From: Poseidonibacter ostreae
GTDB taxonomy: Bacteria > Campylobacterota > Campylobacteria > Campylobacterales > Arcobacteraceae
DNA: 64,000 nt
Direction of reading: 5' to 3'
Assembly (NCBI RefSeq): GCF_009208075.1
Contig: NZ_WFKJ01000003.1
Coordinates: 1 to 64,000, forward strand
Shown: in pieces, positions 1 to 64,000 of the stretch
How the letters are laid out: each line of letters begins with the position of its first letter
Numbering within the stretch: the stretch's first letter is position 1
The notes under the pieces: generated by a model
What the model was told of the DNA's origin: nothing
What the model saw: the letters and a program-made list of their open reading frames with translations, nothing else
The model's database searches: none
Translations under genes and position numbers: made by a program

Positions 1-101
1 TGTACTTTTTGGAGTATGTTCAACAATTCAACTCTTTTTAGAACAAGATTTCCATTAGTAAAAACTGTTCCAAAAGTAAGAAATTGTGAAACGAAATTCA
101 T
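1..101 (-). CDS. Start of an unknown gene, cut by the window edge
   Basis: An open frame starts with ATG at 101-99 and runs off the left edge without a stop (33 codons visible, beginning MNFVSQFLTF). I do not recognise the product. Its reality is supported by a diverged copy at 4975-5088 that is aligned codon by codon: both carry TVFTNG, and 16 of 28 aligned residues are identical. No clear ribosome-binding site is seen; the gene would begin 21 bases downstream of the stop of the large NTPase gene and on the same strand, so it may be the next gene of that transcript. Confidence 0.35.
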   Translation of the reverse strand, partial: MNFVSQFLTFGTVFTNGNLVLKRVELLNILQKV

Positions 102-121
102 AAGGACCAAAAAGAATTAGA

Positions 122-3100
122 TTAGAGATACCTATCTATTATAGTTTTTTCTGATTTACTAAAGTTACATTTTAACATAGATTTTTCCTTATTTGTAACA
201 GTAGATATATATTGAATACTTTCAAGTTTTTCTAAAATACGTAAATATTCAGGACTATTTTTTATATTAATATATCTTTTTTTATTTAAATTATTGATAT
301 TTTTAAAGCTATGATTATCAATTGCATTTAAAACTTCATATAATTCATCTCTATTTGTAAATTTATATAATAAGAATAGTTCAATTTTTTTACTTTTTAC
401 AATACTTGATTCCATTACCAATAAATATTTTTCATATTCAATTCTTGATATATTATTTTTAATTTTTTCTGCAATGTTCTTTGTAAAACTATCATCATTT
501 TTTAAATATGTTTCATCAACATAATGATTAATAAGCTCAACTTCATAATTATTCATTTCTTCGAACTTTATAAGCTCTTTAATTAATGTAATATCATTTA
601 TATCTAATGTAACACTTATTTCATTAATTATGAGTTCACTAGTTAAAACTTTTTCTTCTTCTTTGCGTTTAATAAAAAAGCTATCTAAATATTTTAATAA
701 AAGAGTTACTTTTTTAGATAAGCTTATATCACTTTGTAATAATGGAATTAAAGCATCTGTATTTATATTATATGGATTGTGCTTTATAACTTCGTATAAA
801 TTATCTTCAAAATCATCAATATCCCCAAAATATGTAGGTTCTAACACCATATTGATAAAATCAACCAAAACAGCATTATCAAAAATTTTGTCTTTTAAAA
901 TTTCCTTAACAGTCATATCATTAAAAAACATCAGATTATTTAATGTCTCTGTGATTTGCTCACCAAAATTCTCTTTCTTTTCATTTTTAGAATACTCTAA
1001 ATGCAAGTATCTTATTAGCAGTTCTAATCTCTTATTTAATTCGATGTCTTCATTTTTAAATATAAGTCTTAATACCTCTATATTAGAATCTAAAATATTT
1101 ACATTAATTAAATCCATTACAACCTCTAAGAATTCTTTATCTTTAGGAAACTTATCACTACAATAATTATTTACTATTTCAAACCTATCTTCTTTTTTAT
1201 ACTTTATGTTTTTAACTATTTGATATATATAATCATCTGCTATTTCAAAATCTTTTATATTTGAATATATATTTTCAGTATCTTGTTCCAATAACAATAA
1301 AGTCTGCTTCTGCGTTCTTTCATCAATTAAATATGAGTAGTTTTCAGAGTTAACATTAATTTTATGCCTAATTATATAATCTAATCTCTCATCTGATATA
1401 TCTCCTAAATCTTTACAGCTAAATTCTTCTAAACTATTATCTATTATTTGCTTAAATTCTTTAAATTCAATATCGTTTGAGTTGATTAAAAATTGAACTA
1501 ATTTTGTAAAACCTTTTGGATAATGTTGAAAAAATATTTTTTCAACATTATCATTAGCCTTTAAAAATTTTATAAAAGCTTCTCTCTTGATATAATCTTT
1601 TTCAATAAATAGTAGGTTTAAATTACTTATGTTAGGAGTTATTCTCTTTTTTTCTGTTAAAAGACTCCAATAATTACAATGTACTTGTTTGAGGTCTGAA
1701 ATTAATGTGCTATTTGCATTTAGAAATATTTGAATACTTTCATACGTTATTTGTTCATTACCAAGTAGGTGTAGTACAGCTTTTTCATCTTCATTGGCAT
1801 TATGTATATGTGAATATACATTCTGAACATATTCATTTATATTTTTAAATATATAGGTAGATAATACATTGGGAGAACGTTTTTTTATTAATGTATAGTT
1901 TTGTTCATAGAATGCATCTTCTGAAACATCTAATAAATTTTGCATCCAGAACATATTTATTTTGTAAAGACAAAAAACTCCAATAGTGTTAAAAGTTCCG
2001 CTATGTTTATTTTTAGAAATATCCTTGAGCTCAGAAAACTTAATATTAAGACTTTTTAGTAGTTCATGAAAAATACTTATCTCAATTGTTAATCCCTCAA
2101 GTATATTTGACAGTTCTTTTCTTTCATTAAGATAAGTAGTTAAGGAATTGTCTATATTTAAATTTATTATTTTTTGAAATTCTATATTATTAACAAGATA
2201 TATAAAATATTGTTCTTTCTTTTTTTCATCAAGTTTATCATTGATTATCTTCCAAAAAGATGTATTTATGTCACATACTTTATTTAGGAATTCTTTTACT
2301 AAGTTGGTATCTGATTTCGTATTTAGGTACTCTATAAAGCTGTCAATAAAATCAAACCTAAACTCATCTATTATGAATTCTAATTTAATATCTAAATATC
2401 TTTTATTTAAGTCTGTCTTTTTAGATAAAAGTTCAGCACATAAATCAAAGTTTAAAATACTCTCTTTTTTAAACTCTTCTTCATTTAAATACTCTATCAC
2501 TTCTTCAATCTCTTTTAATTTTAAACTATATGAAAGTGCAGGTTTAATACTTTTAAGATTTTCAATAAAGTTTATATCATTAATAGATTTACCACCTTCA
2601 TAATAAAAAGAAATATAGTTATGATAAGTTTCATCTAAATATCCATATCTTATAAGATATGAAAGAACTTTATCATTGTATAACTTCTCACCTAATACTA
2701 ATTTTTCATTATATTTTAAAACTAACTTCTGTAAAGTATTTTGATTAATATTATTAATAGTTTCTTTTAATTCGCTTATTTTTACCTTACATGCTTCAAT
2801 TTCATCTTTATATTTATTTTCAATAATATTAATTCTTTGATTATATGACCGTTCTGGATTTACTTCTTTTTCCAAGTCTTTGAATGATTTTCTACTATTT
2901 ACCAGACCTTGATTATAGTTGTAATATTTAATATTTGATAATTCTTTAAATTTATTAAAACTATCATCTTCCAAAGATTCATTTAAATAAATCTTTCCAT
3001 TTTCATTATCATATATATATGATATACCATAATTATTGTTATCTATACATTTAAAAAATTGCTGTACATAAACTGCTCTTAATTCTTTAACATCTAATTG

Positions 3101-4588
3101 CATTTCAGTTTTTACTCTTTTTTCGTAATCTTTTATATCCTTTTTGCAATCAGTAATTTCTTGTTCAGTTTTATCTATAACCTCTTTTAATCGTACTTTC
3201 AAATCATCTTTATTGAATACTTTATACACTAGCCCATTGTCTTCAAGAAGTTCTGCAAAATCAGAAGGGTTATAGTTTTTATAAATAGACATTGCAAAAA
3301 GTTTGTCATAATTTAAATTGATTTTTTTATTTTTATCATCAGAATTACAAAGAAGGTTTTTATATATTATAAACTCATTGAAAATATTTTGTAATAGTCT
3401 CATATCATGAATAAAAATAGAAATATCTTGTATAAATCTTTTAGATAGATATACTTTTGATTTATTCTCTTCTTTTTTTAATTCTTCATCATTAAATACA
3501 TTAATACCTACTTCACTAATTAAATCCTTTATTTTTGTATAAGAATTAGATGAATTAATAACGGGAATGACTGGAATAAAAGAGTCAAAAAACTTTGTTC
3601 TTTCTTTATCCTCAAATATATTATCTCTTATTGCATATATAAATTTAATTTCTCTTTCTTTATTAATTTGCTTAGACTTATTAAGAAGCTCATTAATTTC
3701 TCTTAACTTAATAAAAATTTCTGGGTTTTCAAATCTATCCAAATCTTCAATTACTACAATATTGTATTTTGTTGATTCAAAAAAGTAGATAATTTCATCT
3801 AAGTGTTTATTCATAATTGAATGCTTTGAACTTTCATCAACTAAATTTATCTCAGGTGATTGTAAACTAAGTTTTTGAAGCTTTATTCTTGGAGATAACT
3901 TCATTAAAGAAAAAATAAAATATAACATACCGACTACAAATATAATTGTACATACTTCATTTAAATAGAATTCATTTTCAAATTCTTTTATATCTACGAA
4001 AGAAAAGATTTTTTTAAATTCATCTGATTTAAATAACTTAACAGTTGTAAGAAGCCATAAAAAGACTCCTAATGTTTTTATTTTCATGTACTTAATTGTT
4101 AATATGCGTTTAAATCTTGAATTTGGGATATCATCATAATCAACTTTGTAAAACATTTGTTGAAGAATACCTTTTTCAATCTCTTTTATATCAACATTTA
4201 ATAAATCATTTTCATCATCTTTTGTATTATTTTTCTTAGGAATTTGCTTATCGTCAGGAATCTTTTTTTCATCATCATTAGACTTTTTTTCTTTACTTTT
4301 AAATGTAGCAAGTGAAATATTTAAAAACTTATAGTCACTTCTCCAATTATTCTCTTTCTCAAAAGATTTAATTATAGTACTTTTACCTGAACCATAAGAA
4401 CCGGAGAGTGCAATATTATTTACACCTTTAGTATTTAGAACTTTATATAAAGAATTAAAATATACTTTATTCTTTATATCGTCTCTAGGAATTAGACTAT
4501 TATATACTTTAAGTTGCTCTTTTTTCTCTTTATTTTCAAAATAGAAAAGTAGTTGTTTCAGTTTATTTATTACTATATTTTTAATCAT
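122..4588 (-). CDS. YobI-like giant P-loop NTPase with membrane insertion
   Basis: Predicted 1488-residue ATPase. The start at 4588 is chosen over an in-frame ATG at 4654 because AAGGA lies about 11 bases ahead of it. A Walker A motif GSYGSGKS is at about residues 63-70 and a Walker B-like IVVIEDLDRF at about 276-285. Two hydrophobic segments (about 171-188 and 212-230) lie between them, the layout of KAP/YobI-type NTPases, where a membrane hairpin is inserted in the NTPase fold. Before the first segment is a low-complexity Lys/Asp linker. The remaining ~1100 residues are charged and helical, with coiled-coil-like stretches, and match nothing I know. YobI-type proteins are poorly characterised; the size, membrane anchor and island setting suggest a stress or anti-phage sensor, which is inference. 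The gene lies in accessory DNA ending at a broken comM. Confidence 0.75.
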   Translation of the reverse strand: MIKNIVINKLKQLLFYFENKEKKEQLKVYNSLIPRDDIKNKVYFNSLYKVLNTKGVNNIALSGSYGSGKSTIIKSFEKENNWRSDYKFLNISLATFKSKEKKSNDDEKKIPDDKQIPKKNNTKDDENDLLNVDIKEIEKGILQQMFYKVDYDDIPNSRFKRILTIKYMKIKTLGVFLWLLTTVKLFKSDEFKKIFSFVDIKEFENEFYLNEVCTIIFVVGMLYFIFSLMKLSPRIKLQKLSLQSPEINLVDESSKHSIMNKHLDEIIYFFESTKYNIVVIEDLDRFENPEIFIKLREINELLNKSKQINKEREIKFIYAIRDNIFEDKERTKFFDSFIPVIPVINSSNSYTKIKDLISEVGINVFNDEELKKEENKSKVYLSKRFIQDISIFIHDMRLLQNIFNEFIIYKNLLCNSDDKNKKINLNYDKLFAMSIYKNYNPSDFAELLEDNGLVYKVFNKDDLKVRLKEVIDKTEQEITDCKKDIKDYEKRVKTEMQLDVKELRAVYVQQFFKCIDNNNYGISYIYDNENGKIYLNESLEDDSFNKFKELSNIKYYNYNQGLVNSRKSFKDLEKEVNPERSYNQRINIIENKYKDEIEACKVKISELKETINNINQNTLQKLVLKYNEKLVLGEKLYNDKVLSYLIRYGYLDETYHNYISFYYEGGKSINDINFIENLKSIKPALSYSLKLKEIEEVIEYLNEEEFKKESILNFDLCAELLSKKTDLNKRYLDIKLEFIIDEFRFDFIDSFIEYLNTKSDTNLVKEFLNKVCDINTSFWKIINDKLDEKKKEQYFIYLVNNIEFQKIINLNIDNSLTTYLNERKELSNILEGLTIEISIFHELLKSLNIKFSELKDISKNKHSGTFNTIGVFCLYKINMFWMQNLLDVSEDAFYEQNYTLIKKRSPNVLSTYIFKNINEYVQNVYSHIHNANEDEKAVLHLLGNEQITYESIQIFLNANSTLISDLKQVHCNYWSLLTEKKRITPNISNLNLLFIEKDYIKREAFIKFLKANDNVEKIFFQHYPKGFTKLVQFLINSNDIEFKEFKQIIDNSLEEFSCKDLGDISDERLDYIIRHKINVNSENYSYLIDERTQKQTLLLLEQDTENIYSNIKDFEIADDYIYQIVKNIKYKKEDRFEIVNNYCSDKFPKDKEFLEVVMDLINVNILDSNIEVLRLIFKNEDIELNKRLELLIRYLHLEYSKNEKKENFGEQITETLNNLMFFNDMTVKEILKDKIFDNAVLVDFINMVLEPTYFGDIDDFEDNLYEVIKHNPYNINTDALIPLLQSDISLSKKVTLLLKYLDSFFIKRKEEEKVLTSELIINEISVTLDINDITLIKELIKFEEMNNYEVELINHYVDETYLKNDDSFTKNIAEKIKNNISRIEYEKYLLVMESSIVKSKKIELFLLYKFTNRDELYEVLNAIDNHSFKNINNLNKKRYINIKNSPEYLRILEKLESIQYISTVTNKEKSMLKCNFSKSEKTIIDRYL

Positions 4589-4732
4589 ATTTAAGTTTTC
4601 CTTAAATTTATTTATTATTATATACAAGATAGCCTGAAAAGCAACAGATAACATACCAAAAAATGTTACCTATTGAAACAACGATAAAAACCTTAATTAA
4701 TGAAAATATAAACTTATTATATGTGTTTAACA

Positions 4733-4852
4733 TTAATATTTAGATGATACATAGACTATGTATATTAATGAGTATCGGGATAAACATGAAAATGTTAAAT
4801 ATATTAGAAAATTCAGTATGAGTAAAAAAATTGTTACAAAAATAAGTTTCAA
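4733..4852 (-). CDS. Possible 39-residue hydrophobic peptide
   Basis: A TTG-started frame just upstream of the NTPase gene encodes a 39-residue peptide (MKLIFVTIFLLILNFLIYLT...) with one long hydrophobic segment. GGGAG lies about 9 bases before the TTG, next to a TCCC-TTCG-GGGA tetraloop hairpin at 4863-4874. It could be a small membrane peptide or leader, but AT-rich DNA easily yields such frames. No homologue is recognised. Confidence 0.25.
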   Translation of the reverse strand: MKLIFVTIFLLILNFLIYLTFSCLSRYSLIYIVYVSSKY

Positions 4853-4974
4853 AACGGTTGTCTCCCTTCGGGGATTCACCCACTAACTCCAGTAACCTTA
4901 AGATGAACAACATACTTTATACTTCAAATTTGACACTTTTTTCTTTTTCTCTTCAATATCTCATAATGGGATTG

Positions 4975-5088
4975 TTAATATATCGCTGTTCTAAATATTT
5001 TCTGTACCTTATTTAACATACTCCAGATTTCAACTTTTTTTGGAACAATCTTTCCATTCGTAAAAACTGTTACAAAAATAAGACTTTG
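4975..5088 (-). pseudogene. Decayed copy of the gene starting at 101
   Basis: The minus-strand frame between stops reads 37 residues (QSLIFVTVFTNG... ending FRTAIY) and has no ATG, GTG or TTG start at its head. It aligns residue by residue with the product of the partial gene at 1-101, sharing TVFTNG and 16 of 28 positions, so the similarity is in coding sequence and not only in DNA composition. It therefore looks like a truncated paralogue left just downstream of the nuclease gene. Both copies lie on the minus strand, so they form diverged direct repeats around the NTPase gene. Confidence 0.45.
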
Positions 5089-5104
5089 TTATACAAAAGA
5101 GTAT

Positions 5105-5533
5105 TTATTTACACCAATCTTTAGCTTTCTTCCCACCATGATATGAAACTGCAAGACTATTATTGATTAGTTCTACAGATAAACTTCTATTTTGTTCATT
5201 AAATAGATCAGCAACAATTCTAAAGTATTTATCTTTCTTCATGTTACGCAGCTCCAAGCTTTTAGCTTTTCTAATGAAGTTAACTGTAAATTGTTTTGCT
5301 TTACGTGCAAGTACTTTTTCTTGCGTACATTTAGCTCTAATTTCAGGAGTATCAACATTAGCTAATCGTATAGCCATCTTATGGCCTATAATCTCTGGGT
5401 AGCTCTTTATATTAACTCTGAATGTATCTCCATCATAGATGCTTGTAACTTCATCTATTGACACACTTCCATAGTTTTTTTCTGCGTGTAGTAAATTTAT
5501 AAGTATTAAAATTACAAGTAGTATTCTTTTCAT
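5105..5533 (-). CDS. Secreted SNase-like (thermonuclease family) nuclease
   Basis: A 142-residue protein with an N-terminal signal peptide (MKRILLVILILINLLHAEK). The mature part matches the staphylococcal nuclease fold: DGDTFRVNI gives the first acidic calcium-site strand, RLANVDTPEIR carries the catalytic Arg and Glu region, and DKYFRIVADLF carries the second catalytic Arg region. The length is right for a single-domain enzyme, so it is probably an active periplasmic or secreted nuclease. It starts only 3 bases after the stop of the winged-helix frame and probably shares its transcript. Island-borne SNase genes are common; a role in DNA scavenging or defence is inference. Confidence 0.8.
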   Translation of the reverse strand: MKRILLVILILINLLHAEKNYGSVSIDEVTSIYDGDTFRVNIKSYPEIIGHKMAIRLANVDTPEIRAKCTQEKVLARKAKQFTVNFIRKAKSLELRNMKKDKYFRIVADLFNEQNRSLSVELINNSLAVSYHGGKKAKDWCK

Positions 5534-5536
5534 GCT

Positions 5537-5734
5537 CTAATCTATTTCCATATTATTGATATTTATTGTGTATCCCAAATTTGAATGATTGGTAATTATT
5601 CCATAATAGGTCTTTACTCGTATTTGATTAATCATATTTCGAAAGGTAAAAATTGATACATTATCTTTTCCCCATGCTCTTAATGTGAGTACATCAACAG
5701 GTACAACTTTTCCTTTATACTCAAGAAGTGTCAT
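5537..5734 (-). CDS. Winged-helix (OmpR/PhoB C-terminal type) fragment
   Basis: A 65-residue product in which KGKVVPVDVL, AWG, FRNMINQIRVK and NLGYTI line up with the effector domain of OmpR-type regulators (the usual pattern has GxVVSRExL, VWG, VxxxIxxLRxKI and GxGYRL). There is no receiver domain. The matching frame continues 19 codons upstream (IHLRKLEREII) to a stop that is also the stop of the gene at 5786-5962, so translation could start at the ATG at 5734 or the piece could be the tail of a longer regulator split by a stop codon. A standalone DNA-binding protein is possible. The nuclease gene follows after 3 bases. Confidence 0.5.
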   Translation of the reverse strand: MTLLEYKGKVVPVDVLTLRAWGKDNVSIFTFRNMINQIRVKTYYGIITNHSNLGYTININNMEID

Positions 5735-5785
5735 TATAATTTCTCTTTCTAATTTTCTTAGATGAATTTCTTTTTTATCTTTATC

Positions 5786-5962
5786 TTATAGCTTCTCTAA
5801 ATATCTATGATAATAAAAACCCTCTCCTAAATCTACTCGTGAGCTTAAGTCATATTCTATTAATTGCTGTAGGTATTGGGGAAGTGTTAGCTTTTCTCTC
5901 TTAAGATTTAAAGTAAGTTTATCATCTACTTGTTTTGATAAATCAAGTTCAACAGTTTTCAT
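5786..5962 (-). CDS. Small protein, possible ribbon-helix-helix regulator
   Basis: A 58-residue frame with an excellent ribosome-binding site (AAAGGAAAAG just before ATG at 5962). The sequence MKTVELDLSKQVDDKLTLNL has alternating hydrophobic residues like the beta strand of a ribbon-helix-helix protein, followed by two amphipathic helices (LTLPQYLQQLIEYDLSS). The fold is suggested by pattern only. Upstream, a repeated AAACATTA motif overlaps its own -10 box, as expected for an autoregulated repressor. Its TAA stop is directly followed, in the same frame, by the winged-helix coding sequence, so a single nonsense change may separate two parts of an ancestral protein. Confidence 0.5.
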   Translation of the reverse strand: MKTVELDLSKQVDDKLTLNLKREKLTLPQYLQQLIEYDLSSRVDLGEGFYYHRYLEKL

Positions 5963-5980
5963 ACTTTTCCTTTAATAATT

Positions 5981-6084
5981 GAAAACATTATACATAGAAA
6001 ACATTAATGAAAAATTATGATTATTGCAAACTTTAATTCCATTATGTAATGTTTATAAGATTTTATGTCAATACGTTATATAAT
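5981..6084. promoter_or_regulatory. Divergent promoter region with AAACATTA repeats
   Basis: GAAAACATTA occurs twice in direct orientation (5981-5990 and 5997-6006), 16 bases apart, and AAACATTA occurs inverted at 6048-6055. The first copy overlaps a minus-strand TATAAT (5992-5987), 25 bases before the ATG at 5962. A plus-strand TATAAT is at 6079-6084. This looks like an operator for the small protein at 5786-5962, controlling both directions. Confidence 0.45.
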
Positions 6085-6089
6085 ATTCT

Positions 6090-6380
6090 ATGAATTACCT
6101 TGAATCTTATCACCTAACAGACCTTGAAATCTACTGTAAAAATAAATGTGTTAGGATTGTTATTGAACATCATAATGAAGATAAGAATGAAATAATATAC
6201 TATCGTGGATTATATGGTGGCTATCTCTATGGTAAAAAATTAACAAATAGTTTGAAGAAAAGAAAAAATAGATTAACAAATATTGAATTGTATAATCATC
6301 TAAAAGTTTACAAAAATTGGAAAACTAAAAGTCGCGGAGAACAAGATGCCTTATACGATATTATGAATTATTTAAGTTGA
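6090..6380 (+). CDS. Hypothetical 96-residue protein, perhaps leaderless
   Basis: A soluble, basic, tyrosine-rich 96-residue protein (MNYLESYHLT... IYYRGLYGGYLYGKKLT...). I do not recognise a family. It has no signal peptide or membrane segment. A consensus TATAAT ends only 5 bases before the ATG and no Shine-Dalgarno sequence is present, so transcription would begin almost at the start codon and give a leaderless message; otherwise the start is misplaced, although no better in-frame start exists. It is transcribed divergently from the small regulator at 5786-5962. Confidence 0.5.
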   Translation: MNYLESYHLTDLEIYCKNKCVRIVIEHHNEDKNEIIYYRGLYGGYLYGKKLTNSLKKRKNRLTNIELYNHLKVYKNWKTKSRGEQDALYDIMNYLS

Positions 6381-6572
6381 TGAAATTTAAGTAATTACAT
6401 TTATTCCTTTTTCCTATACCTATTATAACTAATTATAAAGTACTTATCGATAGTCTTTGATTAAAATATCTAGTAAGTCTGTTATCTTTTAAATAAACTC
6501 AAATTTTAGAGAGATAAGAAAAAAGTAGAGAGGCGCTTTTTATTCTTTTACTGCAATTTAATATACAAAATC

Positions 6573-6660
6573 ATTAATTACATATTATTAGTTACATATT
6601 TTTAGAATATGTGATTAATAAAACTACCATTAAATGGCCTTTTATATTAATTACATATTA
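6573..6660. repeat. Repeat cluster at the island-comM junction
   Basis: A 15-bp perfect direct repeat, ATTAATTACATATTA, lies at 6573-6587 and 6646-6660. A 13-of-14 inverted copy is at 6606-6619, and another TTACATATT at 6592-6600. The second direct copy ends exactly where the comM-like frame begins. These could be recombinase-binding or target-duplication sequences at the edge of the inserted DNA, or simple low-complexity sequence. Confidence 0.4.
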
Positions 6661-6661
6661 A

Positions 6662-7276
6662 TTACTACAATATAAAACTCCTGGCATTTTATTTTTTGAT
6701 GAATTGCCACACTTCTCAAAATCCATACTTGAAGCTTTACGAGAGCCTTTGGAAGATAATAAGATATTGATTTCAAGAGTAAATAGTAAAACAGAATATG
6801 AAACAAAATTTATTTTTATCTCTTCTATGAATCCTTGTCCTTGTGGAAATCTTCTTTCAAGTATCAAGCAATGTAGATGTAATGAAGCTGAAATACAAAG
6901 ATATAAAAATAGATTATCAGAGCCATTTTTAGACAGAATTGATTTATATGTAGTTATGAATGATACTTTAAATGACTCAAAAAATATTGTAAGTTCAAAA
7001 GAGTTACATGAAAATGTAATTAAAGCATTTGTAAAACAAATGCAAAGAGGGCAAGAGGAGTTAAATGGAAAATTATCAGATGCAGATATAAAAAAATATT
7101 GTCTTTTAGATGAAGATGCAAAAGCTTTATTTGAAAGTGCAAAAATAAATTATCAATTATCTTTTAGAAGTATAAACAAAGTTTTAAAAGTTGCACGAAC
7201 TATTGCTGATTTAAATGATAATAAATCAATTACAAAAAATGATTTATTAAAAAGTTTGAGTTTTAGACGTAGGTAA
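6662..7276 (+). pseudogene. comM: comM/yifB (Mg-chelatase-like ATPase), 3' part only
   Basis: The frame opens after a stop at 6659-6661 and reads TPGILFFDELPHFSKSILEALREPLEDNK, which is the Walker B region of ComM/YifB, then continues with the cysteine-containing SMNPCPCGN segment, a sensor region and the C-terminal LSFRRR. The N-terminal Lon-type domain and Walker A of this ~500-residue protein are missing. ComM family proteins are ring helicases promoting branch migration during natural transformation. Everything upstream is unrelated accessory DNA, so the gene was cut by an insertion or deletion; a TTG at 6704 could in principle start a useless fragment. comM is a known insertion hot spot in other bacteria. 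era follows after 78 bases. Confidence 0.85.
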
Positions 7277-7354
7277 ATTCAATTTAACCCTTTATAATCA
7301 CAATCATGCTATTATCCAAATAATTAAATAAGCTTTAAAGCTTGAGGAGAATTA

Positions 7355-8239
7355 ATGACTAAATGTGGTTATGTATCAGTAGTAGGACGACCTAATGCTG
7401 GAAAAAGTTCGTTATTAAACTGGTTAGTTGGTGAAAAGATTGCAATGGTTTCACACAAAGCTAATGCTACAAGAAAAAGATCAAATATAATTGTAATGCA
7501 TGAAGATGATCAAATTGTATTTGTCGATACTCCAGGAATTCATGAAACAGAAAAACTTATAAATAAGTTTATGTTAGATGAAGCATTAAAAGCAATGGGT
7601 GATTGTGATTTAATTTTATTCTTAGCACCTATTACTGATAAACTAACACATTATGAAGATTTTTTAGTAAAAAATAAAAAAAATGTAAATCATATTTTAT
7701 TACTTACAAAAATTGATAATGTTTCAAATGAAGAAGTTTTAGCAAAAATGAAAGAGTATGAAGTTTATTCAGATAAGTATGAGTCAGTTATTCCTGTATC
7801 TATTAAAAAAGCTACAACTCATGCAGATATTTTAGATAGTGTTGTTAAGCATTTACCTGAGCATCCTTATTTATTTGACCCTGAGATTATGACAACTGAG
7901 CATATGAGAGATATCTTTAAAGAGTTTATTAGAGAATCAATTTTTGAAAATATTTCAGATGAGATTCCTTATGAAACAGATGTTTTAATAAATAAAGTAG
8001 AAGAAAAACCAAAAATTGATGTAATTAAAGCTACTATTATTGTTCAAAAAGGAACACAAAAGGGTATGATTATTGGTAAAAATGCAGATGCTATTAAAAG
8101 AATTGGTAGAGATGCAAGACTTAAAATAGAAAAACTTACTGGAAGAAAATGTTTTCTAGAACTTTTTGTTTCAATTAAAAAAGGTTGGACAAAAGATAAA
8201 CAAGGTCTTAAAGAGCTTGGTTATGATGTAACATTCTAA
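7355..8239 (+). CDS. era: GTPase Era
   Basis: A 294-residue essential GTPase that binds 16S rRNA and helps mature the 30S subunit. G1 is GRPNAGKSS at residues 11-19, G3 is DTPG, G4 is TKID, and the C-terminal KH domain contains GMIIGKNADAIKRIG. Length and domain order are normal. GAGGAG precedes the ATG (TTGAGGAGAATTAATG). It follows the comM remnant on the same strand and ends in a perfect palindromic terminator. Confidence 0.97.
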   Translation: MTKCGYVSVVGRPNAGKSSLLNWLVGEKIAMVSHKANATRKRSNIIVMHEDDQIVFVDTPGIHETEKLINKFMLDEALKAMGDCDLILFLAPITDKLTHYEDFLVKNKKNVNHILLLTKIDNVSNEEVLAKMKEYEVYSDKYESVIPVSIKKATTHADILDSVVKHLPEHPYLFDPEIMTTEHMRDIFKEFIRESIFENISDEIPYETDVLINKVEEKPKIDVIKATIIVQKGTQKGMIIGKNADAIKRIGRDARLKIEKLTGRKCFLELFVSIKKGWTKDKQGLKELGYDVTF

Positions 8240-8262
8240 AGAGAACTTTCTCTTTAGTCTTA
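8236..8262 (+). terminator. Intrinsic terminator after era
   Basis: A perfect 10-bp stem (CTAAAGAGAA and TTCTCTTTAG, loop CT) spans 8236-8257, overlaps the era stop codon and is followed by a short T-rich run. Confidence 0.6.
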
Positions 8263-8354
8263 ATACTTAAAAAATAAAACTAATATAAAAACTTAATAAA
8301 TATCTTAAATAATTATTATAAAGTAATATAAAATATTATTTAAAGTAGTTTATT

Positions 8355-9263
8355 ATGAGCGATATTGCAAATATTTCAGATATCCAAAATTTGATTGTTG
8401 ATGTTTCTGAAGAGATTAATCAAAAAAATCTTTTAAACTTTACTCAAACTTCTTTAGATATAAATAATATAAAATACTCTTCAAATGACATTATATATTG
8501 TAAGTTTTTAGAATACTCAAAACAATATCAGATTTTTGTTTTTTCTAGTACTTTTAAATATATGCTAATTGAATTACTAAATTATTATAATGATGAAACT
8601 AAAGATACAAAAAGCTTAATGAGTTCACTTGTTTTTAAACTATATATAACGAAGAGTTTTTTTGTAATATATAAGAATGATGAACTTTATGTATATCAAG
8701 TTTTAAATCATAAATACAAAAATGATGAACTATTAGCATTTATAAATAAAAGCTTTAATATCACTATTTCAAAAAGCTATGAAATATCTGAATCTAGTTT
8801 AAACAAAATTATTGAAAATAAGCATAATCAAATAATAATCTCCTCTTTTTGCAATCTTAATAAAAAAAGTAATAAAAGTTTTCTTTTATATCTTTTATAT
8901 TTAGTTGTTTGTGTCTTTTTTATATTAATATACAAAAATCATGAAAGTAATATACTAAAAGATAAGAGATTAGAGAAAATAAATACTCATAAAGAAGAGT
9001 ATTTAAAAATATCTAAAATGCTAAAGTTTAAACCTTTTAAAAATGAATATATAAAACTTGTAAATACAGCAGATAAATATAAGTTAAAGATTCTTTCCTT
9101 TGATTATAATCCAAAGATAATGAAAATAAAATTTAGTTCTAAGAACAAAGAAAATATATACTCTTTTTTAAATGAGTATAAAAATAGTGTAGTAGGTAAT
9201 AGTATTGTAAGATTGGCTTCAAAAAATATTTTTATAAGTACAGTAAATGTTAAGCCAAATTGA
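8355..9263 (+). CDS. Bitopic membrane protein of a type II/DNA-uptake system
   Basis: A 302-residue protein with a ~175-residue cytoplasmic part, one membrane segment at about residues 176-195 (SFLLYLLYLVVCVFFILIYK) and a ~105-residue periplasmic tail. There is no strong sequence match, but the topology, the position directly ahead of GspE and GspF homologues, and the 17-base overlap with the next gene suggest a GspL/PilM-PilN-like platform component. The same arrangement is found in Campylobacter transformation (cts) loci. No actin-fold nucleotide motifs are obvious. Confidence 0.6.
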   Translation: MSDIANISDIQNLIVDVSEEINQKNLLNFTQTSLDINNIKYSSNDIIYCKFLEYSKQYQIFVFSSTFKYMLIELLNYYNDETKDTKSLMSSLVFKLYITKSFFVIYKNDELYVYQVLNHKYKNDELLAFINKSFNITISKSYEISESSLNKIIENKHNQIIISSFCNLNKKSNKSFLLYLLYLVVCVFFILIYKNHESNILKDKRLEKINTHKEEYLKISKMLKFKPFKNEYIKLVNTADKYKLKILSFDYNPKIMKIKFSSKNKENIYSFLNEYKNSVVGNSIVRLASKNIFISTVNVKPN

Positions 9264-9900
9264 AAATAGCTTTTTAAAAAGTGAAATAAAAGTAAAAATT
9301 CAACTTTTTATTTTACCTCTTTTATGTATCTATTTTTATTTCTATTTTTTTGATTATAAAAAAGACTCTTTAGTTTTTAAAAGTACTAATCTAAATAGTT
9401 TAATAAGTAAAAAGTTTACAGGTTCTTATTTAGAACTAAATAAAGATATAGAAACCTTTTGTTTATCAAAAAAGATAAATATAAATGCAATTGATTATAA
9501 TAAAAATAATCTGTTAATAAAAGGAAGAACTTCCCTAAATAAAATAAATAAACTAATTGTAAAAATAGAATATATTAATAACTTTTCTAAAATCACTTCT
9601 TTAAATCTTGAAAAAACAGCAAAGCATAATCTATATAACTTTGAAATAAATAGTGAGTTTAAAAAGTATTATATAAAAGAAAAAATCCAAAAAGTAGAAG
9701 AAAAACTAAAAGTAGCAAAACAAAACTTAGACAATTTTCATCTAAAAGCTATTATTTCAAATCATATTTTATTAAATAATAAATGGTATACAAAGAATGA
9801 TTTCATAGGCAAATATAAAGTTCTTAAAATAGAAAAAAACCTTGTAGTTTTAAATTATAAACAGAAGAATATAAAAATAAGGCTTAATAAAAATGAATAG
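9247..9900 (+). CDS. Small inner-membrane assembly protein
   Basis: A 217-residue protein with one N-terminal membrane segment (about residues 18-36, LFILPLLCIYFYFYFF), a lysine-rich helical middle, and a C-terminal beta domain ending NNKWYTKNDFIGKYKVLKI. The NKWY...GxYKVxxI pattern resembles the short PilP/GspC-like domains seen in epsilonproteobacterial secretion operons. It overlaps its upstream neighbour by 17 bases and the ATPase gene by 8, so translation is probably coupled. A GspM/GspC-like role is inference from topology and position. Confidence 0.55.
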   Translation: MLSQIENSFLKSEIKVKIQLFILPLLCIYFYFYFFDYKKDSLVFKSTNLNSLISKKFTGSYLELNKDIETFCLSKKININAIDYNKNNLLIKGRTSLNKINKLIVKIEYINNFSKITSLNLEKTAKHNLYNFEINSEFKKYYIKEKIQKVEEKLKVAKQNLDNFHLKAIISNHILLNNKWYTKNDFIGKYKVLKIEKNLVVLNYKQKNIKIRLNKNE

Positions 9901-11248
9901 TATACATGTAGATTATGATTTGTTTTCTCTTTATGAAAAAGAGTATTTTTTTAAAAATAAAATTGTTCCAATTAAAGAAGATGATATCTCTTTAGATTTA
10001 TTAGTTTGTAAAGATTCAAACTTAAATAGTGTAAATAATGATTTTACAAAAGTATTAAAATTCACGCAAGTTGATACAAATGAATTACTTTTTTATTTGA
10101 GTTTTCTAGATATAAAAATAGAGTTGTTTAATATAGCCAAATCTATAGTTTTTGAAGAAAAAGATGAAGAGAAATCTGTAGAAAACTTTTTGTATAAACT
10201 AATAAGTTTTTCAATTCTTACAAGAACTAGTGATATTCATATTGAACAATATAATAGTCAAGTTTTATTTAGATTTAGAGTTGATGGAAAATTAAAGACG
10301 TTTTTTTCTTTTTCTAATAAGTTACTAAAAATTCTTTCTTCATATATAAAGCTTATTTCAAATATAGATATCACGCAGACGCGAATTCCACAAGATTCGA
10401 GATTCTCAGTTTTAATAAATAGCGAAACTTATGATTTTAGAGTTTCAACAATGCCAACAATTGAGTCTGAATCTATAGTAATTAGAATATTAGATAAAAA
10501 GAATATAAACAAAAGTATTGAAGATTTGGGTTTATCTTTAGATATATATACAATTTTAAAAAAAGCCTTAACTTTAACTCAAGGTTTGATTTTAGTTACA
10601 GGACCAACAGGTGCTGGAAAAACGACAACTTTATACTCTATTTTAAAGGAGTTAAATTCAAGTGAAAAGAAGATTGTTACAGTTGAAGATCCAGTTGAAT
10701 ATAAAATAGATTCAATTTCACAAATTGCTGTAAACAATAAAATAGGTTTGAGTTTTGAAGTAATTTTAAGAAATATTTTAAGACAAGACCCTGATATCAT
10801 ATTTATAGGTGAAATTAGAGATAAACTCTCTTTAGATATTGCACTTCAAGCATCACTTACAGGACATTTAGTTCTTGCTAGCATTCACTCAAATAATAGT
10901 GTTGAGACTATTTCTAGGCTTATGGATTTAGATGCTGATCCTTTTTTAATCTCCTCAAGTTTAAAATTGATTCTTTCTCAAAGACTTATTTTAAATTATT
11001 GTAAGTTTTGTGAAGCAAAGGGATGTGAAAAGTGTAACTATACAAAATATTATGATAGATCATGTATAGCAGAAGCTATGAATATAGATGAAAAAATATC
11101 TTCTATGATATTTAAAAAAGAAGATATTAATGAAGTTAAAAAATATTTAAAAAGTACTAATTTTAAGACAATACTTGATGATGGGAAAGAGAAAGTAGCT
11201 TTAAAAGTTACATCTATTAAAGAAGTTTTAAAAGTAGTAAACTTCTAA
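9893..11248 (+). CDS. GspE/PilB-family secretion ATPase (CtsE-like)
   Basis: A 451-residue hexameric ATPase that powers pilus or pseudopilus assembly. Walker A is GPTGAGKTT at about residue 237, the Asp box and Walker B are around DPDIIFIGEIRD at about 298-309, and the His box is GHLVLASIHSN. A C-terminal CKFC...CEKC pair at about 370-381 forms the usual zinc site. The N-terminal MshEN-like domain is short. The gene overlaps both neighbours and is followed by the GspF homologue. In this lineage such operons serve natural transformation (ctsE/ctsF in Campylobacter), so DNA uptake is more likely than protein secretion. Confidence 0.9.
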   Translation: MNSIHVDYDLFSLYEKEYFFKNKIVPIKEDDISLDLLVCKDSNLNSVNNDFTKVLKFTQVDTNELLFYLSFLDIKIELFNIAKSIVFEEKDEEKSVENFLYKLISFSILTRTSDIHIEQYNSQVLFRFRVDGKLKTFFSFSNKLLKILSSYIKLISNIDITQTRIPQDSRFSVLINSETYDFRVSTMPTIESESIVIRILDKKNINKSIEDLGLSLDIYTILKKALTLTQGLILVTGPTGAGKTTTLYSILKELNSSEKKIVTVEDPVEYKIDSISQIAVNNKIGLSFEVILRNILRQDPDIIFIGEIRDKLSLDIALQASLTGHLVLASIHSNNSVETISRLMDLDADPFLISSSLKLILSQRLILNYCKFCEAKGCEKCNYTKYYDRSCIAEAMNIDEKISSMIFKKEDINEVKKYLKSTNFKTILDDGKEKVALKVTSIKEVLKVVNF

Positions 11249-12441
11249 TGAAAAAATATAAAATAAAGTTCCAAAGCAATAATGGAACTAAAACTATTTT
11301 ACTTGAAACAAATGATATTTCAAAAGAGAATTTACCTTCAAATATTACAAATATAAAAGAAATTAAAAAGTTTGATACCACAAGTTTATTTCAACAAAAG
11401 AAAGTTATAAAAGAGAAAGTTTTAATTAATATTTTTTATGAACTAAACTTAATGCTAGAATCAAATGTTACACTAAGTGATGCTTTAAATATCTTGATTA
11501 AAAATAGAAAAAATAAAATAGTTTTAGAGTTTTTAGAAACTTTAAAATATGCATTTTCTACTTCAAAAAAAGTATCAGAAGAATTAGCTATATTTAAAAT
11601 TAATTATCTTGTAGGTTCTTTTTTAGATATTTCTCAAGATTCTGGAAACATTGTTGCAAATGTAAAAGCTTTATCTGAACTATTAATTGAATCTCATGAA
11701 ATAAAAAAGAGTTTTATAAAATCAATAAGCTATCCTATAATACTATTTATTAGTTTTTTTCTTTCTCTTATTTCAATTTTTTACTTTGTAATACCAAAGT
11801 TTAAAACTATTTTTGAACAAACAGATGCAGAACTTCCACTTGCAACAAAAATCCTTTTGAATGTACAATATTTATTTGAAAATTATTTAGTAATAATTCT
11901 AATTTTTTTACTATTATTATTTTCTTGTTTTATATTTTTTTATAAAAAAGATGAAAAATTCCAATACTTTATTCATAAAGTTTCTATCAATAATATATAT
12001 TTGATTAGAGATATTTATTTAAATATGCAGCTTTATAAGCTGTTTTTATTCTTAGATATAATGCTTAAATCTAAATATGAATTTCATAAGTCACTAGTCT
12101 GTTCAAAAGTTTTAATTAAAAATAAATACCTTTTAGATAAAATGTCAATTATTGATAATTTACTACAAAATGGTAAGGGTATTAGTTCTTCTTTTTCACA
12201 AGCAAAAATATTTGATGATATTACATTAAATCTGATTAATACAGGTGAGGTATCAAATTCATTAGATGTAACAGTTAGTGAAATAAAGAAAATATATAAA
12301 AATAGATTTAATGATAAAATTAATTTATTAACAGCCTTAATAGAGCCATTTTTTTTAATTGGTATTATGAGTTTAATTCTTTGGATTGTACTTGCTGTAT
12401 TTATGCCAATTTGGGATATGGGAAATATCATAAAAGTTTAA
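11248..12441 (+). CDS. GspF/PilC-family inner-membrane platform protein
   Basis: A 397-residue protein with two cytoplasmic four-helix domains and three predicted membrane segments (about residues 165-188, 214-233 and 370-390), the standard GspF topology. The first domain has the LLExNVTLSDALNIL pattern and the second ends with LxxTGEVSNSLD, matching the family GExxG region. It starts on the last base of the ATPase gene (TAATG overlap), so the two are translationally coupled. It probably forms the platform on which the ATPase acts in DNA uptake. folE follows after 12 bases and may be co-transcribed. Confidence 0.88.
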   Translation: MKKYKIKFQSNNGTKTILLETNDISKENLPSNITNIKEIKKFDTTSLFQQKKVIKEKVLINIFYELNLMLESNVTLSDALNILIKNRKNKIVLEFLETLKYAFSTSKKVSEELAIFKINYLVGSFLDISQDSGNIVANVKALSELLIESHEIKKSFIKSISYPIILFISFFLSLISIFYFVIPKFKTIFEQTDAELPLATKILLNVQYLFENYLVIILIFLLLLFSCFIFFYKKDEKFQYFIHKVSINNIYLIRDIYLNMQLYKLFLFLDIMLKSKYEFHKSLVCSKVLIKNKYLLDKMSIIDNLLQNGKGISSSFSQAKIFDDITLNLINTGEVSNSLDVTVSEIKKIYKNRFNDKINLLTALIEPFFLIGIMSLILWIVLAVFMPIWDMGNIIKV

Positions 12442-12453
12442 AGGAAATACTTA

Positions 12454-13026
12454 ATGGATAAGAATGTAGAGTTTGAAAATTCTATTAAAAAGATGCTTGA
12501 GCATGTAGGTGAAGACTCAAATAGAGAAGGTTTAGTTGATACTCCAAGTCGTGTAAGAAAAGCATTTGAGTTTATGTGTAGTGGTTATAATCAAGACCCT
12601 AAAGAGATTTTACAAAAAGCATTATTTACTTCAACTAATGATGAGATGGTTGTAGTAAAAGATATAGAATTTTATTCACAATGTGAACATCATATGCTAC
12701 CAATAATTGGTAAAGTTCATGTTGCATATATTCCAAATGGAAAAGTAGTTGGACTTTCTAAAATACCTAGAGTAATTGATGTATTTGCAAGACGTTTACA
12801 AATTCAAGAGCAATTAACAGAGCAAATATGTGATGCGTTAAATGAGCATTTACAACCAAAAGGTGTTGCTGTTATGATTGATGCAAGACATATGTGTATG
12901 GAAATGAGAGGGGTTCAAAAAATTTGTTCAACTACAGTGACTTCAGCACTTAGAGGTTTATTTAAATCAAACAAAAAAACTAAAGATGAATTTTTATCAA
13001 TAGTTTCTTCTTCTTTACATAAATAA
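12454..13026 (+). CDS. folE: GTP cyclohydrolase I
   Basis: A 190-residue enzyme that converts GTP to 7,8-dihydroneopterin triphosphate, the first step of folate and queuosine precursor synthesis. The zinc ligands are in CEHH (residues 77-80) and the later CSTT cysteine near residue 158; GLSKIPRVI and MEMRGV are further family motifs. Length is normal. AAAGGAAA lies before the ATG. It is the last gene of a plus-strand run and meets mgtE tail to tail across a shared terminator. Confidence 0.96.
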
Positions 13027-13056
13027 AAACTAAGATTTATTCTTAGTTTTTATCTT
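13025..13056. terminator. Bidirectional terminator folE/mgtE
   Basis: A perfect 11-bp stem (AAAAACTAAGA and TCTTAGTTTTT, loop TTTAT) spans 13025-13051 and has A and T tracts on both sides, serving convergent folE and mgtE. Confidence 0.75.
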
Positions 13057-13059
13057 TTT

Positions 13060-14412
13060 TTATAAAAGTATAACTTTTGCAAGCATTAAAAAACTAAAGA
13101 ACCCTACAATATCAGTTACTGTTGTTAATAATACAGTACTTCCAATTGCAGGATCTATATCAAACTTTTTAAGTAGTAATGGAATAGATGCTCCAAAGAA
13201 ACCAGCAGCAAATAAATTTAGAATCATTGATAAGCCAATTACAAGACCTAAAAGCTTTTCATCAAACCAAAGCCATGCTATTACTCCCATAATTACAGCA
13301 AATAAGAAGCCATTAAATAATGAGACTATAACTTCTTTCTTAACTGCATCCTTAGAGTGCTCTAACTCAATATCTCCAAGTGCAAGCTGTCTAACCATTA
13401 CTGCTAGCGTTTGAGTTCCTGCATTTCCACCCATTGAAGCTACAATTGGCATTAAAATTGCAAGTGCAACATAAGCTTGAATAGTTTCATCAAAAATTCC
13501 AATAACTAAAGAAGCAAGTATTGCAGTTCCTAAATTTAAAAACAACCACATAGCTCTTTTTTTTGCAGTTGCAAATAGATTATCTTCATGCTCAAAGTCA
13601 TCATTAACCCCAGCTAATTGATACATCTGTTCTGTTGCATTCTCTTCAATTACATCTAAAATATCATCAGATGTAATTCTTCCCATAAGCATATCTTGAT
13701 AGCCTACAACTGCTACAACATTTAAATCATATTTTTCAAACTTCTTTGCTACATCATCAATATCATCTTTATCTTGAACAACAAAAGGTTCAAATCTATT
13801 TTTTTCATATTCATTTAAAACTTCTTGATAAGTTTTTTTAAAATCAATAATAATTAAATCTTCTAATAAAATAGAAGCAATTAATTTTTTATCATCATTT
13901 ACAATAAAAACTTGATGAATATTTTCTAATTCATGAGATGCTTTACCTTCAGTTAATCTATCAAGCGATTGTTTAATTGTTTCTTTTAAGTTTGCTGAAA
14001 AGAGCTCAGTTTGCATATATGAGCCAGCTTGGTCTTCTTCATACGTTTTAAGCCAATCAATCTCTTTTTGATCTTCAACTTCTAAACCATCATAAACTTC
14101 TTTTGCTTTTAATTCATCATGTTCTTCAAGTTCTTGAATTATATCTGTTTGATCATCTGATTCTAGTTCATCAACGGCATGAGTTAATTGTTTAATAGTA
14201 AGTTCTGAATAGGCATCTTCTCTTAGGTTTTCAGGAAGTTCAAGTAAGACTTCACCTAAAATATCATCAGGTAATTTTTTAAGTACAGTGAAGAAATCTT
14301 CTTCACTTTTTTTTTCTATTTTTTTAAGGCTATTTGCAATATCACTTGGATGTAAATTCTCAAGTTCTTCTAAAAGTTTATTAGGTTCTTTTATAATTTC
14401 ATCTTGAGGCAT
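13060..14412 (-). CDS. mgtE: Magnesium transporter MgtE
   Basis: A 450-residue Mg2+ channel. It has an N-terminal superhelical domain rich in Glu and Asp (about 1-130), a CBS pair (about 135-255) that senses Mg2+, and five C-terminal membrane helices with the conserved PIVASMGGNAGTQTL pore-region motif. Length and order are normal. It starts 12 bases after the stop of the M23 peptidase gene and is probably co-transcribed with it. Confidence 0.95.
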   Translation of the reverse strand: MPQDEIIKEPNKLLEELENLHPSDIANSLKKIEKKSEEDFFTVLKKLPDDILGEVLLELPENLREDAYSELTIKQLTHAVDELESDDQTDIIQELEEHDELKAKEVYDGLEVEDQKEIDWLKTYEEDQAGSYMQTELFSANLKETIKQSLDRLTEGKASHELENIHQVFIVNDDKKLIASILLEDLIIIDFKKTYQEVLNEYEKNRFEPFVVQDKDDIDDVAKKFEKYDLNVVAVVGYQDMLMGRITSDDILDVIEENATEQMYQLAGVNDDFEHEDNLFATAKKRAMWLFLNLGTAILASLVIGIFDETIQAYVALAILMPIVASMGGNAGTQTLAVMVRQLALGDIELEHSKDAVKKEVIVSLFNGFLFAVIMGVIAWLWFDEKLLGLVIGLSMILNLFAAGFFGASIPLLLKKFDIDPAIGSTVLLTTVTDIVGFFSFLMLAKVILL

Positions 14413-14424
14413 GTGATATGTTCC

Positions 14425-15624
14425 TTATAATTTTTTTACTTCACTTTTATATGTAAGTCTATCTAATTTTGTAGCTTGTGTTCTATTTTCACTTTTCATT
14501 TCATTTTCAAATGTTTTTATAATACTTTTTGAATTAGCTAAAAAAGTTGCTTTATGCTTTCCTGCTAATCCTGAAGTTTTTGGACGTCTAATAACTTTTA
14601 ATGGATCTACTGCTTTTCCATTTTTATAAAGTCCTAAGTGTAAATGTGGACCTGAGCTAAGTCCTGTACTTCCAACATAACCAATATGTTGACCTTTTTT
14701 AACTCTAGCACCTCTTTTTAGACCTTTTCTAAAACCATTTTGGTGAGCATATAATGTTTTATAGCCATTTTGGTGATTTATGATAATTGTATTACCATAA
14801 CCACCTCTACGACCTTTAAATTCAACTCTTCCATCACCTGCTGCATAAATTTTTCTTCCTCTTGGAGCTGCAAAATCTGTTCCTAGGTGTGCTCTATATC
14901 TTTTTAATACAGGATGCCATCTTTTTTTTGTAAATTTACTTGAAATTCTTTTATAAGTAAGTGGTATTTTAAAGAAAAAAGTTTTTGAAAAACCTTTTCC
15001 TTTTTCATCATAATATTTATCATCTTTACTATTTTTAATTCTATAATATTCTTTTCCTGCAATTTCAACCATTGCAGCACTTAATTCAGGCAATCCATGT
15101 GGACGACCAAGTAAGCTCTTCTTTGTATATTTTAATGCAATAAAATCGCCTTTTTGCATTTTTCTAAAATCAACTACGCCTTTGAACAATGATTTTAATT
15201 GAATTGCTAAAGTCACATCCCCTGTTGCTTTTTGTATATCATGTGAAACAGAAACGGTAATAGGAATTGCAATTGCTTCAGTATACTCTTGATAATTTAT
15301 AGGTAGTGTCTGAAATTTAACTGTTCCATCACTATCTTTATACATATGAATTTGTATATCTTCTGATACTGGAATTAAAACTTGATTAAAATCTCCATTA
15401 TCTTCTGTATAAAGGAAAAACCTTTTATCCGCAACAATTTCTGAACATAGTTCTTTATCTTCTTTTTCAAGATCGAAATATAATTTTTGAGGAATAGAAT
15501 ACTTTTCTAAAAATGTTAGAAAGCTCATACCTTTAGGCCATGGGAGTTCTTGTACTTCTGCTGAATGCAAAAGATTTAAAAATATAATAATACTTAGGAT
15601 GATTTTTTTCACTGTTAAATTCAC
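14425..15624 (-). CDS. M23 peptidoglycan endopeptidase (Csd1/Pgp3-like)
   Basis: A 399-residue periplasmic metallopeptidase with an N-terminal signal peptide (VKKIILSIIIFLNLLHSA). The C-terminal LytM domain has the zinc ligands HLGTD (H246, D250) and HLHLG (H327, H329), so it should be catalytic, with a basic tail after the domain. Two GTG codons (15624 and 15612) could start it. In Helicobacter and Campylobacter, M23 enzymes of this kind trim crosslinks and set helical cell shape. It is divergent from the csd6/pgp2-like gene, another shape determinant, which supports that role. Confidence 0.88.
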   Translation of the reverse strand: MNLTVKKIILSIIIFLNLLHSAEVQELPWPKGMSFLTFLEKYSIPQKLYFDLEKEDKELCSEIVADKRFFLYTEDNGDFNQVLIPVSEDIQIHMYKDSDGTVKFQTLPINYQEYTEAIAIPITVSVSHDIQKATGDVTLAIQLKSLFKGVVDFRKMQKGDFIALKYTKKSLLGRPHGLPELSAAMVEIAGKEYYRIKNSKDDKYYDEKGKGFSKTFFFKIPLTYKRISSKFTKKRWHPVLKRYRAHLGTDFAAPRGRKIYAAGDGRVEFKGRRGGYGNTIIINHQNGYKTLYAHQNGFRKGLKRGARVKKGQHIGYVGSTGLSSGPHLHLGLYKNGKAVDPLKVIRRPKTSGLAGKHKATFLANSKSIIKTFENEMKSENRTQATKLDRLTYKSEVKKL

Positions 15625-15691
15625 TTTTTATTAAAAAATTAGAACAACTATTATACAATTGCGCAACTTAAAAAATAATATGGAGAGGCAA

Positions 15692-16655
15692 TTGAATAAA
15701 ATCATAATTTTATTAGCCATGGTCATAAATATATTTGCAAATGATTTAGTAGATTTATATAGACTTCAAGGACTTAATGCAGTAGAGAAAAAACTTGAAG
15801 AGAGTTTAAAAGATAAAGAGTATTGGAATAATTACTTACGAAAATAAGAATGTTGACTTAGGATATTACGAAACAAAAAAATTTGTAATATTAACTCATA
15901 AAATGAAATCAGAATTAGCTTTATATGAAATCAATAATAATCAAACAAATCTTATTGCACGAAATAGTGTAATTGTTGGTGAAAAAGAGGGTGATAAATA
16001 TTTAGAGGGTGATAAAAAAACTCCTGAGGGTGTTTATGAGTTAACAGGAAAAAAGACAGAACTTGATCAGTTTTATGGACCTTTTGCATTAGTAACTTCT
16101 TATCCTAATACATTTGATAAGGCTTTAGATAAAAAAGGTCATGGAATTTGGATTCATGGTATGCCTTTAGAAAATGAAGAGCGAGAAAAATATACAAGAG
16201 GATGTATTGCTTTAGATAATCCAGAATTAGAAAAGCTTGAAGAAAAAATAGATTTAGAGAATGCAATTTTATTAACAAGTAATGATGAGTTTGAAAAAGC
16301 AAAAAAAGAAGAGATATCTTTAATTCTTTCTTCTATTTTTGAATGGAAAGATTCTTGGAAGAAATCAGATATCAAGAAGTATTTAACATATTATTCAAAT
16401 GATTTTAAAAAATCTGATGGAAGCAATTTTGAAAAGTTTTCTAAATATAAAAAAAGAATATTTAGAAAAAAAGAGAGAAAAAGAATACATTTTTCAAATA
16501 TTAATATAACACCTTATCCAAACTCACTAAATAAAAGAATGTTTAAAGTTATAATGGATCAAAAATATAAGAGTCCAGCAGTAGATTTTAAAGGTAAAAA
16601 AGAACTATTTTTAGAAATAGCTAATAATGAAGTTAAAATTTTAACTGAAGATTAA
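15692..16655 (+). pseudogene. Csd6/Pgp2-like L,D-carboxypeptidase, frameshifted
   Basis: The first frame (15692-15847) encodes a signal peptide and the helix DLVDLYRLQGLNAVEKKLEE, typical of Helicobacter Csd6 and Campylobacter Pgp2, then stops. The next frame takes over with no gap from base 15840 (ENKNVDLGYYETKKF), so one extra base near 15839 separates the two halves. The second half holds the YkuD domain with His in GIWIHG (16155) and catalytic Cys in RGCIAL (16203), then the family's C-terminal NTF2-like domain. TTG at 15692 is preferred because GGAGAGG precedes it. The enzyme cleaves the terminal D-Ala of tetrapeptides. A sequencing error, phase variation or true loss would all fit. Translation from ATG 15903 would lack the signal peptide. 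Confidence 0.85.
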
Positions 16656-16679
16656 AAGTAAATTTAACTCTTTTTTAGA

Positions 16680-16685
16680 TATAAT
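16680..16685 (+). promoter_or_regulatory. Probable -10 box of purL
   Basis: A consensus TATAAT lies 36 bases before the purL ATG, preceded by T-rich DNA, the usual sigma-70 promoter style in this group, where -35 boxes are weak. Confidence 0.5.
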
Positions 16686-16720
16686 CGCCTTAACTATAAC
16701 AACCATATTTAAGGCTAAAG

Positions 16721-18934
16721 ATGCAAAAAAAAGACATGAACTTAGAAGAGTTAGCACTTGCTCACTCTTTAACACTTGAAGAATTAGATAATATTAAAGA
16801 AATTTTAGGAAGAGAACCAAACTATGTAGAAATTGGTATCTTCTCTGCTATGTGGAGCGAGCACTGTTCGTACAAATCAAGTAAAAAATACTTAAATGGT
16901 TTCCCTACAAAAGCTCCTTGGGTAATCCAAGGTCCAGGTGAAAATGCTGGTGTTATTGACATTGGTGATGGATATGCTGCTGTATTTAAAATGGAATCTC
17001 ATAACCACCCTTCATTTATTGAACCTTACCAAGGTGCTGCTACTGGTGTTGGTGGAATCTTAAGAGATGTATTTACAATGGGTGCAAGACCAATTGCAAA
17101 TATGAATTCAATTAGATTTGCTGGTATTGAAGGTAATAGTGAAACTGCTCAAAAGCATAGATTCCTTTTACGAGGTGTTGTTGCAGGTATTGGTGGATAC
17201 GGTAACTGTATGGGTGTTCCTACTATTGGTGGAGAAACTACTTTTGAAGAGTGTTATGCTGGAAATAATCTTGTAAATGCATTTACACTTGGACTTGCTA
17301 AGTCTGATGAGATTTTCTTAGGACTTGCTGAGGGTGTTGGAAATCCAGTAATGTATGTTGGTTCTAAAACAGGACGAGATGGATTAGGTGGTGCTGTTAT
17401 GTCATCTGCTTCATTTACAGAAGATAATGAATCAAAAAGACCAACTGTTCAAGTTGGAGATCCTTTTACTGAAAAATTACTTTTAGAAGCTTGTTTAGAA
17501 TTATTTAAAGAAGATGCAATTATTGGTATTCAAGATATGGGTGCTGCTGGACTTACATCATCTTCATTTGAAATGGCAGGAAGAAGTGAATCTGGAATGA
17601 TTATGCACTTAGATAAAGTTCCTGCACGTGAAGAGGGAATGACTCCTTATGACTTTATGCTTTCAGAGTCTCAAGAAAGAATGCTTATTTGTGCTAAAAA
17701 AGGACATGAGCAAAAAATTATTGATATTTTTGAAAAATGGGAATTAGATGTAGCTGTTATTGGTGAAGTAACTGATACTGGAAATATGGAATTATTCTGG
17801 CATGGTGAAAAATGTGCTGAAGTTCCTGTTCAACCAGTATCAGAGCAAGCTCCTATTTTAGATAGACCAGTTGCAAAACCTACATATTTAGATGGTTTAG
17901 AAGATATTATCTTAGATAAAGAAATTTCAAACCAATCAGCATTTGATGATTTATTCTCTGATATGGAAGTAGTTGACAAGTCTTGGGTTTATTCTCAATA
18001 TGACTCAATGGTACAAACAAATACAATTAAAGGACCAGGTTCGCTAGATGGTTCTTCAATTAGAATTAAAGAGACAGGAAAAGCTTTATCTATGTCTGCT
18101 GATTGTAACACAAGACTTTGTTATATTAATCCAGAACTAGGAGCTGCCGCAGCTGTTATGGAATCAGGAAGAAATGTAGCAATGAGTGGTGCAAGACCAA
18201 AAGCAATTACTGATTGTTTAAACTTTGGTAATCCAGAGAATCCAGAAGTAATGTGGCAATTTGCACAATCATGTGAGGGAATTAAAACTGCTTGTAAAGA
18301 GTTAGATACTCCTGTAATTGGTGGAAATGTTTCTTTATATAATGAAACAAATGGTGTTGGTGTTTTCCCAACTCCTTCAATTGCAATGGTTGGTATTAAT
18401 GATGATGCAAATAAAGTTTTACCATCATGCGTTCAAAAAGAGGGGAATGTATTATATATTTTAGGAGACACTCAAAGTGAATTTGGTGGATCTTTATATA
18501 TGAAAAAAATGTATTCTGTAGTTGCTGGTTCTCATCCTGAAGTAAATTATTCTAATGAATTAAAATTATGGGATACAGTAATTGAAGCAAATAAATCTTC
18601 ATTATTAGAAGCTGCTAAAGATGTTAATGTTGGTGGTATTGCAATAGCATTAGCAAAAATGGCAGTTGTTGGTAAGATTGGAGTTGAAGCTGGTATTTCA
18701 TTAAATGAATCTAGAGATATCTTCTCTGAATCATTAAGTAGAGCAATTGTAGAAGTTAAACCTGAAAATTGTGCTGCTTTTGAAAAGTTAGCTGATAGTA
18801 AAGATATTCATTGTTCTAAATTAGGTTTAGTACAAGGTGATAAAATTTCTATTAATGATATTTATAAAGAGTTAGATGCTGCATCTGATGTTTACTTTAA
18901 TAAATTCAAAAGTGTTATTGAACAAGATTTATAA
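16721..18934 (+). CDS. purL: Phosphoribosylformylglycinamidine synthase PurL
   Basis: A 737-residue enzyme of the short (Bacillus-type) PurL class, which forms FGAM from FGAR and needs separate PurQ and PurS subunits, neither of which lies in this window. Motifs include [15 protein letters not shown] near the start, [21 protein letters not shown], and the ATP-binding [17 protein letters not shown]. The C-terminal repeat of the same fold follows. It is monocistronic between its own -10 box and a shared terminator. Confidence 0.96.
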
Positions 18935-18943
18935 GAATCTTCA

Positions 18944-18976
18944 GAAGTAGTAGATAAAATCTACTGCTTCCTTTTT
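18944..18976. terminator. Bidirectional terminator purL/nosL
   Basis: The stem GAAGTAGTAGAT with ATCTACTGCTTC (11 of 12 paired, loop AAA) spans 18944-18970 and is followed by CTTTTT. It sits between the convergent purL and nosL ends. Confidence 0.75.
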
Positions 18977-18977
18977 A

Positions 18978-19427
18978 CTATCTTCCTATTTCTAAAATTC
19001 GTTTACTTACTTCTTTAAAATCTATTATTTCTAATCCAGCTTGAATTGAATCTTTTTTCTTATGTGCCCCAAAACCATAAGCCATTGGTGTTACATTCAT
19101 AGTATCATAAAATGCGGTTCTTGCATCTATCCATTTTGCAGTGTTAAAGTCATTTATCCAAATTATTGCATCATCTTTCCATTTAATATCTTGGTCTTTA
19201 AACCATAAAATAGTACAACCAATATCATCAAATACATATTTCTCTCCATCTTTTGGATTAATAACTTGTACTGTTTGATTTCTATCGCTTACAACCATAA
19301 TACATCTTTTACACATATCTCTATCCCAGTGAATATCATGTGCACCTGTTTTAACTTTTTTTTCACAAGCTGTGAATAAAAAGCTAAGTGATATAATTAA
19401 TATTAAAGAAGTTAATTTTTTATACAT
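18978..19427 (-). CDS. nosL: NosL copper-chaperone lipoprotein
   Basis: A 149-residue lipoprotein: signal peptide with lipobox FTAC, then DMCKRCIMVVSDRN, the Met-Cys-x2-Cys-x-Met site by which NosL binds Cu(I), and MAYGFGAHKK. NosL delivers copper for assembly of the CuZ site of nitrous oxide reductase in the periplasm. It is the last gene of the nosB-to-nosL run, 8 bases downstream of nosF. Confidence 0.88.
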   Translation of the reverse strand: MYKKLTSLILIISLSFLFTACEKKVKTGAHDIHWDRDMCKRCIMVVSDRNQTVQVINPKDGEKYVFDDIGCTILWFKDQDIKWKDDAIIWINDFNTAKWIDARTAFYDTMNVTPMAYGFGAHKKKDSIQAGLEIIDFKEVSKRILEIGR

Positions 19428-19435
19428 ATAAAATC

Positions 19436-20074
19436 CTATACTAACTCATCAGAGACAATTTTCCCTAAATCCATATATATTTGCCTATTAACTATTTCTT
19501 TTACTTCATCAAGTCTATGTGTAACAAATAAAAGAATTTTATCATCTTCATTTTGTTTTAAAAGTCTATAGAAATCATCACGTGCAACAGGATCTAGATT
19601 TGCTGTTGGTTCATCATATATTATGATATCACTTTTTTTAGCAAGTGAAATAGCAATAAGCATTTTTTGTTTCATTCCACCAGAGAGTTTAAAAAAAGAT
19701 TTATTTAAATTTGCTTTTAAATCAAGTTTCATCTCATTTGCATAATGCATTATAAGCTCACTATCTACATTTGAACTAGCTTCAATATATTGAATAAGCT
19801 CGTCTAAATTTAATTTAATAGGAGGTGGAAGTTGTGGTACAAAAGAGATACTATCTAATACTTCAACTCTTTGTTTAATTGGGTCTTTCCCATTTATTAA
19901 TACATTTCCAGAATTTGGATGATAGTATCCTAAGATAGACCTAATTAAAGTAGTCTTTCCAGCACCATTTGGTCCCATTAAAGCTATATAATTGTTTTTT
20001 TCAAACTGCACACTTACATTATCTAAAGAAACATGTGAGCCGAATTTTTTTGTTAAATTTGAAACCTGTATCAT
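19436..20074 (-). CDS. nosF: ABC transporter ATPase NosF
   Basis: A 212-residue ABC ATPase: Walker A GPNGAGKTT near residue 34, Q-loop SFVPQLPPP, signature LSGGMKQKM, Walker B IIIYDEPTANLD and the switch His in FVTHR. With NosD and NosY it forms the transporter complex that supports copper-site maturation of NosZ. Its membrane partner NosY is not adjacent but lies in a separate upstream operon at 28381-29208. It begins 1 base after the nosH stop. Confidence 0.92.
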   Translation of the reverse strand: MIQVSNLTKKFGSHVSLDNVSVQFEKNNYIALMGPNGAGKTTLIRSILGYYHPNSGNVLINGKDPIKQRVEVLDSISFVPQLPPPIKLNLDELIQYIEASSNVDSELIMHYANEMKLDLKANLNKSFFKLSGGMKQKMLIAISLAKKSDIIIYDEPTANLDPVARDDFYRLLKQNEDDKILLFVTHRLDEVKEIVNRQIYMDLGKIVSDELV

Positions 20075-20075
20075 T

Positions 20076-20981
20076 TTATACTAAACCTTTTAATCTAAAG
20101 TCAAATTTTAATGCATCAGCATGGCATACATCAATACATCTACCACAAAGAGTACAATCTGCACCTGTTACATACTGAGTTTTTATCCCTTTTTCTTCTC
20201 TTTGTTTATCATATTTTGCTTTTGTTAAATCTAATACTTGATTTTCAAAACATACATCATGACAAACCATACAATGGTCACAATTATCATTCCACTGAAC
20301 TCTTAAAGCACTTACTTTTCCAATATACCCATAAGTTGTTCCAATTGGACAAAGGTATGTACACCAAGCTCGTCTTGAAAAGAATACTTCAAGTAAAAAG
20401 ACGATTAAAACCCATCCAAGTGCTAAAGACCAACCATAAGCAATAAATCTACTTAATATTCCTACAACATTAAAAGTTTCAAAAACTAAATAGCCACTTG
20501 TAAATGCCATGATTATAAACATAAACCAAAATATATGTCTAACTCTATGATCAAATTTCCTCTCTTTTATTATCTTCTTAGTTACTAATGTATTATGAAG
20601 TTTTTCTCCAATCTCGCTAATAATTCCGTAAGGACAAACCCACGAACAATAACTCTTTCCTCCAACAAATAAATAAAATATTATAATTGTTGAAGTTCCA
20701 ATTATTACATTTATTGGAAGATGATAAGTTGCTAAAAAAACTTGTATTGTTGTAAAAGGATCAATTAAATGAAAGCCCAATATTCTTGAACCATTAAGAG
20801 TTCCCTCTAGTGTTTGTATATCTATTGCAAATGATAAAAAGAAAAGTAAATGAATTGAAATAACTACAATCCATCTTTTCATTCTATATGAAAAGAATGA
20901 TTTACCTTCTTTAGTTTTATCAAAAAATGTTGATAAAAAACTTGTATTTTTTATTGTCGCTCTTGTATTCCATTTATCCAT
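20076..20981 (-). CDS. nosH: NapH/NosH-type membrane iron-sulfur protein
   Basis: A 301-residue polyferredoxin with four to five membrane helices, two cytoplasmic CxxxCP motifs (CSWVCP and CTYLCP), and a C-terminal pair of 4Fe-4S sites (CDHCMVCHDVC and CTLCGRCIDVC). With NosG it is expected to pass electrons from menaquinol towards the periplasmic cytochromes that reduce NosZ. The gene sits between the two cytochrome genes and nosF, as in Wolinella-type clade II nos clusters. Confidence 0.88.
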   Translation of the reverse strand: MDKWNTRATIKNTSFLSTFFDKTKEGKSFFSYRMKRWIVVISIHLLFFLSFAIDIQTLEGTLNGSRILGFHLIDPFTTIQVFLATYHLPINVIIGTSTIIIFYLFVGGKSYCSWVCPYGIISEIGEKLHNTLVTKKIIKERKFDHRVRHIFWFMFIIMAFTSGYLVFETFNVVGILSRFIAYGWSLALGWVLIVFLLEVFFSRRAWCTYLCPIGTTYGYIGKVSALRVQWNDNCDHCMVCHDVCFENQVLDLTKAKYDKQREEKGIKTQYVTGADCTLCGRCIDVCHADALKFDFRLKGLV

Positions 20982-21006
20982 AATATTTTCCTAAAGCTTT
21001 TTTGTC

Positions 21007-21498
21007 TTATTTTGCTAAGGCATCTTTTTTTGCTTGAAATTGACCAATCTCTTTTGCAAAGGCTTTTAATTGTTCTTCGCTTGTATTAATTAGTAAACCT
21101 TTCATAATAAGGTTCTCTTTTCTACCAGCTTTAAAGTCAATTAAATCTTTTAATAGTTTTTCTTCACTTTGCCCAATTAATTTTGGACCCATAAGTTTTT
21201 TACCATTTTGCATACCAGACCCATTTCCACCATGACAAGATGAACATTTACTTTTATATTCGTTACTTACTTTAAACGATGCTGTATTACCAGCTTTATC
21301 TCTTAATGCTCTTAACTTATCTTCTTCTATATTTTTTTCTTCAACTTTTGTAATTTGTGTTTTAGGTGTATCAATATATTTCATATCTTCAATAACTTTT
21401 CCTGCTTCTCCACCTTGGAAAGCACGTCCAGTTATAAAAGTTAATGCCATAAGTCCTAAAACTACGATTGTTGATACTAATGCAATTATATTTTTCAT
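21007..21498 (-). CDS. nosC2: c-type cytochrome NosC2
   Basis: A 163-residue membrane-anchored monohaem cytochrome: an N-terminal hydrophobic helix (residues 4-24), haem motif CSSCHGG, and a distal Met, probably in MKGLLI. It overlaps the end of the preceding cytochrome gene by one base (TAATG), so the two are coupled. The likely role is electron delivery to NosZ. The numbering C1/C2 follows gene order in related clusters. Confidence 0.82.
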   Translation of the reverse strand: MKNIIALVSTIVVLGLMALTFITGRAFQGGEAGKVIEDMKYIDTPKTQITKVEEKNIEEDKLRALRDKAGNTASFKVSNEYKSKCSSCHGGNGSGMQNGKKLMGPKLIGQSEEKLLKDLIDFKAGRKENLIMKGLLINTSEEQLKAFAKEIGQFQAKKDALAK

Positions 21499-22103
21499 TA
21501 TAACTCCTTAATCTCTTTATTAAATTCAAAAATTTCATTTGCTATTTTTCTAATCTCTTCATCGCTCATTTGTTTTACTAATTCTGTCATTAAAACATTT
21601 GCTTTTGGATCTTCTTTAAATGTTTTTATTTTATTAAAAATAAAATCAGAATTTTTGTCTAATAATGAAGGACCAATTATTCCATTTGCATAATCATTAT
21701 GACAAGCTGAACACTTAACAATAAAATCTTTACTAAGTTTTTTTACAAGCATTGAAATCTTAACTTTTTCATATGGACTTCTTATATGCATATTTGCATC
21801 AATAGCACTTCTTTGAGCAACTCTTATTTTTGCATCTTTATTAGCAGGTTCAGTATTTGGATCATATTGTGTTTTTACACCATTATAATTGAAATAATAA
21901 GTCTCATTTTTATTGTTTTTAATATCTTTTTCTGCAACTTTTACTTCTTGTGCATTTTCATTTTTTTCAACTTCAATTACAAGTGCTTCTTGTTTAGATG
22001 CTACTTCAACTTTTTGTTTTACCTCAGTTTTCTCTTCTTTTTTATCTGAACATCCAATAATTGATATAATAATTGCTGTACTTAATATAATTTTTTTAAT
22101 CAT
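21498..22103 (-). CDS. nosC1: c-type cytochrome lipoprotein NosC1
   Basis: A 201-residue protein with a signal peptide and lipobox (SIIGCSDK), a Lys/Glu/Val-rich linker of about 60 residues, and a C-terminal cytochrome domain with haem motif CSACHN and a probable Met ligand in VLMTELVKQM. It starts inside the end of nosG (4-base overlap). It is probably a periplasmic electron carrier between NosG/H and NosZ. Confidence 0.82.
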   Translation of the reverse strand: MIKKIILSTAIIISIIGCSDKKEEKTEVKQKVEVASKQEALVIEVEKNENAQEVKVAEKDIKNNKNETYYFNYNGVKTQYDPNTEPANKDAKIRVAQRSAIDANMHIRSPYEKVKISMLVKKLSKDFIVKCSACHNDYANGIIGPSLLDKNSDFIFNKIKTFKEDPKANVLMTELVKQMSDEEIRKIANEIFEFNKEIKEL

Positions 22104-22846
22104 AATCTAATTCCTTCTTCATAATATTGTTTAAATGATAATTTAGGTTTTACAACAATTGCAGCTTGGTTTGCGGGACATAACTCTTCACAAACACCAC
22201 AACCAATACATCCCTCATAAACTTCAGGTTTCATACCACCATTTCCATTAGAAACCATGGCAATTGCACCATTAGAGTTAGGAATTGGACACATATCTGC
22301 ACAAATCGTACATTGTTTTTCTTCAAATGTATCTAGTTTTTCTAAAACATCTCTTTCTAATTGAGTAATATTTCTTTGATCATTTGTGAAATCATGAATT
22401 CTTTTACTATGTCCTTTAGGAACTAGTGTATTTGTCATTGCAAGGCATTTATTTGGAAATTCTAATACAGCTATTCCCATTTTTATATCTTCAGGTTTTT
22501 CGCATGAGTGATCAAGTGCACCTGTTGGACAGGCTAACACACAAGGAACTGCAGAACAAGCATAACATCCACGCTCCCTTGCATCTATATAAGGAGTTCC
22601 TATTCCATGACCTTTTGCAAAGTCTGCAAGTTTTATAGAGTGGTATGGACAAACTTGTAAACATTGTCCACATTTAATACAAAGTGCAAGAAACTCTTTT
22701 TCATTAACTGCCCCTGGTGGTCTTAATTTCATTTGTGCTTTTAAAGCATGTGGACTAAGAGCAATTCCTCCTCCAAGTGCAACAGCAAGCATTCCTAAAG
22801 TTGAGAATTTTATAAAGTTTCTTCTCTCATTTTTTATTTTTTCCAT
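22100..22846 (-). CDS. nosG: NapG/NosG-type periplasmic ferredoxin
   Basis: A 248-residue protein with a twin-arginine signal (RRNFIKFSTLGMLAVALGGG) and four 4Fe-4S motifs: CIKCGQCLQVCP, the CYACSAVPC and CPTG pair, CTICADMCPIP, and CIGCGVCEELCP. The Tat signal means it is exported folded. It is the partner of NosH in quinol-linked electron transfer to NosZ. It is followed by nosC1 with a 4-base overlap and preceded by nosD after 10 bases. Confidence 0.9.
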   Translation of the reverse strand: MEKIKNERRNFIKFSTLGMLAVALGGGIALSPHALKAQMKLRPPGAVNEKEFLALCIKCGQCLQVCPYHSIKLADFAKGHGIGTPYIDARERGCYACSAVPCVLACPTGALDHSCEKPEDIKMGIAVLEFPNKCLAMTNTLVPKGHSKRIHDFTNDQRNITQLERDVLEKLDTFEEKQCTICADMCPIPNSNGAIAMVSNGNGGMKPEVYEGCIGCGVCEELCPANQAAIVVKPKLSFKQYYEEGIRL

Positions 22847-22856
22847 TATAAAGCCT

Positions 22857-24068
22857 TTACATCTTTAATTTTGGTTCTGTATCTTCTAAAAGAAATACAG
22901 GTTGTGAAAAAGGTGCTAATTTTGAAAGAAAATTAAGAAGTGAAATTACAGGTGAACCATAAAAGAATTTTACATCTTTATTGTACATCCATAATTGGTC
23001 AGCGTATTGGAATACTTTATGCGAAGTATCTCCAATATTGTCACCATCTTTATCAAATCCTTCATAATTATCCCAGTAATTTCCAAGAATTTCATTCTCA
23101 TTTGTTTTAGCACCTCTACTATCATTTACAATATCTTCAATATTTCCTAGAATTGTATTTTTTTTGATTACATTATTTTCACTAAGCGAATGAAAATGTA
23201 ATGCTTCTGAGTTATATAAAATCTTATTATTATTTATCCAGTTTTTTGTATCAGGTTCAAAAGGAGATCTATCTATATAAATTCCTTGTGCACAATAAAT
23301 TATTGTATTATCCTCAAGTGTAAAGTTTGAAACATCTTTTAATCCAATACCCATTCCAGTTGCTCCTTGTGAGCTAGTAATAGTATTACCTGTAGCAATT
23401 GTATCTTTACTATACATAAAGAAAATTCCTACAGAATTTAATTTATAATTATTGTCTTTAACTATATTTTTACCTGCATACATAAAATGAAGTGAGTATC
23501 TATTTTGTTCCCCATAATTACTTAAAATTTGATTTCCATGTGAATACCAAACAACCATATCTCTTGATTTAATAAGTTTATTGTTTTTTACAATATTGTC
23601 ATTTGAATACCAAAGTCTAAGTCCATCACCTCTAAGACCTAATTCTAAATCTTTTGAAGTAATATAGTTATTTGAAAAAAGTGAGTTATTTGTCATTGCA
23701 ATATCAATTCCAAATAAAGAGTCTTTGATAATACAGTCTGATATTTCAGATTGTTTAGAGTTTGATATTTTAATAGCAGCATCTAAACTATCGTGCCTAT
23801 TTCCACTTCCTACAATTGTAAGGTTTCTAAGAGTTACATAAGGACCTGTAATTGTAATTACAGTTCCAGTTTGTTCCCCATCAATAATAACACCATCTTC
23901 TTTTCCAATAATAGTTATTGGTTTATCTATTTTTATAGAACCTTTATAAACTCCTTTTGGAAGTTTTAGTATAGATCCACTTGGTGCTTTATCTATTGCA
24001 TCTTGCAATAAGTTTGCAGATAAAACATTAAAAAAGATAAAAGAAAGTGTAAGGATTATTTTAAACAT
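22857..24068 (-). CDS. nosD: Periplasmic copper-maturation protein NosD
   Basis: A 403-residue exported protein with a signal peptide (MFKIILTLSFIFFNVLSA) and a right-handed parallel beta-helix built from repeated N/D-rich CASH-type strands (SNNYITSK, SNDNIVKNNKLI, SENNVIKKNTILGN). It ends with the DGDNIGDTSHKVFQYADQLWMY segment typical of NosD. It works with the NosF/NosY transporter in assembly of the NosZ CuZ cluster. Length is normal. Confidence 0.92.
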   Translation of the reverse strand: MFKIILTLSFIFFNVLSANLLQDAIDKAPSGSILKLPKGVYKGSIKIDKPITIIGKEDGVIIDGEQTGTVITITGPYVTLRNLTIVGSGNRHDSLDAAIKISNSKQSEISDCIIKDSLFGIDIAMTNNSLFSNNYITSKDLELGLRGDGLRLWYSNDNIVKNNKLIKSRDMVVWYSHGNQILSNYGEQNRYSLHFMYAGKNIVKDNNYKLNSVGIFFMYSKDTIATGNTITSSQGATGMGIGLKDVSNFTLEDNTIIYCAQGIYIDRSPFEPDTKNWINNNKILYNSEALHFHSLSENNVIKKNTILGNIEDIVNDSRGAKTNENEILGNYWDNYEGFDKDGDNIGDTSHKVFQYADQLWMYNKDVKFFYGSPVISLLNFLSKLAPFSQPVFLLEDTEPKLKM

Positions 24069-24076
24069 TTATTACC

Positions 24077-24859
24077 TTATTGTCCTGATTCTTTCATAGC
24101 TTTGTTTTTTGCTAATATTGCTAGAAGACTAAATAGTCCAATTGCTAATAAAGCATAAAAACCAATTGTTGGATAAGAGTGTGTTGTAAACTGTGCAATC
24201 TTTCCATCACCAAAAACTGTTGGCATAAAAGGTTTAATTTTAAAGGCACCCCAGTCATGTAAATTATGTCCAAACCAATATAACCAATAAGAGTAATCTG
24301 CTATAAATAATAGTGGTAATGATGCTGGTATTATCATAACTTTTGTTAATATCTTTTTATCATATATAATAAAAAATATCATAAATAGTGATAAACCTAA
24401 TAGTGCATAAATACCAATTTCTCTTTCAAGTTGTCCACCTCTCCACATTGGATCCATTCCAACATAGTGGTTAATAGTATTCATCTCATGAACTTCACCT
24501 GAAAATCCATCAAAGTGAAAATACACAGGAATCCCTTCAGGAAATGCTTCTTTAGGATAGTTTGGAGCTTCTAATGAACAAGACCAAATTGGAAGTGATG
24601 CCACACCAATTTCTGAAGATGTTTCAATCATTTGCATTAAATCATTGTGTGCTTCTTTTGGTGTTGTTGTACTTTTGTATCTTCCTTGATTATAAAGATT
24701 CCAAACTGTAACAGCCATTGGTGAGATTTCATCTATCTTCTCATCATGTATTTTATTTAATGTCCCATGAAAACTAATCATTGGGAAAGTAAATGCCAGT
24801 GTCATAATAATTAATGCAAGTGATGCAAATATCTTTGCTTTGATAAAACTTGGATGCAT
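24077..24859 (-). CDS. nosB: NosB membrane protein
   Basis: A 260-residue membrane protein with an N-terminal helix (about 10-28), a ~110-residue periplasmic loop and three C-terminal helices, matching NosB, a protein found next to nosZ in clade II clusters of Wolinella and Campylobacter. Its biochemical role is not firmly established; a part in electron transfer or assembly is assumed. It has its own FNR-type box at 24966-24979, and a terminator separates it from nosZ, so it probably leads a second nos transcript (nosB-D-G-C1-C2-H-F-L). Confidence 0.82.
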   Translation of the reverse strand: MHPSFIKAKIFASLALIIMTLAFTFPMISFHGTLNKIHDEKIDEISPMAVTVWNLYNQGRYKSTTTPKEAHNDLMQMIETSSEIGVASLPIWSCSLEAPNYPKEAFPEGIPVYFHFDGFSGEVHEMNTINHYVGMDPMWRGGQLEREIGIYALLGLSLFMIFFIIYDKKILTKVMIIPASLPLLFIADYSYWLYWFGHNLHDWGAFKIKPFMPTVFGDGKIAQFTTHSYPTIGFYALLAIGLFSLLAILAKNKAMKESGQ

Positions 24860-24965
24860 TTGATTATCCTTTCTATTTTAAAGTACTAAGTTATAAGTTA
24901 AACTTATAACTAATAGCTTAATACTAATTATAAAGATAGCTTATCTAAAAGCTTAGATTTTAGTG

Positions 24966-24979
24966 TTGATACTTGTCAA
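24966..24979. promoter_or_regulatory. FNR/CRP-family box ahead of nosB
   Basis: TTGATACTTGTCAA is a TTGA-N6-TCAA palindrome, about 107 bases before the nosB start and just beyond the nosZ terminator. It matches the recognition pattern of FNR/CRP-family regulators. Confidence 0.55.
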
Positions 24980-24981
24980 TA

Positions 24982-25013
24982 AAAAAAGGAAGAGTTTTAC
25001 TTCTTCCTTTTTA
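24982..25013 (-). terminator. Terminator after nosZ
   Basis: AAAAAGGAAG pairs with CTTCCTTTTT around a short loop, with T-runs on both strands. It lies 28 bases past the nosZ stop and separates nosZ from nosB. Confidence 0.7.
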
Positions 25014-25040
25014 TTTTTTTAATTCATAATAATATTTATT

Positions 25041-27638
25041 TTAGAATAGGTTGGCGTTTTCGTCAATCCATTTTAAATATTCAATAATATCTTTAGTCTC
25101 TTTTTCACTCATGTTTTGATCAGGCATTTTTAAGTTAAAGTAATCAATCATACCTTTAACATAAGCATCATCATACATAGTTTCTGGATGCATAATAAAT
25201 TTACTTACCCATTTCTCACCATTTTCATGTCTTTGTAATACACCTGTTAAATCAGGACCTGATGAAACTTTTCCTATTACGTGACAACCATTACAACCAC
25301 CCTCAGCAAATGCAGTAGCACCTCGTGCTGCAGCTGGACTTTGTTTAGTAGCAATTTTTGTAACTAATGTATCTTTTGCTCTAATTCCAACATCAGCTGT
25401 TTTAACCATTAATTGCCAAATCATACCTTCGTGAAGAATAGCTTTTTCAACATCACCACTTTTAAGTGCTTCATCAGCTTTTTTCTTTTCAGCTGGGATT
25501 TGTCCATATTGGTCAAAAGCATCAGTAACTAAGTTAGCAACTGTTTCATGTTTATCAAAACCATTAGCTTTTAAGAAGGCAACAACTGATTGAATAACAG
25601 AATCTGTAGCTGCATTAACTGCAACTGCTTTGTCATATTCAGCTTTTAACTCTTCAGGACTCATTGTTTTCATTTTCATTTTTGTAGCAGAAACATATTT
25701 CTTATTAGGATCTTTTACCATCATATATCCCATCATCTCTAGGTGAAGAGCTGAACAGAATTCTGTACAATAGTAAGGGAAAACACCCTCGATATCAGCA
25801 ACAAATTCCATAGTAGTAGTTTCACCTGGTTCTAATGAAGCATGTTGATCAAATCCACCAATAGTAAATCCATGTGTTTCATCTTGAGCACGCTCTAAGT
25901 TTGTCATATGCATAGTTACTAAATCACCTTTATTAACTGTGATTCTTTCAGGATTAATATGAGATCTTACAAATGTAGCATAAATAGTTACATGATTTCC
26001 ATCTCTTTCAATTCTTTCTTGACCAGCAAGTGTTTTACCAATATGTTGTTTACCAGTTTTAGAGTTTGTCCCCATTTTATATCTTACATGTGGGTGTAAT
26101 TTTTCAGCTCTAATTGCAACTGCTTGATGTGGTTCACCTAAAGGTAAAGGCATATCAACAAGTAAATCCATTGTTTTACCAGAAATATCAATTAACTGGT
26201 GATTTTGTGGATGTAAAGGACCAACATTTTGGAATCTATCAATTGCTAATTTATTTAAAGCAATAATATAATCACCTTGAGGATCTGAAGTTTTACCTTC
26301 CATACCAGCTAAGTGACCAATGTTATAGTGAACATTCTCTTTATCTAAAACTTTTAAGTCTTTATAGTTCCATTTTACAACTTGTGAATCAACGTATAAA
26401 GAAGTATAAACTTCTCCATCTACATTTGAATATTGAGTATGTAAAGGCCCAAGTCCTAATTCAGCTTGACCATGTAAAGATTTTTTCATATCTAAAATTG
26501 GAATACCGTATGGATCTTTCCCAATAAATTCTTTATTATCAATTTGTTTTTTTATTTTTTCAAAAGAGTAAACAGATGCATGCGTATCTAATTTACCACA
26601 AACAATCATATATTTTCCATCAGGAGAAACATCAACACCATGAGGTGATTTTGGTTCAGGAATTAAGAATAAAGCGTTATTTTTAACAGCAACTTCCATT
26701 GGAATAATAGGGTGACCATTTACAATTTTTACATTCTTTGGATCTTTTGCAACTTCTGCAAGTTTTTTCCAGTTATATACATGTAAAAAGTCAGTATCAT
26801 TTCTAGACATTCCTGCTTCATTTGGTGGATTACCAATTTCAATCCCACCTGTATACATCTCTGTATTAAATGAGTTTGTAAATCCCCAACCATAACTTGC
26901 ACCTTTACCAGCATCTGATAAATCTTGATGATATGGAGGCATTTCTATTGTATAAGAATCTTTTGGCTTAATTCGACCAATTTTATGATCAAATTTCCAC
27001 ATTGTAACTCCACCTCTATAAGACTCTTTATAATCATCTATTGAGTGATAGTTATTATCATATGGTGCTGCATATTGAGATGCTTCAATAATATACTCTG
27101 AGTTTGGTGTGAAGAAAGCTCCACCATGATTTGATTTAAATACTGGGTTTGGAACAATTTGTTTAGTTTCAAAATCTTCTAAATCAAGAACAGCAATTCT
27201 TGGATTAGCTTTGTCATTAATTGCTAACCATTTACCATCATATTTACCATCAATCTCAGAAAGTGCAGGGTGATGTGTATCTCCCCAGTTTATCTCTTTT
27301 CCTCTTACATTACCTTGTCTTAAAATAGCTAATGAATCTTTATCATAACCATATCCTTGCCATGGCTCTGGTGTAAATACAGCAATATATTTTAATATTC
27401 TCATTGAAGGAACACCATAAACAATTACTTGTCCAGATTGTCCACCTGAAGAGAAAACAACATATTTATCTTTAACCCCTGTAGGATTATATGTTTTTGC
27501 AGCTCGAATTACATCAATTTCAGACAAACCTCTTTCTTTCATTACTTTTGATAATTCACCATCTGCTGCATGAATTGCAGTTACAGCTAGAGTAGTTCCT
27601 AAAAGTAAAGAAGAGATTTTACTAAGTACTGGTTTCAT
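25041..27638 (-). CDS. nosZ: Nitrous oxide reductase, clade II, cytochrome c fusion
   Basis: An 865-residue periplasmic enzyme reducing N2O to N2. The signal peptide (ISSLLLGTTLAVTAIHA) is Sec-type, without twin Arg, which marks clade II. The beta-propeller carries the CuZ histidines (WGDTHHPALS, NHGGAFF, PHGVDVSPDG, GPLHTQYS, GHLAG). The CuA site is CTEFCSALHLEMM at about residues 623-635. A C-terminal extension with a haem motif CNGCH near 780 makes the cytochrome c fusion typical of epsilonproteobacterial NosZ. An FNR-type box lies about 100 bases upstream. A terminator follows, so much of the transcript may be monocistronic. Confidence 0.97.
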   Translation of the reverse strand: MKPVLSKISSLLLGTTLAVTAIHAADGELSKVMKERGLSEIDVIRAAKTYNPTGVKDKYVVFSSGGQSGQVIVYGVPSMRILKYIAVFTPEPWQGYGYDKDSLAILRQGNVRGKEINWGDTHHPALSEIDGKYDGKWLAINDKANPRIAVLDLEDFETKQIVPNPVFKSNHGGAFFTPNSEYIIEASQYAAPYDNNYHSIDDYKESYRGGVTMWKFDHKIGRIKPKDSYTIEMPPYHQDLSDAGKGASYGWGFTNSFNTEMYTGGIEIGNPPNEAGMSRNDTDFLHVYNWKKLAEVAKDPKNVKIVNGHPIIPMEVAVKNNALFLIPEPKSPHGVDVSPDGKYMIVCGKLDTHASVYSFEKIKKQIDNKEFIGKDPYGIPILDMKKSLHGQAELGLGPLHTQYSNVDGEVYTSLYVDSQVVKWNYKDLKVLDKENVHYNIGHLAGMEGKTSDPQGDYIIALNKLAIDRFQNVGPLHPQNHQLIDISGKTMDLLVDMPLPLGEPHQAVAIRAEKLHPHVRYKMGTNSKTGKQHIGKTLAGQERIERDGNHVTIYATFVRSHINPERITVNKGDLVTMHMTNLERAQDETHGFTIGGFDQHASLEPGETTTMEFVADIEGVFPYYCTEFCSALHLEMMGYMMVKDPNKKYVSATKMKMKTMSPEELKAEYDKAVAVNAATDSVIQSVVAFLKANGFDKHETVANLVTDAFDQYGQIPAEKKKADEALKSGDVEKAILHEGMIWQLMVKTADVGIRAKDTLVTKIATKQSPAAARGATAFAEGGCNGCHVIGKVSSGPDLTGVLQRHENGEKWVSKFIMHPETMYDDAYVKGMIDYFNLKMPDQNMSEKETKDIIEYLKWIDENANLF

Positions 27639-27730
27639 CTTAAAACTCCTTTCCTTGTGTATTAGTTTTTTTTAATAATGTATTTATTAAAAACAATCTC
27701 TAATTTTACTAGTAAGGAGTATGCATAAAA

Positions 27731-27744
27731 ATGACACATATCAA
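27731..27744. promoter_or_regulatory. FNR-like box ahead of nosZ
   Basis: ATGACACATATCAA contains TGA-N6-TCA and matches the box ahead of nosY (TTGACATATATCAA) at 12 of 14 positions. It is about 95-105 bases before the nosZ start. Confidence 0.5.
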
Positions 27745-27825
27745 GAAAGTGTTAATTTAGTGTTAAATCTAATTAACTTAAGAGTATTTTATAGAATTAT
27801 TTTGTGTATAAAAGTTACACTGCCT

Positions 27826-27866
27826 AAATAAAGGGGATTTGAAGAGTTTCAAATTCCCTTTTATTT
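27826..27866 (-). terminator. Terminator after the nosY operon
   Basis: A long stem (ATAAAGGGGATTTGAA against TTCAAATTCCCTTTTAT, with small bulges) lies at the stop end of the NosL-like gene and separates the nosY operon from the nosZ promoter. Confidence 0.7.
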
Positions 27867-27867
27867 A

Positions 27868-28365
27868 TTACATTCTGCCATTAAGTAATTTAATTAGTCC
27901 ATTACTTACTTCTGAGAATCTAAATATTCTTTTTCCATTTTCATTGTTTTTAAAGTTTAATGCATCTTCTTTTGTCTCAAAAGAGGGTAAGTCATCACCT
28001 GCTGGTGAAATTTTACGAGAACCATAAACATAATATGCTTTTTTTGCATCAATAATTTTATGTGTTTTAAAATCAGTAACATAAATGTTTTCTAAATCAT
28101 CAACAGTTTTAGCATCAAATGCTTTCCACTTAAAAGGAGTAAAATAAAATTCAAACATAGATTTTGGTGATGAAAAGTATGCAGACTTTTTATTTGAAAA
28201 CTCAACTTTTGTAGCCCATGCAGGATTTTTATATACTTTAAGTTTTCGTAGTTCCGTTACAGTTTCTTTATTGAAGTCCATTATTTTTTTATCACTGTTT
28301 GCAGTAACTGAAACAGTAAATAGTGTACTTGTAATTATAAGTGTATTAAGTAATTTTTTTAGCAT
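27868..28365 (-). CDS. NosL-family-like exported protein without Cys site
   Basis: A 165-residue protein with a Sec signal peptide (LNTLIITSTLFTVSVTA). The C-terminal half reads AYYVYGSRKISPAGDDLPSF followed by ETKEDALNF and ends in FRFSEV, the pattern at the end of NosL (ySPmGpdlvPf...eDA..F). The N-terminal copper-binding Cys motif is absent and it is not a lipoprotein. It lies 15 bases downstream of nosY. It may be a second NosL-type accessory factor for NosZ; the exact role is unknown. Confidence 0.65.
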   Translation of the reverse strand: MLKKLLNTLIITSTLFTVSVTANSDKKIMDFNKETVTELRKLKVYKNPAWATKVEFSNKKSAYFSSPKSMFEFYFTPFKWKAFDAKTVDDLENIYVTDFKTHKIIDAKKAYYVYGSRKISPAGDDLPSFETKEDALNFKNNENGKRIFRFSEVSNGLIKLLNGRM

Positions 28366-28380
28366 TTTTATGTGTTCCTT

Positions 28381-29208
28381 TTAAACTAAATCTTTTTTTG
28401 AAAATATTCTAAAGCCTAACATTGCAAAAACAATACCAAGTATTATAGGGTATATAATTGAGAATAAAACAAATGTTGATTGCTTAAATGTATCTAATAT
28501 ATAAAAAGCAACAGGTCCCATAACAGTAAGTTCTGGATCAAAAAGTGAAATTGCTGCAACTCTAAATATTTCCATAGGATTTGCTAGTGCAATTGCTATT
28601 ATCATTGATTCTTCAAATCTATTTTGCATCATTAAAGATATTAAAGCAATATCAATAAAAGCTAATAAAAATATCCAGATAAAAAATGAAATACCAAGAG
28701 CTACTTCACTTGATTTTACAAATGATGAGATAAAAAATGCTATTCCTAAAAATGCTGAACAAAGAGCAAATAACAATCCTGTATATAAAAAGAATATTTC
28801 CCAAGGAATTGAAGCACCTATTAACGCACCGTAAATAATAGCAATAAGCATAGCAAAGAATACTGGCAAAAATACAGTTATAAATCTACCTAAAATCTTT
28901 CCCCAATAATATTGTTTTAAAGATATTGGAAAAGATAACATATATTCTAAAATATGATTATCTCTATCTCCTGAAATGGAACGAACAGTAGTAATAAGTA
29001 TAAATATTGGTAGTATTACAATCGTAACTTGTATATACATAAGTAATAATCTACTTAATCCCGAAAACCCCATAACTTGAGATTGCGTAACTCCTGCAAT
29101 AAAAAATAGTGCAATCATTCCACCAAAAACAAGTGAATAAACAACAAACCATTTAGCTCGTAAGGACTCTTTTAAATCTAAATATGCAATTAGTGTTAAA
29201 TTTTTCAT
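28381..29208 (-). CDS. nosY: ABC transporter permease NosY
   Basis: A 275-residue permease with six predicted membrane helices, including the GDRDNHILEYMLSFPISLKQYYWGK cytoplasmic segment of ABC-2-type NosY. The start at 29208 (AAGG 7 bases before, MKNLTLIAYL) is preferred over the in-frame ATG at 29241. It should pair with NosF, encoded 8 kb away, to form the NosDFY complex. It leads a two-gene operon with its own FNR-type box, whereas in related clusters nosY usually lies beside nosF. Confidence 0.85.
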   Translation of the reverse strand: MKNLTLIAYLDLKESLRAKWFVVYSLVFGGMIALFFIAGVTQSQVMGFSGLSRLLLMYIQVTIVILPIFILITTVRSISGDRDNHILEYMLSFPISLKQYYWGKILGRFITVFLPVFFAMLIAIIYGALIGASIPWEIFFLYTGLLFALCSAFLGIAFFISSFVKSSEVALGISFFIWIFLLAFIDIALISLMMQNRFEESMIIAIALANPMEIFRVAAISLFDPELTVMGPVAFYILDTFKQSTFVLFSIIYPIILGIVFAMLGFRIFSKKDLV

Positions 29209-29260
29209 AATGACCTTTTTTATTAAAATGAATTTTAACATAGAACATTATTTAATAATG

Positions 29261-29274
29261 TTGACATATATCAA
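29261..29274. promoter_or_regulatory. FNR/CRP-family box ahead of nosY
   Basis: TTGACATATATCAA (TTGA-N6-TCAA) lies 53 bases before the nosY start, in the divergent nosY/purH interval. It best suits activation of nosY under low oxygen. Confidence 0.55.
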
Positions 29275-29352
29275 TAGTAATAGTTTATTGTAAAAGCTAG
29301 TACTAACTAATTATTTTATATAATCCCATCAATAAAGAATATCAAAGGGATA

Positions 29353-30891
29353 ATGTATATGAGAGCATTAATTAGCGTAAGTGATAAAAGCGGTGTTGAA
29401 AACTTTGCAAAAGAGTTAGTTAGTTTAGGTTATGAGATCATTTCTACTGGTGGAACATACAAAAAGTTACAAGAAGCAGGAATTGCTGTAATTGAAGCGA
29501 ATGAAGTTACAAAGTTTCCTGAGTGTTTTGAAGGAAGAGTTAAAACTTTAAATCCATATATTCATGGTGGAATTTTACACAGACGTGATAAGCAATCACA
29601 CTTAGACCAAGCAAAAGAATTAGGTGTTGAGGGTATTGATTTAGTATGTGTAAATCTATATCCATTTAAAGCTGCTATTGAATCTACTGATGATTATGAA
29701 GTGATTATTGAAAACATTGATATTGGTGGTCCAGCAATGGTTAGATCAGCTGCTAAGAATCATGATTCTGTAATTATTGTAACAGATGTTGTTGATTATG
29801 ATTTAGTTTTAAACAATCTTAAAAATGATACTAATACTTTTGAATTCAGACGTGATATGATGATTAAAGCATATGAGCATACTGCTGCATATGATTCAAT
29901 GATTGCAAACTATATGAACAAAAGATTTAATAACGGTATGGGTGCTAAACAATTTATCACGGGTGTTAAAGTATTTGACACTAGATATGGTGAAAACCCA
30001 CATCAAAAAGGTGCTTTATACGAATTTGATAATCACTTATCAAATAAATTTATCACGCTTAAAGGTGAAGCGTCATTTAACAATATGGGTGATATTAGTG
30101 GAGCTGCTAAAATTGCATCTGCTTTTGGTGATGATAATGCTGTTTGTATTGTAAAACATGGTAATCCATGTGGTTTTGCTATTAAAGATACATTATTAGA
30201 ATCTTACGAGCAAGCATTAAGATGTGATCCAATTTCTGCTTTTGGTGGAGTTGTTGCTGTAAATGGTGTAGTTGATTTACCCTTAGCTATTAAAATGAAT
30301 GAAATTTTCTTAGAAGTTGTATTTGCGGCTGACTTTACAAAAGAAGCTGAAGAGGAATTAAATAAGAAAAAAAGAATTAAATTATTCAAGCAAGGTACAG
30401 CAAAATTAGAAATGGCAAATGATGCATTTAACTTTAAAATTGTTGATGGTGGTTTTGTATACCAAGATGCAGATAAAGTTGAAGATGATGAGGTTAAAAA
30501 CTCAGAGCTTAAATCTGACAGAGCTGCATCAGAACAAGAAGTAAAAGATATGGAAATTGCTTACAAAGTTGCATCTTTAACTAAATCAAACTGTGTTGTT
30601 TATGTAAAAGATTCTGCGATGGTTGCTGTTGGTATGGGGATGACTTCAAGAGTTGATGCTGCAAAAGCAGCTTTAAGAAAAGCAGAAGATTTAGGTATTG
30701 ATGTATCAGGTTCTGTTTTAGCATCTGAAGCATTCTTCCCCTTTAGAGACTCAATTGATGCTGCACAAGAAGCTGGTGTTAAGTGTGTAATTGAACCAGG
30801 TGGAAGTATTAGAGATGATGAGATTATTGAAGCTGCTAATGAGTTTGGTATGGCATTATACTTCTCAGGAAAAAGACATTTTTTACACTAA
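29353..30891 (+). CDS. purH: Bifunctional purine enzyme PurH
   Basis: A 512-residue enzyme performing the last two steps of IMP synthesis: AICAR formyltransferase and IMP cyclohydrolase. The N-terminal cyclohydrolase part begins [12 protein letters not shown] and contains STGGTYKKL and [12 protein letters not shown]. The C-terminal transformylase has [19 protein letters not shown] and the final [10 protein letters not shown]. Two ATGs compete: 29353 and 29359. The second has GGG 9 bases upstream and gives the usual MRALIS start. TATAAT at 29319-29324 is a likely -10 box. Confidence 0.97.
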
Positions 30892-30904
30892 AACTATCTA
30901 ATTT

Positions 30905-30942
30905 AAAAGATAATTTATAGTTTTTCTATAAATTATCTTTTT
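30905..30942 (+). terminator. Terminator after purH
   Basis: A perfect 16-bp stem (AAAAGATAATTTATAG and CTATAAATTATCTTTT, loop TTTTT) with a trailing T, 13 bases past the purH stop. Confidence 0.8.
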
Positions 30943-31042
30943 ATAAAAAATTATAAAATTAATACAAAAGTTTTAATTTAATATAATCAAATAAATGATA
31001 AAGTATTATATTTGATATAATTATTATTTTAAAAGGACCTCT

Positions 31043-33649
31043 TTGTTTTCTGCGCATCTTAAATCTTTATTTTTTATTCTAATATTTTTTTCATCTTCTT
31101 TATATTCAAAAGAGCTAAAGCCTGTAACTATTCAATTATCTTGGTTTGATCAATTTCAATTTGCTGGATATTATATAGCAAAAGAAAAAGGTTTATATGA
31201 AGCATATGGTTTAGATGTAACTATAAAACCTTTTGAATTTGGAATTGATATTCCAAAAGAAGTAAGTCTTGGAAATTTAGACTTTGCAGTTGGAAGAGAA
31301 ACACTTCTTCTTCAAAGAACAAAAGAACAAAAAATTGTTGCGCTTTATGCTTTATTTCAAGCTACACCTTTAGTTTTATTAACAACAAAAGAATCAGGAA
31401 TTAGTAAAATAAATGACTTTATAGGTAAAACTATAATGACTACAATTGATGATGCTAGTGAAGTCTCTTTAAAATCAATGATAAGCTCACATAATATAAA
31501 AACAAAAGATTTAAAATTTATAAAACATACACATAATATTAATGATTTACTTGATAAAAAAACAGATGTAATCTCTGCATATTTATCAAAATCACCATTT
31601 AAATTACAGCAAAAAGGTGTTGAATATAATGTTTTTGACCCTAAGATGTATGGCTTTGATATGTATAGTGATTTCTTATTTACTAGTGAAAAATTAATAA
31701 ATAGTGATATTAAAACAGTTGATGCATTTAAAAAAGCTTCTTTAGAAGGTTGGGAATATGCTTATTCAAATATTGAAGAAACAGCTGCTTTAATCATTGA
31801 AAAATATAATAGTTCAAAATTATCAAAAGAAGCTCTTATTTATGAAGCAAATGAGTTAAAAGAACTATCATATTTTAAAACAAGTAAATTAGGTGAAATA
31901 AAAAAAGATAAAATGCAAAGAATCTATGATTTATATAATGTTATGGGTTTAACAAGTGAAAAGGTTAATATTGATGATTTTATCTACTATGACAGAAAAA
32001 TAGAAAATTTAAAATTCACAAAAAAAGAAAAAGAGTATTTAAAAAATAAAAAAGAGATAAAAGTTTGTATTGTTAATAATTACATGCCTTTTAGTGATAT
32101 TAAAGATGGTAAATTTGTTGGAGCAATTGCAGACTTTATTAATATGGTTGAAAAAAAATTAGCTGTAGCAATTTTTCCTGTTGAAACAGACTCTTTTTCT
32201 CAGAGTTTACAATATATAAAAGAAAAAAAATGTAATTTGATTCCATCTTTATCACATAGTAATGAAAGAGAAAAACTTTTAAACTTTACACAAGCTTACA
32301 ATGAAATGAATTATGTAATTGTTACTCAAAATGATGTTCCTTTTATCTCTAATATGAAAGAAATAAAAAACAAAAAAATTGCAGTTACACAAGGTCACAC
32401 AATTTCAAGCATACTAAAAAATAGGTATAGAAATATTGATTTTGTAGAAGTTAAAAATTTAGATGAAGGACTTTTAAAAGTTAAGAATAAAGAAGTTTTT
32501 GCTTTTATAGGAACAAATGCTACTGTTTGGTTTAAATTACAAAGTGAATTTATTAATGACTTAAAAATATCTGGTAAGATTGACGAAGTCACAAGTGTTC
32601 ATATGGGAATAGAAAAAGAAGATGTCAATTTATTAAATATTTTAAATAAGGTAGTTATAAATATTGATGAAGACATAAAACAAAATATTTTAAATAAATG
32701 GCTATTTATACAACATAAAAAAGAGTTTGACTATACAATTTTATGGAAAATTTTATTAGTTGTTCTTGTTCTTTTATTAGGAGTTTTATATAGACAAAAA
32801 CTTTTAAAGAAAATGAATAAGTCACTAAGTTTAAAAGTAGAAGAGAAAACAAAAGAATTAATAGAGATTAATGAAGGATTAGAAAATAGAATAAAAGTAG
32901 CTGTTGATGAAAATCTAAAAAAAGATAGAATAATGTCTCAGCAATCTAAAATGGCAGCTATTGGTGAAATGATGGAAAATATTGCACACCAATGGAGACA
33001 ACCTTTATCTTTAATTACTACAGGTTCTAGTGGTTTGAAAATCAAAAAAGAACTAGGTATTTTAGAAGACAAGTTTTTAATAGATACTTTAGATTCAATT
33101 ATTGCATCAGCAACTAATCTATCAACTACAATTGATGATTTTAGAGACTTCTTTAAGCCAACAAGAGAGCAAAGTAAATTTTCTTTATCTGAGTGTTGTA
33201 ATAAAACTTTAGACCTATTACATTCAAAATTAAAAAATAAAAATATTAGAGTTATTAAGAATATTGAGAGTATTGAAATTGAAGCATATGAGAGCGAGTT
33301 AATTCAAGTAATAATGAGTGTATTAAATAACTCTAGAGATGCATTTAATACTGTAAAAAATCAAGAACGATTAATCTTTATTGATGTTTCAATTGATGAA
33401 AAAGATATTATAATTAAAATCAAAGATAATGCCGGTGGAGTTAAAAAAGAGCTTTTAGAAAAAATATATGAGCCATATTTTACAACAAAACATAGATCTA
33501 ATGGAACAGGAATAGGTCTTTATATGTGTGAAAAAATTATTACAAAACATATGAATGGTAAAATAGAGTCAATAAATAAAAAATATATTTATGATGATAT
33601 TGAATATAAAGGTTTAGAAACAACAATTACTTTATATCCTGAAAATTAA
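31043..33649 (+). CDS. Sensor kinase with NMT1 and SBP3 ligand domains
   Basis: An 868-residue membrane histidine kinase. After a signal sequence come an NMT1/THI5-like periplasmic binding domain (about 25-310, VTIQLSWFDQFQFAGYYIAK), an SBP_bac_3-type domain (about 325-560), one membrane helix (571-590), a coiled coil, and a kinase core. The phospho-acceptor is H649 in IAHQWRQPLS, and the ATPase boxes are NNSRDA, DNAGGV and GTGIGLYMC. The start is TTG at 31043, with AAGGA before it. The ligand is unknown; NMT1 domains often bind pyrimidine- or taurine-like compounds. No response regulator is adjacent. TATAAT at 31016-31021 is a likely -10. Confidence 0.88.
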   Translation: MFSAHLKSLFFILIFFSSSLYSKELKPVTIQLSWFDQFQFAGYYIAKEKGLYEAYGLDVTIKPFEFGIDIPKEVSLGNLDFAVGRETLLLQRTKEQKIVALYALFQATPLVLLTTKESGISKINDFIGKTIMTTIDDASEVSLKSMISSHNIKTKDLKFIKHTHNINDLLDKKTDVISAYLSKSPFKLQQKGVEYNVFDPKMYGFDMYSDFLFTSEKLINSDIKTVDAFKKASLEGWEYAYSNIEETAALIIEKYNSSKLSKEALIYEANELKELSYFKTSKLGEIKKDKMQRIYDLYNVMGLTSEKVNIDDFIYYDRKIENLKFTKKEKEYLKNKKEIKVCIVNNYMPFSDIKDGKFVGAIADFINMVEKKLAVAIFPVETDSFSQSLQYIKEKKCNLIPSLSHSNEREKLLNFTQAYNEMNYVIVTQNDVPFISNMKEIKNKKIAVTQGHTISSILKNRYRNIDFVEVKNLDEGLLKVKNKEVFAFIGTNATVWFKLQSEFINDLKISGKIDEVTSVHMGIEKEDVNLLNILNKVVINIDEDIKQNILNKWLFIQHKKEFDYTILWKILLVVLVLLLGVLYRQKLLKKMNKSLSLKVEEKTKELIEINEGLENRIKVAVDENLKKDRIMSQQSKMAAIGEMMENIAHQWRQPLSLITTGSSGLKIKKELGILEDKFLIDTLDSIIASATNLSTTIDDFRDFFKPTREQSKFSLSECCNKTLDLLHSKLKNKNIRVIKNIESIEIEAYESELIQVIMSVLNNSRDAFNTVKNQERLIFIDVSIDEKDIIIKIKDNAGGVKKELLEKIYEPYFTTKHRSNGTGIGLYMCEKIITKHMNGKIESINKKYIYDDIEYKGLETTITLYPEN

Positions 33650-33708
33650 AAGTTTTGTAAAACCAATTTTAGATATAATTATGTATATTTAAATACATAG
33701 GAATATCT

Positions 33709-34977
33709 TTGAATTGGATTGAATTAGATAGACAACACGTTTGGCACCCATACAACTCTTTACCTTCAAAAAGTGATTTATTAAGTGTTAAAAGTACAGA
33801 TAAAACATCAATATTTTTAGAAGACGGTAGAGAATTAATTGATGGTATGAGTTCTTGGTGGAGTTGTATTCATGGGTATAATCATCCAAGATTGATTAAA
33901 GCAATTAAAGACCAAGCTGATATTATGCCACATATTATGTTTGGTGGAATTGCACATGAAAAAGCTTCTATTTTAGCTTCAAAGCTTGCAAAATTAACAG
34001 GTTTAAATAGTGTGTTTTTGTGTGATTCAGGCTCTGTTTCAGTTGAAGTTGCTTTAAAAACAGCAATTCAATATCAAGAAGCAAAAGGTTTAAAAAAATA
34101 TAAATTTATCTCTTTAGAGCATGCTTACCATGGTGATACACTTGCAGCCATGAGTGTATGTGATCCTAATAATTCTATGCATAGTATTTATGGTTCTTAT
34201 TTGCCAAAGCATATTTTTACACAAGCTCCTGAATTAGGATTTACTGCTGATTGTTCTTCTTCAATAAAAGCCTTAGAAGATACATTTTTAAAACATGAAA
34301 AAGAAGTTGCTGGATTTATTTTAGAGCCTGTTGTTCAAGGTGCTGGAGGTATGAGGATTTATAACCCAGAGTTTTTAAGAAAAGCTAGAGAACTTTGTAG
34401 TAAATATGATATTTTATTAATTGCAGATGAAATTGCAACTGGTTTTGGACATACAGGTAAAATGTTTGCATGTGATTGGGCTGATATAAAACCTGATATT
34501 ATGACACTTGGAAAAGGTTTAACTGGTGGTTATATGACAATGGCTGCTATGATTACATCAAAAGAAGTCTCAGATACTATATCTAATTCAAATCTTGGAA
34601 TTTTAATGCATGGACCAACTTTCATGGGGAATCCTTTAGCTTGTAGTGTTGCTATTGAGAGTTTAAATTTATTAGAAGAGGGGTCATGGCAAAAAAATGT
34701 TTTAAATATTGAAAAAATATTTAAAGAAGAATTATCTTATGCAAAAGAGTTAAATATAGTAAAAGATATAAGAAATATTGGAGCAATTGGTGTAATTGAG
34801 CTAAAAGATGAATCAAAAGCTCAAGAAATCCAAGACTATTGTGTTGAACATGGTGTTTGGATTAGACCTTTTGGTAAACTTATTTATTCAATTGTTGCAT
34901 ACACAATAAAAGATGAAGACTTACGAAGAATTATAAAAACAATGATTGACGCAATTAAATCAATAGAGACAAGATAA
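33709..34977 (+). CDS. bioA: DAPA aminotransferase BioA
   Basis: A 422-residue PLP enzyme of biotin synthesis, converting KAPA to DAPA with S-adenosylmethionine as amino donor. It starts MNWIELDRQHVWHPYNS from a TTG with AGGA upstream. DGMSSWWSCIHGYNHP is the BioA substrate-site signature, and K269 in LGKGLTGG is the PLP lysine. TATAAT at 33674-33679 is a likely -10. It overlaps the next gene by one base (TAATG). Confidence 0.95.
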   Translation: MNWIELDRQHVWHPYNSLPSKSDLLSVKSTDKTSIFLEDGRELIDGMSSWWSCIHGYNHPRLIKAIKDQADIMPHIMFGGIAHEKASILASKLAKLTGLNSVFLCDSGSVSVEVALKTAIQYQEAKGLKKYKFISLEHAYHGDTLAAMSVCDPNNSMHSIYGSYLPKHIFTQAPELGFTADCSSSIKALEDTFLKHEKEVAGFILEPVVQGAGGMRIYNPEFLRKARELCSKYDILLIADEIATGFGHTGKMFACDWADIKPDIMTLGKGLTGGYMTMAAMITSKEVSDTISNSNLGILMHGPTFMGNPLACSVAIESLNLLEEGSWQKNVLNIEKIFKEELSYAKELNIVKDIRNIGAIGVIELKDESKAQEIQDYCVEHGVWIRPFGKLIYSIVAYTIKDEDLRRIIKTMIDAIKSIETR

Positions 34978-35633
34978 TGAAAAAAGAAAATTTAAAAAAA
35001 CTATCAAAAAATTTACCAGATATTCCAGGTGTATTAGGAAGAGGAAGGTTTTTTAACTCAGCTGTGTTAATACCTCTTATTAAAATAAAGGGTGAATATT
35101 TTCTTCTTTTTCAAAAAAGAGCTGCAACAATAAGACAAGGTGGAGATATTTGTTTTCCAGGTGGTGGTTTTGAAGAGGGAATTGATAAAGATTTTAAAGA
35201 TACAGCTTTAAGAGAAACATATGAAGAATTAGGAATTAAAGCTGAAGATATAAAAATAATTGGACAACTTGATACGTATGTTGCTCCAATAGGTGCTATT
35301 ATTGAGCCTTTTGTAGGAAAAATAAAAAAAAGTGTTTTAAAGACAATGGTTATTGATAAAGATGAAGTTGAAAAAACTCTTTTGATTCCTGTTTCATTTT
35401 TTAAAAATACAAAACCTCTTGAATATACTCTTGCACATGAAATACAACCTTATAGAATAAATGAAAAAGGTGAAAAAGAGATTTTATTTCCTGTCGAAGA
35501 ATTAGATTTACCTGATATGTATAAAAAACCTTGGGGAAATAAAAGACATAAAATCTGGGTTTATAAATATGAAAATGAGATTATTTGGGGGATTACATCT
35601 GTTATTATTAATGATTTATTAGAAAAATATTAA
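34977..35633 (+). CDS. NUDIX hydrolase, CoA-pyrophosphatase type
   Basis: A 218-residue NUDIX enzyme. The segment LLFQKRAATIRQGGDICFPGG matches the extra motif of the CoA pyrophosphatase subfamily (NudL-like) and runs into the NUDIX box GGGFEEGIDKDFKDTALRET...EELG. It probably hydrolyses CoA or a related dinucleotide. It is translationally coupled to bioA by a one-base overlap, which may simply reflect packing. Confidence 0.85.
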   Translation: MKKENLKKLSKNLPDIPGVLGRGRFFNSAVLIPLIKIKGEYFLLFQKRAATIRQGGDICFPGGGFEEGIDKDFKDTALRETYEELGIKAEDIKIIGQLDTYVAPIGAIIEPFVGKIKKSVLKTMVIDKDEVEKTLLIPVSFFKNTKPLEYTLAHEIQPYRINEKGEKEILFPVEELDLPDMYKKPWGNKRHKIWVYKYENEIIWGITSVIINDLLEKY

Positions 35634-35722
35634 TATTTCATTTACTATTATTATAAACTACACAATAACTAAATATTGTTCTTCTATACTTCATAATAAT
35701 TAAAAAACACAAAGGACATATT

Positions 35723-36154
35723 ATGATTAATAAAATCAATAATTTCTCAGAAAAAATTCTTCAAAATTTCCAAAGTCTTTTCTTGCTACTTACAAGATTA
35801 ACAATTGCTTATGGCTTTTTAGATCCAGCTTTAAACAAATGGAACAGTATAAATGATACTGCTGCATGGTTTGAAAGCTTAGGAATACCTTTTCCTTTAT
35901 TAAATGTATATATTTCTGCTTCAGTAGAATCTCTTGGAGTAGTTCTATTAACTCTTGGTTTATTTACAAGAGTAATTAGCTTACCTCTAATTGGTACAAT
36001 GATAGTTGCAATTTTAACAGTACATATAGGAAACGGTTTTAGTTCAGGTGATAATGGTTTTGAAATTCCATTATATTTCTTACTATTCTTAGGAATTTTT
36101 GCTTCATTTGGAGCAGGAAAATTTTCACTAGACAATTATTTTTCTAAAAAATAA
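35723..36154 (+). CDS. DoxX-family membrane protein
   Basis: A 143-residue protein with four predicted membrane helices and the DoxX features LLLTRLTIAYGFLDPALNKW near the start and GNGFSSGDNGFEIPLYFLLF in the C-terminal half. DoxX proteins are small integral membrane proteins linked to respiratory or thiol stress functions in various bacteria; the precise role here is unknown. AAAGGA precedes the ATG. Confidence 0.8.
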   Translation: MINKINNFSEKILQNFQSLFLLLTRLTIAYGFLDPALNKWNSINDTAAWFESLGIPFPLLNVYISASVESLGVVLLTLGLFTRVISLPLIGTMIVAILTVHIGNGFSSGDNGFEIPLYFLLFLGIFASFGAGKFSLDNYFSKK

Positions 36155-36231
36155 ACTTATTTTTGAGTTTAACTCTTATTAATTATAACAATTTTGATAA
36201 AATAGTTAAAATATTAATAAAAGGGTTAAAC

Positions 36232-36981
36232 TTGAAACTTCTAAATATATTACTTCTCTCGTCACTTGTTTTTACAGGTTGTTCTCAACATATTTCAAAT
36301 GAAAAAGCCAAATCTTTACAAAAAGAAAATAAAGTTATTGAATGTAAAGTATTAAAAAATGAAAAAGAAAAACTAGCTTGTTATACAAAAAAAGCAAATA
36401 GTGGGGATATTCTGTCTCAAAAAGAATTAGCATACGATTATATAGAAAAAAAAGATTATAAAAATGCCTTACCTTGGTTAGAAAAGTTATCAAGTAAGAA
36501 TGATATGGTTTCTACAAGAGAGCTTGCATATCTTTATGATCAAGGTTTTGCAGTAAAAAAAGATAAGAAAAAAGCTTTTGAATTATTTAGAAAAGCAGGA
36601 CTTCAAGGAGATATGATAGCTCAAAATGAAGTTGGATATTATTATGAAAAAGGCTGGGCTGTTAAACAAAATTATAAAGAAGCATTGCAATGGTATATAA
36701 AAACAGCAAAAAATGAGAATATTTATGGTCTAGATAAAATGGGTTACTTTAATGCAAAAGGATATGGCGTAGAAAAAAACTATAAAGAATCTTTTAAATG
36801 GTTCAAAAAATCTGCATTAAAAGGTAGTAAATATGCTATGTCTTGGCTTGGTTATCAGTATGAAATGGGATATGGCTTAGATAAAAATTATGCAAAAGCA
36901 AAAGCTTTATATGAAAAATCAGGAAGTGATTACTCAAAGAGTAGACTTGAATTAATGAGAAAAAAAAGGTTAATAAAATAA
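36232..36981 (+). CDS. Sel1-repeat lipoprotein
   Basis: A 249-residue lipoprotein: from TTG at 36232 (AAGGG upstream) the signal peptide is MKLLNILLLSSLVFTGC with a lipobox. An in-frame ATG at 36163 would bury this signal and is rejected. The body is made of Sel1/TPR-like repeats with the pattern A...LAYLYDQGFAVKKD, VGYYYEKGWAVKQN, MGYFNAKGYGVEKN and LGYQYEMGYGLDKN. It resembles the Hcp-type Sel1 proteins common in Helicobacter and Campylobacter. The partner is unknown. The next gene starts immediately after its stop. Confidence 0.8.
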   Translation: MKLLNILLLSSLVFTGCSQHISNEKAKSLQKENKVIECKVLKNEKEKLACYTKKANSGDILSQKELAYDYIEKKDYKNALPWLEKLSSKNDMVSTRELAYLYDQGFAVKKDKKKAFELFRKAGLQGDMIAQNEVGYYYEKGWAVKQNYKEALQWYIKTAKNENIYGLDKMGYFNAKGYGVEKNYKESFKWFKKSALKGSKYAMSWLGYQYEMGYGLDKNYAKAKALYEKSGSDYSKSRLELMRKKRLIK

Positions 36982-37596
36982 ATGAATAAAATATTAATAG
37001 ACAATAAAGAGATATATCCATCAAAAGTTTTTTGTATTGGTAGAAATTATACAGAACATATAGCTGAGTTAAATAATGAAACTCCAGATGAAATGGTGTT
37101 TTTTATAAAACCAAATTCATCAATTTCTGATTCTTTAGTTTTTCCAAAAGGAAATGAATCTTGTCATTATGAAGCTGAAATCTCTTTTGTAATCAATGAC
37201 AATAAAATTACTGCAGTTGGCTTTGGTCTTGATTTAACATTAAGAGAAGTTCAATCTAAATTAAAAGCAAAAGGTTTACCATGGGAGAGAGCAAAGTCTT
37301 TTGATAAAGCATCAGTTTTTTCAGAGTTTAAATCTTTTGATGGTGATATAAATGAGCTTTCAATACAATTATTTATAAATGATGAATTAAAACAAGATGG
37401 AAATGTTTCAATGATGATAAATAAACCATATGAAATTATTAAAGAAGCAAATACTTTTTTAAGTTTTGAAAATGGTGATGTCTTAATGTCTGGAACTCCA
37501 AAAGGTGTAGGTGAATTTGTTGTTGGAGATAAATTTCTAGGAAAAATTTTATATAAAAATGAAGTATTAATTCAAAAAGAGTTTATAGTTTCATAA
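36982..37596 (+). CDS. Fumarylacetoacetate hydrolase-family protein
   Basis: A 204-residue single-domain FAH-family enzyme, close in style to YcgM/FAHD1 acylpyruvases. It begins with the family pattern IGRNYTEHIAELNNE and FFIKPNSSIS, has metal-ligand acids in HYEAEISFVI, and ends with SGTPKGVGEFVVGD. A hydrolase or decarboxylase of 3-acylpyruvates or oxaloacetate is likely. It abuts the Sel1 gene (0 bases) and precedes msrB by 12 bases. Confidence 0.85.
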   Translation: MNKILIDNKEIYPSKVFCIGRNYTEHIAELNNETPDEMVFFIKPNSSISDSLVFPKGNESCHYEAEISFVINDNKITAVGFGLDLTLREVQSKLKAKGLPWERAKSFDKASVFSEFKSFDGDINELSIQLFINDELKQDGNVSMMINKPYEIIKEANTFLSFENGDVLMSGTPKGVGEFVVGDKFLGKILYKNEVLIQKEFIVS

Positions 37597-37608
37597 AAAG
37601 GCTAAATA

Positions 37609-37965
37609 ATGGATTTTAATAAATTAACGGATGAAGAAAAAAGAGTAATTGAAAATAAGGGTACAGAAAGACCTTTTTCTGGAGAATATAATGATTTTTA
37701 TGAAGAGGGGACTTTTATATGTAAAAAATGTAACACTCCTTTATATACTTCAAAAAGTAAATTTTCATCAGGATGTGGTTGGCCAAGTTTTGATGATAAC
37801 TTAGAAGATGCTGTAAAAAGAGTACCTGATGCAGATGGAAGAAGAATTGAAATCGTTTGTTCAAACTGTGGAGGTCATTTAGGACATGTATTCCAAGGAG
37901 AGGGATTTACTTCAAAAAATACAAGACATTGTGTAAATTCGGTTTCTTTATCTTTTAAAAAATAA
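37609..37965 (+). CDS. msrB: Methionine-R-sulfoxide reductase MsrB
   Basis: A 118-residue enzyme reducing the R epimer of methionine sulfoxide. Two zinc CxxC pairs (CKKC and CSNC) and the catalytic Cys in RHCVNSVSLSF are intact, as is the SGCGWPSF substrate loop. The partner for the S epimer, MsrA, lies about 12 kb downstream, now separated by the integrated element. Confidence 0.95.
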   Translation: MDFNKLTDEEKRVIENKGTERPFSGEYNDFYEEGTFICKKCNTPLYTSKSKFSSGCGWPSFDDNLEDAVKRVPDADGRRIEIVCSNCGGHLGHVFQGEGFTSKNTRHCVNSVSLSFKK

Positions 37966-38064
37966 TTACTATAACTTACTAGATTATAGATAGACTTGAT
38001 AATAATCAAACATTTAATAATTGTTATTTGATACAATATTCAAATTTCATAAAAGGATTATCAT

Positions 38065-40284
38065 ATGATATCTAATTTGTCAATTAAAAATAAGCTTATG
38101 CTTTTAGTAATTATTCCTTTAATAATTGTAGTATTATCAACAGCAAAATTACTACATAGTTCTTATTCTAGAGTTACTGAACTTAATGCATTAGATAAAA
38201 TTGTTATTTTATCAACTAAAATCGGTGCATTAGTTCATGAAACACAAAAAGAGCGTGGAATGACTGCTGGTTTTGTTGGAAGTAAGGGTAAAAAATTTGT
38301 AGAAAAATTACCAAAACAGAGAAAACTAGTAGATTCAAAAAGAAAAGATTTTTTTAATGAATTAAAAATTGTTGATATAAATAGTTATTCTAAAGAGTTT
38401 GCTTCTAATATGGATTTGATGATAAATAAGTTGGATAAACTTGATGCTTTAAGAAATAAAGTATCTAGTTTAGATATAAAAGGTTCTGATGCAATTGCCT
38501 TTTATACAAACTTTAATGCCTTATCTTTAAATGCAATAAGTAGTATTACAAAATTATCAAATGATGCAGAAGTTTCACAAGACTTAGTTTCATATATGAA
38601 TTTTTTATTATCAAAAGAGCGAGCTGGAGTTGAGAGAGCTGTTTTAACAAATACATTTGCAAGAGATAACTTTTCTAATGGAATGAAAGAGAAGTTTTTT
38701 ACCTTAGTTGCTCAGCAAAATGCTTATATGGACTCTTTTTTAAAGGTTGCAAGAGATAATGCTGCTTCATTTTATAAAAAGACTTTACAAGGTGAAGCTG
38801 TTATAGAAGTAAGTAAAATGAGAAGAATAGCGGCTGAAAAAAATGATACTTTTGGAATAGATGCTTCTTATTGGTTTTCTCAAATTACTTCAAAAATTAA
38901 CCTATTAAAAAAAGTAGAAAACTTTCTTTCTGATAGTTTAATTAAAACAATAACTAAACAATACAATAGCGCAAAAACTAATATGATTATTTTTGGAAGT
39001 ATGGGACTTTTAGGAATATTTATTACAATTTTATTTGCAAGAGTAATTTTAAATAAGATTATAAAAGATGTAGAGTCTTTAAAAGTTGGTTTAGATAATT
39101 TCTTCTCTTTTATAAATTTTGAAAAAACTGATATTAAAGAGATTAATATTGATTCAAATGATGAATTAGGGTTAATGGCTAAACAAATTGATAAAAATAT
39201 AATTAAAACAAAAGAGAATTTTGCTTTGGATAAAGAGCTAATTTTAAATACAATGTCAGTTACTAATGAGATAAATAAAGGAAATCTTGATAATAAGATT
39301 TCAGTAAATTCAAATAATCCAGCTTTAAATGAATTAAAAGAAATTATCAATCAAATGATATCAACTTTAAATATAAATTTAAACAATATTATCAAAGTAC
39401 TTGATTCTTATTCAAACTTAGATTATAGAGCAAAACTTGAAACTTCTAATTTTGAGGGAACAATAAAAAAACTTGAAAGCAATGTAAATATTTTAAGAGA
39501 CTCTATTACGAAAATGTTAGTAGAAAATAAAAATGATGGTCTTGTTTTAAATGAGAACTCAGAAATTTTAAGTACGAATATGAGAGATATTTCAAATGCT
39601 GCAAATACACAAGCAGCATCACTTGAAGAGACAGCAGCATCACTTGAAGAGATTACTTCAAATATGACAAATAGTACACAAACAGTTCAAAAAATGGCAG
39701 AGTATGGAAAGAGAGTTAAAGAATCTGTAGGTTTAGGAGAAGAGCTTGCAAATAATACATCATCTTCTATGATTGCCATAAATAATGAAACTACATCAAT
39801 TAGTGACGCAATTACAGTAATAGACCAAATAGCATTCCAAACAAATATTTTATCACTTAATGCAGCAGTTGAAGCTGCAACTGCAGGGGAAGCTGGAAAA
39901 GGTTTCGCAGTTGTTGCACAAGAAGTAAGAAATCTTGCAAGAAGATCTGCTGAAGCTGCTAAAGAGATTAAACAATTAGTTGAAAATGCTCAAGAAAAAG
40001 CAAATGATGGAAAAAATATAGCTGATAAAATGATAGATGGATATAAACAACTAAATGAAAATATTACATATACTTTAGAGTTAATTAACGATGTTAACGC
40101 TTCAAGTAAAGAGCAAACTACAGGTATTGTACAAATTAATGATGCTATTAATAATCTAGATCAAATTACTCAACAAAATGCTCAAAATGCATCAAGTGCG
40201 GATAGAATTGCACAAAAAACAAAAGAGATTTCGAATATTATTGTTGCAAATGTAAACGCAAAAGAGTTCGATGGTAAAAGTTAA
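38065..40284 (+). CDS. Chemoreceptor with NIT sensor domain
   Basis: A 739-residue methyl-accepting chemotaxis protein: membrane helix about 10-29, a periplasmic NIT (nitrate/nitrite-sensing type) domain with [16 protein letters not shown] and [13 protein letters not shown], a second helix about 308-328, HAMP-like region, and a cytoplasmic signalling domain with the tip sequence [22 protein letters not shown] domains are thought to sense nitrate and nitrite, which would fit the denitrification genes nearby; the actual ligand is inferred. AAAGGA precedes the ATG and TACAAT at 38032-38037 may be the -10. Confidence 0.9.
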
Positions 40285-40345
40285 ATTTAAATAGATTCTC
40301 CTATAATAGAATATTAAATATATAATATTTTATTAAAGGAAGAAA

Positions 40346-40411
40346 ATGACAAATAATATAAAAAATGCATATTTTGCAGCAGGATGTTTTTGGGGTGCTT
40401 TCAACCTTTAA
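40346..40411 (+). pseudogene. msrA: 5' stub of the original msrA
   Basis: From ATG at 40346, with AAAGGAAG ahead of it, the frame reads MTNNIKN and then AYFAAGCFWG, the MsrA active-site start, then leaves homology and stops after 21 codons. The 31 bases from 40367 to 40397 recur exactly at 50268-50298 inside the intact msrA. This is therefore the native promoter, ribosome-binding site and first codons of msrA, cut off by element integration. Confidence 0.9.
40367..40397 (+). repeat. attL: left copy of the 31-bp att repeat
   Basis: Perfect 31-base match to 50268-50298. Both flanking bases differ, so the identity block is exactly 31 bp. It covers the MsrA catalytic motif codons (AYFAAGCFWG), a conserved target. 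Confidence 0.92.
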
Positions 40412-40417
40412 AGCATT

Positions 40418-40474
40418 AAAGCCCATAACTTAGGCTTTTTTTAATTAAATAAAAACAACCTTTTTGAAAAAGGT
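40418..40474 (+). terminator. Two tandem hairpins just inside attL
   Basis: AAAGCC(N9)GGCTTT followed by a T-run spans 40418-40441, and ACCTTTTT-G-AAAAAGGT spans 40458-40474 with a T-run from 40479. Together they should stop transcription from the orphaned msrA promoter before it enters the element. Confidence 0.6.
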
Positions 40475-40484
40475 ATTCTTTTTT

Positions 40485-40506
40485 GGGTCACAGATTGGGT
40501 TACAAC
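40485..40506. repeat. Left arm-type repeat of the element
   Basis: Two near-identical 8-mers, GGGTCACA and GGGTTACA, are separated by GATT (12-base period). The 22-base block matches 50134-50155 at 21 positions. It lies 88 bases inside attL, as integrase arm sites do. Confidence 0.55.
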
Positions 40507-40542
40507 TTCTCATTTTATTCTAATTTATAATTAGGATAAAAA

Positions 40543-42624
40543 ATGCAAGATATAATAAGTTATTGTTTTAAAAGAGGTAACTCTTGGTACTTTAGAAAAA
40601 GGATAAATGCTCAATACACTAAGAACAATAAGGATATTTACTTTAAAATATCATTGAAAAAATTACTTGGAAAACAAGTTTACTATAATACTATACTACA
40701 AAGTAATCTTTTTACTATTACTAACTACATAAATAACAATTTAGAAATTTATTGTTTTAACAAGGAAAATCTAACTTTGAAAGAATTAATACAATTTACA
40801 AGTGAACTTATCAGTAGATATGAAAATGAAGCTAATAATATATCTAACGATTATTCAAATCAATTAAATACAAGAATTAGAGAAGTTGAAGATATGAGAT
40901 TTAATGCTCTTAGTTATGTTGATGAAAATAGTAGAACATGGGCAGGTCATACTGTTGAAGCATTAGATAGAGAGATTAACATTTTAAAAGATGCTTATGA
41001 TTCTAATAATAAACCTTTAATTTCCCAAAAGGCAAGAGAGATATTGAATAGGCAAAATATTATTACAAAAGAAGAAATATTAAAAATAGATTATCTTGAT
41101 ATAAAAGAGAAGAGTGATTTTGAAGAAGCACTAATAAAAAAAGAAAGAGAAATTCTACTTCAAGATAAAAGAAATTATCTTAACAAATTTGAAGATACTA
41201 AAATTTCTAATTCTAAATCCGAAGATAATATCTTAGATTTATTAAGTAATCATCCTCAACTAAAAACTTTAATTGATAATATAAAACATCAAAATGAAGA
41301 TAAAACTGATAATTGGGATTATCTAATTGAAACTTTTTTATCTGACTATATTAATAATCCAAGTACATATAGAAGCAAAGAGATTGCTCTAATACAATTT
41401 AAACAGATGATGTTAGGAGATAAAGCTTTTTATGTAGAAATTAATGATAAAAAACATTATCTAACAGAAAAAACAATATTAACTGCATCCGTAAGTGATA
41501 TTAAAGCTGTTAAGGCTTTACTTATTGATTTACCAAAAATGACACTTACTAAAGATTATCCTTTTATGAAAAAATGGAGAGTTCAAGGTGTTATTTATAC
41601 TATTTTTACAGCTAAAAAATTAGGAGTAGAGAAAAATTTACTTTCAGGCATAAATTCTAAAGCAGATGTTATTAAAGATTTTTTAAAGTTCTTAAAAATT
41701 TCAGAAGATAAATATAAAGATTTAAATTGTGAGAGATGGAGTAAAATATTAACTATTACAAAATCAAATTTAAATTCAGATGATTTATCTTTTAATGATA
41801 AACAAGTATTGATACCTTTACAGTCTGAATATATAAATGGATTTTTACTTAATAGATACAAGGATAAAAAAGGAATTAGGACTGGTACAGCTTCGAGAAA
41901 CTTTACAAAACATACAAATTCTCGTCCTCATATTTATTGGTCTGTTCTTCTTGGAATATATACAGGAGCAAGAGCAGAAGAACTTGCACAACTACAAATA
42001 AAAGATATTCAAAAAAAGATTATAAAAGATGAATCAGTTTATTTTATTGATTTCTGTATTACAGACTATGAGAACCAATCTATTAAAAACTCATCATCAA
42101 TAAGACGAACTCCAATTCATAATAATTTAATTGAACTCGGATTTTTAACTTATGTAAAAAATAGAAAAAGTATAAATACCGATGATTTATTTGATTTAAA
42201 TAGGAATAAAGACTCTAAGCGGAAAGATTTTCAAAGGTCCTTTAATGATGAAATAAAAGAGTATATAAAAGAAAACTATAAAGACTTGCCTAATTATAGA
42301 TTCAGTTTTCATGGATTACGAAGCCATTTTATAGCAAAATTTATTAAATCTATTATAGTAGAGAGTGATGATGAAATGGAAGAAAAAGCATCATTGAAAG
42401 AACTTATTTATCTAAAAAAACTAATAGGTCATACAGCCAAAAAATTCAAAGACGATATAACGGTTAATACATACTTTAAAGAAGATTTAGAACTATTAAA
42501 TGCAAAAAGAAGAATAAATGAAATTGATTTTCATATAGAAGAGGGTTTTGAGGAAATTAAAAGATTGTATACAGAAAAATATGGTGAGCCAAATCTAGAT
42601 TTAGATATAAATATAATTCTTTAA
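40543..42624 (+). CDS. Tyrosine integrase of the element
   Basis: A 693-residue integrase, long for the family. The N-terminal start SYCFKRGNSWYFRKRI is the arm/core-binding-type head of this integrase class; a charged helical middle follows. Catalytic residues are all present: R477 in YTGARAEEL, H590 and R593 in HGLR, H630 in IGHT, and nucleophile Y644 in NTYF. It lies next to attL with its start 36 bases past the left arm repeat, and probably drives integration into msrA and, with a directionality factor, excision. It is convergent with the HNH gene. Confidence 0.92.
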   Translation: MQDIISYCFKRGNSWYFRKRINAQYTKNNKDIYFKISLKKLLGKQVYYNTILQSNLFTITNYINNNLEIYCFNKENLTLKELIQFTSELISRYENEANNISNDYSNQLNTRIREVEDMRFNALSYVDENSRTWAGHTVEALDREINILKDAYDSNNKPLISQKAREILNRQNIITKEEILKIDYLDIKEKSDFEEALIKKEREILLQDKRNYLNKFEDTKISNSKSEDNILDLLSNHPQLKTLIDNIKHQNEDKTDNWDYLIETFLSDYINNPSTYRSKEIALIQFKQMMLGDKAFYVEINDKKHYLTEKTILTASVSDIKAVKALLIDLPKMTLTKDYPFMKKWRVQGVIYTIFTAKKLGVEKNLLSGINSKADVIKDFLKFLKISEDKYKDLNCERWSKILTITKSNLNSDDLSFNDKQVLIPLQSEYINGFLLNRYKDKKGIRTGTASRNFTKHTNSRPHIYWSVLLGIYTGARAEELAQLQIKDIQKKIIKDESVYFIDFCITDYENQSIKNSSSIRRTPIHNNLIELGFLTYVKNRKSINTDDLFDLNRNKDSKRKDFQRSFNDEIKEYIKENYKDLPNYRFSFHGLRSHFIAKFIKSIIVESDDEMEEKASLKELIYLKKLIGHTAKKFKDDITVNTYFKEDLELLNAKRRINEIDFHIEEGFEEIKRLYTEKYGEPNLDLDINIIL

Positions 42625-42635
42625 ATGGAATCCTA

Positions 42636-42655
42636 GAGTGCAATAAATTGTGCTC
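42636..42655. terminator. Possible shared terminator integrase/HNH
   Basis: GAGTGCAA pairs with TTGTGCTC (two G-U pairs), flanked by a partly complementary GGAATC/GAATTC. It lies between the convergent integrase and HNH stops; no strong T-run is seen on the plus side. Confidence 0.4.
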
Positions 42656-42661
42656 TGAATT

Positions 42662-43780
42662 CTATTTAAAAATATTTTTTTGATGATATTTTAAATATTT
42701 CTTGTGTTCTTCTTCTATTTTAATTTTCATATTTTCATTTATTCCAAATAAGTTATAATTTTTAAAACTTTCTGAAATAAGTATATTTCCCTTAATATCA
42801 AAGGAAATAAGTCCTTTATCAAAAACTTTATCTAAATTAGGAGTTAATAGTAATCCGTTATAAATATCTAATCTTTCTTTATTTGTAGAATCTCTCCACG
42901 GTTTGATATGAGAAGCCATTAATAATTCAATTTTATCAAATAAGGAAACCGCACAAGCACCCCAATATTTAATTAATTCATCTCTAAATTTACCTTGTCC
43001 TATTCTACATTTAATTGTTTCTTCTTTTTCTGTAGATATAGGAATCTCTTTACTTAAAATATTTTCAATATCTTTAATTAAATAATTATTTAAGTGCTTT
43101 AACTTAATTTTTTTTCCATAGAGTATTTTTTTTGTTGGTATTGAGTCTTCTCTCCATTTAAAACCATATGCAGATTTTGCTTTACCATTCTTACAATTTA
43201 TTATTCCTATACTATATCTTTTTGAATCATTATTTTGCTCTTGTAAATACCGTTCTGCTTCTGCCGAAGAATGATACCTTTTTATAAATTTCCCCTCTTT
43301 TGTATATTGAAGAACTGACTTATTGATACGATTATCTCTACCCTCTTTAATATCTTGACCTCTTTTTATTTGAATGTCTTTCCATATTGCTATACCAAGA
43401 TTTTCTAAGGAATAAGAATTTTTAATTTCTGAATCAATTCGATAACAAGAGGGGGTAAACATTTTCTCATAGTTATTATTTTGCCAATCTTTATAAAGAA
43501 ATTCAAACTCTTCTTGCTTTTCAATCCATTCAATAAAGTCTTCTCGAGAATAAGATAATGCAGTATTGTTTTTTTCAGCATAGTTTCTTTGACTTTTATA
43601 TATTTCTTTTATTAAGCCATCTACACTTTGTCTTCTATCTTGTCCTCTTAAATTATCACACTTTTTACATTTTGAATCAATCCCATATTTTCCGCTTTTT
43701 ATAGGATAAAAATCTTTAAAAGGCTTCTCCCTACCACATATTTTACATTTTTTTTTATTAGTAATATTTTCTATTTCCAT
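42662..43780 (-). CDS. HNH endonuclease with zinc ribbon and NUMOD-like middle
   Basis: A 372-residue nuclease of unusual make-up. Residues 14-45 hold a CxxC...CxxC zinc ribbon (CKICG and CKKCD), typical of homing or phage HNH proteins. The middle (VLQYTKEGKFIKRYHSSAEAERYL) resembles a NUMOD1/AP2-type DNA-binding repeat. The C-terminal ~110 residues are an HNH_2-type restriction nuclease domain: RIGQGKFRDELIKYW, LMASHIKPWRDS, ERLDIYNGLLLTPNLDKVFD and GLISFDIKGNILIS. The catalytic His is in ASHIKPW. Such domains occur in restriction and homing enzymes; here it may be defence cargo or a nicking enzyme for spread. No methylase is adjacent. Confidence 0.82.
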   Translation of the reverse strand: MEIENITNKKKCKICGREKPFKDFYPIKSGKYGIDSKCKKCDNLRGQDRRQSVDGLIKEIYKSQRNYAEKNNTALSYSREDFIEWIEKQEEFEFLYKDWQNNNYEKMFTPSCYRIDSEIKNSYSLENLGIAIWKDIQIKRGQDIKEGRDNRINKSVLQYTKEGKFIKRYHSSAEAERYLQEQNNDSKRYSIGIINCKNGKAKSAYGFKWREDSIPTKKILYGKKIKLKHLNNYLIKDIENILSKEIPISTEKEETIKCRIGQGKFRDELIKYWGACAVSLFDKIELLMASHIKPWRDSTNKERLDIYNGLLLTPNLDKVFDKGLISFDIKGNILISESFKNYNLFGINENMKIKIEEEHKKYLKYHQKNIFK

Positions 43781-43946
43781 AAAATTCCTTTTGCCTTCTG
43801 AAATATTAGTTTATATTAAAATAATAAAAGTATTGTTTAAATAATAACTAGATATTATATCTAATCATTATAAATATTATTTAAGAAGTATGTTAATGAA
43901 GATGTAGATTATTAGATTTTTTAGATTTTAAGAAAAAAGGAATTTT

Positions 43947-44564
43947 ATGGAATTAATAGCGATATTTATAGGGATAGGTGTTCTTTTCTTCATTGTTTCA
44001 ATGAATGCAAATGATTCTTCAGCCTCAGGTAGTTTAATAATATTAAGAGAAGAAGTATTGAAAAATAAAGATTTTCAGATAACACAAGAATATCTAGATA
44101 ATAACACAATGAAATATATTGCATTAGATGAAAAAAATCACAAAATATGTTTACTACATGAAGATTCTCTAACTAAAGGGAAATATTTAACAAATATATA
44201 TACATATTCAGATATTCTCGAGTCAGAAATAATAGAAAATGGTGTAAGCATATCTAAAATGTCAAAAAGTAGTGTTGCAGGTCGAGCATTATTAGGAGGC
44301 CTTCTTTTAGGTGGTGTTGGAGCAGTAATTGGAGGATTTACTGCAGATAGGAGTGAATTTGAAAATATGAAAAGAATATCACTGCGAATAGTTGTTAATA
44401 ATACAACTAATCCTTTATTTGAAATAGATTTTTTCAATAATACAAGTGGTGAAGGTATTAAAAAAGATAGTTTTATGTATTCAAATATGATGGGACAAGC
44501 AACTCATTGGCATAATTTATTTAAGGTAATAATTAAAAAAGATGATGAAAATATTAGTAGTTAG
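43947..44564 (+). CDS. Membrane protein with glycine-zipper segment
   Basis: A 205-residue protein with an N-terminal membrane helix (residues 2-19), a beta-rich domain (NNTMKYIALDEKNHKICLL and YTYSDILESEII), a glycine-zipper-like hydrophobic stretch GRALLGGLLLGGVGAVIGGF at about residues 112-131, and a second beta domain. The layout resembles bacterial PH-like proteins that carry such glycine-rich segments, but that is a pattern resemblance only. AAAAAAGGAATTTT precedes the ATG. Function unknown; element cargo. Confidence 0.6.
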   Translation: MELIAIFIGIGVLFFIVSMNANDSSASGSLIILREEVLKNKDFQITQEYLDNNTMKYIALDEKNHKICLLHEDSLTKGKYLTNIYTYSDILESEIIENGVSISKMSKSSVAGRALLGGLLLGGVGAVIGGFTADRSEFENMKRISLRIVVNNTTNPLFEIDFFNNTSGEGIKKDSFMYSNMMGQATHWHNLFKVIIKKDDENISS

Positions 44565-44679
44565 ATAATAATATATTCCATCTGAATGATAAGAATAGTC
44601 ATTTGCAAACAGATTTTAAAACCTTGTTTTAATTAATGTAATAAATTCAATTACAAAATCTGTAAATAAAGGAGTAAAT

Positions 44680-45324
44680 GTGGGATTATGTAGTAAATGT
44701 AATGTAGTTAAAACAACTCATTTAATTAAGGACAAACAAATCTGTGATGATTGTTTAGGTAACAATAAAATCATTAATGATGGTGTTATTAAAGAACAAG
44801 AAATTAATCAGATAAATTTAGAAGTAGATGAGAATAAAGTTGGAATGACTTTTAAGAGAACAATAGTTATATCTTCAATATTATCAGTTGTCCTAGTATT
44901 CATACTTTTACTTTTAACAAGTAATAATGAAGATAAAAAAATTTTAGAAATTGAAGAATCGATTATGACTATCCCTAAAAATGATATATATAAGAATTAT
45001 AAAGCTTATAAAGCTTTATCAAAATATTATAAAGAAAATATTGAATATAAAGAAAATTATAAAAAGTATAATGATTTAGAAAAGCTTTCATCAGAATGTT
45101 TTGATAAAGGTACATTAATAAATAGGGAGTATGCTTTAAATAAAAGTTCTTATAGTTTTAATAGTTTTGGAGATAATAAAACTATTATGATTGATGATAA
45201 TACAATAGTTGAACAAATTAGTTTTTCTGTTGAAAATGATTTTGGAGTAAAAATAAAATACTTGAGTAAATATAGATGTAACTTAGATGGCTCAATGAAA
45301 CAAATTGATATGTATCGACAATAA
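44680..45324 (+). CDS. Zinc-ribbon membrane protein, unknown role
   Basis: A 214-residue protein started by GTG with AAAGGAG upstream. It opens with a short zinc ribbon (CSKC near residue 4 and CDDC near residue 26), then one membrane helix (about 63-84), then a helical and beta extracytoplasmic part containing one further cysteine. The zinc-ribbon-plus-single-helix layout occurs in many uncharacterised bacterial proteins. It lies 115 bases after the glycine-zipper protein on the same strand, so the two may act together at the membrane. Confidence 0.6.
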   Translation: MGLCSKCNVVKTTHLIKDKQICDDCLGNNKIINDGVIKEQEINQINLEVDENKVGMTFKRTIVISSILSVVLVFILLLLTSNNEDKKILEIEESIMTIPKNDIYKNYKAYKALSKYYKENIEYKENYKKYNDLEKLSSECFDKGTLINREYALNKSSYSFNSFGDNKTIMIDDNTIVEQISFSVENDFGVKIKYLSKYRCNLDGSMKQIDMYRQ

Positions 45325-45575
45325 AATACTTGATTAACTATTTTTTGCACTAACAATTCCATAAATGGAATTGATCCTGCCAAAAATAGAATCAATAATT
45401 CATTTATTAGAACTAAAAAGTAATTACAATAAGAATTAAGTTAAATTATTATGAAATATTAAAATATGTCATTAATTAAAGCATCTTAGCTAAGAAAACT
45501 TATAGCTAATGATGTGTAATCCTATAACAATAGTATAAGCCTTAAGGGCTATAATTATTTTTACTAGGAGCTACA

Positions 45576-45674
45576 ATGGATAAAAAATCAATCATACTTA
45601 CAATTATTGTGATAGTAGATTCGATTACTACTGCAATCATAAATACAAAAAGCTTTTTACTAATGTTAAGCTAA
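45576..45674 (+). CDS. 32-residue hydrophobic peptide, toxin-like
   Basis: From ATG at 45576 with AGGAG 5 bases upstream, a 32-residue peptide reads MDKKSIILTIIVIVDSITTA and continues IINTKSFLLMLS. It has a charged head and one membrane segment, the form of type I toxin peptides and other small membrane proteins. Its leader contains a 13-bp hairpin and a terminator-like hairpin, suggesting RNA-level control. No homologue is recognised and no antisense gene is proven. Confidence 0.45.
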   Translation: MDKKSIILTIIVIVDSITTAIINTKSFLLMLS

Positions 45675-45738
45675 CACATTATTAAAAGAAATATAGGTGG
45701 CACTATATTTTTTGTTTTTATGATTAACACGAGAGGGA

Positions 45739-45784
45739 GCTTCCTTATCTCTATTGTCTATTTTTGACAATAGAGATAGGAAGC
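45739..45784. repeat. Long hairpin in the non-coding stretch
   Basis: GCTTCCTTATCTCTATTGTC pairs with its near-perfect complement across a 7-base loop (TATTTTT), with one bulged T: a 19-bp stem. It is immediately followed by a GCGAT/ATCGC hairpin (45783-45798). Confidence 0.6.
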
Positions 45785-46105
45785 GATGCGGAAATCGCAT
45801 ATATGAAAAGATATATCAATGAATAGGCACTTAGCGGTGTCTATTTTTGATAAATTTTGTATAAAAACACTCTAAAAACTGACAACACTTGAAAATTTAA
45901 CTACTTGCCAAACTTACTGCTACAGTTAATATCAAGTTCACTTATTTCTACTCATTACTTGCCTTATGACACTCGTCATTGCTTTTCGACATTTCGTAAT
46001 ATTGTCTCTTAAATAAATTACAGGTCTAAACCTCAGTTAAGAAATAAAATAAAAAACACATACTCTTTAAGGGTTTCATATTTAAACCAGTACAGGAGTT
46101 ATAAA

Positions 46106-46471
46106 ATGTTTAGTCAAAAGAAAAAAGCTTATTATTCAAAAATATTAGGATTTAAAAATATAGATGATTTTGAAAACTTTGCAAAAAGATATTTGAAATA
46201 TTTAGAAAATCAAACATTGTCAAAAAATCAAATTATGAATGGATTTTTTATTTTAGTAGAGATACAAAAAGAATCACTAAAAAATAAAAGTCTTATCAAT
46301 TTTGAAAATATCAAAAACCAACATATCAAAAAGTATGCTAATACTATTTTAGAATTAAAAAAAAATGGTTCAGGAAGTTTATCAATTGTTAATTATCTCT
46401 ATACAAATCATAGAGTAAAAGTTTCAAGAGGAACAATTGAAAAATTTTATAAACAAAATGGACTTAAATGA
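46106..46471 (+). CDS. Helix-turn-helix partner of the second recombinase
   Basis: A 121-residue basic protein with a C-terminal region (ANTILELKKNGSGSLSIVNYLYTNHRVKVSRGTIEKFYK) that reads as a helix-turn-helix of the type found in resolvase and transposase-associated proteins. It overlaps the following tyrosine recombinase gene by 4 bases, so the two are made together. AGGAG lies before the ATG. A role as DNA-binding cofactor or directionality factor for that recombinase is inference. Confidence 0.55.
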   Translation: MFSQKKKAYYSKILGFKNIDDFENFAKRYLKYLENQTLSKNQIMNGFFILVEIQKESLKNKSLINFENIKNQHIKKYANTILELKKNGSGSLSIVNYLYTNHRVKVSRGTIEKFYKQNGLK

Positions 46472-47334
46472 TGGCTAATTTAAAGGGTGGAAATTTTGCC
46501 AAACAATGTAAAGATGGCTTTCATAGATTGGAAGCATTTGGTGTTGGAAGAATTGGTAAAAATGATAACCTTACCCATAGTGATAAGCTTGCTGAGAAAA
46601 GAGAAATGTATTTAAAAGATGTAAGCAATTATTTTGAATCTGAAAATCTTGATGGAAAATTAAATAATTTATTCACAAAAGATAATTTAGATAAGTTCTT
46701 TGAAAACAGACTTGAAGACTTAGCTATAAAAACACAAGAGAATTATCTTCGTGGTTTTTCAAGTATGTTAAAAGGCTTAGAGCAAAAAAATATACATATT
46801 CCTTTAAATCTAGAAGATAAAAACTACTTTGATAATAGAGTATCTATTATCAAAGACCAAGTAGAAATTATAATTGAAAATAGATATATAGATAATGTAG
46901 ATTCTGTAATATCAAATTTATATGAAGATAGACAAATATCAGGACTACTTGCACAAACCCAATATGAACTTAGTATTCGTCAAGCAGAAGCCTATGAATT
47001 ACTTAAAAATCCATCTTCATATATAGATGATGGAATTGTTAGTAATTTAGTTGGAAAAGGTAATCATATATATGAAGCTAAGCATATAAGTTTTGAGCTT
47101 GAACAAAAAATTTTAAATAATAGTGAAAATTTAATTGATAAAAGTACCTATTATAAAGATTTACAGAAATATAGTATTAGTTCACATGACTTCCGTTTTA
47201 CTTCGGCTCGTGACAAGTTTGAAGAAAAAATTAGAAACGGTATATCAGAAAAAGAAGCAAAACTTCAAGTTAGTTCAGAACTAAATCACAAAAGAGAATC
47301 GATAACTGATTATTATTTAAGTCGTACAAATTAA
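46468..47334 (+). CDS. Second, small tyrosine recombinase
   Basis: A 288-residue protein. The N-terminal half has a core-binding-like helical domain (NLDKFFENRLEDLAIKTQEN). The C-terminal half keeps the recombinase residues in order: R171 in SIRQAEA, H240 and R243 in SSHDFRFTSAR, H274 in LNHKRESIT, and Y282 or Y283 in TDYY. It is quite unlike the 693-residue integrase, so it is not a duplicate. It may resolve dimers of the circular form, aid excision, or invert a segment. It is translationally coupled to the helix-turn-helix protein upstream. Confidence 0.75.
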   Translation: MMANLKGGNFAKQCKDGFHRLEAFGVGRIGKNDNLTHSDKLAEKREMYLKDVSNYFESENLDGKLNNLFTKDNLDKFFENRLEDLAIKTQENYLRGFSSMLKGLEQKNIHIPLNLEDKNYFDNRVSIIKDQVEIIIENRYIDNVDSVISNLYEDRQISGLLAQTQYELSIRQAEAYELLKNPSSYIDDGIVSNLVGKGNHIYEAKHISFELEQKILNNSENLIDKSTYYKDLQKYSISSHDFRFTSARDKFEEKIRNGISEKEAKLQVSSELNHKRESITDYYLSRTN

Positions 47335-47420
47335 AAAAGAATTCAAGATTATTAAAAAAGCAGTAGATTAATTTTTATATATAAGTATAATAATTTAAAT
47401 CAACAAAAAAGGAGTAAATT

Positions 47421-47690
47421 ATGACACAAATTAAAGACTTAGATAAACTAAAAAATTTAACAAAAAATGAACTAAATGTATTATTAGAACTATTAAAAAT
47501 AAGTGACCAAGAGAATAATATTTTCTTTAACAATAATGAAAGAGAAGTCATTGCTGAAAATTTAGATATAAGTAGGAATGGTTTAACTAAATCTATTTTA
47601 TCTCTTCAAAATAGTAAAAAACTACTTACTAAAAGAAATGACTTTTTCTATATTTTAAATAAAGATGTTTTTTCAAGTAGCAATAATTAG
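47421..47690 (+). CDS. RepL-like winged-helix protein
   Basis: An 89-residue protein: NEREVIAENLDISRNGLTKSILSLQNSKKLLTKRNDFFYILNKDVF forms a winged helix with the wing and tail pattern (K-x-DFFYILNxDVF) seen in plasmid RepL proteins and MarR-like regulators. It may act in replication or its control. AAAAGGAG precedes the ATG. Its stop abuts the stop of a small membrane-protein gene on the other strand. Confidence 0.55.
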   Translation: MTQIKDLDKLKNLTKNELNVLLELLKISDQENNIFFNNNEREVIAENLDISRNGLTKSILSLQNSKKLLTKRNDFFYILNKDVFSSSNN

Positions 47691-47834
47691 CTACTTGTCA
47701 TCGTCATCATCAAAAAATAATAACCAAACCAACCAAAAGTATAAATCGTCATCAGAACTATTTATACTTATCAAAAAACTTAGCATAAATGCTATTAAAA
47801 AAAATACTACTATAAATACAATTACTAATTCCAT
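47691..47834 (-). CDS. 47-residue membrane protein with acidic tail
   Basis: A 47-codon frame with an excellent ribosome-binding site (AAAGGGG 6 bases before ATG at 47834). The peptide begins MELVIVFIVVFFLIAFMLSF, has a SSDDD turn, a second hydrophobic segment LYFWLVWLLFF, and ends DDDDDK. Two short membrane segments with acidic turns suggest a hairpin in the membrane. It is tail to tail with the winged-helix gene with no gap. Function unknown. Confidence 0.55.
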   Translation of the reverse strand: MELVIVFIVVFFLIAFMLSFLISINSSDDDLYFWLVWLLFFDDDDDK

Positions 47835-47862
47835 TTTATCCCCTTTATTAAATAGCTAGTAA

Positions 47863-48330
47863 TTAACTAGCTATATTTCTTTTTTGATTTTTCTTCAAAG
47901 TTTCACAGCCGTACTTAGACTTAATTTCATCTAAACTTTTTTCTTTATGATTTCTACCTTTCATTTCTCCAAAGTACCACATCTTTTTTTTAGAAGCCCA
48001 TTTGAAACCAAGCTCTTTTAATTTTTCTTTTATTTCTTTAGTATCTCCTGAAACCCATATCCAAGACCCCACAAGCTCAATAACAATATTTTCAAAATGT
48101 AATATTAAACTTATAATCTTTTCAAGCTCTATATCAATTTTAATATCACTAGAAAAATAAATTTTATGTTCAATTAAATCTGTATAAACAGAATTTAATA
48201 TTTTAAAACTCTCTGTATCTCCTCCAACCATATCAGGGTGTAATCTTTTAGCTAATGATTTATAAATCTTTTTAGCTTCATTAATCCCCTCTACATTTTT
48301 AAACTCATTTAAAATCTCTTCTCTTGTCAT
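47863..48330 (-). CDS. J-domain protein
   Basis: A 155-residue protein. The start at 48330 (MTREEILNEF) is preferred because AAAGGA lies before it; an in-frame ATG at 48357 is further up. Residues ~15-60 are a J domain with the HPD motif in LAKRLHPDMVGGD, which would stimulate a DnaK-type ATPase. The C-terminal part (WIWVSGDTKEIKEKLKELGFKW) is a small alpha-beta domain that accompanies J domains in phage and plasmid proteins. A role in initiator-protein remodelling for replication, as DnaJ has for several plasmids, is a reasonable guess given the Rep gene nearby. Confidence 0.75.
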   Translation of the reverse strand: MTREEILNEFKNVEGINEAKKIYKSLAKRLHPDMVGGDTESFKILNSVYTDLIEHKIYFSSDIKIDIELEKIISLILHFENIVIELVGSWIWVSGDTKEIKEKLKELGFKWASKKKMWYFGEMKGRNHKEKSLDEIKSKYGCETLKKNQKRNIAS

Positions 48331-48964
48331 CTTGTATCCTTTAAAAAATAATTTCATTTTTGAAGATTTTGAGGGTTTGTCTTTTTTCTTCTTTTTTTAA
48401 TTTGAAGAAGTTAAAAAACTTATCTCTTTTTCTTTTCAAAAATTTTTCACTCTCGTTAGTTCATCGGGCTTTTTATAGATTGTAATGTTTAGGTTTTTAC
48501 TTAGAAAAAAATAGAAATGAGAAGTATGAATATTTTATTTTTGTGTCAGGAAATCAATCTAATAAAATGAAGTGAGAAAAAAAGCTGAACTAATGAGAAA
48601 GGTAACTTGAAAAGAGAAAGATATAAAAGTTTTTCTTCTGTTATGAAATATAAATTTAAAAAGTTAAGAAGAATTTTTAATTATTGATTTATCAATTCAA
48701 TATTCCTTTTTTTGGATTTTATATCCAAAATTCACAATTTCTATTTATATCTATAAATATCTCATGTATTACTAATATTTTCTTCAATATTAAAAGGTTA
48801 GGAGGAAGTAATACAGTTAGACCATCTACAATGGACAAATTTCAAAATTCTTTTTCATAATTAAACTTTTTTGAAATCTTGTTCTTATTACATATAAACA
48901 ATATATGAAATAAATCTTTTCTAATCCTTCAAGGGTTACTCCAAAGTCACAAGGAGTAACCAAA
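48331..48964. other. Non-coding stretch ahead of rep with ~200-nt hairpin
   Basis: No gene is seen. Three nested complementary blocks form a long imperfect hairpin: 48425-48439 with 48607-48621 (14 of 15), 48452-48463 with 48586-48597 (11 of 12), and 48477-48482 with 48555-48560. Smaller palindromes follow at 48682-48695 (ATTGAT-TT-ATCAAT) and 48710-48730 (TTTTGGAT/ATCCAAAA). The position directly before the replication gene fits a replication origin or a structured control RNA. Confidence 0.5.
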
Positions 48965-50098
48965 ATGACAACACTACAACAACATAAAACTGAACGAGAA
49001 GAGCTAAAAGAGCTTTTAATTAAGAACTTACCTCCAAAAATAAAAGGTGGTAATGAAAAGCATTTATCAAATGTTTTTGAGTATCAAACAGTTATAGCAC
49101 TTGATAAATGTAAGTTTATTAATTTTAATACAAGCGAAAGAATCTCATTAATGATTTTCGATATCGATAATATGAAAGATAAAACTGCAAAGGAATATTT
49201 TAAAAATATTGATGGCTTCTTTGAATTTATATCAGAAAAGATAGGATTAGAACCAACCTATATTTTGGAAACTCAAAAAGGTTTTCATTTTGGATATCAT
49301 TTAAAGAATCATATATACACACATCAAGCAAAAGCTTTAAAATATCTACTTGATATAAAAAGAGCTATAACTAAGCTTTTAAAGTGCGATGAAATAGCAT
49401 CACATAGACTTCATGGTGTTTGGAGAAATCCACTTTTACATCCTTACTATTATTCAAAACAAATAAACTATGAGTTATCAGATTTTAAGGAGCTTATTCC
49501 AAAAATTGAGTATAGAAATAAAGTTTCTAGAACTACTGTTAAAGTAAAAGAAGAAGACCTAATTCAAGGGCAAAGAAATTTTAAACTATTTGAATATGGA
49601 ATGAGATTTGCTAAAGGTCAGAAAGCATTAACACAAATTGACATTGTTAGATATTTAAATGATATAAATCAAACACATGAAGTCGGATTAGAAAATAGTG
49701 AGATTAATCAAATATCAAAGTCTGTATTTAAATACTGGCAAAGTGGGAAAATTAGATTTGGTACAAAGATTAACAAAAAAGATATTGATGAGGGTATTAT
49801 GAATTTTCCAAAGATGAAAAATTTGTCAAAAGAAAATTATGATAATGAAACTAAATTAAGACAAAGACAATCAGCTTTTAGAACAGTAGAAAATAGGGAT
49901 AAAGAAAAAAACAAGAATCAATTATTAGAAGCAAAAAAAATCTATCAAATTAAAATTCAAGAAGATAATCAAAGAAAAGTGTTAGATACAATTATTGAAT
50001 TGAAAAACCGAAATGTGAAAGTTACAATTGCATCTATAAGTAGAGTTTGTAATCTAAATAGAAAAACTGTTAAGAAATATTATGTATTAGAATGTTAA
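48965..50098 (+). CDS. ColE2-like replication initiator/primase
   Basis: A 377-residue protein. The N-terminal domain has LMIFDIDN with acidic D66 and D68, ILETQKGFHFGYHL with H108, and HGVWRNPLLHP (R154-N155-P156), matching the replicase family of ColE2-type Rep, which primes its own origin. A PriCT-like segment follows (LIQGQRNFKLFEYGMRFAKG), then a helical region and a C-terminal helix-turn-helix (VTIASISRVCNLNRKTVKKY) likely to bind the origin. AAGGAG precedes the ATG. Its presence implies that the excised element can replicate. It is the last gene before attR. Confidence 0.8.
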   Translation: MTTLQQHKTEREELKELLIKNLPPKIKGGNEKHLSNVFEYQTVIALDKCKFINFNTSERISLMIFDIDNMKDKTAKEYFKNIDGFFEFISEKIGLEPTYILETQKGFHFGYHLKNHIYTHQAKALKYLLDIKRAITKLLKCDEIASHRLHGVWRNPLLHPYYYSKQINYELSDFKELIPKIEYRNKVSRTTVKVKEEDLIQGQRNFKLFEYGMRFAKGQKALTQIDIVRYLNDINQTHEVGLENSEINQISKSVFKYWQSGKIRFGTKINKKDIDEGIMNFPKMKNLSKENYDNETKLRQRQSAFRTVENRDKEKNKNQLLEAKKIYQIKIQEDNQRKVLDTIIELKNRNVKVTIASISRVCNLNRKTVKKYYVLEC

Positions 50099-50133
50099 GT
50101 GTATATATCCTATAATGATTTCAAGAATAAAAT

Positions 50134-50155
50134 GGGTCACAGATTGGGTCACAAC
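50134..50155. repeat. Right arm-type repeat of the element
   Basis: Two GGGTCACA 8-mers separated by GATT, followed by AC; 21 of 22 bases match the left copy at 40485-40506. Same orientation as the left copy, 112 bases inside attR. Confidence 0.55.
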
Positions 50156-50252
50156 ACTAGTTTTAAATTTTTTAAATTCCTATATTAAGGGGTTTATATT
50201 TTTTAATAAAAACAATCTTTTCCAAATTAGAAAGTTAATAAAGGTCGAATTT

Positions 50253-50738
50253 ATGGCAATTAAACAAGCATATTTTGCAGCAGGATGTTTTTGGGGTGTG
50301 GAATACCACTTTGAGAAATTAAAAGGTGTTATTTCAGCAATTTCTGGTTATATGGGAGGTGAGACTTTAAATCCTAGTTACGAGCAAATATGTACAGGAC
50401 AAACAGGTCATTTAGAAGTAGTAAAAATCGAGTATGATGAGTCAATTGTTTCTTATGAAACACTTTTAAAACTTTTCTTTGAAATACATGATTTTACACA
50501 AGTAAATGGTCAAGGTCCAGATATTGGAAGTCAATATTTATCTGCAGTTTTTTATGGAAATAATAGTGAAAAACAAGAGTGTGAAAAAATTGTTGAAGAG
50601 TTAAAAACTAAAGGATATAAAGTAGCTACATCTCTATATGAGATGGTTCCTTTTTATGAAGCCGAAGATTACCATCAAGATTACTATGAAAGACACCAAA
50701 AGGTGCCTTATTGTCATAGTTATAAAAAAATATTTTAA
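50253..50738 (+). CDS. msrA: Methionine-S-sulfoxide reductase MsrA, hybrid start
   Basis: A 161-residue enzyme reducing the S epimer of methionine sulfoxide. The catalytic Cys is C12 in AAGCFWG; GGETLNPSYEQICTGQTGH and the ADYHQDYYE-like EDYHQDYYE motif are intact. The first codons (MAIKQ), the AAAGG ribosome-binding site and the promoter region come from the integrated element, while everything from the 31-bp repeat on is the original gene. The chromosome's former start (MTNNIKN) is stranded at 40346. The upstream in-frame ATG at 50115 lies in the element and is less likely used. Its stop overlaps the stop of the convergent gene by 4 bases. Confidence 0.95.
   Translation: MAIKQAYFAAGCFWGVEYHFEKLKGVISAISGYMGGETLNPSYEQICTGQTGHLEVVKIEYDESIVSYETLLKLFFEIHDFTQVNGQGPDIGSQYLSAVFYGNNSEKQECEKIVEELKTKGYKVATSLYEMVPFYEAEDYHQDYYERHQKVPYCHSYKKIF
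50268..50298 (+). repeat. attR: right copy of the 31-bp att repeat
   Basis: Perfect 31-base match to 40367-40397, inside the intact msrA at codons 6-16. It marks the right boundary of the integrated element. Confidence 0.92.
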
Positions 50739-51073
50739 ACAGTTCCTAAAATATAGTAAATAGGTTTTTTATCTAATTGTTGAAGTTTTACATTGTACTT
50801 ATCAGCCCAGTGTGATACTTCATCATGAAATCCTTCTAATACTTCATCAGCATCATTTTCATCACATTTAATTTTTAAATAGTCTGTTTTATTTGATAAT
50901 CCTACATATGCGTTCATTTTTTTTAAATGATCATTTAGTGAAAAAATGTGTTTTGAAAATTTATCAAAATTGTTTGTAGATGAAATCATTTTTTCTGCTT
51001 GTTGTAATGAAGAATCACTTTTTGAATAACCAAGTTGAGATAATATTACTTCAGGTGATACATTAATTTGCAT
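50735..51073 (-). CDS. Hypothetical 112-residue cytosolic protein
   Basis: A small soluble protein starting MQINVSPEVILSQLGYSKSD; the start at 51073 has AAAAAGGA ahead of it, unlike the in-frame ATG at 51109. It has a mixed alpha-beta pattern with no signal peptide. The C-terminal segment (ENDADEVLEGFHDEVSHWADKYNV) is rich in acids and histidines. I do not recognise the family; its DNA style matches the core genes here. Confidence 0.6.
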   Translation of the reverse strand: MQINVSPEVILSQLGYSKSDSSLQQAEKMISSTNNFDKFSKHIFSLNDHLKKMNAYVGLSNKTDYLKIKCDENDADEVLEGFHDEVSHWADKYNVKLQQLDKKPIYYILGTV

Positions 51074-51214
51074 TTTTTTTCCTTTTTTATTGATAATTGA
51101 TTTTATCAAATTTTTTTTAAGAAATAGTTGAATGTATAGAATATAATATATACACTTTTTTATATAACTATTGATAAAATAAGAATAAAACTAATAATAT
51201 GATTTTGGAGAATA

Positions 51215-53215
51215 ATGATTAAAACTTTCTTTTTGCTGCTTTTTATTTTTCCTGCTTTTTTATTTTCAGATAATATTTCATTAACACAAGTAGAAAAAGA
51301 GTATTTAATAAATAAAAAATCATTAAATCTTTGTATTGACCCTTCTTGGATGCCTTATGAAAAAATTGAAGATGGAAAGCATATAGGAATGACAGCTGAC
51401 TATATCAAACTTTTAGAAGAGTATATAAAAACAGAAATAAAATTGGTTAAAACTGATTCTTGGAGTGAATCTTTAGAGTTTGGAAAACAAAGAAAATGTG
51501 ATATTTTCTCTTTAATAATGCCAACAGCCTCAAGACTTGAATATTTAGATTTTACAAAACCTTATTTTGATATTCCTTTAGTCTTAACTACACAAATTCA
51601 AGAATTATTTATTGAAGATATTAACTTTCTTAATGGTAAAAAGATTGGTATTGTAAAAGATTATGCTTATGCTGAAATAATTAAAAAAAAGTATCCAAAA
51701 ATAAATCTTTTTCATGAAGACAATATAGTAAATGGACTTAAAAATTTAGAAGATGGTAAGTATTTTGGTTTTATAGGTACTTTATATATTATGGATTATC
51801 AAATACAAAGAGATTTTGCAGGGAAACTTAAAATTGCAGGAAAATTTGATGAAAAGTGGCAACTTGGAATTGCAAGTAGAAATGATGAACCTTTATTAAA
51901 GTCTATTTTTAATAAAGCAATACTCTCAATTCCAAAAGATAGAAAGCAAACTATTTTAAATAAATGGCTTTCAATAAAATATGAAAAAAGCTATTTTGAT
52001 TCTTTAATAGGTGTTTTGACAGTTTCAATATTAGTTATTTTGATAATACTTTTAATAAACAAGAAACTAAGCATGGAGATAAAAAGAAGAAAAGAGGCTG
52101 AAAATCTTTTAAATCTTACTATTTCAAGTGCAAATGTAGGAGTTTGGAGTTGGAATCCTAAAACTAATAAAAATAGTATAAATGATGTTTGGGCTTCAAT
52201 AATTGGATATACAAAAGAAGAAATAAACCAAATATCAGATATTTTTACATTAATACATGAAGAAGATATCATCTTAATAAATGAAGCATTACAAAAACAT
52301 AATAAAGATGAAAGTATTAGATATGAGACTGAATTTAGAATGCTCACTAAAGATGGCACTTATAAATGGATTTATAGTAATGGAGCTATTGTATCAAGAG
52401 ATAAAGAGGGAAATCCATCTTTGATAGTTGGAATTCATCAAGATATAAATGAGCGTAAATTACTAGAGCTAGAAGTTTTAAAACAAAAAGATTTATTTAT
52501 TCAACAATCAAGACAAGCTGCAATGGGTGAAATGTTAGAAAATATTGCACATCAATGGCGACAGCCTTTATCTATTATAACAACAGTTGCAAGTGGTTTA
52601 AAAGTTTCAAAAAATATTGTGCCTATTAAAGATGAAGATATAGATTATGCAATGGACAATATTATAAAAAGTGGGATGTATTTATCTCAAACAATTGATG
52701 ACTTTAGTGGCTTTTTATCAAAAGATAAAGTCAGAGCAAAGGTAAATATTAAAAAAGTACTTGAAAATGCAATTTATTTTTATCAAGCACAAATAAAAAA
52801 AGAAGATATAAACTTAGTATTAAATATTGATAATTGTAATATTGATAGTTATGAAAATGAACTTCTACAATGTTTACTTAATATAGTAAGCAATAGTGTA
52901 GATGCTTTAAGTACTTTTGATAATAGGAAGAAATGCATAATAATAGATGTGTATGAAGAAAATGATAAGTGTATAATTTCTATTAAAGATAATGCTTTAG
53001 GAATAAAAGAAGAAAACTTATTAAAAATATTTGAGCCTTATTTTACTACTAAGCATAAAGCTCAAGGTACGGGTATTGGTTTATATATGAGTCATGAAAT
53101 CATTACAAAACATCTACTTGGACAAATTGAAGTACGTAATGTAAAGTTTAAGTATTTAGGAGAAATCTCAAAAGGTGCATGCTTTAAGCTTGTTTTACCA
53201 AAGAGTATTCCTTAA
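51215..53215 (+). CDS. Sensor kinase with SBP3 and PAS domains
   Basis: A 666-residue histidine kinase: signal peptide, a periplasmic amino-acid-binding-like SBP_bac_3 domain (about 30-250, beginning LNLCIDPSWMPYEKIEDGKH), a membrane helix at about 264-285, a PAS domain with PAC tail (about 295-420, ending GIHQDINERK), then the kinase core with H446 in IAHQWRQPLS, NIVSNSVDA and GTGIGLYMSHE. It is the same kinase type as the proteins at 31043 and 56584 but with a different sensor. No response regulator lies beside it. TATAAT at 51142-51147 may be the -10. Confidence 0.88.
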   Translation: MIKTFFLLLFIFPAFLFSDNISLTQVEKEYLINKKSLNLCIDPSWMPYEKIEDGKHIGMTADYIKLLEEYIKTEIKLVKTDSWSESLEFGKQRKCDIFSLIMPTASRLEYLDFTKPYFDIPLVLTTQIQELFIEDINFLNGKKIGIVKDYAYAEIIKKKYPKINLFHEDNIVNGLKNLEDGKYFGFIGTLYIMDYQIQRDFAGKLKIAGKFDEKWQLGIASRNDEPLLKSIFNKAILSIPKDRKQTILNKWLSIKYEKSYFDSLIGVLTVSILVILIILLINKKLSMEIKRRKEAENLLNLTISSANVGVWSWNPKTNKNSINDVWASIIGYTKEEINQISDIFTLIHEEDIILINEALQKHNKDESIRYETEFRMLTKDGTYKWIYSNGAIVSRDKEGNPSLIVGIHQDINERKLLELEVLKQKDLFIQQSRQAAMGEMLENIAHQWRQPLSIITTVASGLKVSKNIVPIKDEDIDYAMDNIIKSGMYLSQTIDDFSGFLSKDKVRAKVNIKKVLENAIYFYQAQIKKEDINLVLNIDNCNIDSYENELLQCLLNIVSNSVDALSTFDNRKKCIIIDVYEENDKCIISIKDNALGIKEENLLKIFEPYFTTKHKAQGTGIGLYMSHEIITKHLLGQIEVRNVKFKYLGEISKGACFKLVLPKSIP

Positions 53216-53240
53216 AAGTTTAGATTTAAAATAAACTTTT
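53214..53240. terminator. Terminator between kinase gene and rnhB
   Basis: AAAAGTTTA and TAAACTTTT form a perfect 9-bp stem with flanking A and T tracts, between convergent genes; it overlaps the rnhB stop. Confidence 0.55.
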
Positions 53241-53810
53241 TTGAGTACCTTTTTTTATAACTTCAATATCTTCACCTAAAGCTTTTAATCTAAAAGTGTG
53301 TCTATGTTCATCACATCTTCCATGCTCTTTTATAAGTTCAACATGAGCTTTTGTTCCATATCCTTTATGTTTATGAAAATTGTATAAAGGATAGTTTGCT
53401 GCTATTTCACACATATATTTATCTCGGCTAACTTTTGCAAGTATTGAAGCAGCACTTACTTCTTGAACGGTTGCATCTGCTTTTATTTTATGATTTAGTG
53501 TTTGTATTCCAAAAGAAGTGTTTCCATCCATTAAAAATTCGTCTGCTTCTTTTTTAAGTTTGGACATAATTTCATTAATTGAATCTTTCAAACAAGTACT
53601 TAATCCTTTTTCATCTATAGTTTTTGCATCTGTAAAGACTATGTGATAAGAAGAATTCTCAATAATTTCTGGAAATAAAGCTTCTCTTTTCTTTTCACTT
53701 AAAACTTTTGAGTCATTCAAGCCTTTAATTTCATTTTTAATTACAACTCCAGCAACTACTAAAGGACCTGCAATTGGACCTCTTCCAGCTTCATCTATAC
53801 CACATAACAT
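53226..53810 (-). CDS. rnhB: Ribonuclease HII
   Basis: A 194-residue enzyme cutting RNA in RNA-DNA hybrids, including single misincorporated ribonucleotides. It begins MLCGIDEAGRGPIAGP with the first catalytic Asp-Glu pair; further motifs are LNDSKVLSEKKR, FLMDGN and SILAKVSRDKYM. The start at 53810 (AAGG upstream) is chosen over the in-frame ATG at 53882, which would add an unusual 24-residue head and run into the clpB promoter. Divergent from clpB. Confidence 0.95.
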   Translation of the reverse strand: MLCGIDEAGRGPIAGPLVVAGVVIKNEIKGLNDSKVLSEKKREALFPEIIENSSYHIVFTDAKTIDEKGLSTCLKDSINEIMSKLKKEADEFLMDGNTSFGIQTLNHKIKADATVQEVSAASILAKVSRDKYMCEIAANYPLYNFHKHKGYGTKAHVELIKEHGRCDEHRHTFRLKALGEDIEVIKKGTQKSLF

Positions 53811-53863
53811 ACAATGCCTTTTGATTTTTTTTATTATAACATTTGAATTTATATAAAAAGTAC

Positions 53864-53893
53864 TTGACAAACATCCACTCAAGGTGCTATAAT
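53864..53893 (+). promoter_or_regulatory. Consensus sigma-70 promoter of clpB
   Basis: TTGACA at 53864-53869 and TATAAT at 53888-53893, 18 bases apart. A full -35 box is unusual here and suggests a strong promoter held down by a repressor. Confidence 0.75.
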
Positions 53894-53897
53894 TTTA

Positions 53898-53924
53898 TTA
53901 GCAGTTAAATATAAGGAGTGCTAA
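53898..53924. promoter_or_regulatory. CIRCE operator (HrcA) ahead of clpB
   Basis: TTAGCAGTT, 9 bases, then GAGTGCTAA. The CIRCE consensus is TTAGCACTC-N9-GAGTGCTAA: the right half is perfect, the left half matches 7 of 9. It sits just after the -10 box, contains the AAGGAG ribosome-binding site, and ends at the base before the ATG. Confidence 0.85.
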
Positions 53925-56501
53925 ATGAATAAAATTTTTGAAAAATTAACAAATCAACTAAGTGAGACAATAGATTCGTCTGTTGCATTATCATTACATA
54001 ATAAAAATCAAGAAGTAGAAGTTATACATCTTTTATGGGCTTTATTAACAAATACAAATTCAGTATTAAACCAACTATTAAATAAAATGAATATAGATAA
54101 AGCAGCTATAGTTTTAGAAGCAAAGTCATATGCTCAAAAACTTCCAGCAGTATCATCTGTAACAAAAGAGAATATAAAATTATCAAGAAACTTAGCTCAA
54201 AGTTTAGAAAAAGCAGAAGGTGTTGCAGCAAAACTAGGAGATAAGTTTATTGCAATTGATTCTTGGCTTATTGCAAATTTTGACTCAATAGAGTTAAAAG
54301 AAGTATTAGGAAAGTATATAGATTTAAGAGAAGCAGCAAAAGAGCTTGAAGCCATGAGAGCTGGAAGTACAATTGATTCTGCAAGTGCTGATGAAAACTT
54401 AGAAGCTTTAGGTAAATATGGAATTGATTTAAATAAAATGGCTATTGATGGAGAACTTGATCCAGTAATTGGAAGAGATGAGCAAATTAATAGAATGATG
54501 CAAATTCTTATTAGAAAAACAAAAAATAATCCAATACTATTAGGGGAGCCTGGAACTGGTAAAACTGCAATTGCAGAAGGTTTAGCACAAAGAATAGTAA
54601 ACAAAGATGTTCCTACTTCTTTATTAAATAAAAAAGTAATTACTCTTGATATGAGTGCATTAATAGCTGGTGCAAAATATAGAGGTGAATTTGAAGATAG
54701 ATTAAAATCTGTAATTGATGAAGTAAAAAAAGCAGGAAATATAATTCTATTTATTGATGAAATTCATACAATTATAGGTGCAGGTGCATCTGAGGGGTCT
54801 ATGGATGCAGCAAATATTTTAAAACCAAGTTTAGCTCGAGGTGAACTTCATACTATTGGTGCAACGACATTAAAAGAGTATAGAAAGTATTTTGAAAAAG
54901 ATACAGCAATGCAAAGAAGATTTCAACCTGTAAATGTAGATGAACCAAGTGTAAATGAAGCTTTACAAATATTAAGAGGTATAAAAGAGAAACTTGAAAC
55001 TCATCATAATGTAACTATTAATGACTCAGCACTAATATCAGCTGCAAAATTATCACATAGATATATAACAGATAGATTTTTACCTGATAAAGCAATTGAT
55101 TTAATTGATGAAGCAGCAGCTGAACTTAAAATGCAAATAGAGTCAGAGCCAACAGTTCTTTCAACATTAAAAAGAGAGATTCAAACTATTAATGTAGAGA
55201 AAGAAGCTCTTAAAATGGAAAAATCAAAGAAAAATGATCAAAGATTAGAAGAGATAGAAAAAGAGCTTGCAAATTTTAGTGAAGAGAAACAAAACTTAGA
55301 AACAAGATTTCAAAATGAAAAAGAGACTTTTAATGCTACAAGTACATTAAAAACGAAAATTGATGAACTTAAAACAAAAGCAGAGAGAGCTAAAAGAGAA
55401 TCAAAATTTGAAGAAGCAGCTTCTATTGAGTATGGTGAAATACCAAGCTTAGAAGAAAAAATCAAAGAGAATGAAGCTAAATGGAATAGAATGCAAGAGC
55501 AAGGAACACTTTTAAGAAACTCTGTTGATGAAGATGCTATTGCAAATATTGTTTCTAGATGGACAGGAATTCCAGTTAATAAGATGATGGATTCTGAAAA
55601 ACAAAAAGTCTTAAAAGTTGAATCTGTATTGAAAGAAGATGTAATAGGGCAAGATGAAGCACTAAAAGCAATATCTAGAGCAATTAAAAGAAATAAAGCA
55701 GGATTAAGTGAAGACTCTCGTCCTATTGGCTCTTTTATGTTTTTAGGACCTACTGGTGTTGGTAAAACAGAAGCTGCAAAAACATTAGCAAAATTTTTGT
55801 TTGATGATGCAAAATCACTAATTAGATTTGATATGAGTGAGTATATGGAGAAACATGCAGTTTCTAGACTAATTGGTGCAGCTCCAGGATATGTGGGATA
55901 TGATGAGGGTGGACAGTTAACTGAAGCAGTTAGAAGAAAACCTTATTCTGTAATACTCTTTGATGAAATAGAAAAAGCACATCCTGATGTATTTAATATA
56001 TTACTTCAAGTTTTAGATGATGGAAGATTAACTGATAATAAAGGTGTTACAGTTGATTTTAAAAATACTATTATTATCTTAACTTCAAATATAGGTAGTG
56101 CTAAGATTATTGAAATAGATGATAAAGAAAATAGAAGAAAAGAAGTGTTAAATGATTTAAAAGCATACTTTAAACCTGAGTTTTTAAATAGACTTGATGA
56201 TATCATTATTTTTGAACAATTAAGACTTGATGCTATTACAAATATTGTTGATATTATGTTTAATACTATTAAAGTAAAAGTAGAGCAAAAAGATATAAGT
56301 ATTTCATTAACACAAAATGCAAAAGCTTATATAGCAAAAGCTGGTTTTGACCCAGTATATGGTGCAAGACCACTTAAACGAGCAATTTATGAAATAGTTG
56401 AAGATAGACTTGCTGACTTGATTTTAGAAGATAAAATAAGTGAGGGGTCAAAAGTAGAATTTGATGTAATAAATGATGAGGTAATAGTTAACTTGTCATA
56501 A
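53925..56501 (+). CDS. clpB: Disaggregase chaperone ClpB
   Basis: An 858-residue Hsp100 protein that rescues aggregated proteins with DnaK. It has an N-terminal Clp repeat domain, a first AAA+ domain with Walker A GEPGTGKT at residues 207-214, a coiled-coil M domain at about 400-525, a second AAA+ domain with GPTGVGKT near residues 608-615, and the C-terminal arginine-finger/sensor-2 region GARPLKRAI. Length is normal. The CIRCE operator and consensus promoter just upstream indicate heat-shock control by HrcA. Confidence 0.97.
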
Positions 56502-56542
56502 TTATTAAAGCTAGGATTAAGGAATAAATATATTTAAAATGA

Positions 56543-56548
56543 TATAAT
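56543..56548 (+). promoter_or_regulatory. Probable -10 box of the Cache kinase
   Basis: TATAAT, 36 bases before the ATG at 56584. Confidence 0.4.
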
Positions 56549-56583
56549 TAAGTTTAACCCTATGCTTTAATTAAAGAGTAAAT

Positions 56584-58494
56584 ATGAAAACAAATGAAAA
56601 AGAAATACTTAATATAATTAAATATTTACCAGTATTACTTACTCTCCTAATCTCAGGAATTCTGACGTTTTATTTATATTTTGAGAATATAAATAAATTT
56701 GAAAAAGAGTCAAAAAACTTAGAGAACAAATATATAAATATCAATAAAGAATTAATAAAATTTCAAATTGAAAGAACAAAAGAAAATATTATAAATGAAA
56801 AAAACAATCAAAATATTAAATTAAAAGAGAAGTTAAAAGAACAAGTAGAAAATGGCTATAAAATTGCTTTTTCTATTTATGAAAATAATTTGGATAAAAG
56901 TAAAGAAGAAATAAAAAAACTTATAAAAGATGCTTTAAGACAGATACGTTTTAATGATGATAGAGGTTATTTATTCATATTTTCTAGGAATGGAAAAAAT
57001 ATATTACATCCTATTGAGCCTAATTTAGAAGATAATGATTTATGGAAGTATCAAGATAAAAAAGGTACTTACTTAATTCAAGAGATGAATGAAATATTAA
57101 AAAAAACTAACTCAACATATTATACATGGTATTGGACAAAACCAAAAGGAGATAATGAAGAGTTAGAAAAGCTTGGATATTTCAAGCTGTTTGAACCTTT
57201 TAATTGGTTTATAGGAACAGGAGAATATCTAAAAGATTTTGAGGCAGAGTTAAAAGAAAAATTAGCTAATAGAATTAGTGAATATAGATATAAAAAAAAT
57301 GGATATATTTTTACCTTAGATTATGATGGAAACTTTCTTGCTTATTATGATAAAAACTATATAGGAATGAATTTAAAAGATTTTCCAATAAGTGAAGATG
57401 TTGATAAAGTTAGAGAAAATATGATAAGTATAGTAAAAAGTAAAGCAGATTTCATACAATATAAACACTTGAATAAACCAGAAAAAATAGGAAGCATTGA
57501 AAAAATCACTTATATTGATGGGATAAAAGATTGGAAGTGGGTTATTGGAACAGGCTTTTATATGGATGATTTCTATACTGAAATAGAAAAGAAAAAAGAA
57601 AACTTATCTAAAACAAATAAAGAAGAGTTACAAAAACTACTGTTTATAAGTTTTTGTTTAACAGTTTTTTTATTTATTATTCTTATTTATATTTCAAAAG
57701 TTTTAGAATCAAAATTTATTAAGTATACAAAAAAGATTGAAAAACAAATTGATGAAAATATTAAAAAAGATAGAATCTTAGCCTATCAATCAAAAATGGT
57801 AGCAATGGGTGAGATGATTGGAAATATTGCACATCAATGGCGTCAACCCCTTTCTACAATATCAACAATCACTACAGGCATTAAATTCCAAAGAGATATG
57901 GGAATAGTTAATACAGAATTAGAAAACAATGCAATGGAAAGAATTAATAAGCATGTACAATATTTATCTGAAACTATTGATGATTTTAGAAACTTTTTTG
58001 AACCAAATAAGGAAGCTAATAAGTTTAAAATAGATGAATTATTTAAAAAAGCTTTCGATTTGATTGAAGTTCAAAATGCTAAAAAAAATATTACTTTTAT
58101 AAAAGAAATAGAAAGTATAGAAGTTTTTACTTTGGAAAACGAGCTATTACAGGTATTAATCAATATACTAACTAATGCAAGCGATGCTTTAGATAAAGTT
58201 GAAAATAAAAAATATATTTTTATAAGTACAAAAATTAAAGATGAAGAGATTGTTATTGAAATTAAAGATAATGGAATAGGGATAGATGAAGCAATAATAG
58301 CTAAAATATTTGAACCATATTTTACAACTAAAAATAAAGCTCAAGGTACTGGTATAGGGTTGTTTATGAGTCAACAAATAATTATTAAGCATTTAAAAGG
58401 TTCAATAAAAGTTGCAAATGTTAGATATAAATATAAAGGTGAAAGTTTTAAAGGTGCATCCTTTAAAATTAAATTACCTTTGATTAAAAAATAA
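56584..58494 (+). CDS. Sensor kinase with tandem Cache-type domains
   Basis: A 636-residue histidine kinase. A membrane helix (about 14-33) is followed by a helical stretch and two sCache_2-like domains: DDRGYLFIFSRNGKNILHP with WYWTKPKGDNEE and FNWFIGTGEYLKDF, then KKNGYIFTLDYDGNFLAYYD with WKWVIGTGFYMDDF. A second helix lies at about 352-372. The kinase core has H417 in IAHQWRQPLS, NILTNASDA and GTGIGLFMSQ. Such Cache pairs usually sense small organic acids. No partner regulator is adjacent. Confidence 0.88.
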   Translation: MKTNEKEILNIIKYLPVLLTLLISGILTFYLYFENINKFEKESKNLENKYININKELIKFQIERTKENIINEKNNQNIKLKEKLKEQVENGYKIAFSIYENNLDKSKEEIKKLIKDALRQIRFNDDRGYLFIFSRNGKNILHPIEPNLEDNDLWKYQDKKGTYLIQEMNEILKKTNSTYYTWYWTKPKGDNEELEKLGYFKLFEPFNWFIGTGEYLKDFEAELKEKLANRISEYRYKKNGYIFTLDYDGNFLAYYDKNYIGMNLKDFPISEDVDKVRENMISIVKSKADFIQYKHLNKPEKIGSIEKITYIDGIKDWKWVIGTGFYMDDFYTEIEKKKENLSKTNKEELQKLLFISFCLTVFLFIILIYISKVLESKFIKYTKKIEKQIDENIKKDRILAYQSKMVAMGEMIGNIAHQWRQPLSTISTITTGIKFQRDMGIVNTELENNAMERINKHVQYLSETIDDFRNFFEPNKEANKFKIDELFKKAFDLIEVQNAKKNITFIKEIESIEVFTLENELLQVLINILTNASDALDKVENKKYIFISTKIKDEEIVIEIKDNGIGIDEAIIAKIFEPYFTTKNKAQGTGIGLFMSQQIIIKHLKGSIKVANVRYKYKGESFKGASFKIKLPLIKK

Positions 58495-58534
58495 AATTAA
58501 AACAAAACTAAAGAACATTTAAGCTTTGTTTAAC

Positions 58535-58540
58535 TATAAT
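58535..58540 (+). promoter_or_regulatory. Probable -10 box of rpmH
   Basis: TATAAT, 38 bases before the rpmH ATG, following a T-rich stretch. Confidence 0.5.
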
Positions 58541-58577
58541 CCCCAACTTAATTAGTGAATACAGAGGAATAACAATC

Positions 58578-58712
58578 ATGAAAAGAACATACCAACCGCA
58601 TAACACTCCAAGAAAGAGAACGCATGGTTTCAGAATCAGAATGGCTACTAAAAACGGTAGAAAAGTTATTAAAGCAAGAAGAGCTAAAGGTAGAAAAAGA
58701 TTAGCTGTTTAA
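58578..58712 (+). CDS. rpmH: Ribosomal protein bL34
   Basis: A 44-residue ribosomal protein beginning [20 protein letters not shown] and ending in a basic [13 protein letters not shown] tail: complete and typical. GAGGAAT lies 10 bases before the ATG. It is the first gene of the rpmH-rnpA-yidD-yidC-jag-mnmE run, and its 3' end overlaps the apparent start of rnpA by 13 bases. Confidence 0.97.
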
Positions 58713-59035
58713 ATAAGCGACATCGACTTAATAGTTCTAAAGATTTTAACAAACTATATAAAAGCGATAAAAGATGGCATACGTCATCTTTTATCGCTTT
58801 TTTTGGTTCTAATGACACATTAAAAGCTGGATTTGTTACTTCTAAAAAAGTTGGCAATGCAGTACTAAGAAATAAAGCAAGACGAAGAATGAGAGCTTTA
58901 TTTGCTACTTACGAAAATCAAATAAAATCAGGTAAATATATTTTTGTTGTTAAAAATAATATACATGAAAAAAGCTTCTTGCAGCTAAAAAAAGATTTTG
59001 ATTTCGCACTTAAACGACTAGAATTATTACGATGA
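58700..59035 (+). CDS. rnpA: Ribonuclease P protein subunit, apparent AUU start
   Basis: The frame encodes the protein part of RNase [41 protein letters not shown] (the conserved RNR-type basic motif), and [15 protein letters not shown]. There is no ATG, GTG or TTG between the upstream stop (58691-58693) and the conserved part. ATT at 58700, with AAAGG 9 bases ahead inside rpmH, would give a 111-residue protein (I/M-SCLNKRH...). AUU starts are rare and often regulatory. The 3' end overlaps yidD (ATGA). A strong hairpin lies within the gene at 58760-58804. Confidence 0.85.
58760..58804 (+). terminator. Terminator-like hairpin inside rnpA
   Basis: AAAAGCGATAAAAGATG and CATCTTTTATCGCTTTT form a perfect 17-bp stem around an 8-base loop, and the T-run goes on to 58804. 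It lies within rnpA codons ~21-35 and would reduce transcription beyond rpmH. Confidence 0.6.
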
Positions 59036-59364
59036 AAACAATTTTTAAATACTTAGTTAAATTTTATCAAAGGTATTTAAGTGTTATTTCATACGGATCG
59101 TGTAGATATTATCCAACTTGTTCGCAATATGCCTTGTGGCAACTAGATAATAATACATTTTTTAAGGCGATTTATTTTACAATATCACGCGTATTAAAAT
59201 GTAATCAACTTTTTGCTGGTGGAATAGATTATCCAGTTATAAAGTTAAAAAAATTACAAAATATTAATTTTGAGAAAATCAAAATAAAATATTGGTATAT
59301 TCCAGTAGAAAATGGTAAGTATTTTGTAGTTAAAAATCGGGAATGGAAACAGGAGAAGGAATAA
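59032..59364 (+). CDS. yidD: Membrane insertion efficiency factor YidD
   Basis: A 110-residue protein with the YidD motif FYQRYLSVISYGSCRYYPTCSQYALWQL and the following RVLKCNQLFAGGIDYPV. It helps YidC insert membrane proteins. It overlaps the end of rnpA by 4 bases (ATGA) and its stop is 1 base before yidC, so the cluster is tightly coupled. The C-terminal tail is longer than in the shortest homologues. Confidence 0.93.
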   Translation: MKTIFKYLVKFYQRYLSVISYGSCRYYPTCSQYALWQLDNNTFFKAIYFTISRVLKCNQLFAGGIDYPVIKLKKLQNINFEKIKIKYWYIPVENGKYFVVKNREWKQEKE

Positions 59365-59365
59365 T

Positions 59366-60964
59366 ATGAATCAAAATAATGGTATGCAAAAACGAATGTT
59401 AATAATGACAGTAGTCGTTTTTGTATTTTTCATAGCTTATGAGTTTTTAGTATTAAAACCACAGCAAGAAGCAAAAGCTGCTCAAGCTAAACAAGAGCAA
59501 ACTACTACACAAAAAGCAACACCTGAAGCAAATATGGTGGCGACTGATGTATCTGGTAATCCAATTGATATGTCAAAATCTGTTGAAGCTTTATCATCAA
59601 AAGCAATTGCATCATCAGAAATAATCTCTGTTATTACAACAGCTAGAAATATTATTGAAATAGATAATCTTGGTAGAATTGCACAAATTACTCTACTTGA
59701 AGCTAAGTACAAAGATGAAGATGGAAATAAAATAAAACTTTTTGAAGCTAATCAATTAAGACCTTTAGAAGTTAGATTTGAAGATAAAAATGTAAATGAA
59801 AAAGCTTTTAAAGTTGCAGCAAGTTCAAGTGCGGCTACATTAAATGCAAGCTCTTCAAAACAAGAATTAATTATTACTCAAAACTTAGGTGAAACTGTAT
59901 TAACTAAAAAGTTTACTATTTACCCAGATGGTCATTATGATTTAAATGTTACATCTACAAATAATAAGAATTTCTTTATTACTAATGGATTTAGACCAAA
60001 TGTTTTAGCTGATATGTATGCTGTACATGGATTAATGGCTCAATTAGCAGATGGTACTTTACAAACAATTGAAGATGGTGATTTAGATAAAATTGAAAAT
60101 TTAAATGGAATAAAATTTATTTCAAACTTTGATAGATATTATGCAACTGTTATTTACAATTTTGAAAAAACTTTAGCAATATCATTAATGCCAGATGCAG
60201 AAGCAAATGCACAAGCATTTATTCATGCAAAAGATAATATTACATTCTCAGGATACGCAGGGCCAAAAAACTTTAAAGATTTGGCTGCACTTAATAAAGA
60301 ATTAACTCATGTTATTGATTATGGTTGGTTTACATTTATTGCAAAACCAATGTTCTTACTTTTACAGTTCTTACAAAGTTATATAGGAAACTGGGGTTGG
60401 ACAATTGTTGCTTTAACTATTTTAATTAAATTAGTACTTTATCCTTTATCATACAAAGGTATGGTATCAATGCAAAAATTAAAAGATTTAGCACCAAAAA
60501 TGAAAGATATTCAAGCTAAATATAAAGATGACAAGCAAAAACAATCTATGCATATGATGGAATTATATAAAAAACATGGTGCTAACCCAATGGGTGGTTG
60601 TTTACCATTAATTTTACAAATTCCAGTATTCTTTGCAATCTATAGAGTATTACTTAACTCAATTGAGTTAAAAGGTGCTGAGTGGATTTGGTGGGTACAT
60701 GATTTAGCTGAAATGGATCCATACTTTGTTTTACCTATTTTAATGGGTGCGTCAATGTTCTTACAACAAAAAATTACGCCAAATACAATGCAAGATGAAA
60801 TGCAAAAGAAAATATTCCAAATGTTACCTGTTATTTTCACATTCTTCTTCTTATGGTTCCCAGCAGGACTTACATTATATTGGTTCGTAAATAACGTATT
60901 TACAATTTCACAACAATATTATATTAATAAAATTTTTGAAAGAAAAAGAGCCGAAAAACAATAG
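59366..60964 (+). CDS. yidC: Membrane protein insertase YidC
   Basis: A 532-residue insertase: an N-terminal anchor (about 10-28), a large periplasmic domain (about 60-310), and five C-terminal membrane helices. The conserved core GWFTFIAKPMFLLLQFL, GMVSMQKLKDLAPKMKDIQ and NPMGGCLPLILQIPVFFAIY is intact. It ends with a basic tail (FERKRAEKQ). GGAGAAGGA precedes the ATG. Confidence 0.96.
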   Translation: MNQNNGMQKRMLIMTVVVFVFFIAYEFLVLKPQQEAKAAQAKQEQTTTQKATPEANMVATDVSGNPIDMSKSVEALSSKAIASSEIISVITTARNIIEIDNLGRIAQITLLEAKYKDEDGNKIKLFEANQLRPLEVRFEDKNVNEKAFKVAASSSAATLNASSSKQELIITQNLGETVLTKKFTIYPDGHYDLNVTSTNNKNFFITNGFRPNVLADMYAVHGLMAQLADGTLQTIEDGDLDKIENLNGIKFISNFDRYYATVIYNFEKTLAISLMPDAEANAQAFIHAKDNITFSGYAGPKNFKDLAALNKELTHVIDYGWFTFIAKPMFLLLQFLQSYIGNWGWTIVALTILIKLVLYPLSYKGMVSMQKLKDLAPKMKDIQAKYKDDKQKQSMHMMELYKKHGANPMGGCLPLILQIPVFFAIYRVLLNSIELKGAEWIWWVHDLAEMDPYFVLPILMGASMFLQQKITPNTMQDEMQKKIFQMLPVIFTFFFLWFPAGLTLYWFVNNVFTISQQYYINKIFERKRAEKQ

Positions 60965-60973
60965 GAATTTACT

Positions 60974-61858
60974 ATGAAAAAATTTGAAGCTAAATGTTTA
61001 GAAGAAGTTTATGAATTAGCAGCTGCTGACTTTAAGTGTTCAATCACTGAGTTAGAAATTGATGTAATCCAACAGCCAAGTAAAGGATTTCTTGGCTTTG
61101 GGAAAAAGACTGCAATAATTGAAGTTTGTTTTAAAGATAACTGTAAAAAGTATGAAAAAGAATCTGCAACACAAACATTTAGAAAAAAAGATGTACAAAT
61201 TGATGATGTCTCAAAAAGAATAGATGACTCAAATAAAAGTGATGAATTAGCTAAGAAAAATTTTGAAGCTAAAGAAGAGCCAGTACTGAATGAAGTTCCA
61301 AAAGATAATTCAAAAAATAAAATTTTTGATAACTTTTACAATGAAGATGAATCTCAATCAGATATATCAACACTTGTTGTAAAAAAGAATAAAGAAGAAA
61401 TCATTAATGAAGTTAGAACTTCTATGGATTTATTATTTAAAGATACTTGTTATAAAATCGATAATATTAAAATTGATTTTTATGATGATGAAACATTATA
61501 TGTAGAGTTCACAGGAGATGACTGTGCTTTATTAATTGGTAAAGAGGGATATAGATATAAAGCTTTATCATATATCTTATTTAACTGGATTAATGAAAAG
61601 TATGGATTAATGTTAAGATTAGAAGTTGCTGAGTTTTTAAAAAATCAAGAAGCTTCAATCTATGCATATTTAGAGCCAGTTATTGAAGTAATAAAAGAAA
61701 AAGGTACTTTTAAAACTAAACCTTTAGATGGTATTTTAGTTCATATTGCTTTAAAAAAATTAAGAGAAGAGTTCCCAAATAAATATGTTGCTGTAAAAAC
61801 AAATGTAAGAGGCGACAAATACGTACTTGTAAACGAGTATAAAAGTAAAGAACAATAA
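60974..61858 (+). CDS. jag: RNA-binding protein Jag/KhpB
   Basis: A 294-residue protein: an N-terminal Jag domain with the SKGFLGFGKK motif (about residues 35-45), a variable acidic and lysine-rich linker (about 60-140), a KH-like domain with GKEGYRYKALSYI, and a C-terminal R3H-like region, whose usual RxxxH motif is not clear here. It binds RNA and is linked to cell-envelope control in other bacteria. It starts 9 bases after yidC. Confidence 0.88.
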   Translation: MKKFEAKCLEEVYELAAADFKCSITELEIDVIQQPSKGFLGFGKKTAIIEVCFKDNCKKYEKESATQTFRKKDVQIDDVSKRIDDSNKSDELAKKNFEAKEEPVLNEVPKDNSKNKIFDNFYNEDESQSDISTLVVKKNKEEIINEVRTSMDLLFKDTCYKIDNIKIDFYDDETLYVEFTGDDCALLIGKEGYRYKALSYILFNWINEKYGLMLRLEVAEFLKNQEASIYAYLEPVIEVIKEKGTFKTKPLDGILVHIALKKLREEFPNKYVAVKTNVRGDKYVLVNEYKSKEQ

Positions 61859-61859
61859 A

Positions 61860-63200
61860 TTGTTTGATGATAGTACAATTGTAGCCATTGCAACAGCAAA
61901 TGGTATTGGATCAATCTCTATAGTTAGATTATCAGGAGCTTCAGCTCTTGATATAGCTTCTAAAATCTCAAAAAAAACACAATTTCAACCAAGACTTGCT
62001 ACTTTAAGTTCTTTATATAGTATTGAAGATGAATTAATTGATGAAGCTTTAGTTTTATATTTTAAAGCACCATTTTCTTTCACAGGTGAAGATGTAGTTG
62101 AATTTCAATGTCATGGTGGAGTTGCTATTGCTAATATGATAGTAAATGAAGCTTTAAAAAGAGGTGCTAGATTAGCAAATCCTGGTGAATTTTCAAAAAG
62201 AGCTTTTTTAAACAATAAAATAGATTTATCAAAAGCAGAAGCAATTTCAAAAATTATTGAAGCTAGAAGTGAAGATGCTGTTAAATTATTAGCAAGACAA
62301 TTAAAAGGTGAGCTAACTTCTTTTGTAAACGATATTAGAGAAGATTTACTATTTATGCTAGCTTATACAGAAGTTTCAATTGATTATGCAGAAGATGATT
62401 TACCCACTGATATTTTTGAACAAATAAAATCTAAAATGGATAAGATTATTGTTAAATTATCTAATACTTTAGATGCAAGTAAAAGACGTGAGGGAATGAT
62501 TGAGGGCTTTAAAGTGGCAATCATTGGAAAACCAAATGTTGGAAAATCATCATTACTTAACAAACTTTTAAATTATGATAGAGCGATTATTTCAGATATT
62601 GCAGGAACTACTAGAGATACAATTGAAGAATCTGTTAAAATTGGAACGCATATAATTAAAATAGTTGATACTGCTGGTATTAGAAATGCATCTGATGTTA
62701 TTGAGCAAATAGGTATTGAAAAATCTATTGAAGCAATAAGTGAAGCAGATATTGTAATTGCATTATTTGATAATAGTAAAGTTTGCGATAGTGAAGATGA
62801 AAAGATACTTGAATTATTAAATCAAAATGAAAATAAGCAGATTATAAAAGTAATAAATAAATCTGATTTAGAAAGTATGTTCGATAAATCACTTTTAAAT
62901 GAGTTTATTCAATTATCAACTAAAGAAGATATAAATCCTCTTGTTAAAGAGATTGAAACAATTTTAGATTCAAATACTCATAGTGATGAAATGACTTTAA
63001 TCTCTAAAAGACAAGTAATTTCAGTAGAAGATACTTTATCTCATATAGAACAATCTATTATGCCTTTAGATAGTGGTGAATTAGAATTTTTTGCTCATCA
63101 TATAACTGAGGCTTTAGAAAATATTTCAAATATTACAAGACCATATGATAATGATCAAATGTTAGATGTAATGTTTGGTGAGTTCTGTTTAGGAAAGTAA
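61860..63200 (+). CDS. mnmE: tRNA modification GTPase MnmE
   Basis: A 446-residue GTPase that with MnmG modifies the wobble uridine of several tRNAs. It starts at TTG 61860 (MFDDSTIVAIATANG), one base after the jag stop. The N-terminal tetrahydrofolate-binding domain has FTGEDVVEFQCHGG, the G domain has G1 GKPNVGKS at 223-230 and DTAGI, and the C-terminus is FGEFCLGK with the essential Cys. Confidence 0.96.
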   Translation: MFDDSTIVAIATANGIGSISIVRLSGASALDIASKISKKTQFQPRLATLSSLYSIEDELIDEALVLYFKAPFSFTGEDVVEFQCHGGVAIANMIVNEALKRGARLANPGEFSKRAFLNNKIDLSKAEAISKIIEARSEDAVKLLARQLKGELTSFVNDIREDLLFMLAYTEVSIDYAEDDLPTDIFEQIKSKMDKIIVKLSNTLDASKRREGMIEGFKVAIIGKPNVGKSSLLNKLLNYDRAIISDIAGTTRDTIEESVKIGTHIIKIVDTAGIRNASDVIEQIGIEKSIEAISEADIVIALFDNSKVCDSEDEKILELLNQNENKQIIKVINKSDLESMFDKSLLNEFIQLSTKEDINPLVKEIETILDSNTHSDEMTLISKRQVISVEDTLSHIEQSIMPLDSGELEFFAHHITEALENISNITRPYDNDQMLDVMFGEFCLGK

Positions 63201-63221
63201 GACTACGTAAATAAAATAGTA

Positions 63222-63259
63222 TAAATAAAAGTAGATTGTATATTAGCTACTTTTATTTA
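63222..63259. terminator. Bidirectional terminator mnmE/sixA
   Basis: A perfect 13-bp stem (TAAATAAAAGTAG and CTACTTTTATTTA, 12-base loop) lies between the convergent genes and overlaps the sixA stop. Confidence 0.7.
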
Positions 63260-63735
63260 TCAGGTAAAATATATGAAACTAATTTAGCATTCTCTTTACT
63301 TATATCAATCCATGAATTACAATCAAACTCAATTTCCATTACTCCGCCAATTTCAAACTTCTCTTTAAAGTCAATAAGCGTAATAGCTAAGGCTGTTAAA
63401 GATGGATTATGACCAATTAAAATCATTGTATCAACTGTATCAAATGTGTAAGAAATTGTTTCTAGAAGTTCATTTACAAAAGCTAGATATAAAACTTCAT
63501 TATACATAATTGATTTATCATACTCTAATATATCTGCAAAAATTTCTGCTGTTTGTCTTGTTCGAACCGCTGGACTTGAAACAATTAAATCTGTTTTAAT
63601 AGAAGTATTGCTGAGTTTTTGCGCTATTAATTTAGCTTCTTCTAAACCTTCTTGGCTTAACTCTCTATCATAATCATCTTGACCAGGTTTTTCTAATGCT
63701 TTGTGTGTATGTCTTACAATATATAACTTTTTCAT
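63253..63735 (-). CDS. sixA: SixA-type histidine phosphatase
   Basis: A 160-residue branch-2-like histidine phosphatase: YIVRHTHKALEK carries the phospho-accepting His, SSPAVRTRQTAEIF the second Arg region and LIGHNPSLTAL the proton-relay His. SixA removes phosphate from histidine-phosphotransfer domains in E. coli; the substrate here is unknown but the genome has many sensor kinases. The usual RHG is RHT here. Confidence 0.85.
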   Translation of the reverse strand: MKKLYIVRHTHKALEKPGQDDYDRELSQEGLEEAKLIAQKLSNTSIKTDLIVSSPAVRTRQTAEIFADILEYDKSIMYNEVLYLAFVNELLETISYTFDTVDTMILIGHNPSLTALAITLIDFKEKFEIGGVMEIEFDCNSWIDISKENAKLVSYILPDK

Positions 63736-64000
63736 ATTTTAACTCTTTATAATTAGTAATTATGATTTTAAAAGAAATATCCTTTTTATATAATAAAATT
63801 TAATGACTATTGTAAATAATCAATACTAGTGTGTAATTTTTACAAGTTTTTCTTGATAAATACGATTATTATTTTATTATTTACAAATAATGTTTTTTAT
63901 ATTTTTTTTAAGGGCTTTATAAAATATAAATAATAAATATGTCGAATAACATAATAATTAATAACATTAGATTAATTTCTTTCTTCTACATATTTTATAT
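63736..64000. other. AT-rich right edge, no gene seen
   Basis: Apart from a short palindrome (ATTATTTACAAATAAT near 63876), these 265 bases show no frame, repeat or promoter I can support. A gene probably begins beyond the window. Confidence 0.4.

Follow-up and report, generated by a model that had tools for sequence, protein, structure and literature searches.

A distant Tmn/YobI-family transmembrane NTPase on a mobile comM island of Poseidonibacter ostreae, very probably a single-gene anti-phage defence

The transmembrane NTPase Tmn of Escherichia coli is a tested anti-phage protein that blocks several phages (PMC11846954). Phages escape from it through mutations in nmad5 or with the help of an anti-Tmn protein that they carry; nmad5 is a DNA-modification gene, and its deletion gives no escape (PMC11846954). 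The same study filed Tmn under KAP and described its mechanism as unexplored (PMC11846954). A second point of comparison is provided by GInt islands (ginABCD), the operon of which encodes three tyrosine recombinases and a small helix-loop-helix protein (PMC5385486).

The window analyzed here covers 64 kb from the start of contig C80 of P. ostreae (genome of 156 contigs), window base 1 being the contig end. It contains an intact ORF of 1488 aa on the minus strand (122-4588), whose downstream end is separated from the end of the contig by 121 bases; the window thus shows upstream neighbours only. The ATG at 4588 is preceded by a ribosome-binding-like sequence, AAGGAAAA, and an alternative in-frame ATG is present at 4654. 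The G+C content of the gene amounts to 22%, compared with 27% in the remainder of the window. Against the nearest relative, a Halarcobacter protein (locus L078), dN/dS was 0.29, with a minimum of 0.23 in the NTPase part and a maximum of 0.35 at the end of the tail. Because the gene is under purifying selection, we do not regard the ORF as a product of chance. The following features were assigned:

122..4588, minus strand: Tmn/YobI-family transmembrane NTPase, 1488 aa, intact (PF20693, PADLOC Tmn, alignment, dN/dS 0.29)
4376..4402, minus strand: Walker A motif GSYGSGKST, residues 63-71 (alignment)
4031..4117, minus strand: membrane helix 1, residues 158-186 (model helix and hydropathy)
3884..3973, minus strand: membrane helix 2, residues 206-235 (model helix and hydropathy)
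3734..3748, minus strand: EDLDR Walker-B-type motif, residues 281-285 (alignment)
125..3223, minus strand: helical tail, residues 456-1488, predicted as a coiled-coil hairpin with a beta tip followed by an ARM/HEAT-like alpha-solenoid (model)
299..1054, minus strand: tail section enlarged by repeats, with units that begin at residues 1179, 1285 and 1393, two units beyond the family (alignment and repeat scoring)
164..274, minus strand: conserved C-terminal small alpha/beta unit, residues 1439-1475 (alignment and model)

The YobI-ATPase domain PF20693 matched residues 43-455 (E 2.6e-109, 366.5 bits against a gathering cut-off of 27) and covered all 363 profile positions. The PADLOC Tmn profile PDLC02220 (E 7e-75) aligned residues 19-1042 with profile positions 15-1044 of 1273, scoring 251 bits as opposed to 2051 for E. 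coli Tmn itself. No match was obtained with the Pfam KAP_NTPase model up to E 1. In a plasmid search, E. coli proteins annotated as 'anti-phage transmembrane ATPase' aligned over 660 aa at about 30% identity, and Roseovarius and Sinorhizobium proteins at 28-29% identity with about 1150 residues aligned (Roseovarius, 28.6% over 1163 aa). In an alignment of eight sequences, invariant residues extended from Walker A through to the C-terminal unit. Judged by sequence, membership of the Tmn/YobI superfamily is firm, while orthology to E. coli Tmn specifically is not. Both are encoded by a single gene on mobile DNA, carry a membrane hairpin that separates Walker A from Walker B and have an extended helical tail, but the window protein is only about 22% identical to E. 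coli Tmn overall, is longer (1488 aa versus about 1270) and appears in another clade of the tree. When the first 700 residues were used to build this tree (fasttree only, long branches), the window protein paired with the Halarcobacter protein (support 100), and the pair fell inside a YobI-like clade of 60 rows that adjoins, and lies outside, the enterobacterial Tmn clade (SH-like 95 for the split). The literature searched contained no tested member of this YobI-like clade. The Bacillus subtilis YobI type shares the PF20693 domain, matched here at full length with 366 bits, but differs in host and context. At least 418 relatives were recovered among 589 candidate stretches of the genome collection, in Bacteroidota, Bacillota, Pseudomonadota, Campylobacterota and others. 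The protein is of a known kind: a distant yet recognisable Tmn relative rather than a new system type, although it stands well apart from the tested proteins and its tail is enlarged.

The original prediction had pictured a giant P-loop protein of 1488 aa whose Walker A and B motifs are separated by two membrane helices and which continues into a long helical tail, and this anatomy was borne out. Walker A (63-71) and EDLDR (281-285) are invariant or nearly so across the family. An AlphaFold model of residues 1-700, computed with 57 relatives (mean pLDDT 81), showed a P-loop NTPase core in which the long helices 158-186 and 206-235 follow the Walker A helix and precede the Walker B strand. Hydropathy peaks coincided with these helices. 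VIA-align of the NTPase model placed ORC/Cdc6 and TnsC on top and also listed the ZAR1 resistosome (plant NLR), CED-4 and BREX BrxC (Z 11.7-14.8); the predicted fold is that of AAA+/STAND proteins, which is common to many sensor-switch proteins. A search of solved structures by sequence with the 1488-aa protein gave no match. The tail, modelled as residues 390-1488 (mean pLDDT 79), was predicted to be a mostly helical alpha-solenoid whose last element, at about 1439-1475, is a small alpha/beta unit, while residues 468-514 and 594-616 formed the coiled-coil hairpin with its small beta tip. Foldseek returned generic ARM/HEAT solenoids only (TM near 0.1), from which the function of the tail is not readable. 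With a family median of 1225 aa, the window protein (1488 aa) and its closest relative (1482 aa) are the two longest proteins measured. The excess of about 250 residues is explained by the tail repeats at 1179, 1285 and 1393, that is, by two additional helical repeats of about 107 aa. Neighbouring units scored z 6-8 above shuffles, the r2-r3 score being left out of the count as it came from overlapping segments; model confidence is low in the extra-repeat region.

The gene is accessory. Relatives were found in eight of 398 other genomes of the order, at differing loci rather than at a fixed core locus, and in 7 of its 87 genera, the window's own included. The gene was not found in the sequenced-phage collection; 13 relatives were detected in viral contigs and others on plasmids, some of them adjoining AbiH, AbiV or VapBC. 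Among the matches listed, the closest relative was the protein of a Halarcobacter MAG (L078, JAQYVX010000008.1), which is 75% identical at the amino acid level over its full length and has the same repeat-expanded tail. At the nucleotide level, 84.4% identity extended across 4501 bp, a stretch that starts and ends with the gene. The surroundings differ: instead of a comM island, L078 exhibits a tyrosine integrase, a short DNA-binding-type gene, a large replication-initiator-type protein (the latter two called by eye) and a dGTP triphosphohydrolase. The two loci show a gene that apparently moves by itself between unrelated elements. L078:5590-16704 appears as a small element with integrase, AlpA-like and Rep-like genes that carries the Tmn relative and the dGTPase (PADLOC dGTPase 7.5e-74). 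A second, distant Tmn relative (32-37% identity) was present at another locus of a congener (G001:C12, L039:6754-10370), where it is split over two frames and adjoins a NERD-domain protein. At L267:5074-13694, a Tmn relative is flanked by a Ser/Thr-kinase-like protein (by eye) and a tyrosine integrase, perhaps representing a defence island with a kinase.

The gene lies next to a comM/yifB gene that is split just before its Walker B region. The features of this insertion are:

6677..7276, plus strand: C-terminal portion of the comM/yifB gene that the island has split (N-terminal portion, C65:12399-13343)
5105..5533, minus strand: SNase-type (thermonuclease) protein, 142 aa, island cargo (PF00565, 1.2e-10)
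1..6676, no strand: right-hand portion of the comM island, its left portion being C65:1-12398 with a GmrSD_N protein, an ABC-type ATPase and a recombinase operon
1..96, no strand: diverged repeat block with further copies at 5003-5098, C84:1-80 and C2:1360-1425; one uninterrupted copy on C2 corresponds to this block plus C65:1-140

comM was unsplit in eight of nine congeners examined, the ninth having no comM match of useful length; compared in this way, the broken gene is evidently the insertion scar of a mobile island. Of the neighbours claimed in the original prediction, the nuclease and the broken comM were recovered, the break marking the site of insertion, whereas none of the supposed small regulators gave a significant family match. 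Next to the N-terminal part of comM, C65:5886-12398 holds a tightly overlapping four-gene operon (483, 208, 462 and 1009 aa). The 1009-aa product gave a sub-threshold match to Phage_integrase (tyrosine recombinase; 6.6e-4); the other three had no Phage_integrase match, and none of the four was matched in NCBIfam. An overlapping four-gene recombinase operon at one end of an island with cargo recalls the GInt layout, but gene order and sizes differ, the target is comM, and the imperfect direct repeats of 10-17 nt known from GInt islands (PMC5385486) were not found: the two comM junctions have no exact stretch of 8 nt or more in common, a test that leaves room for shorter or imperfect repeats. 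GInt membership is unproven. Homologues of the first operon gene occurred in five other genomes of the order searched, and in three of these a truncated comM N-terminus adjoins the homologue, at different comM positions (L270-L275); in one genome, the first operon gene is present in two copies, in 2.8 kb of identical sequence. In Campylobacterales, the recombinase-operon element seems to have landed in comM repeatedly. An integron-cassette reading of the repeats at 1-96 and 5003-5098 was rejected, as copies are few and do not accompany each gene. Elsewhere in the genome, an integron-type integrase (C70:22157-22951; TIGR02249, 348 bits, above cut-off) is interrupted by a stop and probably a relic.

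C80:1 and C65:1 match one continuous C2 copy end to end, with a 4-base overlap, and the island is on this basis probably about 19 kb long, perhaps with an element at the join. The repeat block of about 250 bp is whole in C2 (C2:1325-1577), and both C80/C65 and C84 are cut at the identical base (GTACA), as if another element were located there or the assembly had broken at shared sequence. On the left part of the island, a GmrSD_N (DUF262) protein overlaps a RecF/SMC-like ABC ATPase (C65:327-3459). PADLOC called the former HEC-06/Orf5-like and gave PtuA- and GajA-like matches for the latter; the pair is likely a two-gene defence cassette. The join would put it about 450 bp downstream of the NTPase gene, in the same orientation. 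Apart from this connection to C65, no second defence system was detected among the window's immediate neighbours.

The proposal of a candidate defence NTPase in an island gained support from the Tmn profile match over about 1000 residues, from the patchy, mobile relatives and from the genes around them. Within 8 kb, HsdM relatives occurred at 10 of 93 tmn loci but in none of the 80 control stretches (Fisher p 0.0016), and HsdR relatives at 13 of 93 versus 2 of 80 (p 0.006), the controls being drawn from Campylobacterota only and most tmn loci from other phyla. Restricted to Campylobacterota, the HsdM counts were 3 of 8 versus 0 of 80 (p 0.0005). At several loci, tmn is located inside the hsd gene cluster, at times with Abi_2, SoFic or AlbA/Fic-like genes. 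For the majority of relatives, no defence gene was recognised in the surrounding 8 kb. The 139 immediate neighbours matched 311 PADLOC models versus 117 for 139 random proteins; because these models are redundant, we prefer the HsdM/HsdR locus counts. OLD/SMC-type ATPases were almost absent beside tmn, in cases and controls alike, in a single-sequence search of low sensitivity.

We thus consider it very probable that gene 122-4588, a member of the Tmn/YobI family, provides anti-phage defence by itself and travels as cargo on the mobile comM island; anti-phage activity of the protein is inferred by analogy to the tested E. coli Tmn. It is unlikely that Arcobacteraceae possess a separate type of Tmn in which tandem duplication of a helical unit of about 107 aa enlarged the sensor tail and altered its recognition, and which acts with the downstream GmrSD_N/ABC-ATPase pair as a composite locus. 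Quite unlikely, too, is that the gene works only within a multi-gene defence locus together with this pair, all genes running in the same direction. The presumed join and the PADLOC matches of the pair speak for such an arrangement. According to Wu et al. in 2024, moreover, tmn reportedly cooperates with Gabija, Septu and PrrC, systems that each include an ABC-type ATPase part. However, the nearest relative, L078, has neither gene alongside, the 93 tmn loci yielded no recurring neighbour of this ABC-type ATPase kind (at single-sequence sensitivity), and the C80-C65 join is putative, with C84:1 offering a rival copy of the repeat block's left half. We regard as very unlikely a YobI-like stress or envelope sensor with a cellular role that is mobile only by accident: B. 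subtilis has the same Pfam domain, and no defence role for YobI was found in the literature searched, but patchy presence at different loci, plasmid carriage and restriction-gene neighbours argue against it. A decaying passenger without activity is hardly credible, since frame and motifs are intact and dN/dS is 0.29, even if the split congener copy demonstrates that family members do decay.

For the single-gene defence, a membrane-anchored sensor-switch would be the most economical reading of the modelled anatomy. The N-terminal AAA+/STAND-type NTPase would be anchored in the inner membrane via the two-helix hairpin inside its nucleotide-binding domain, and the alpha-solenoid tail would most likely restrain the NTPase or recognise a phage-induced cue. 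Upon infection, nucleotide exchange or hydrolysis might lead to oligomerisation, whereupon the hairpin could harm the membrane or collapse its potential, or else bring in a partner, and thereby end the infection. Oligomerisation and the role of the tail as a sensor are conjectural, as is membrane damage, which we put forward tentatively as one possible effector step.

Our findings would extend Tmn, a little-understood single-gene defence, to a broad YobI-like set in many phyla. The window protein and its Halarcobacter relative form a close natural pair with an enlarged tail, suited to asking whether the tail sets phage specificity.
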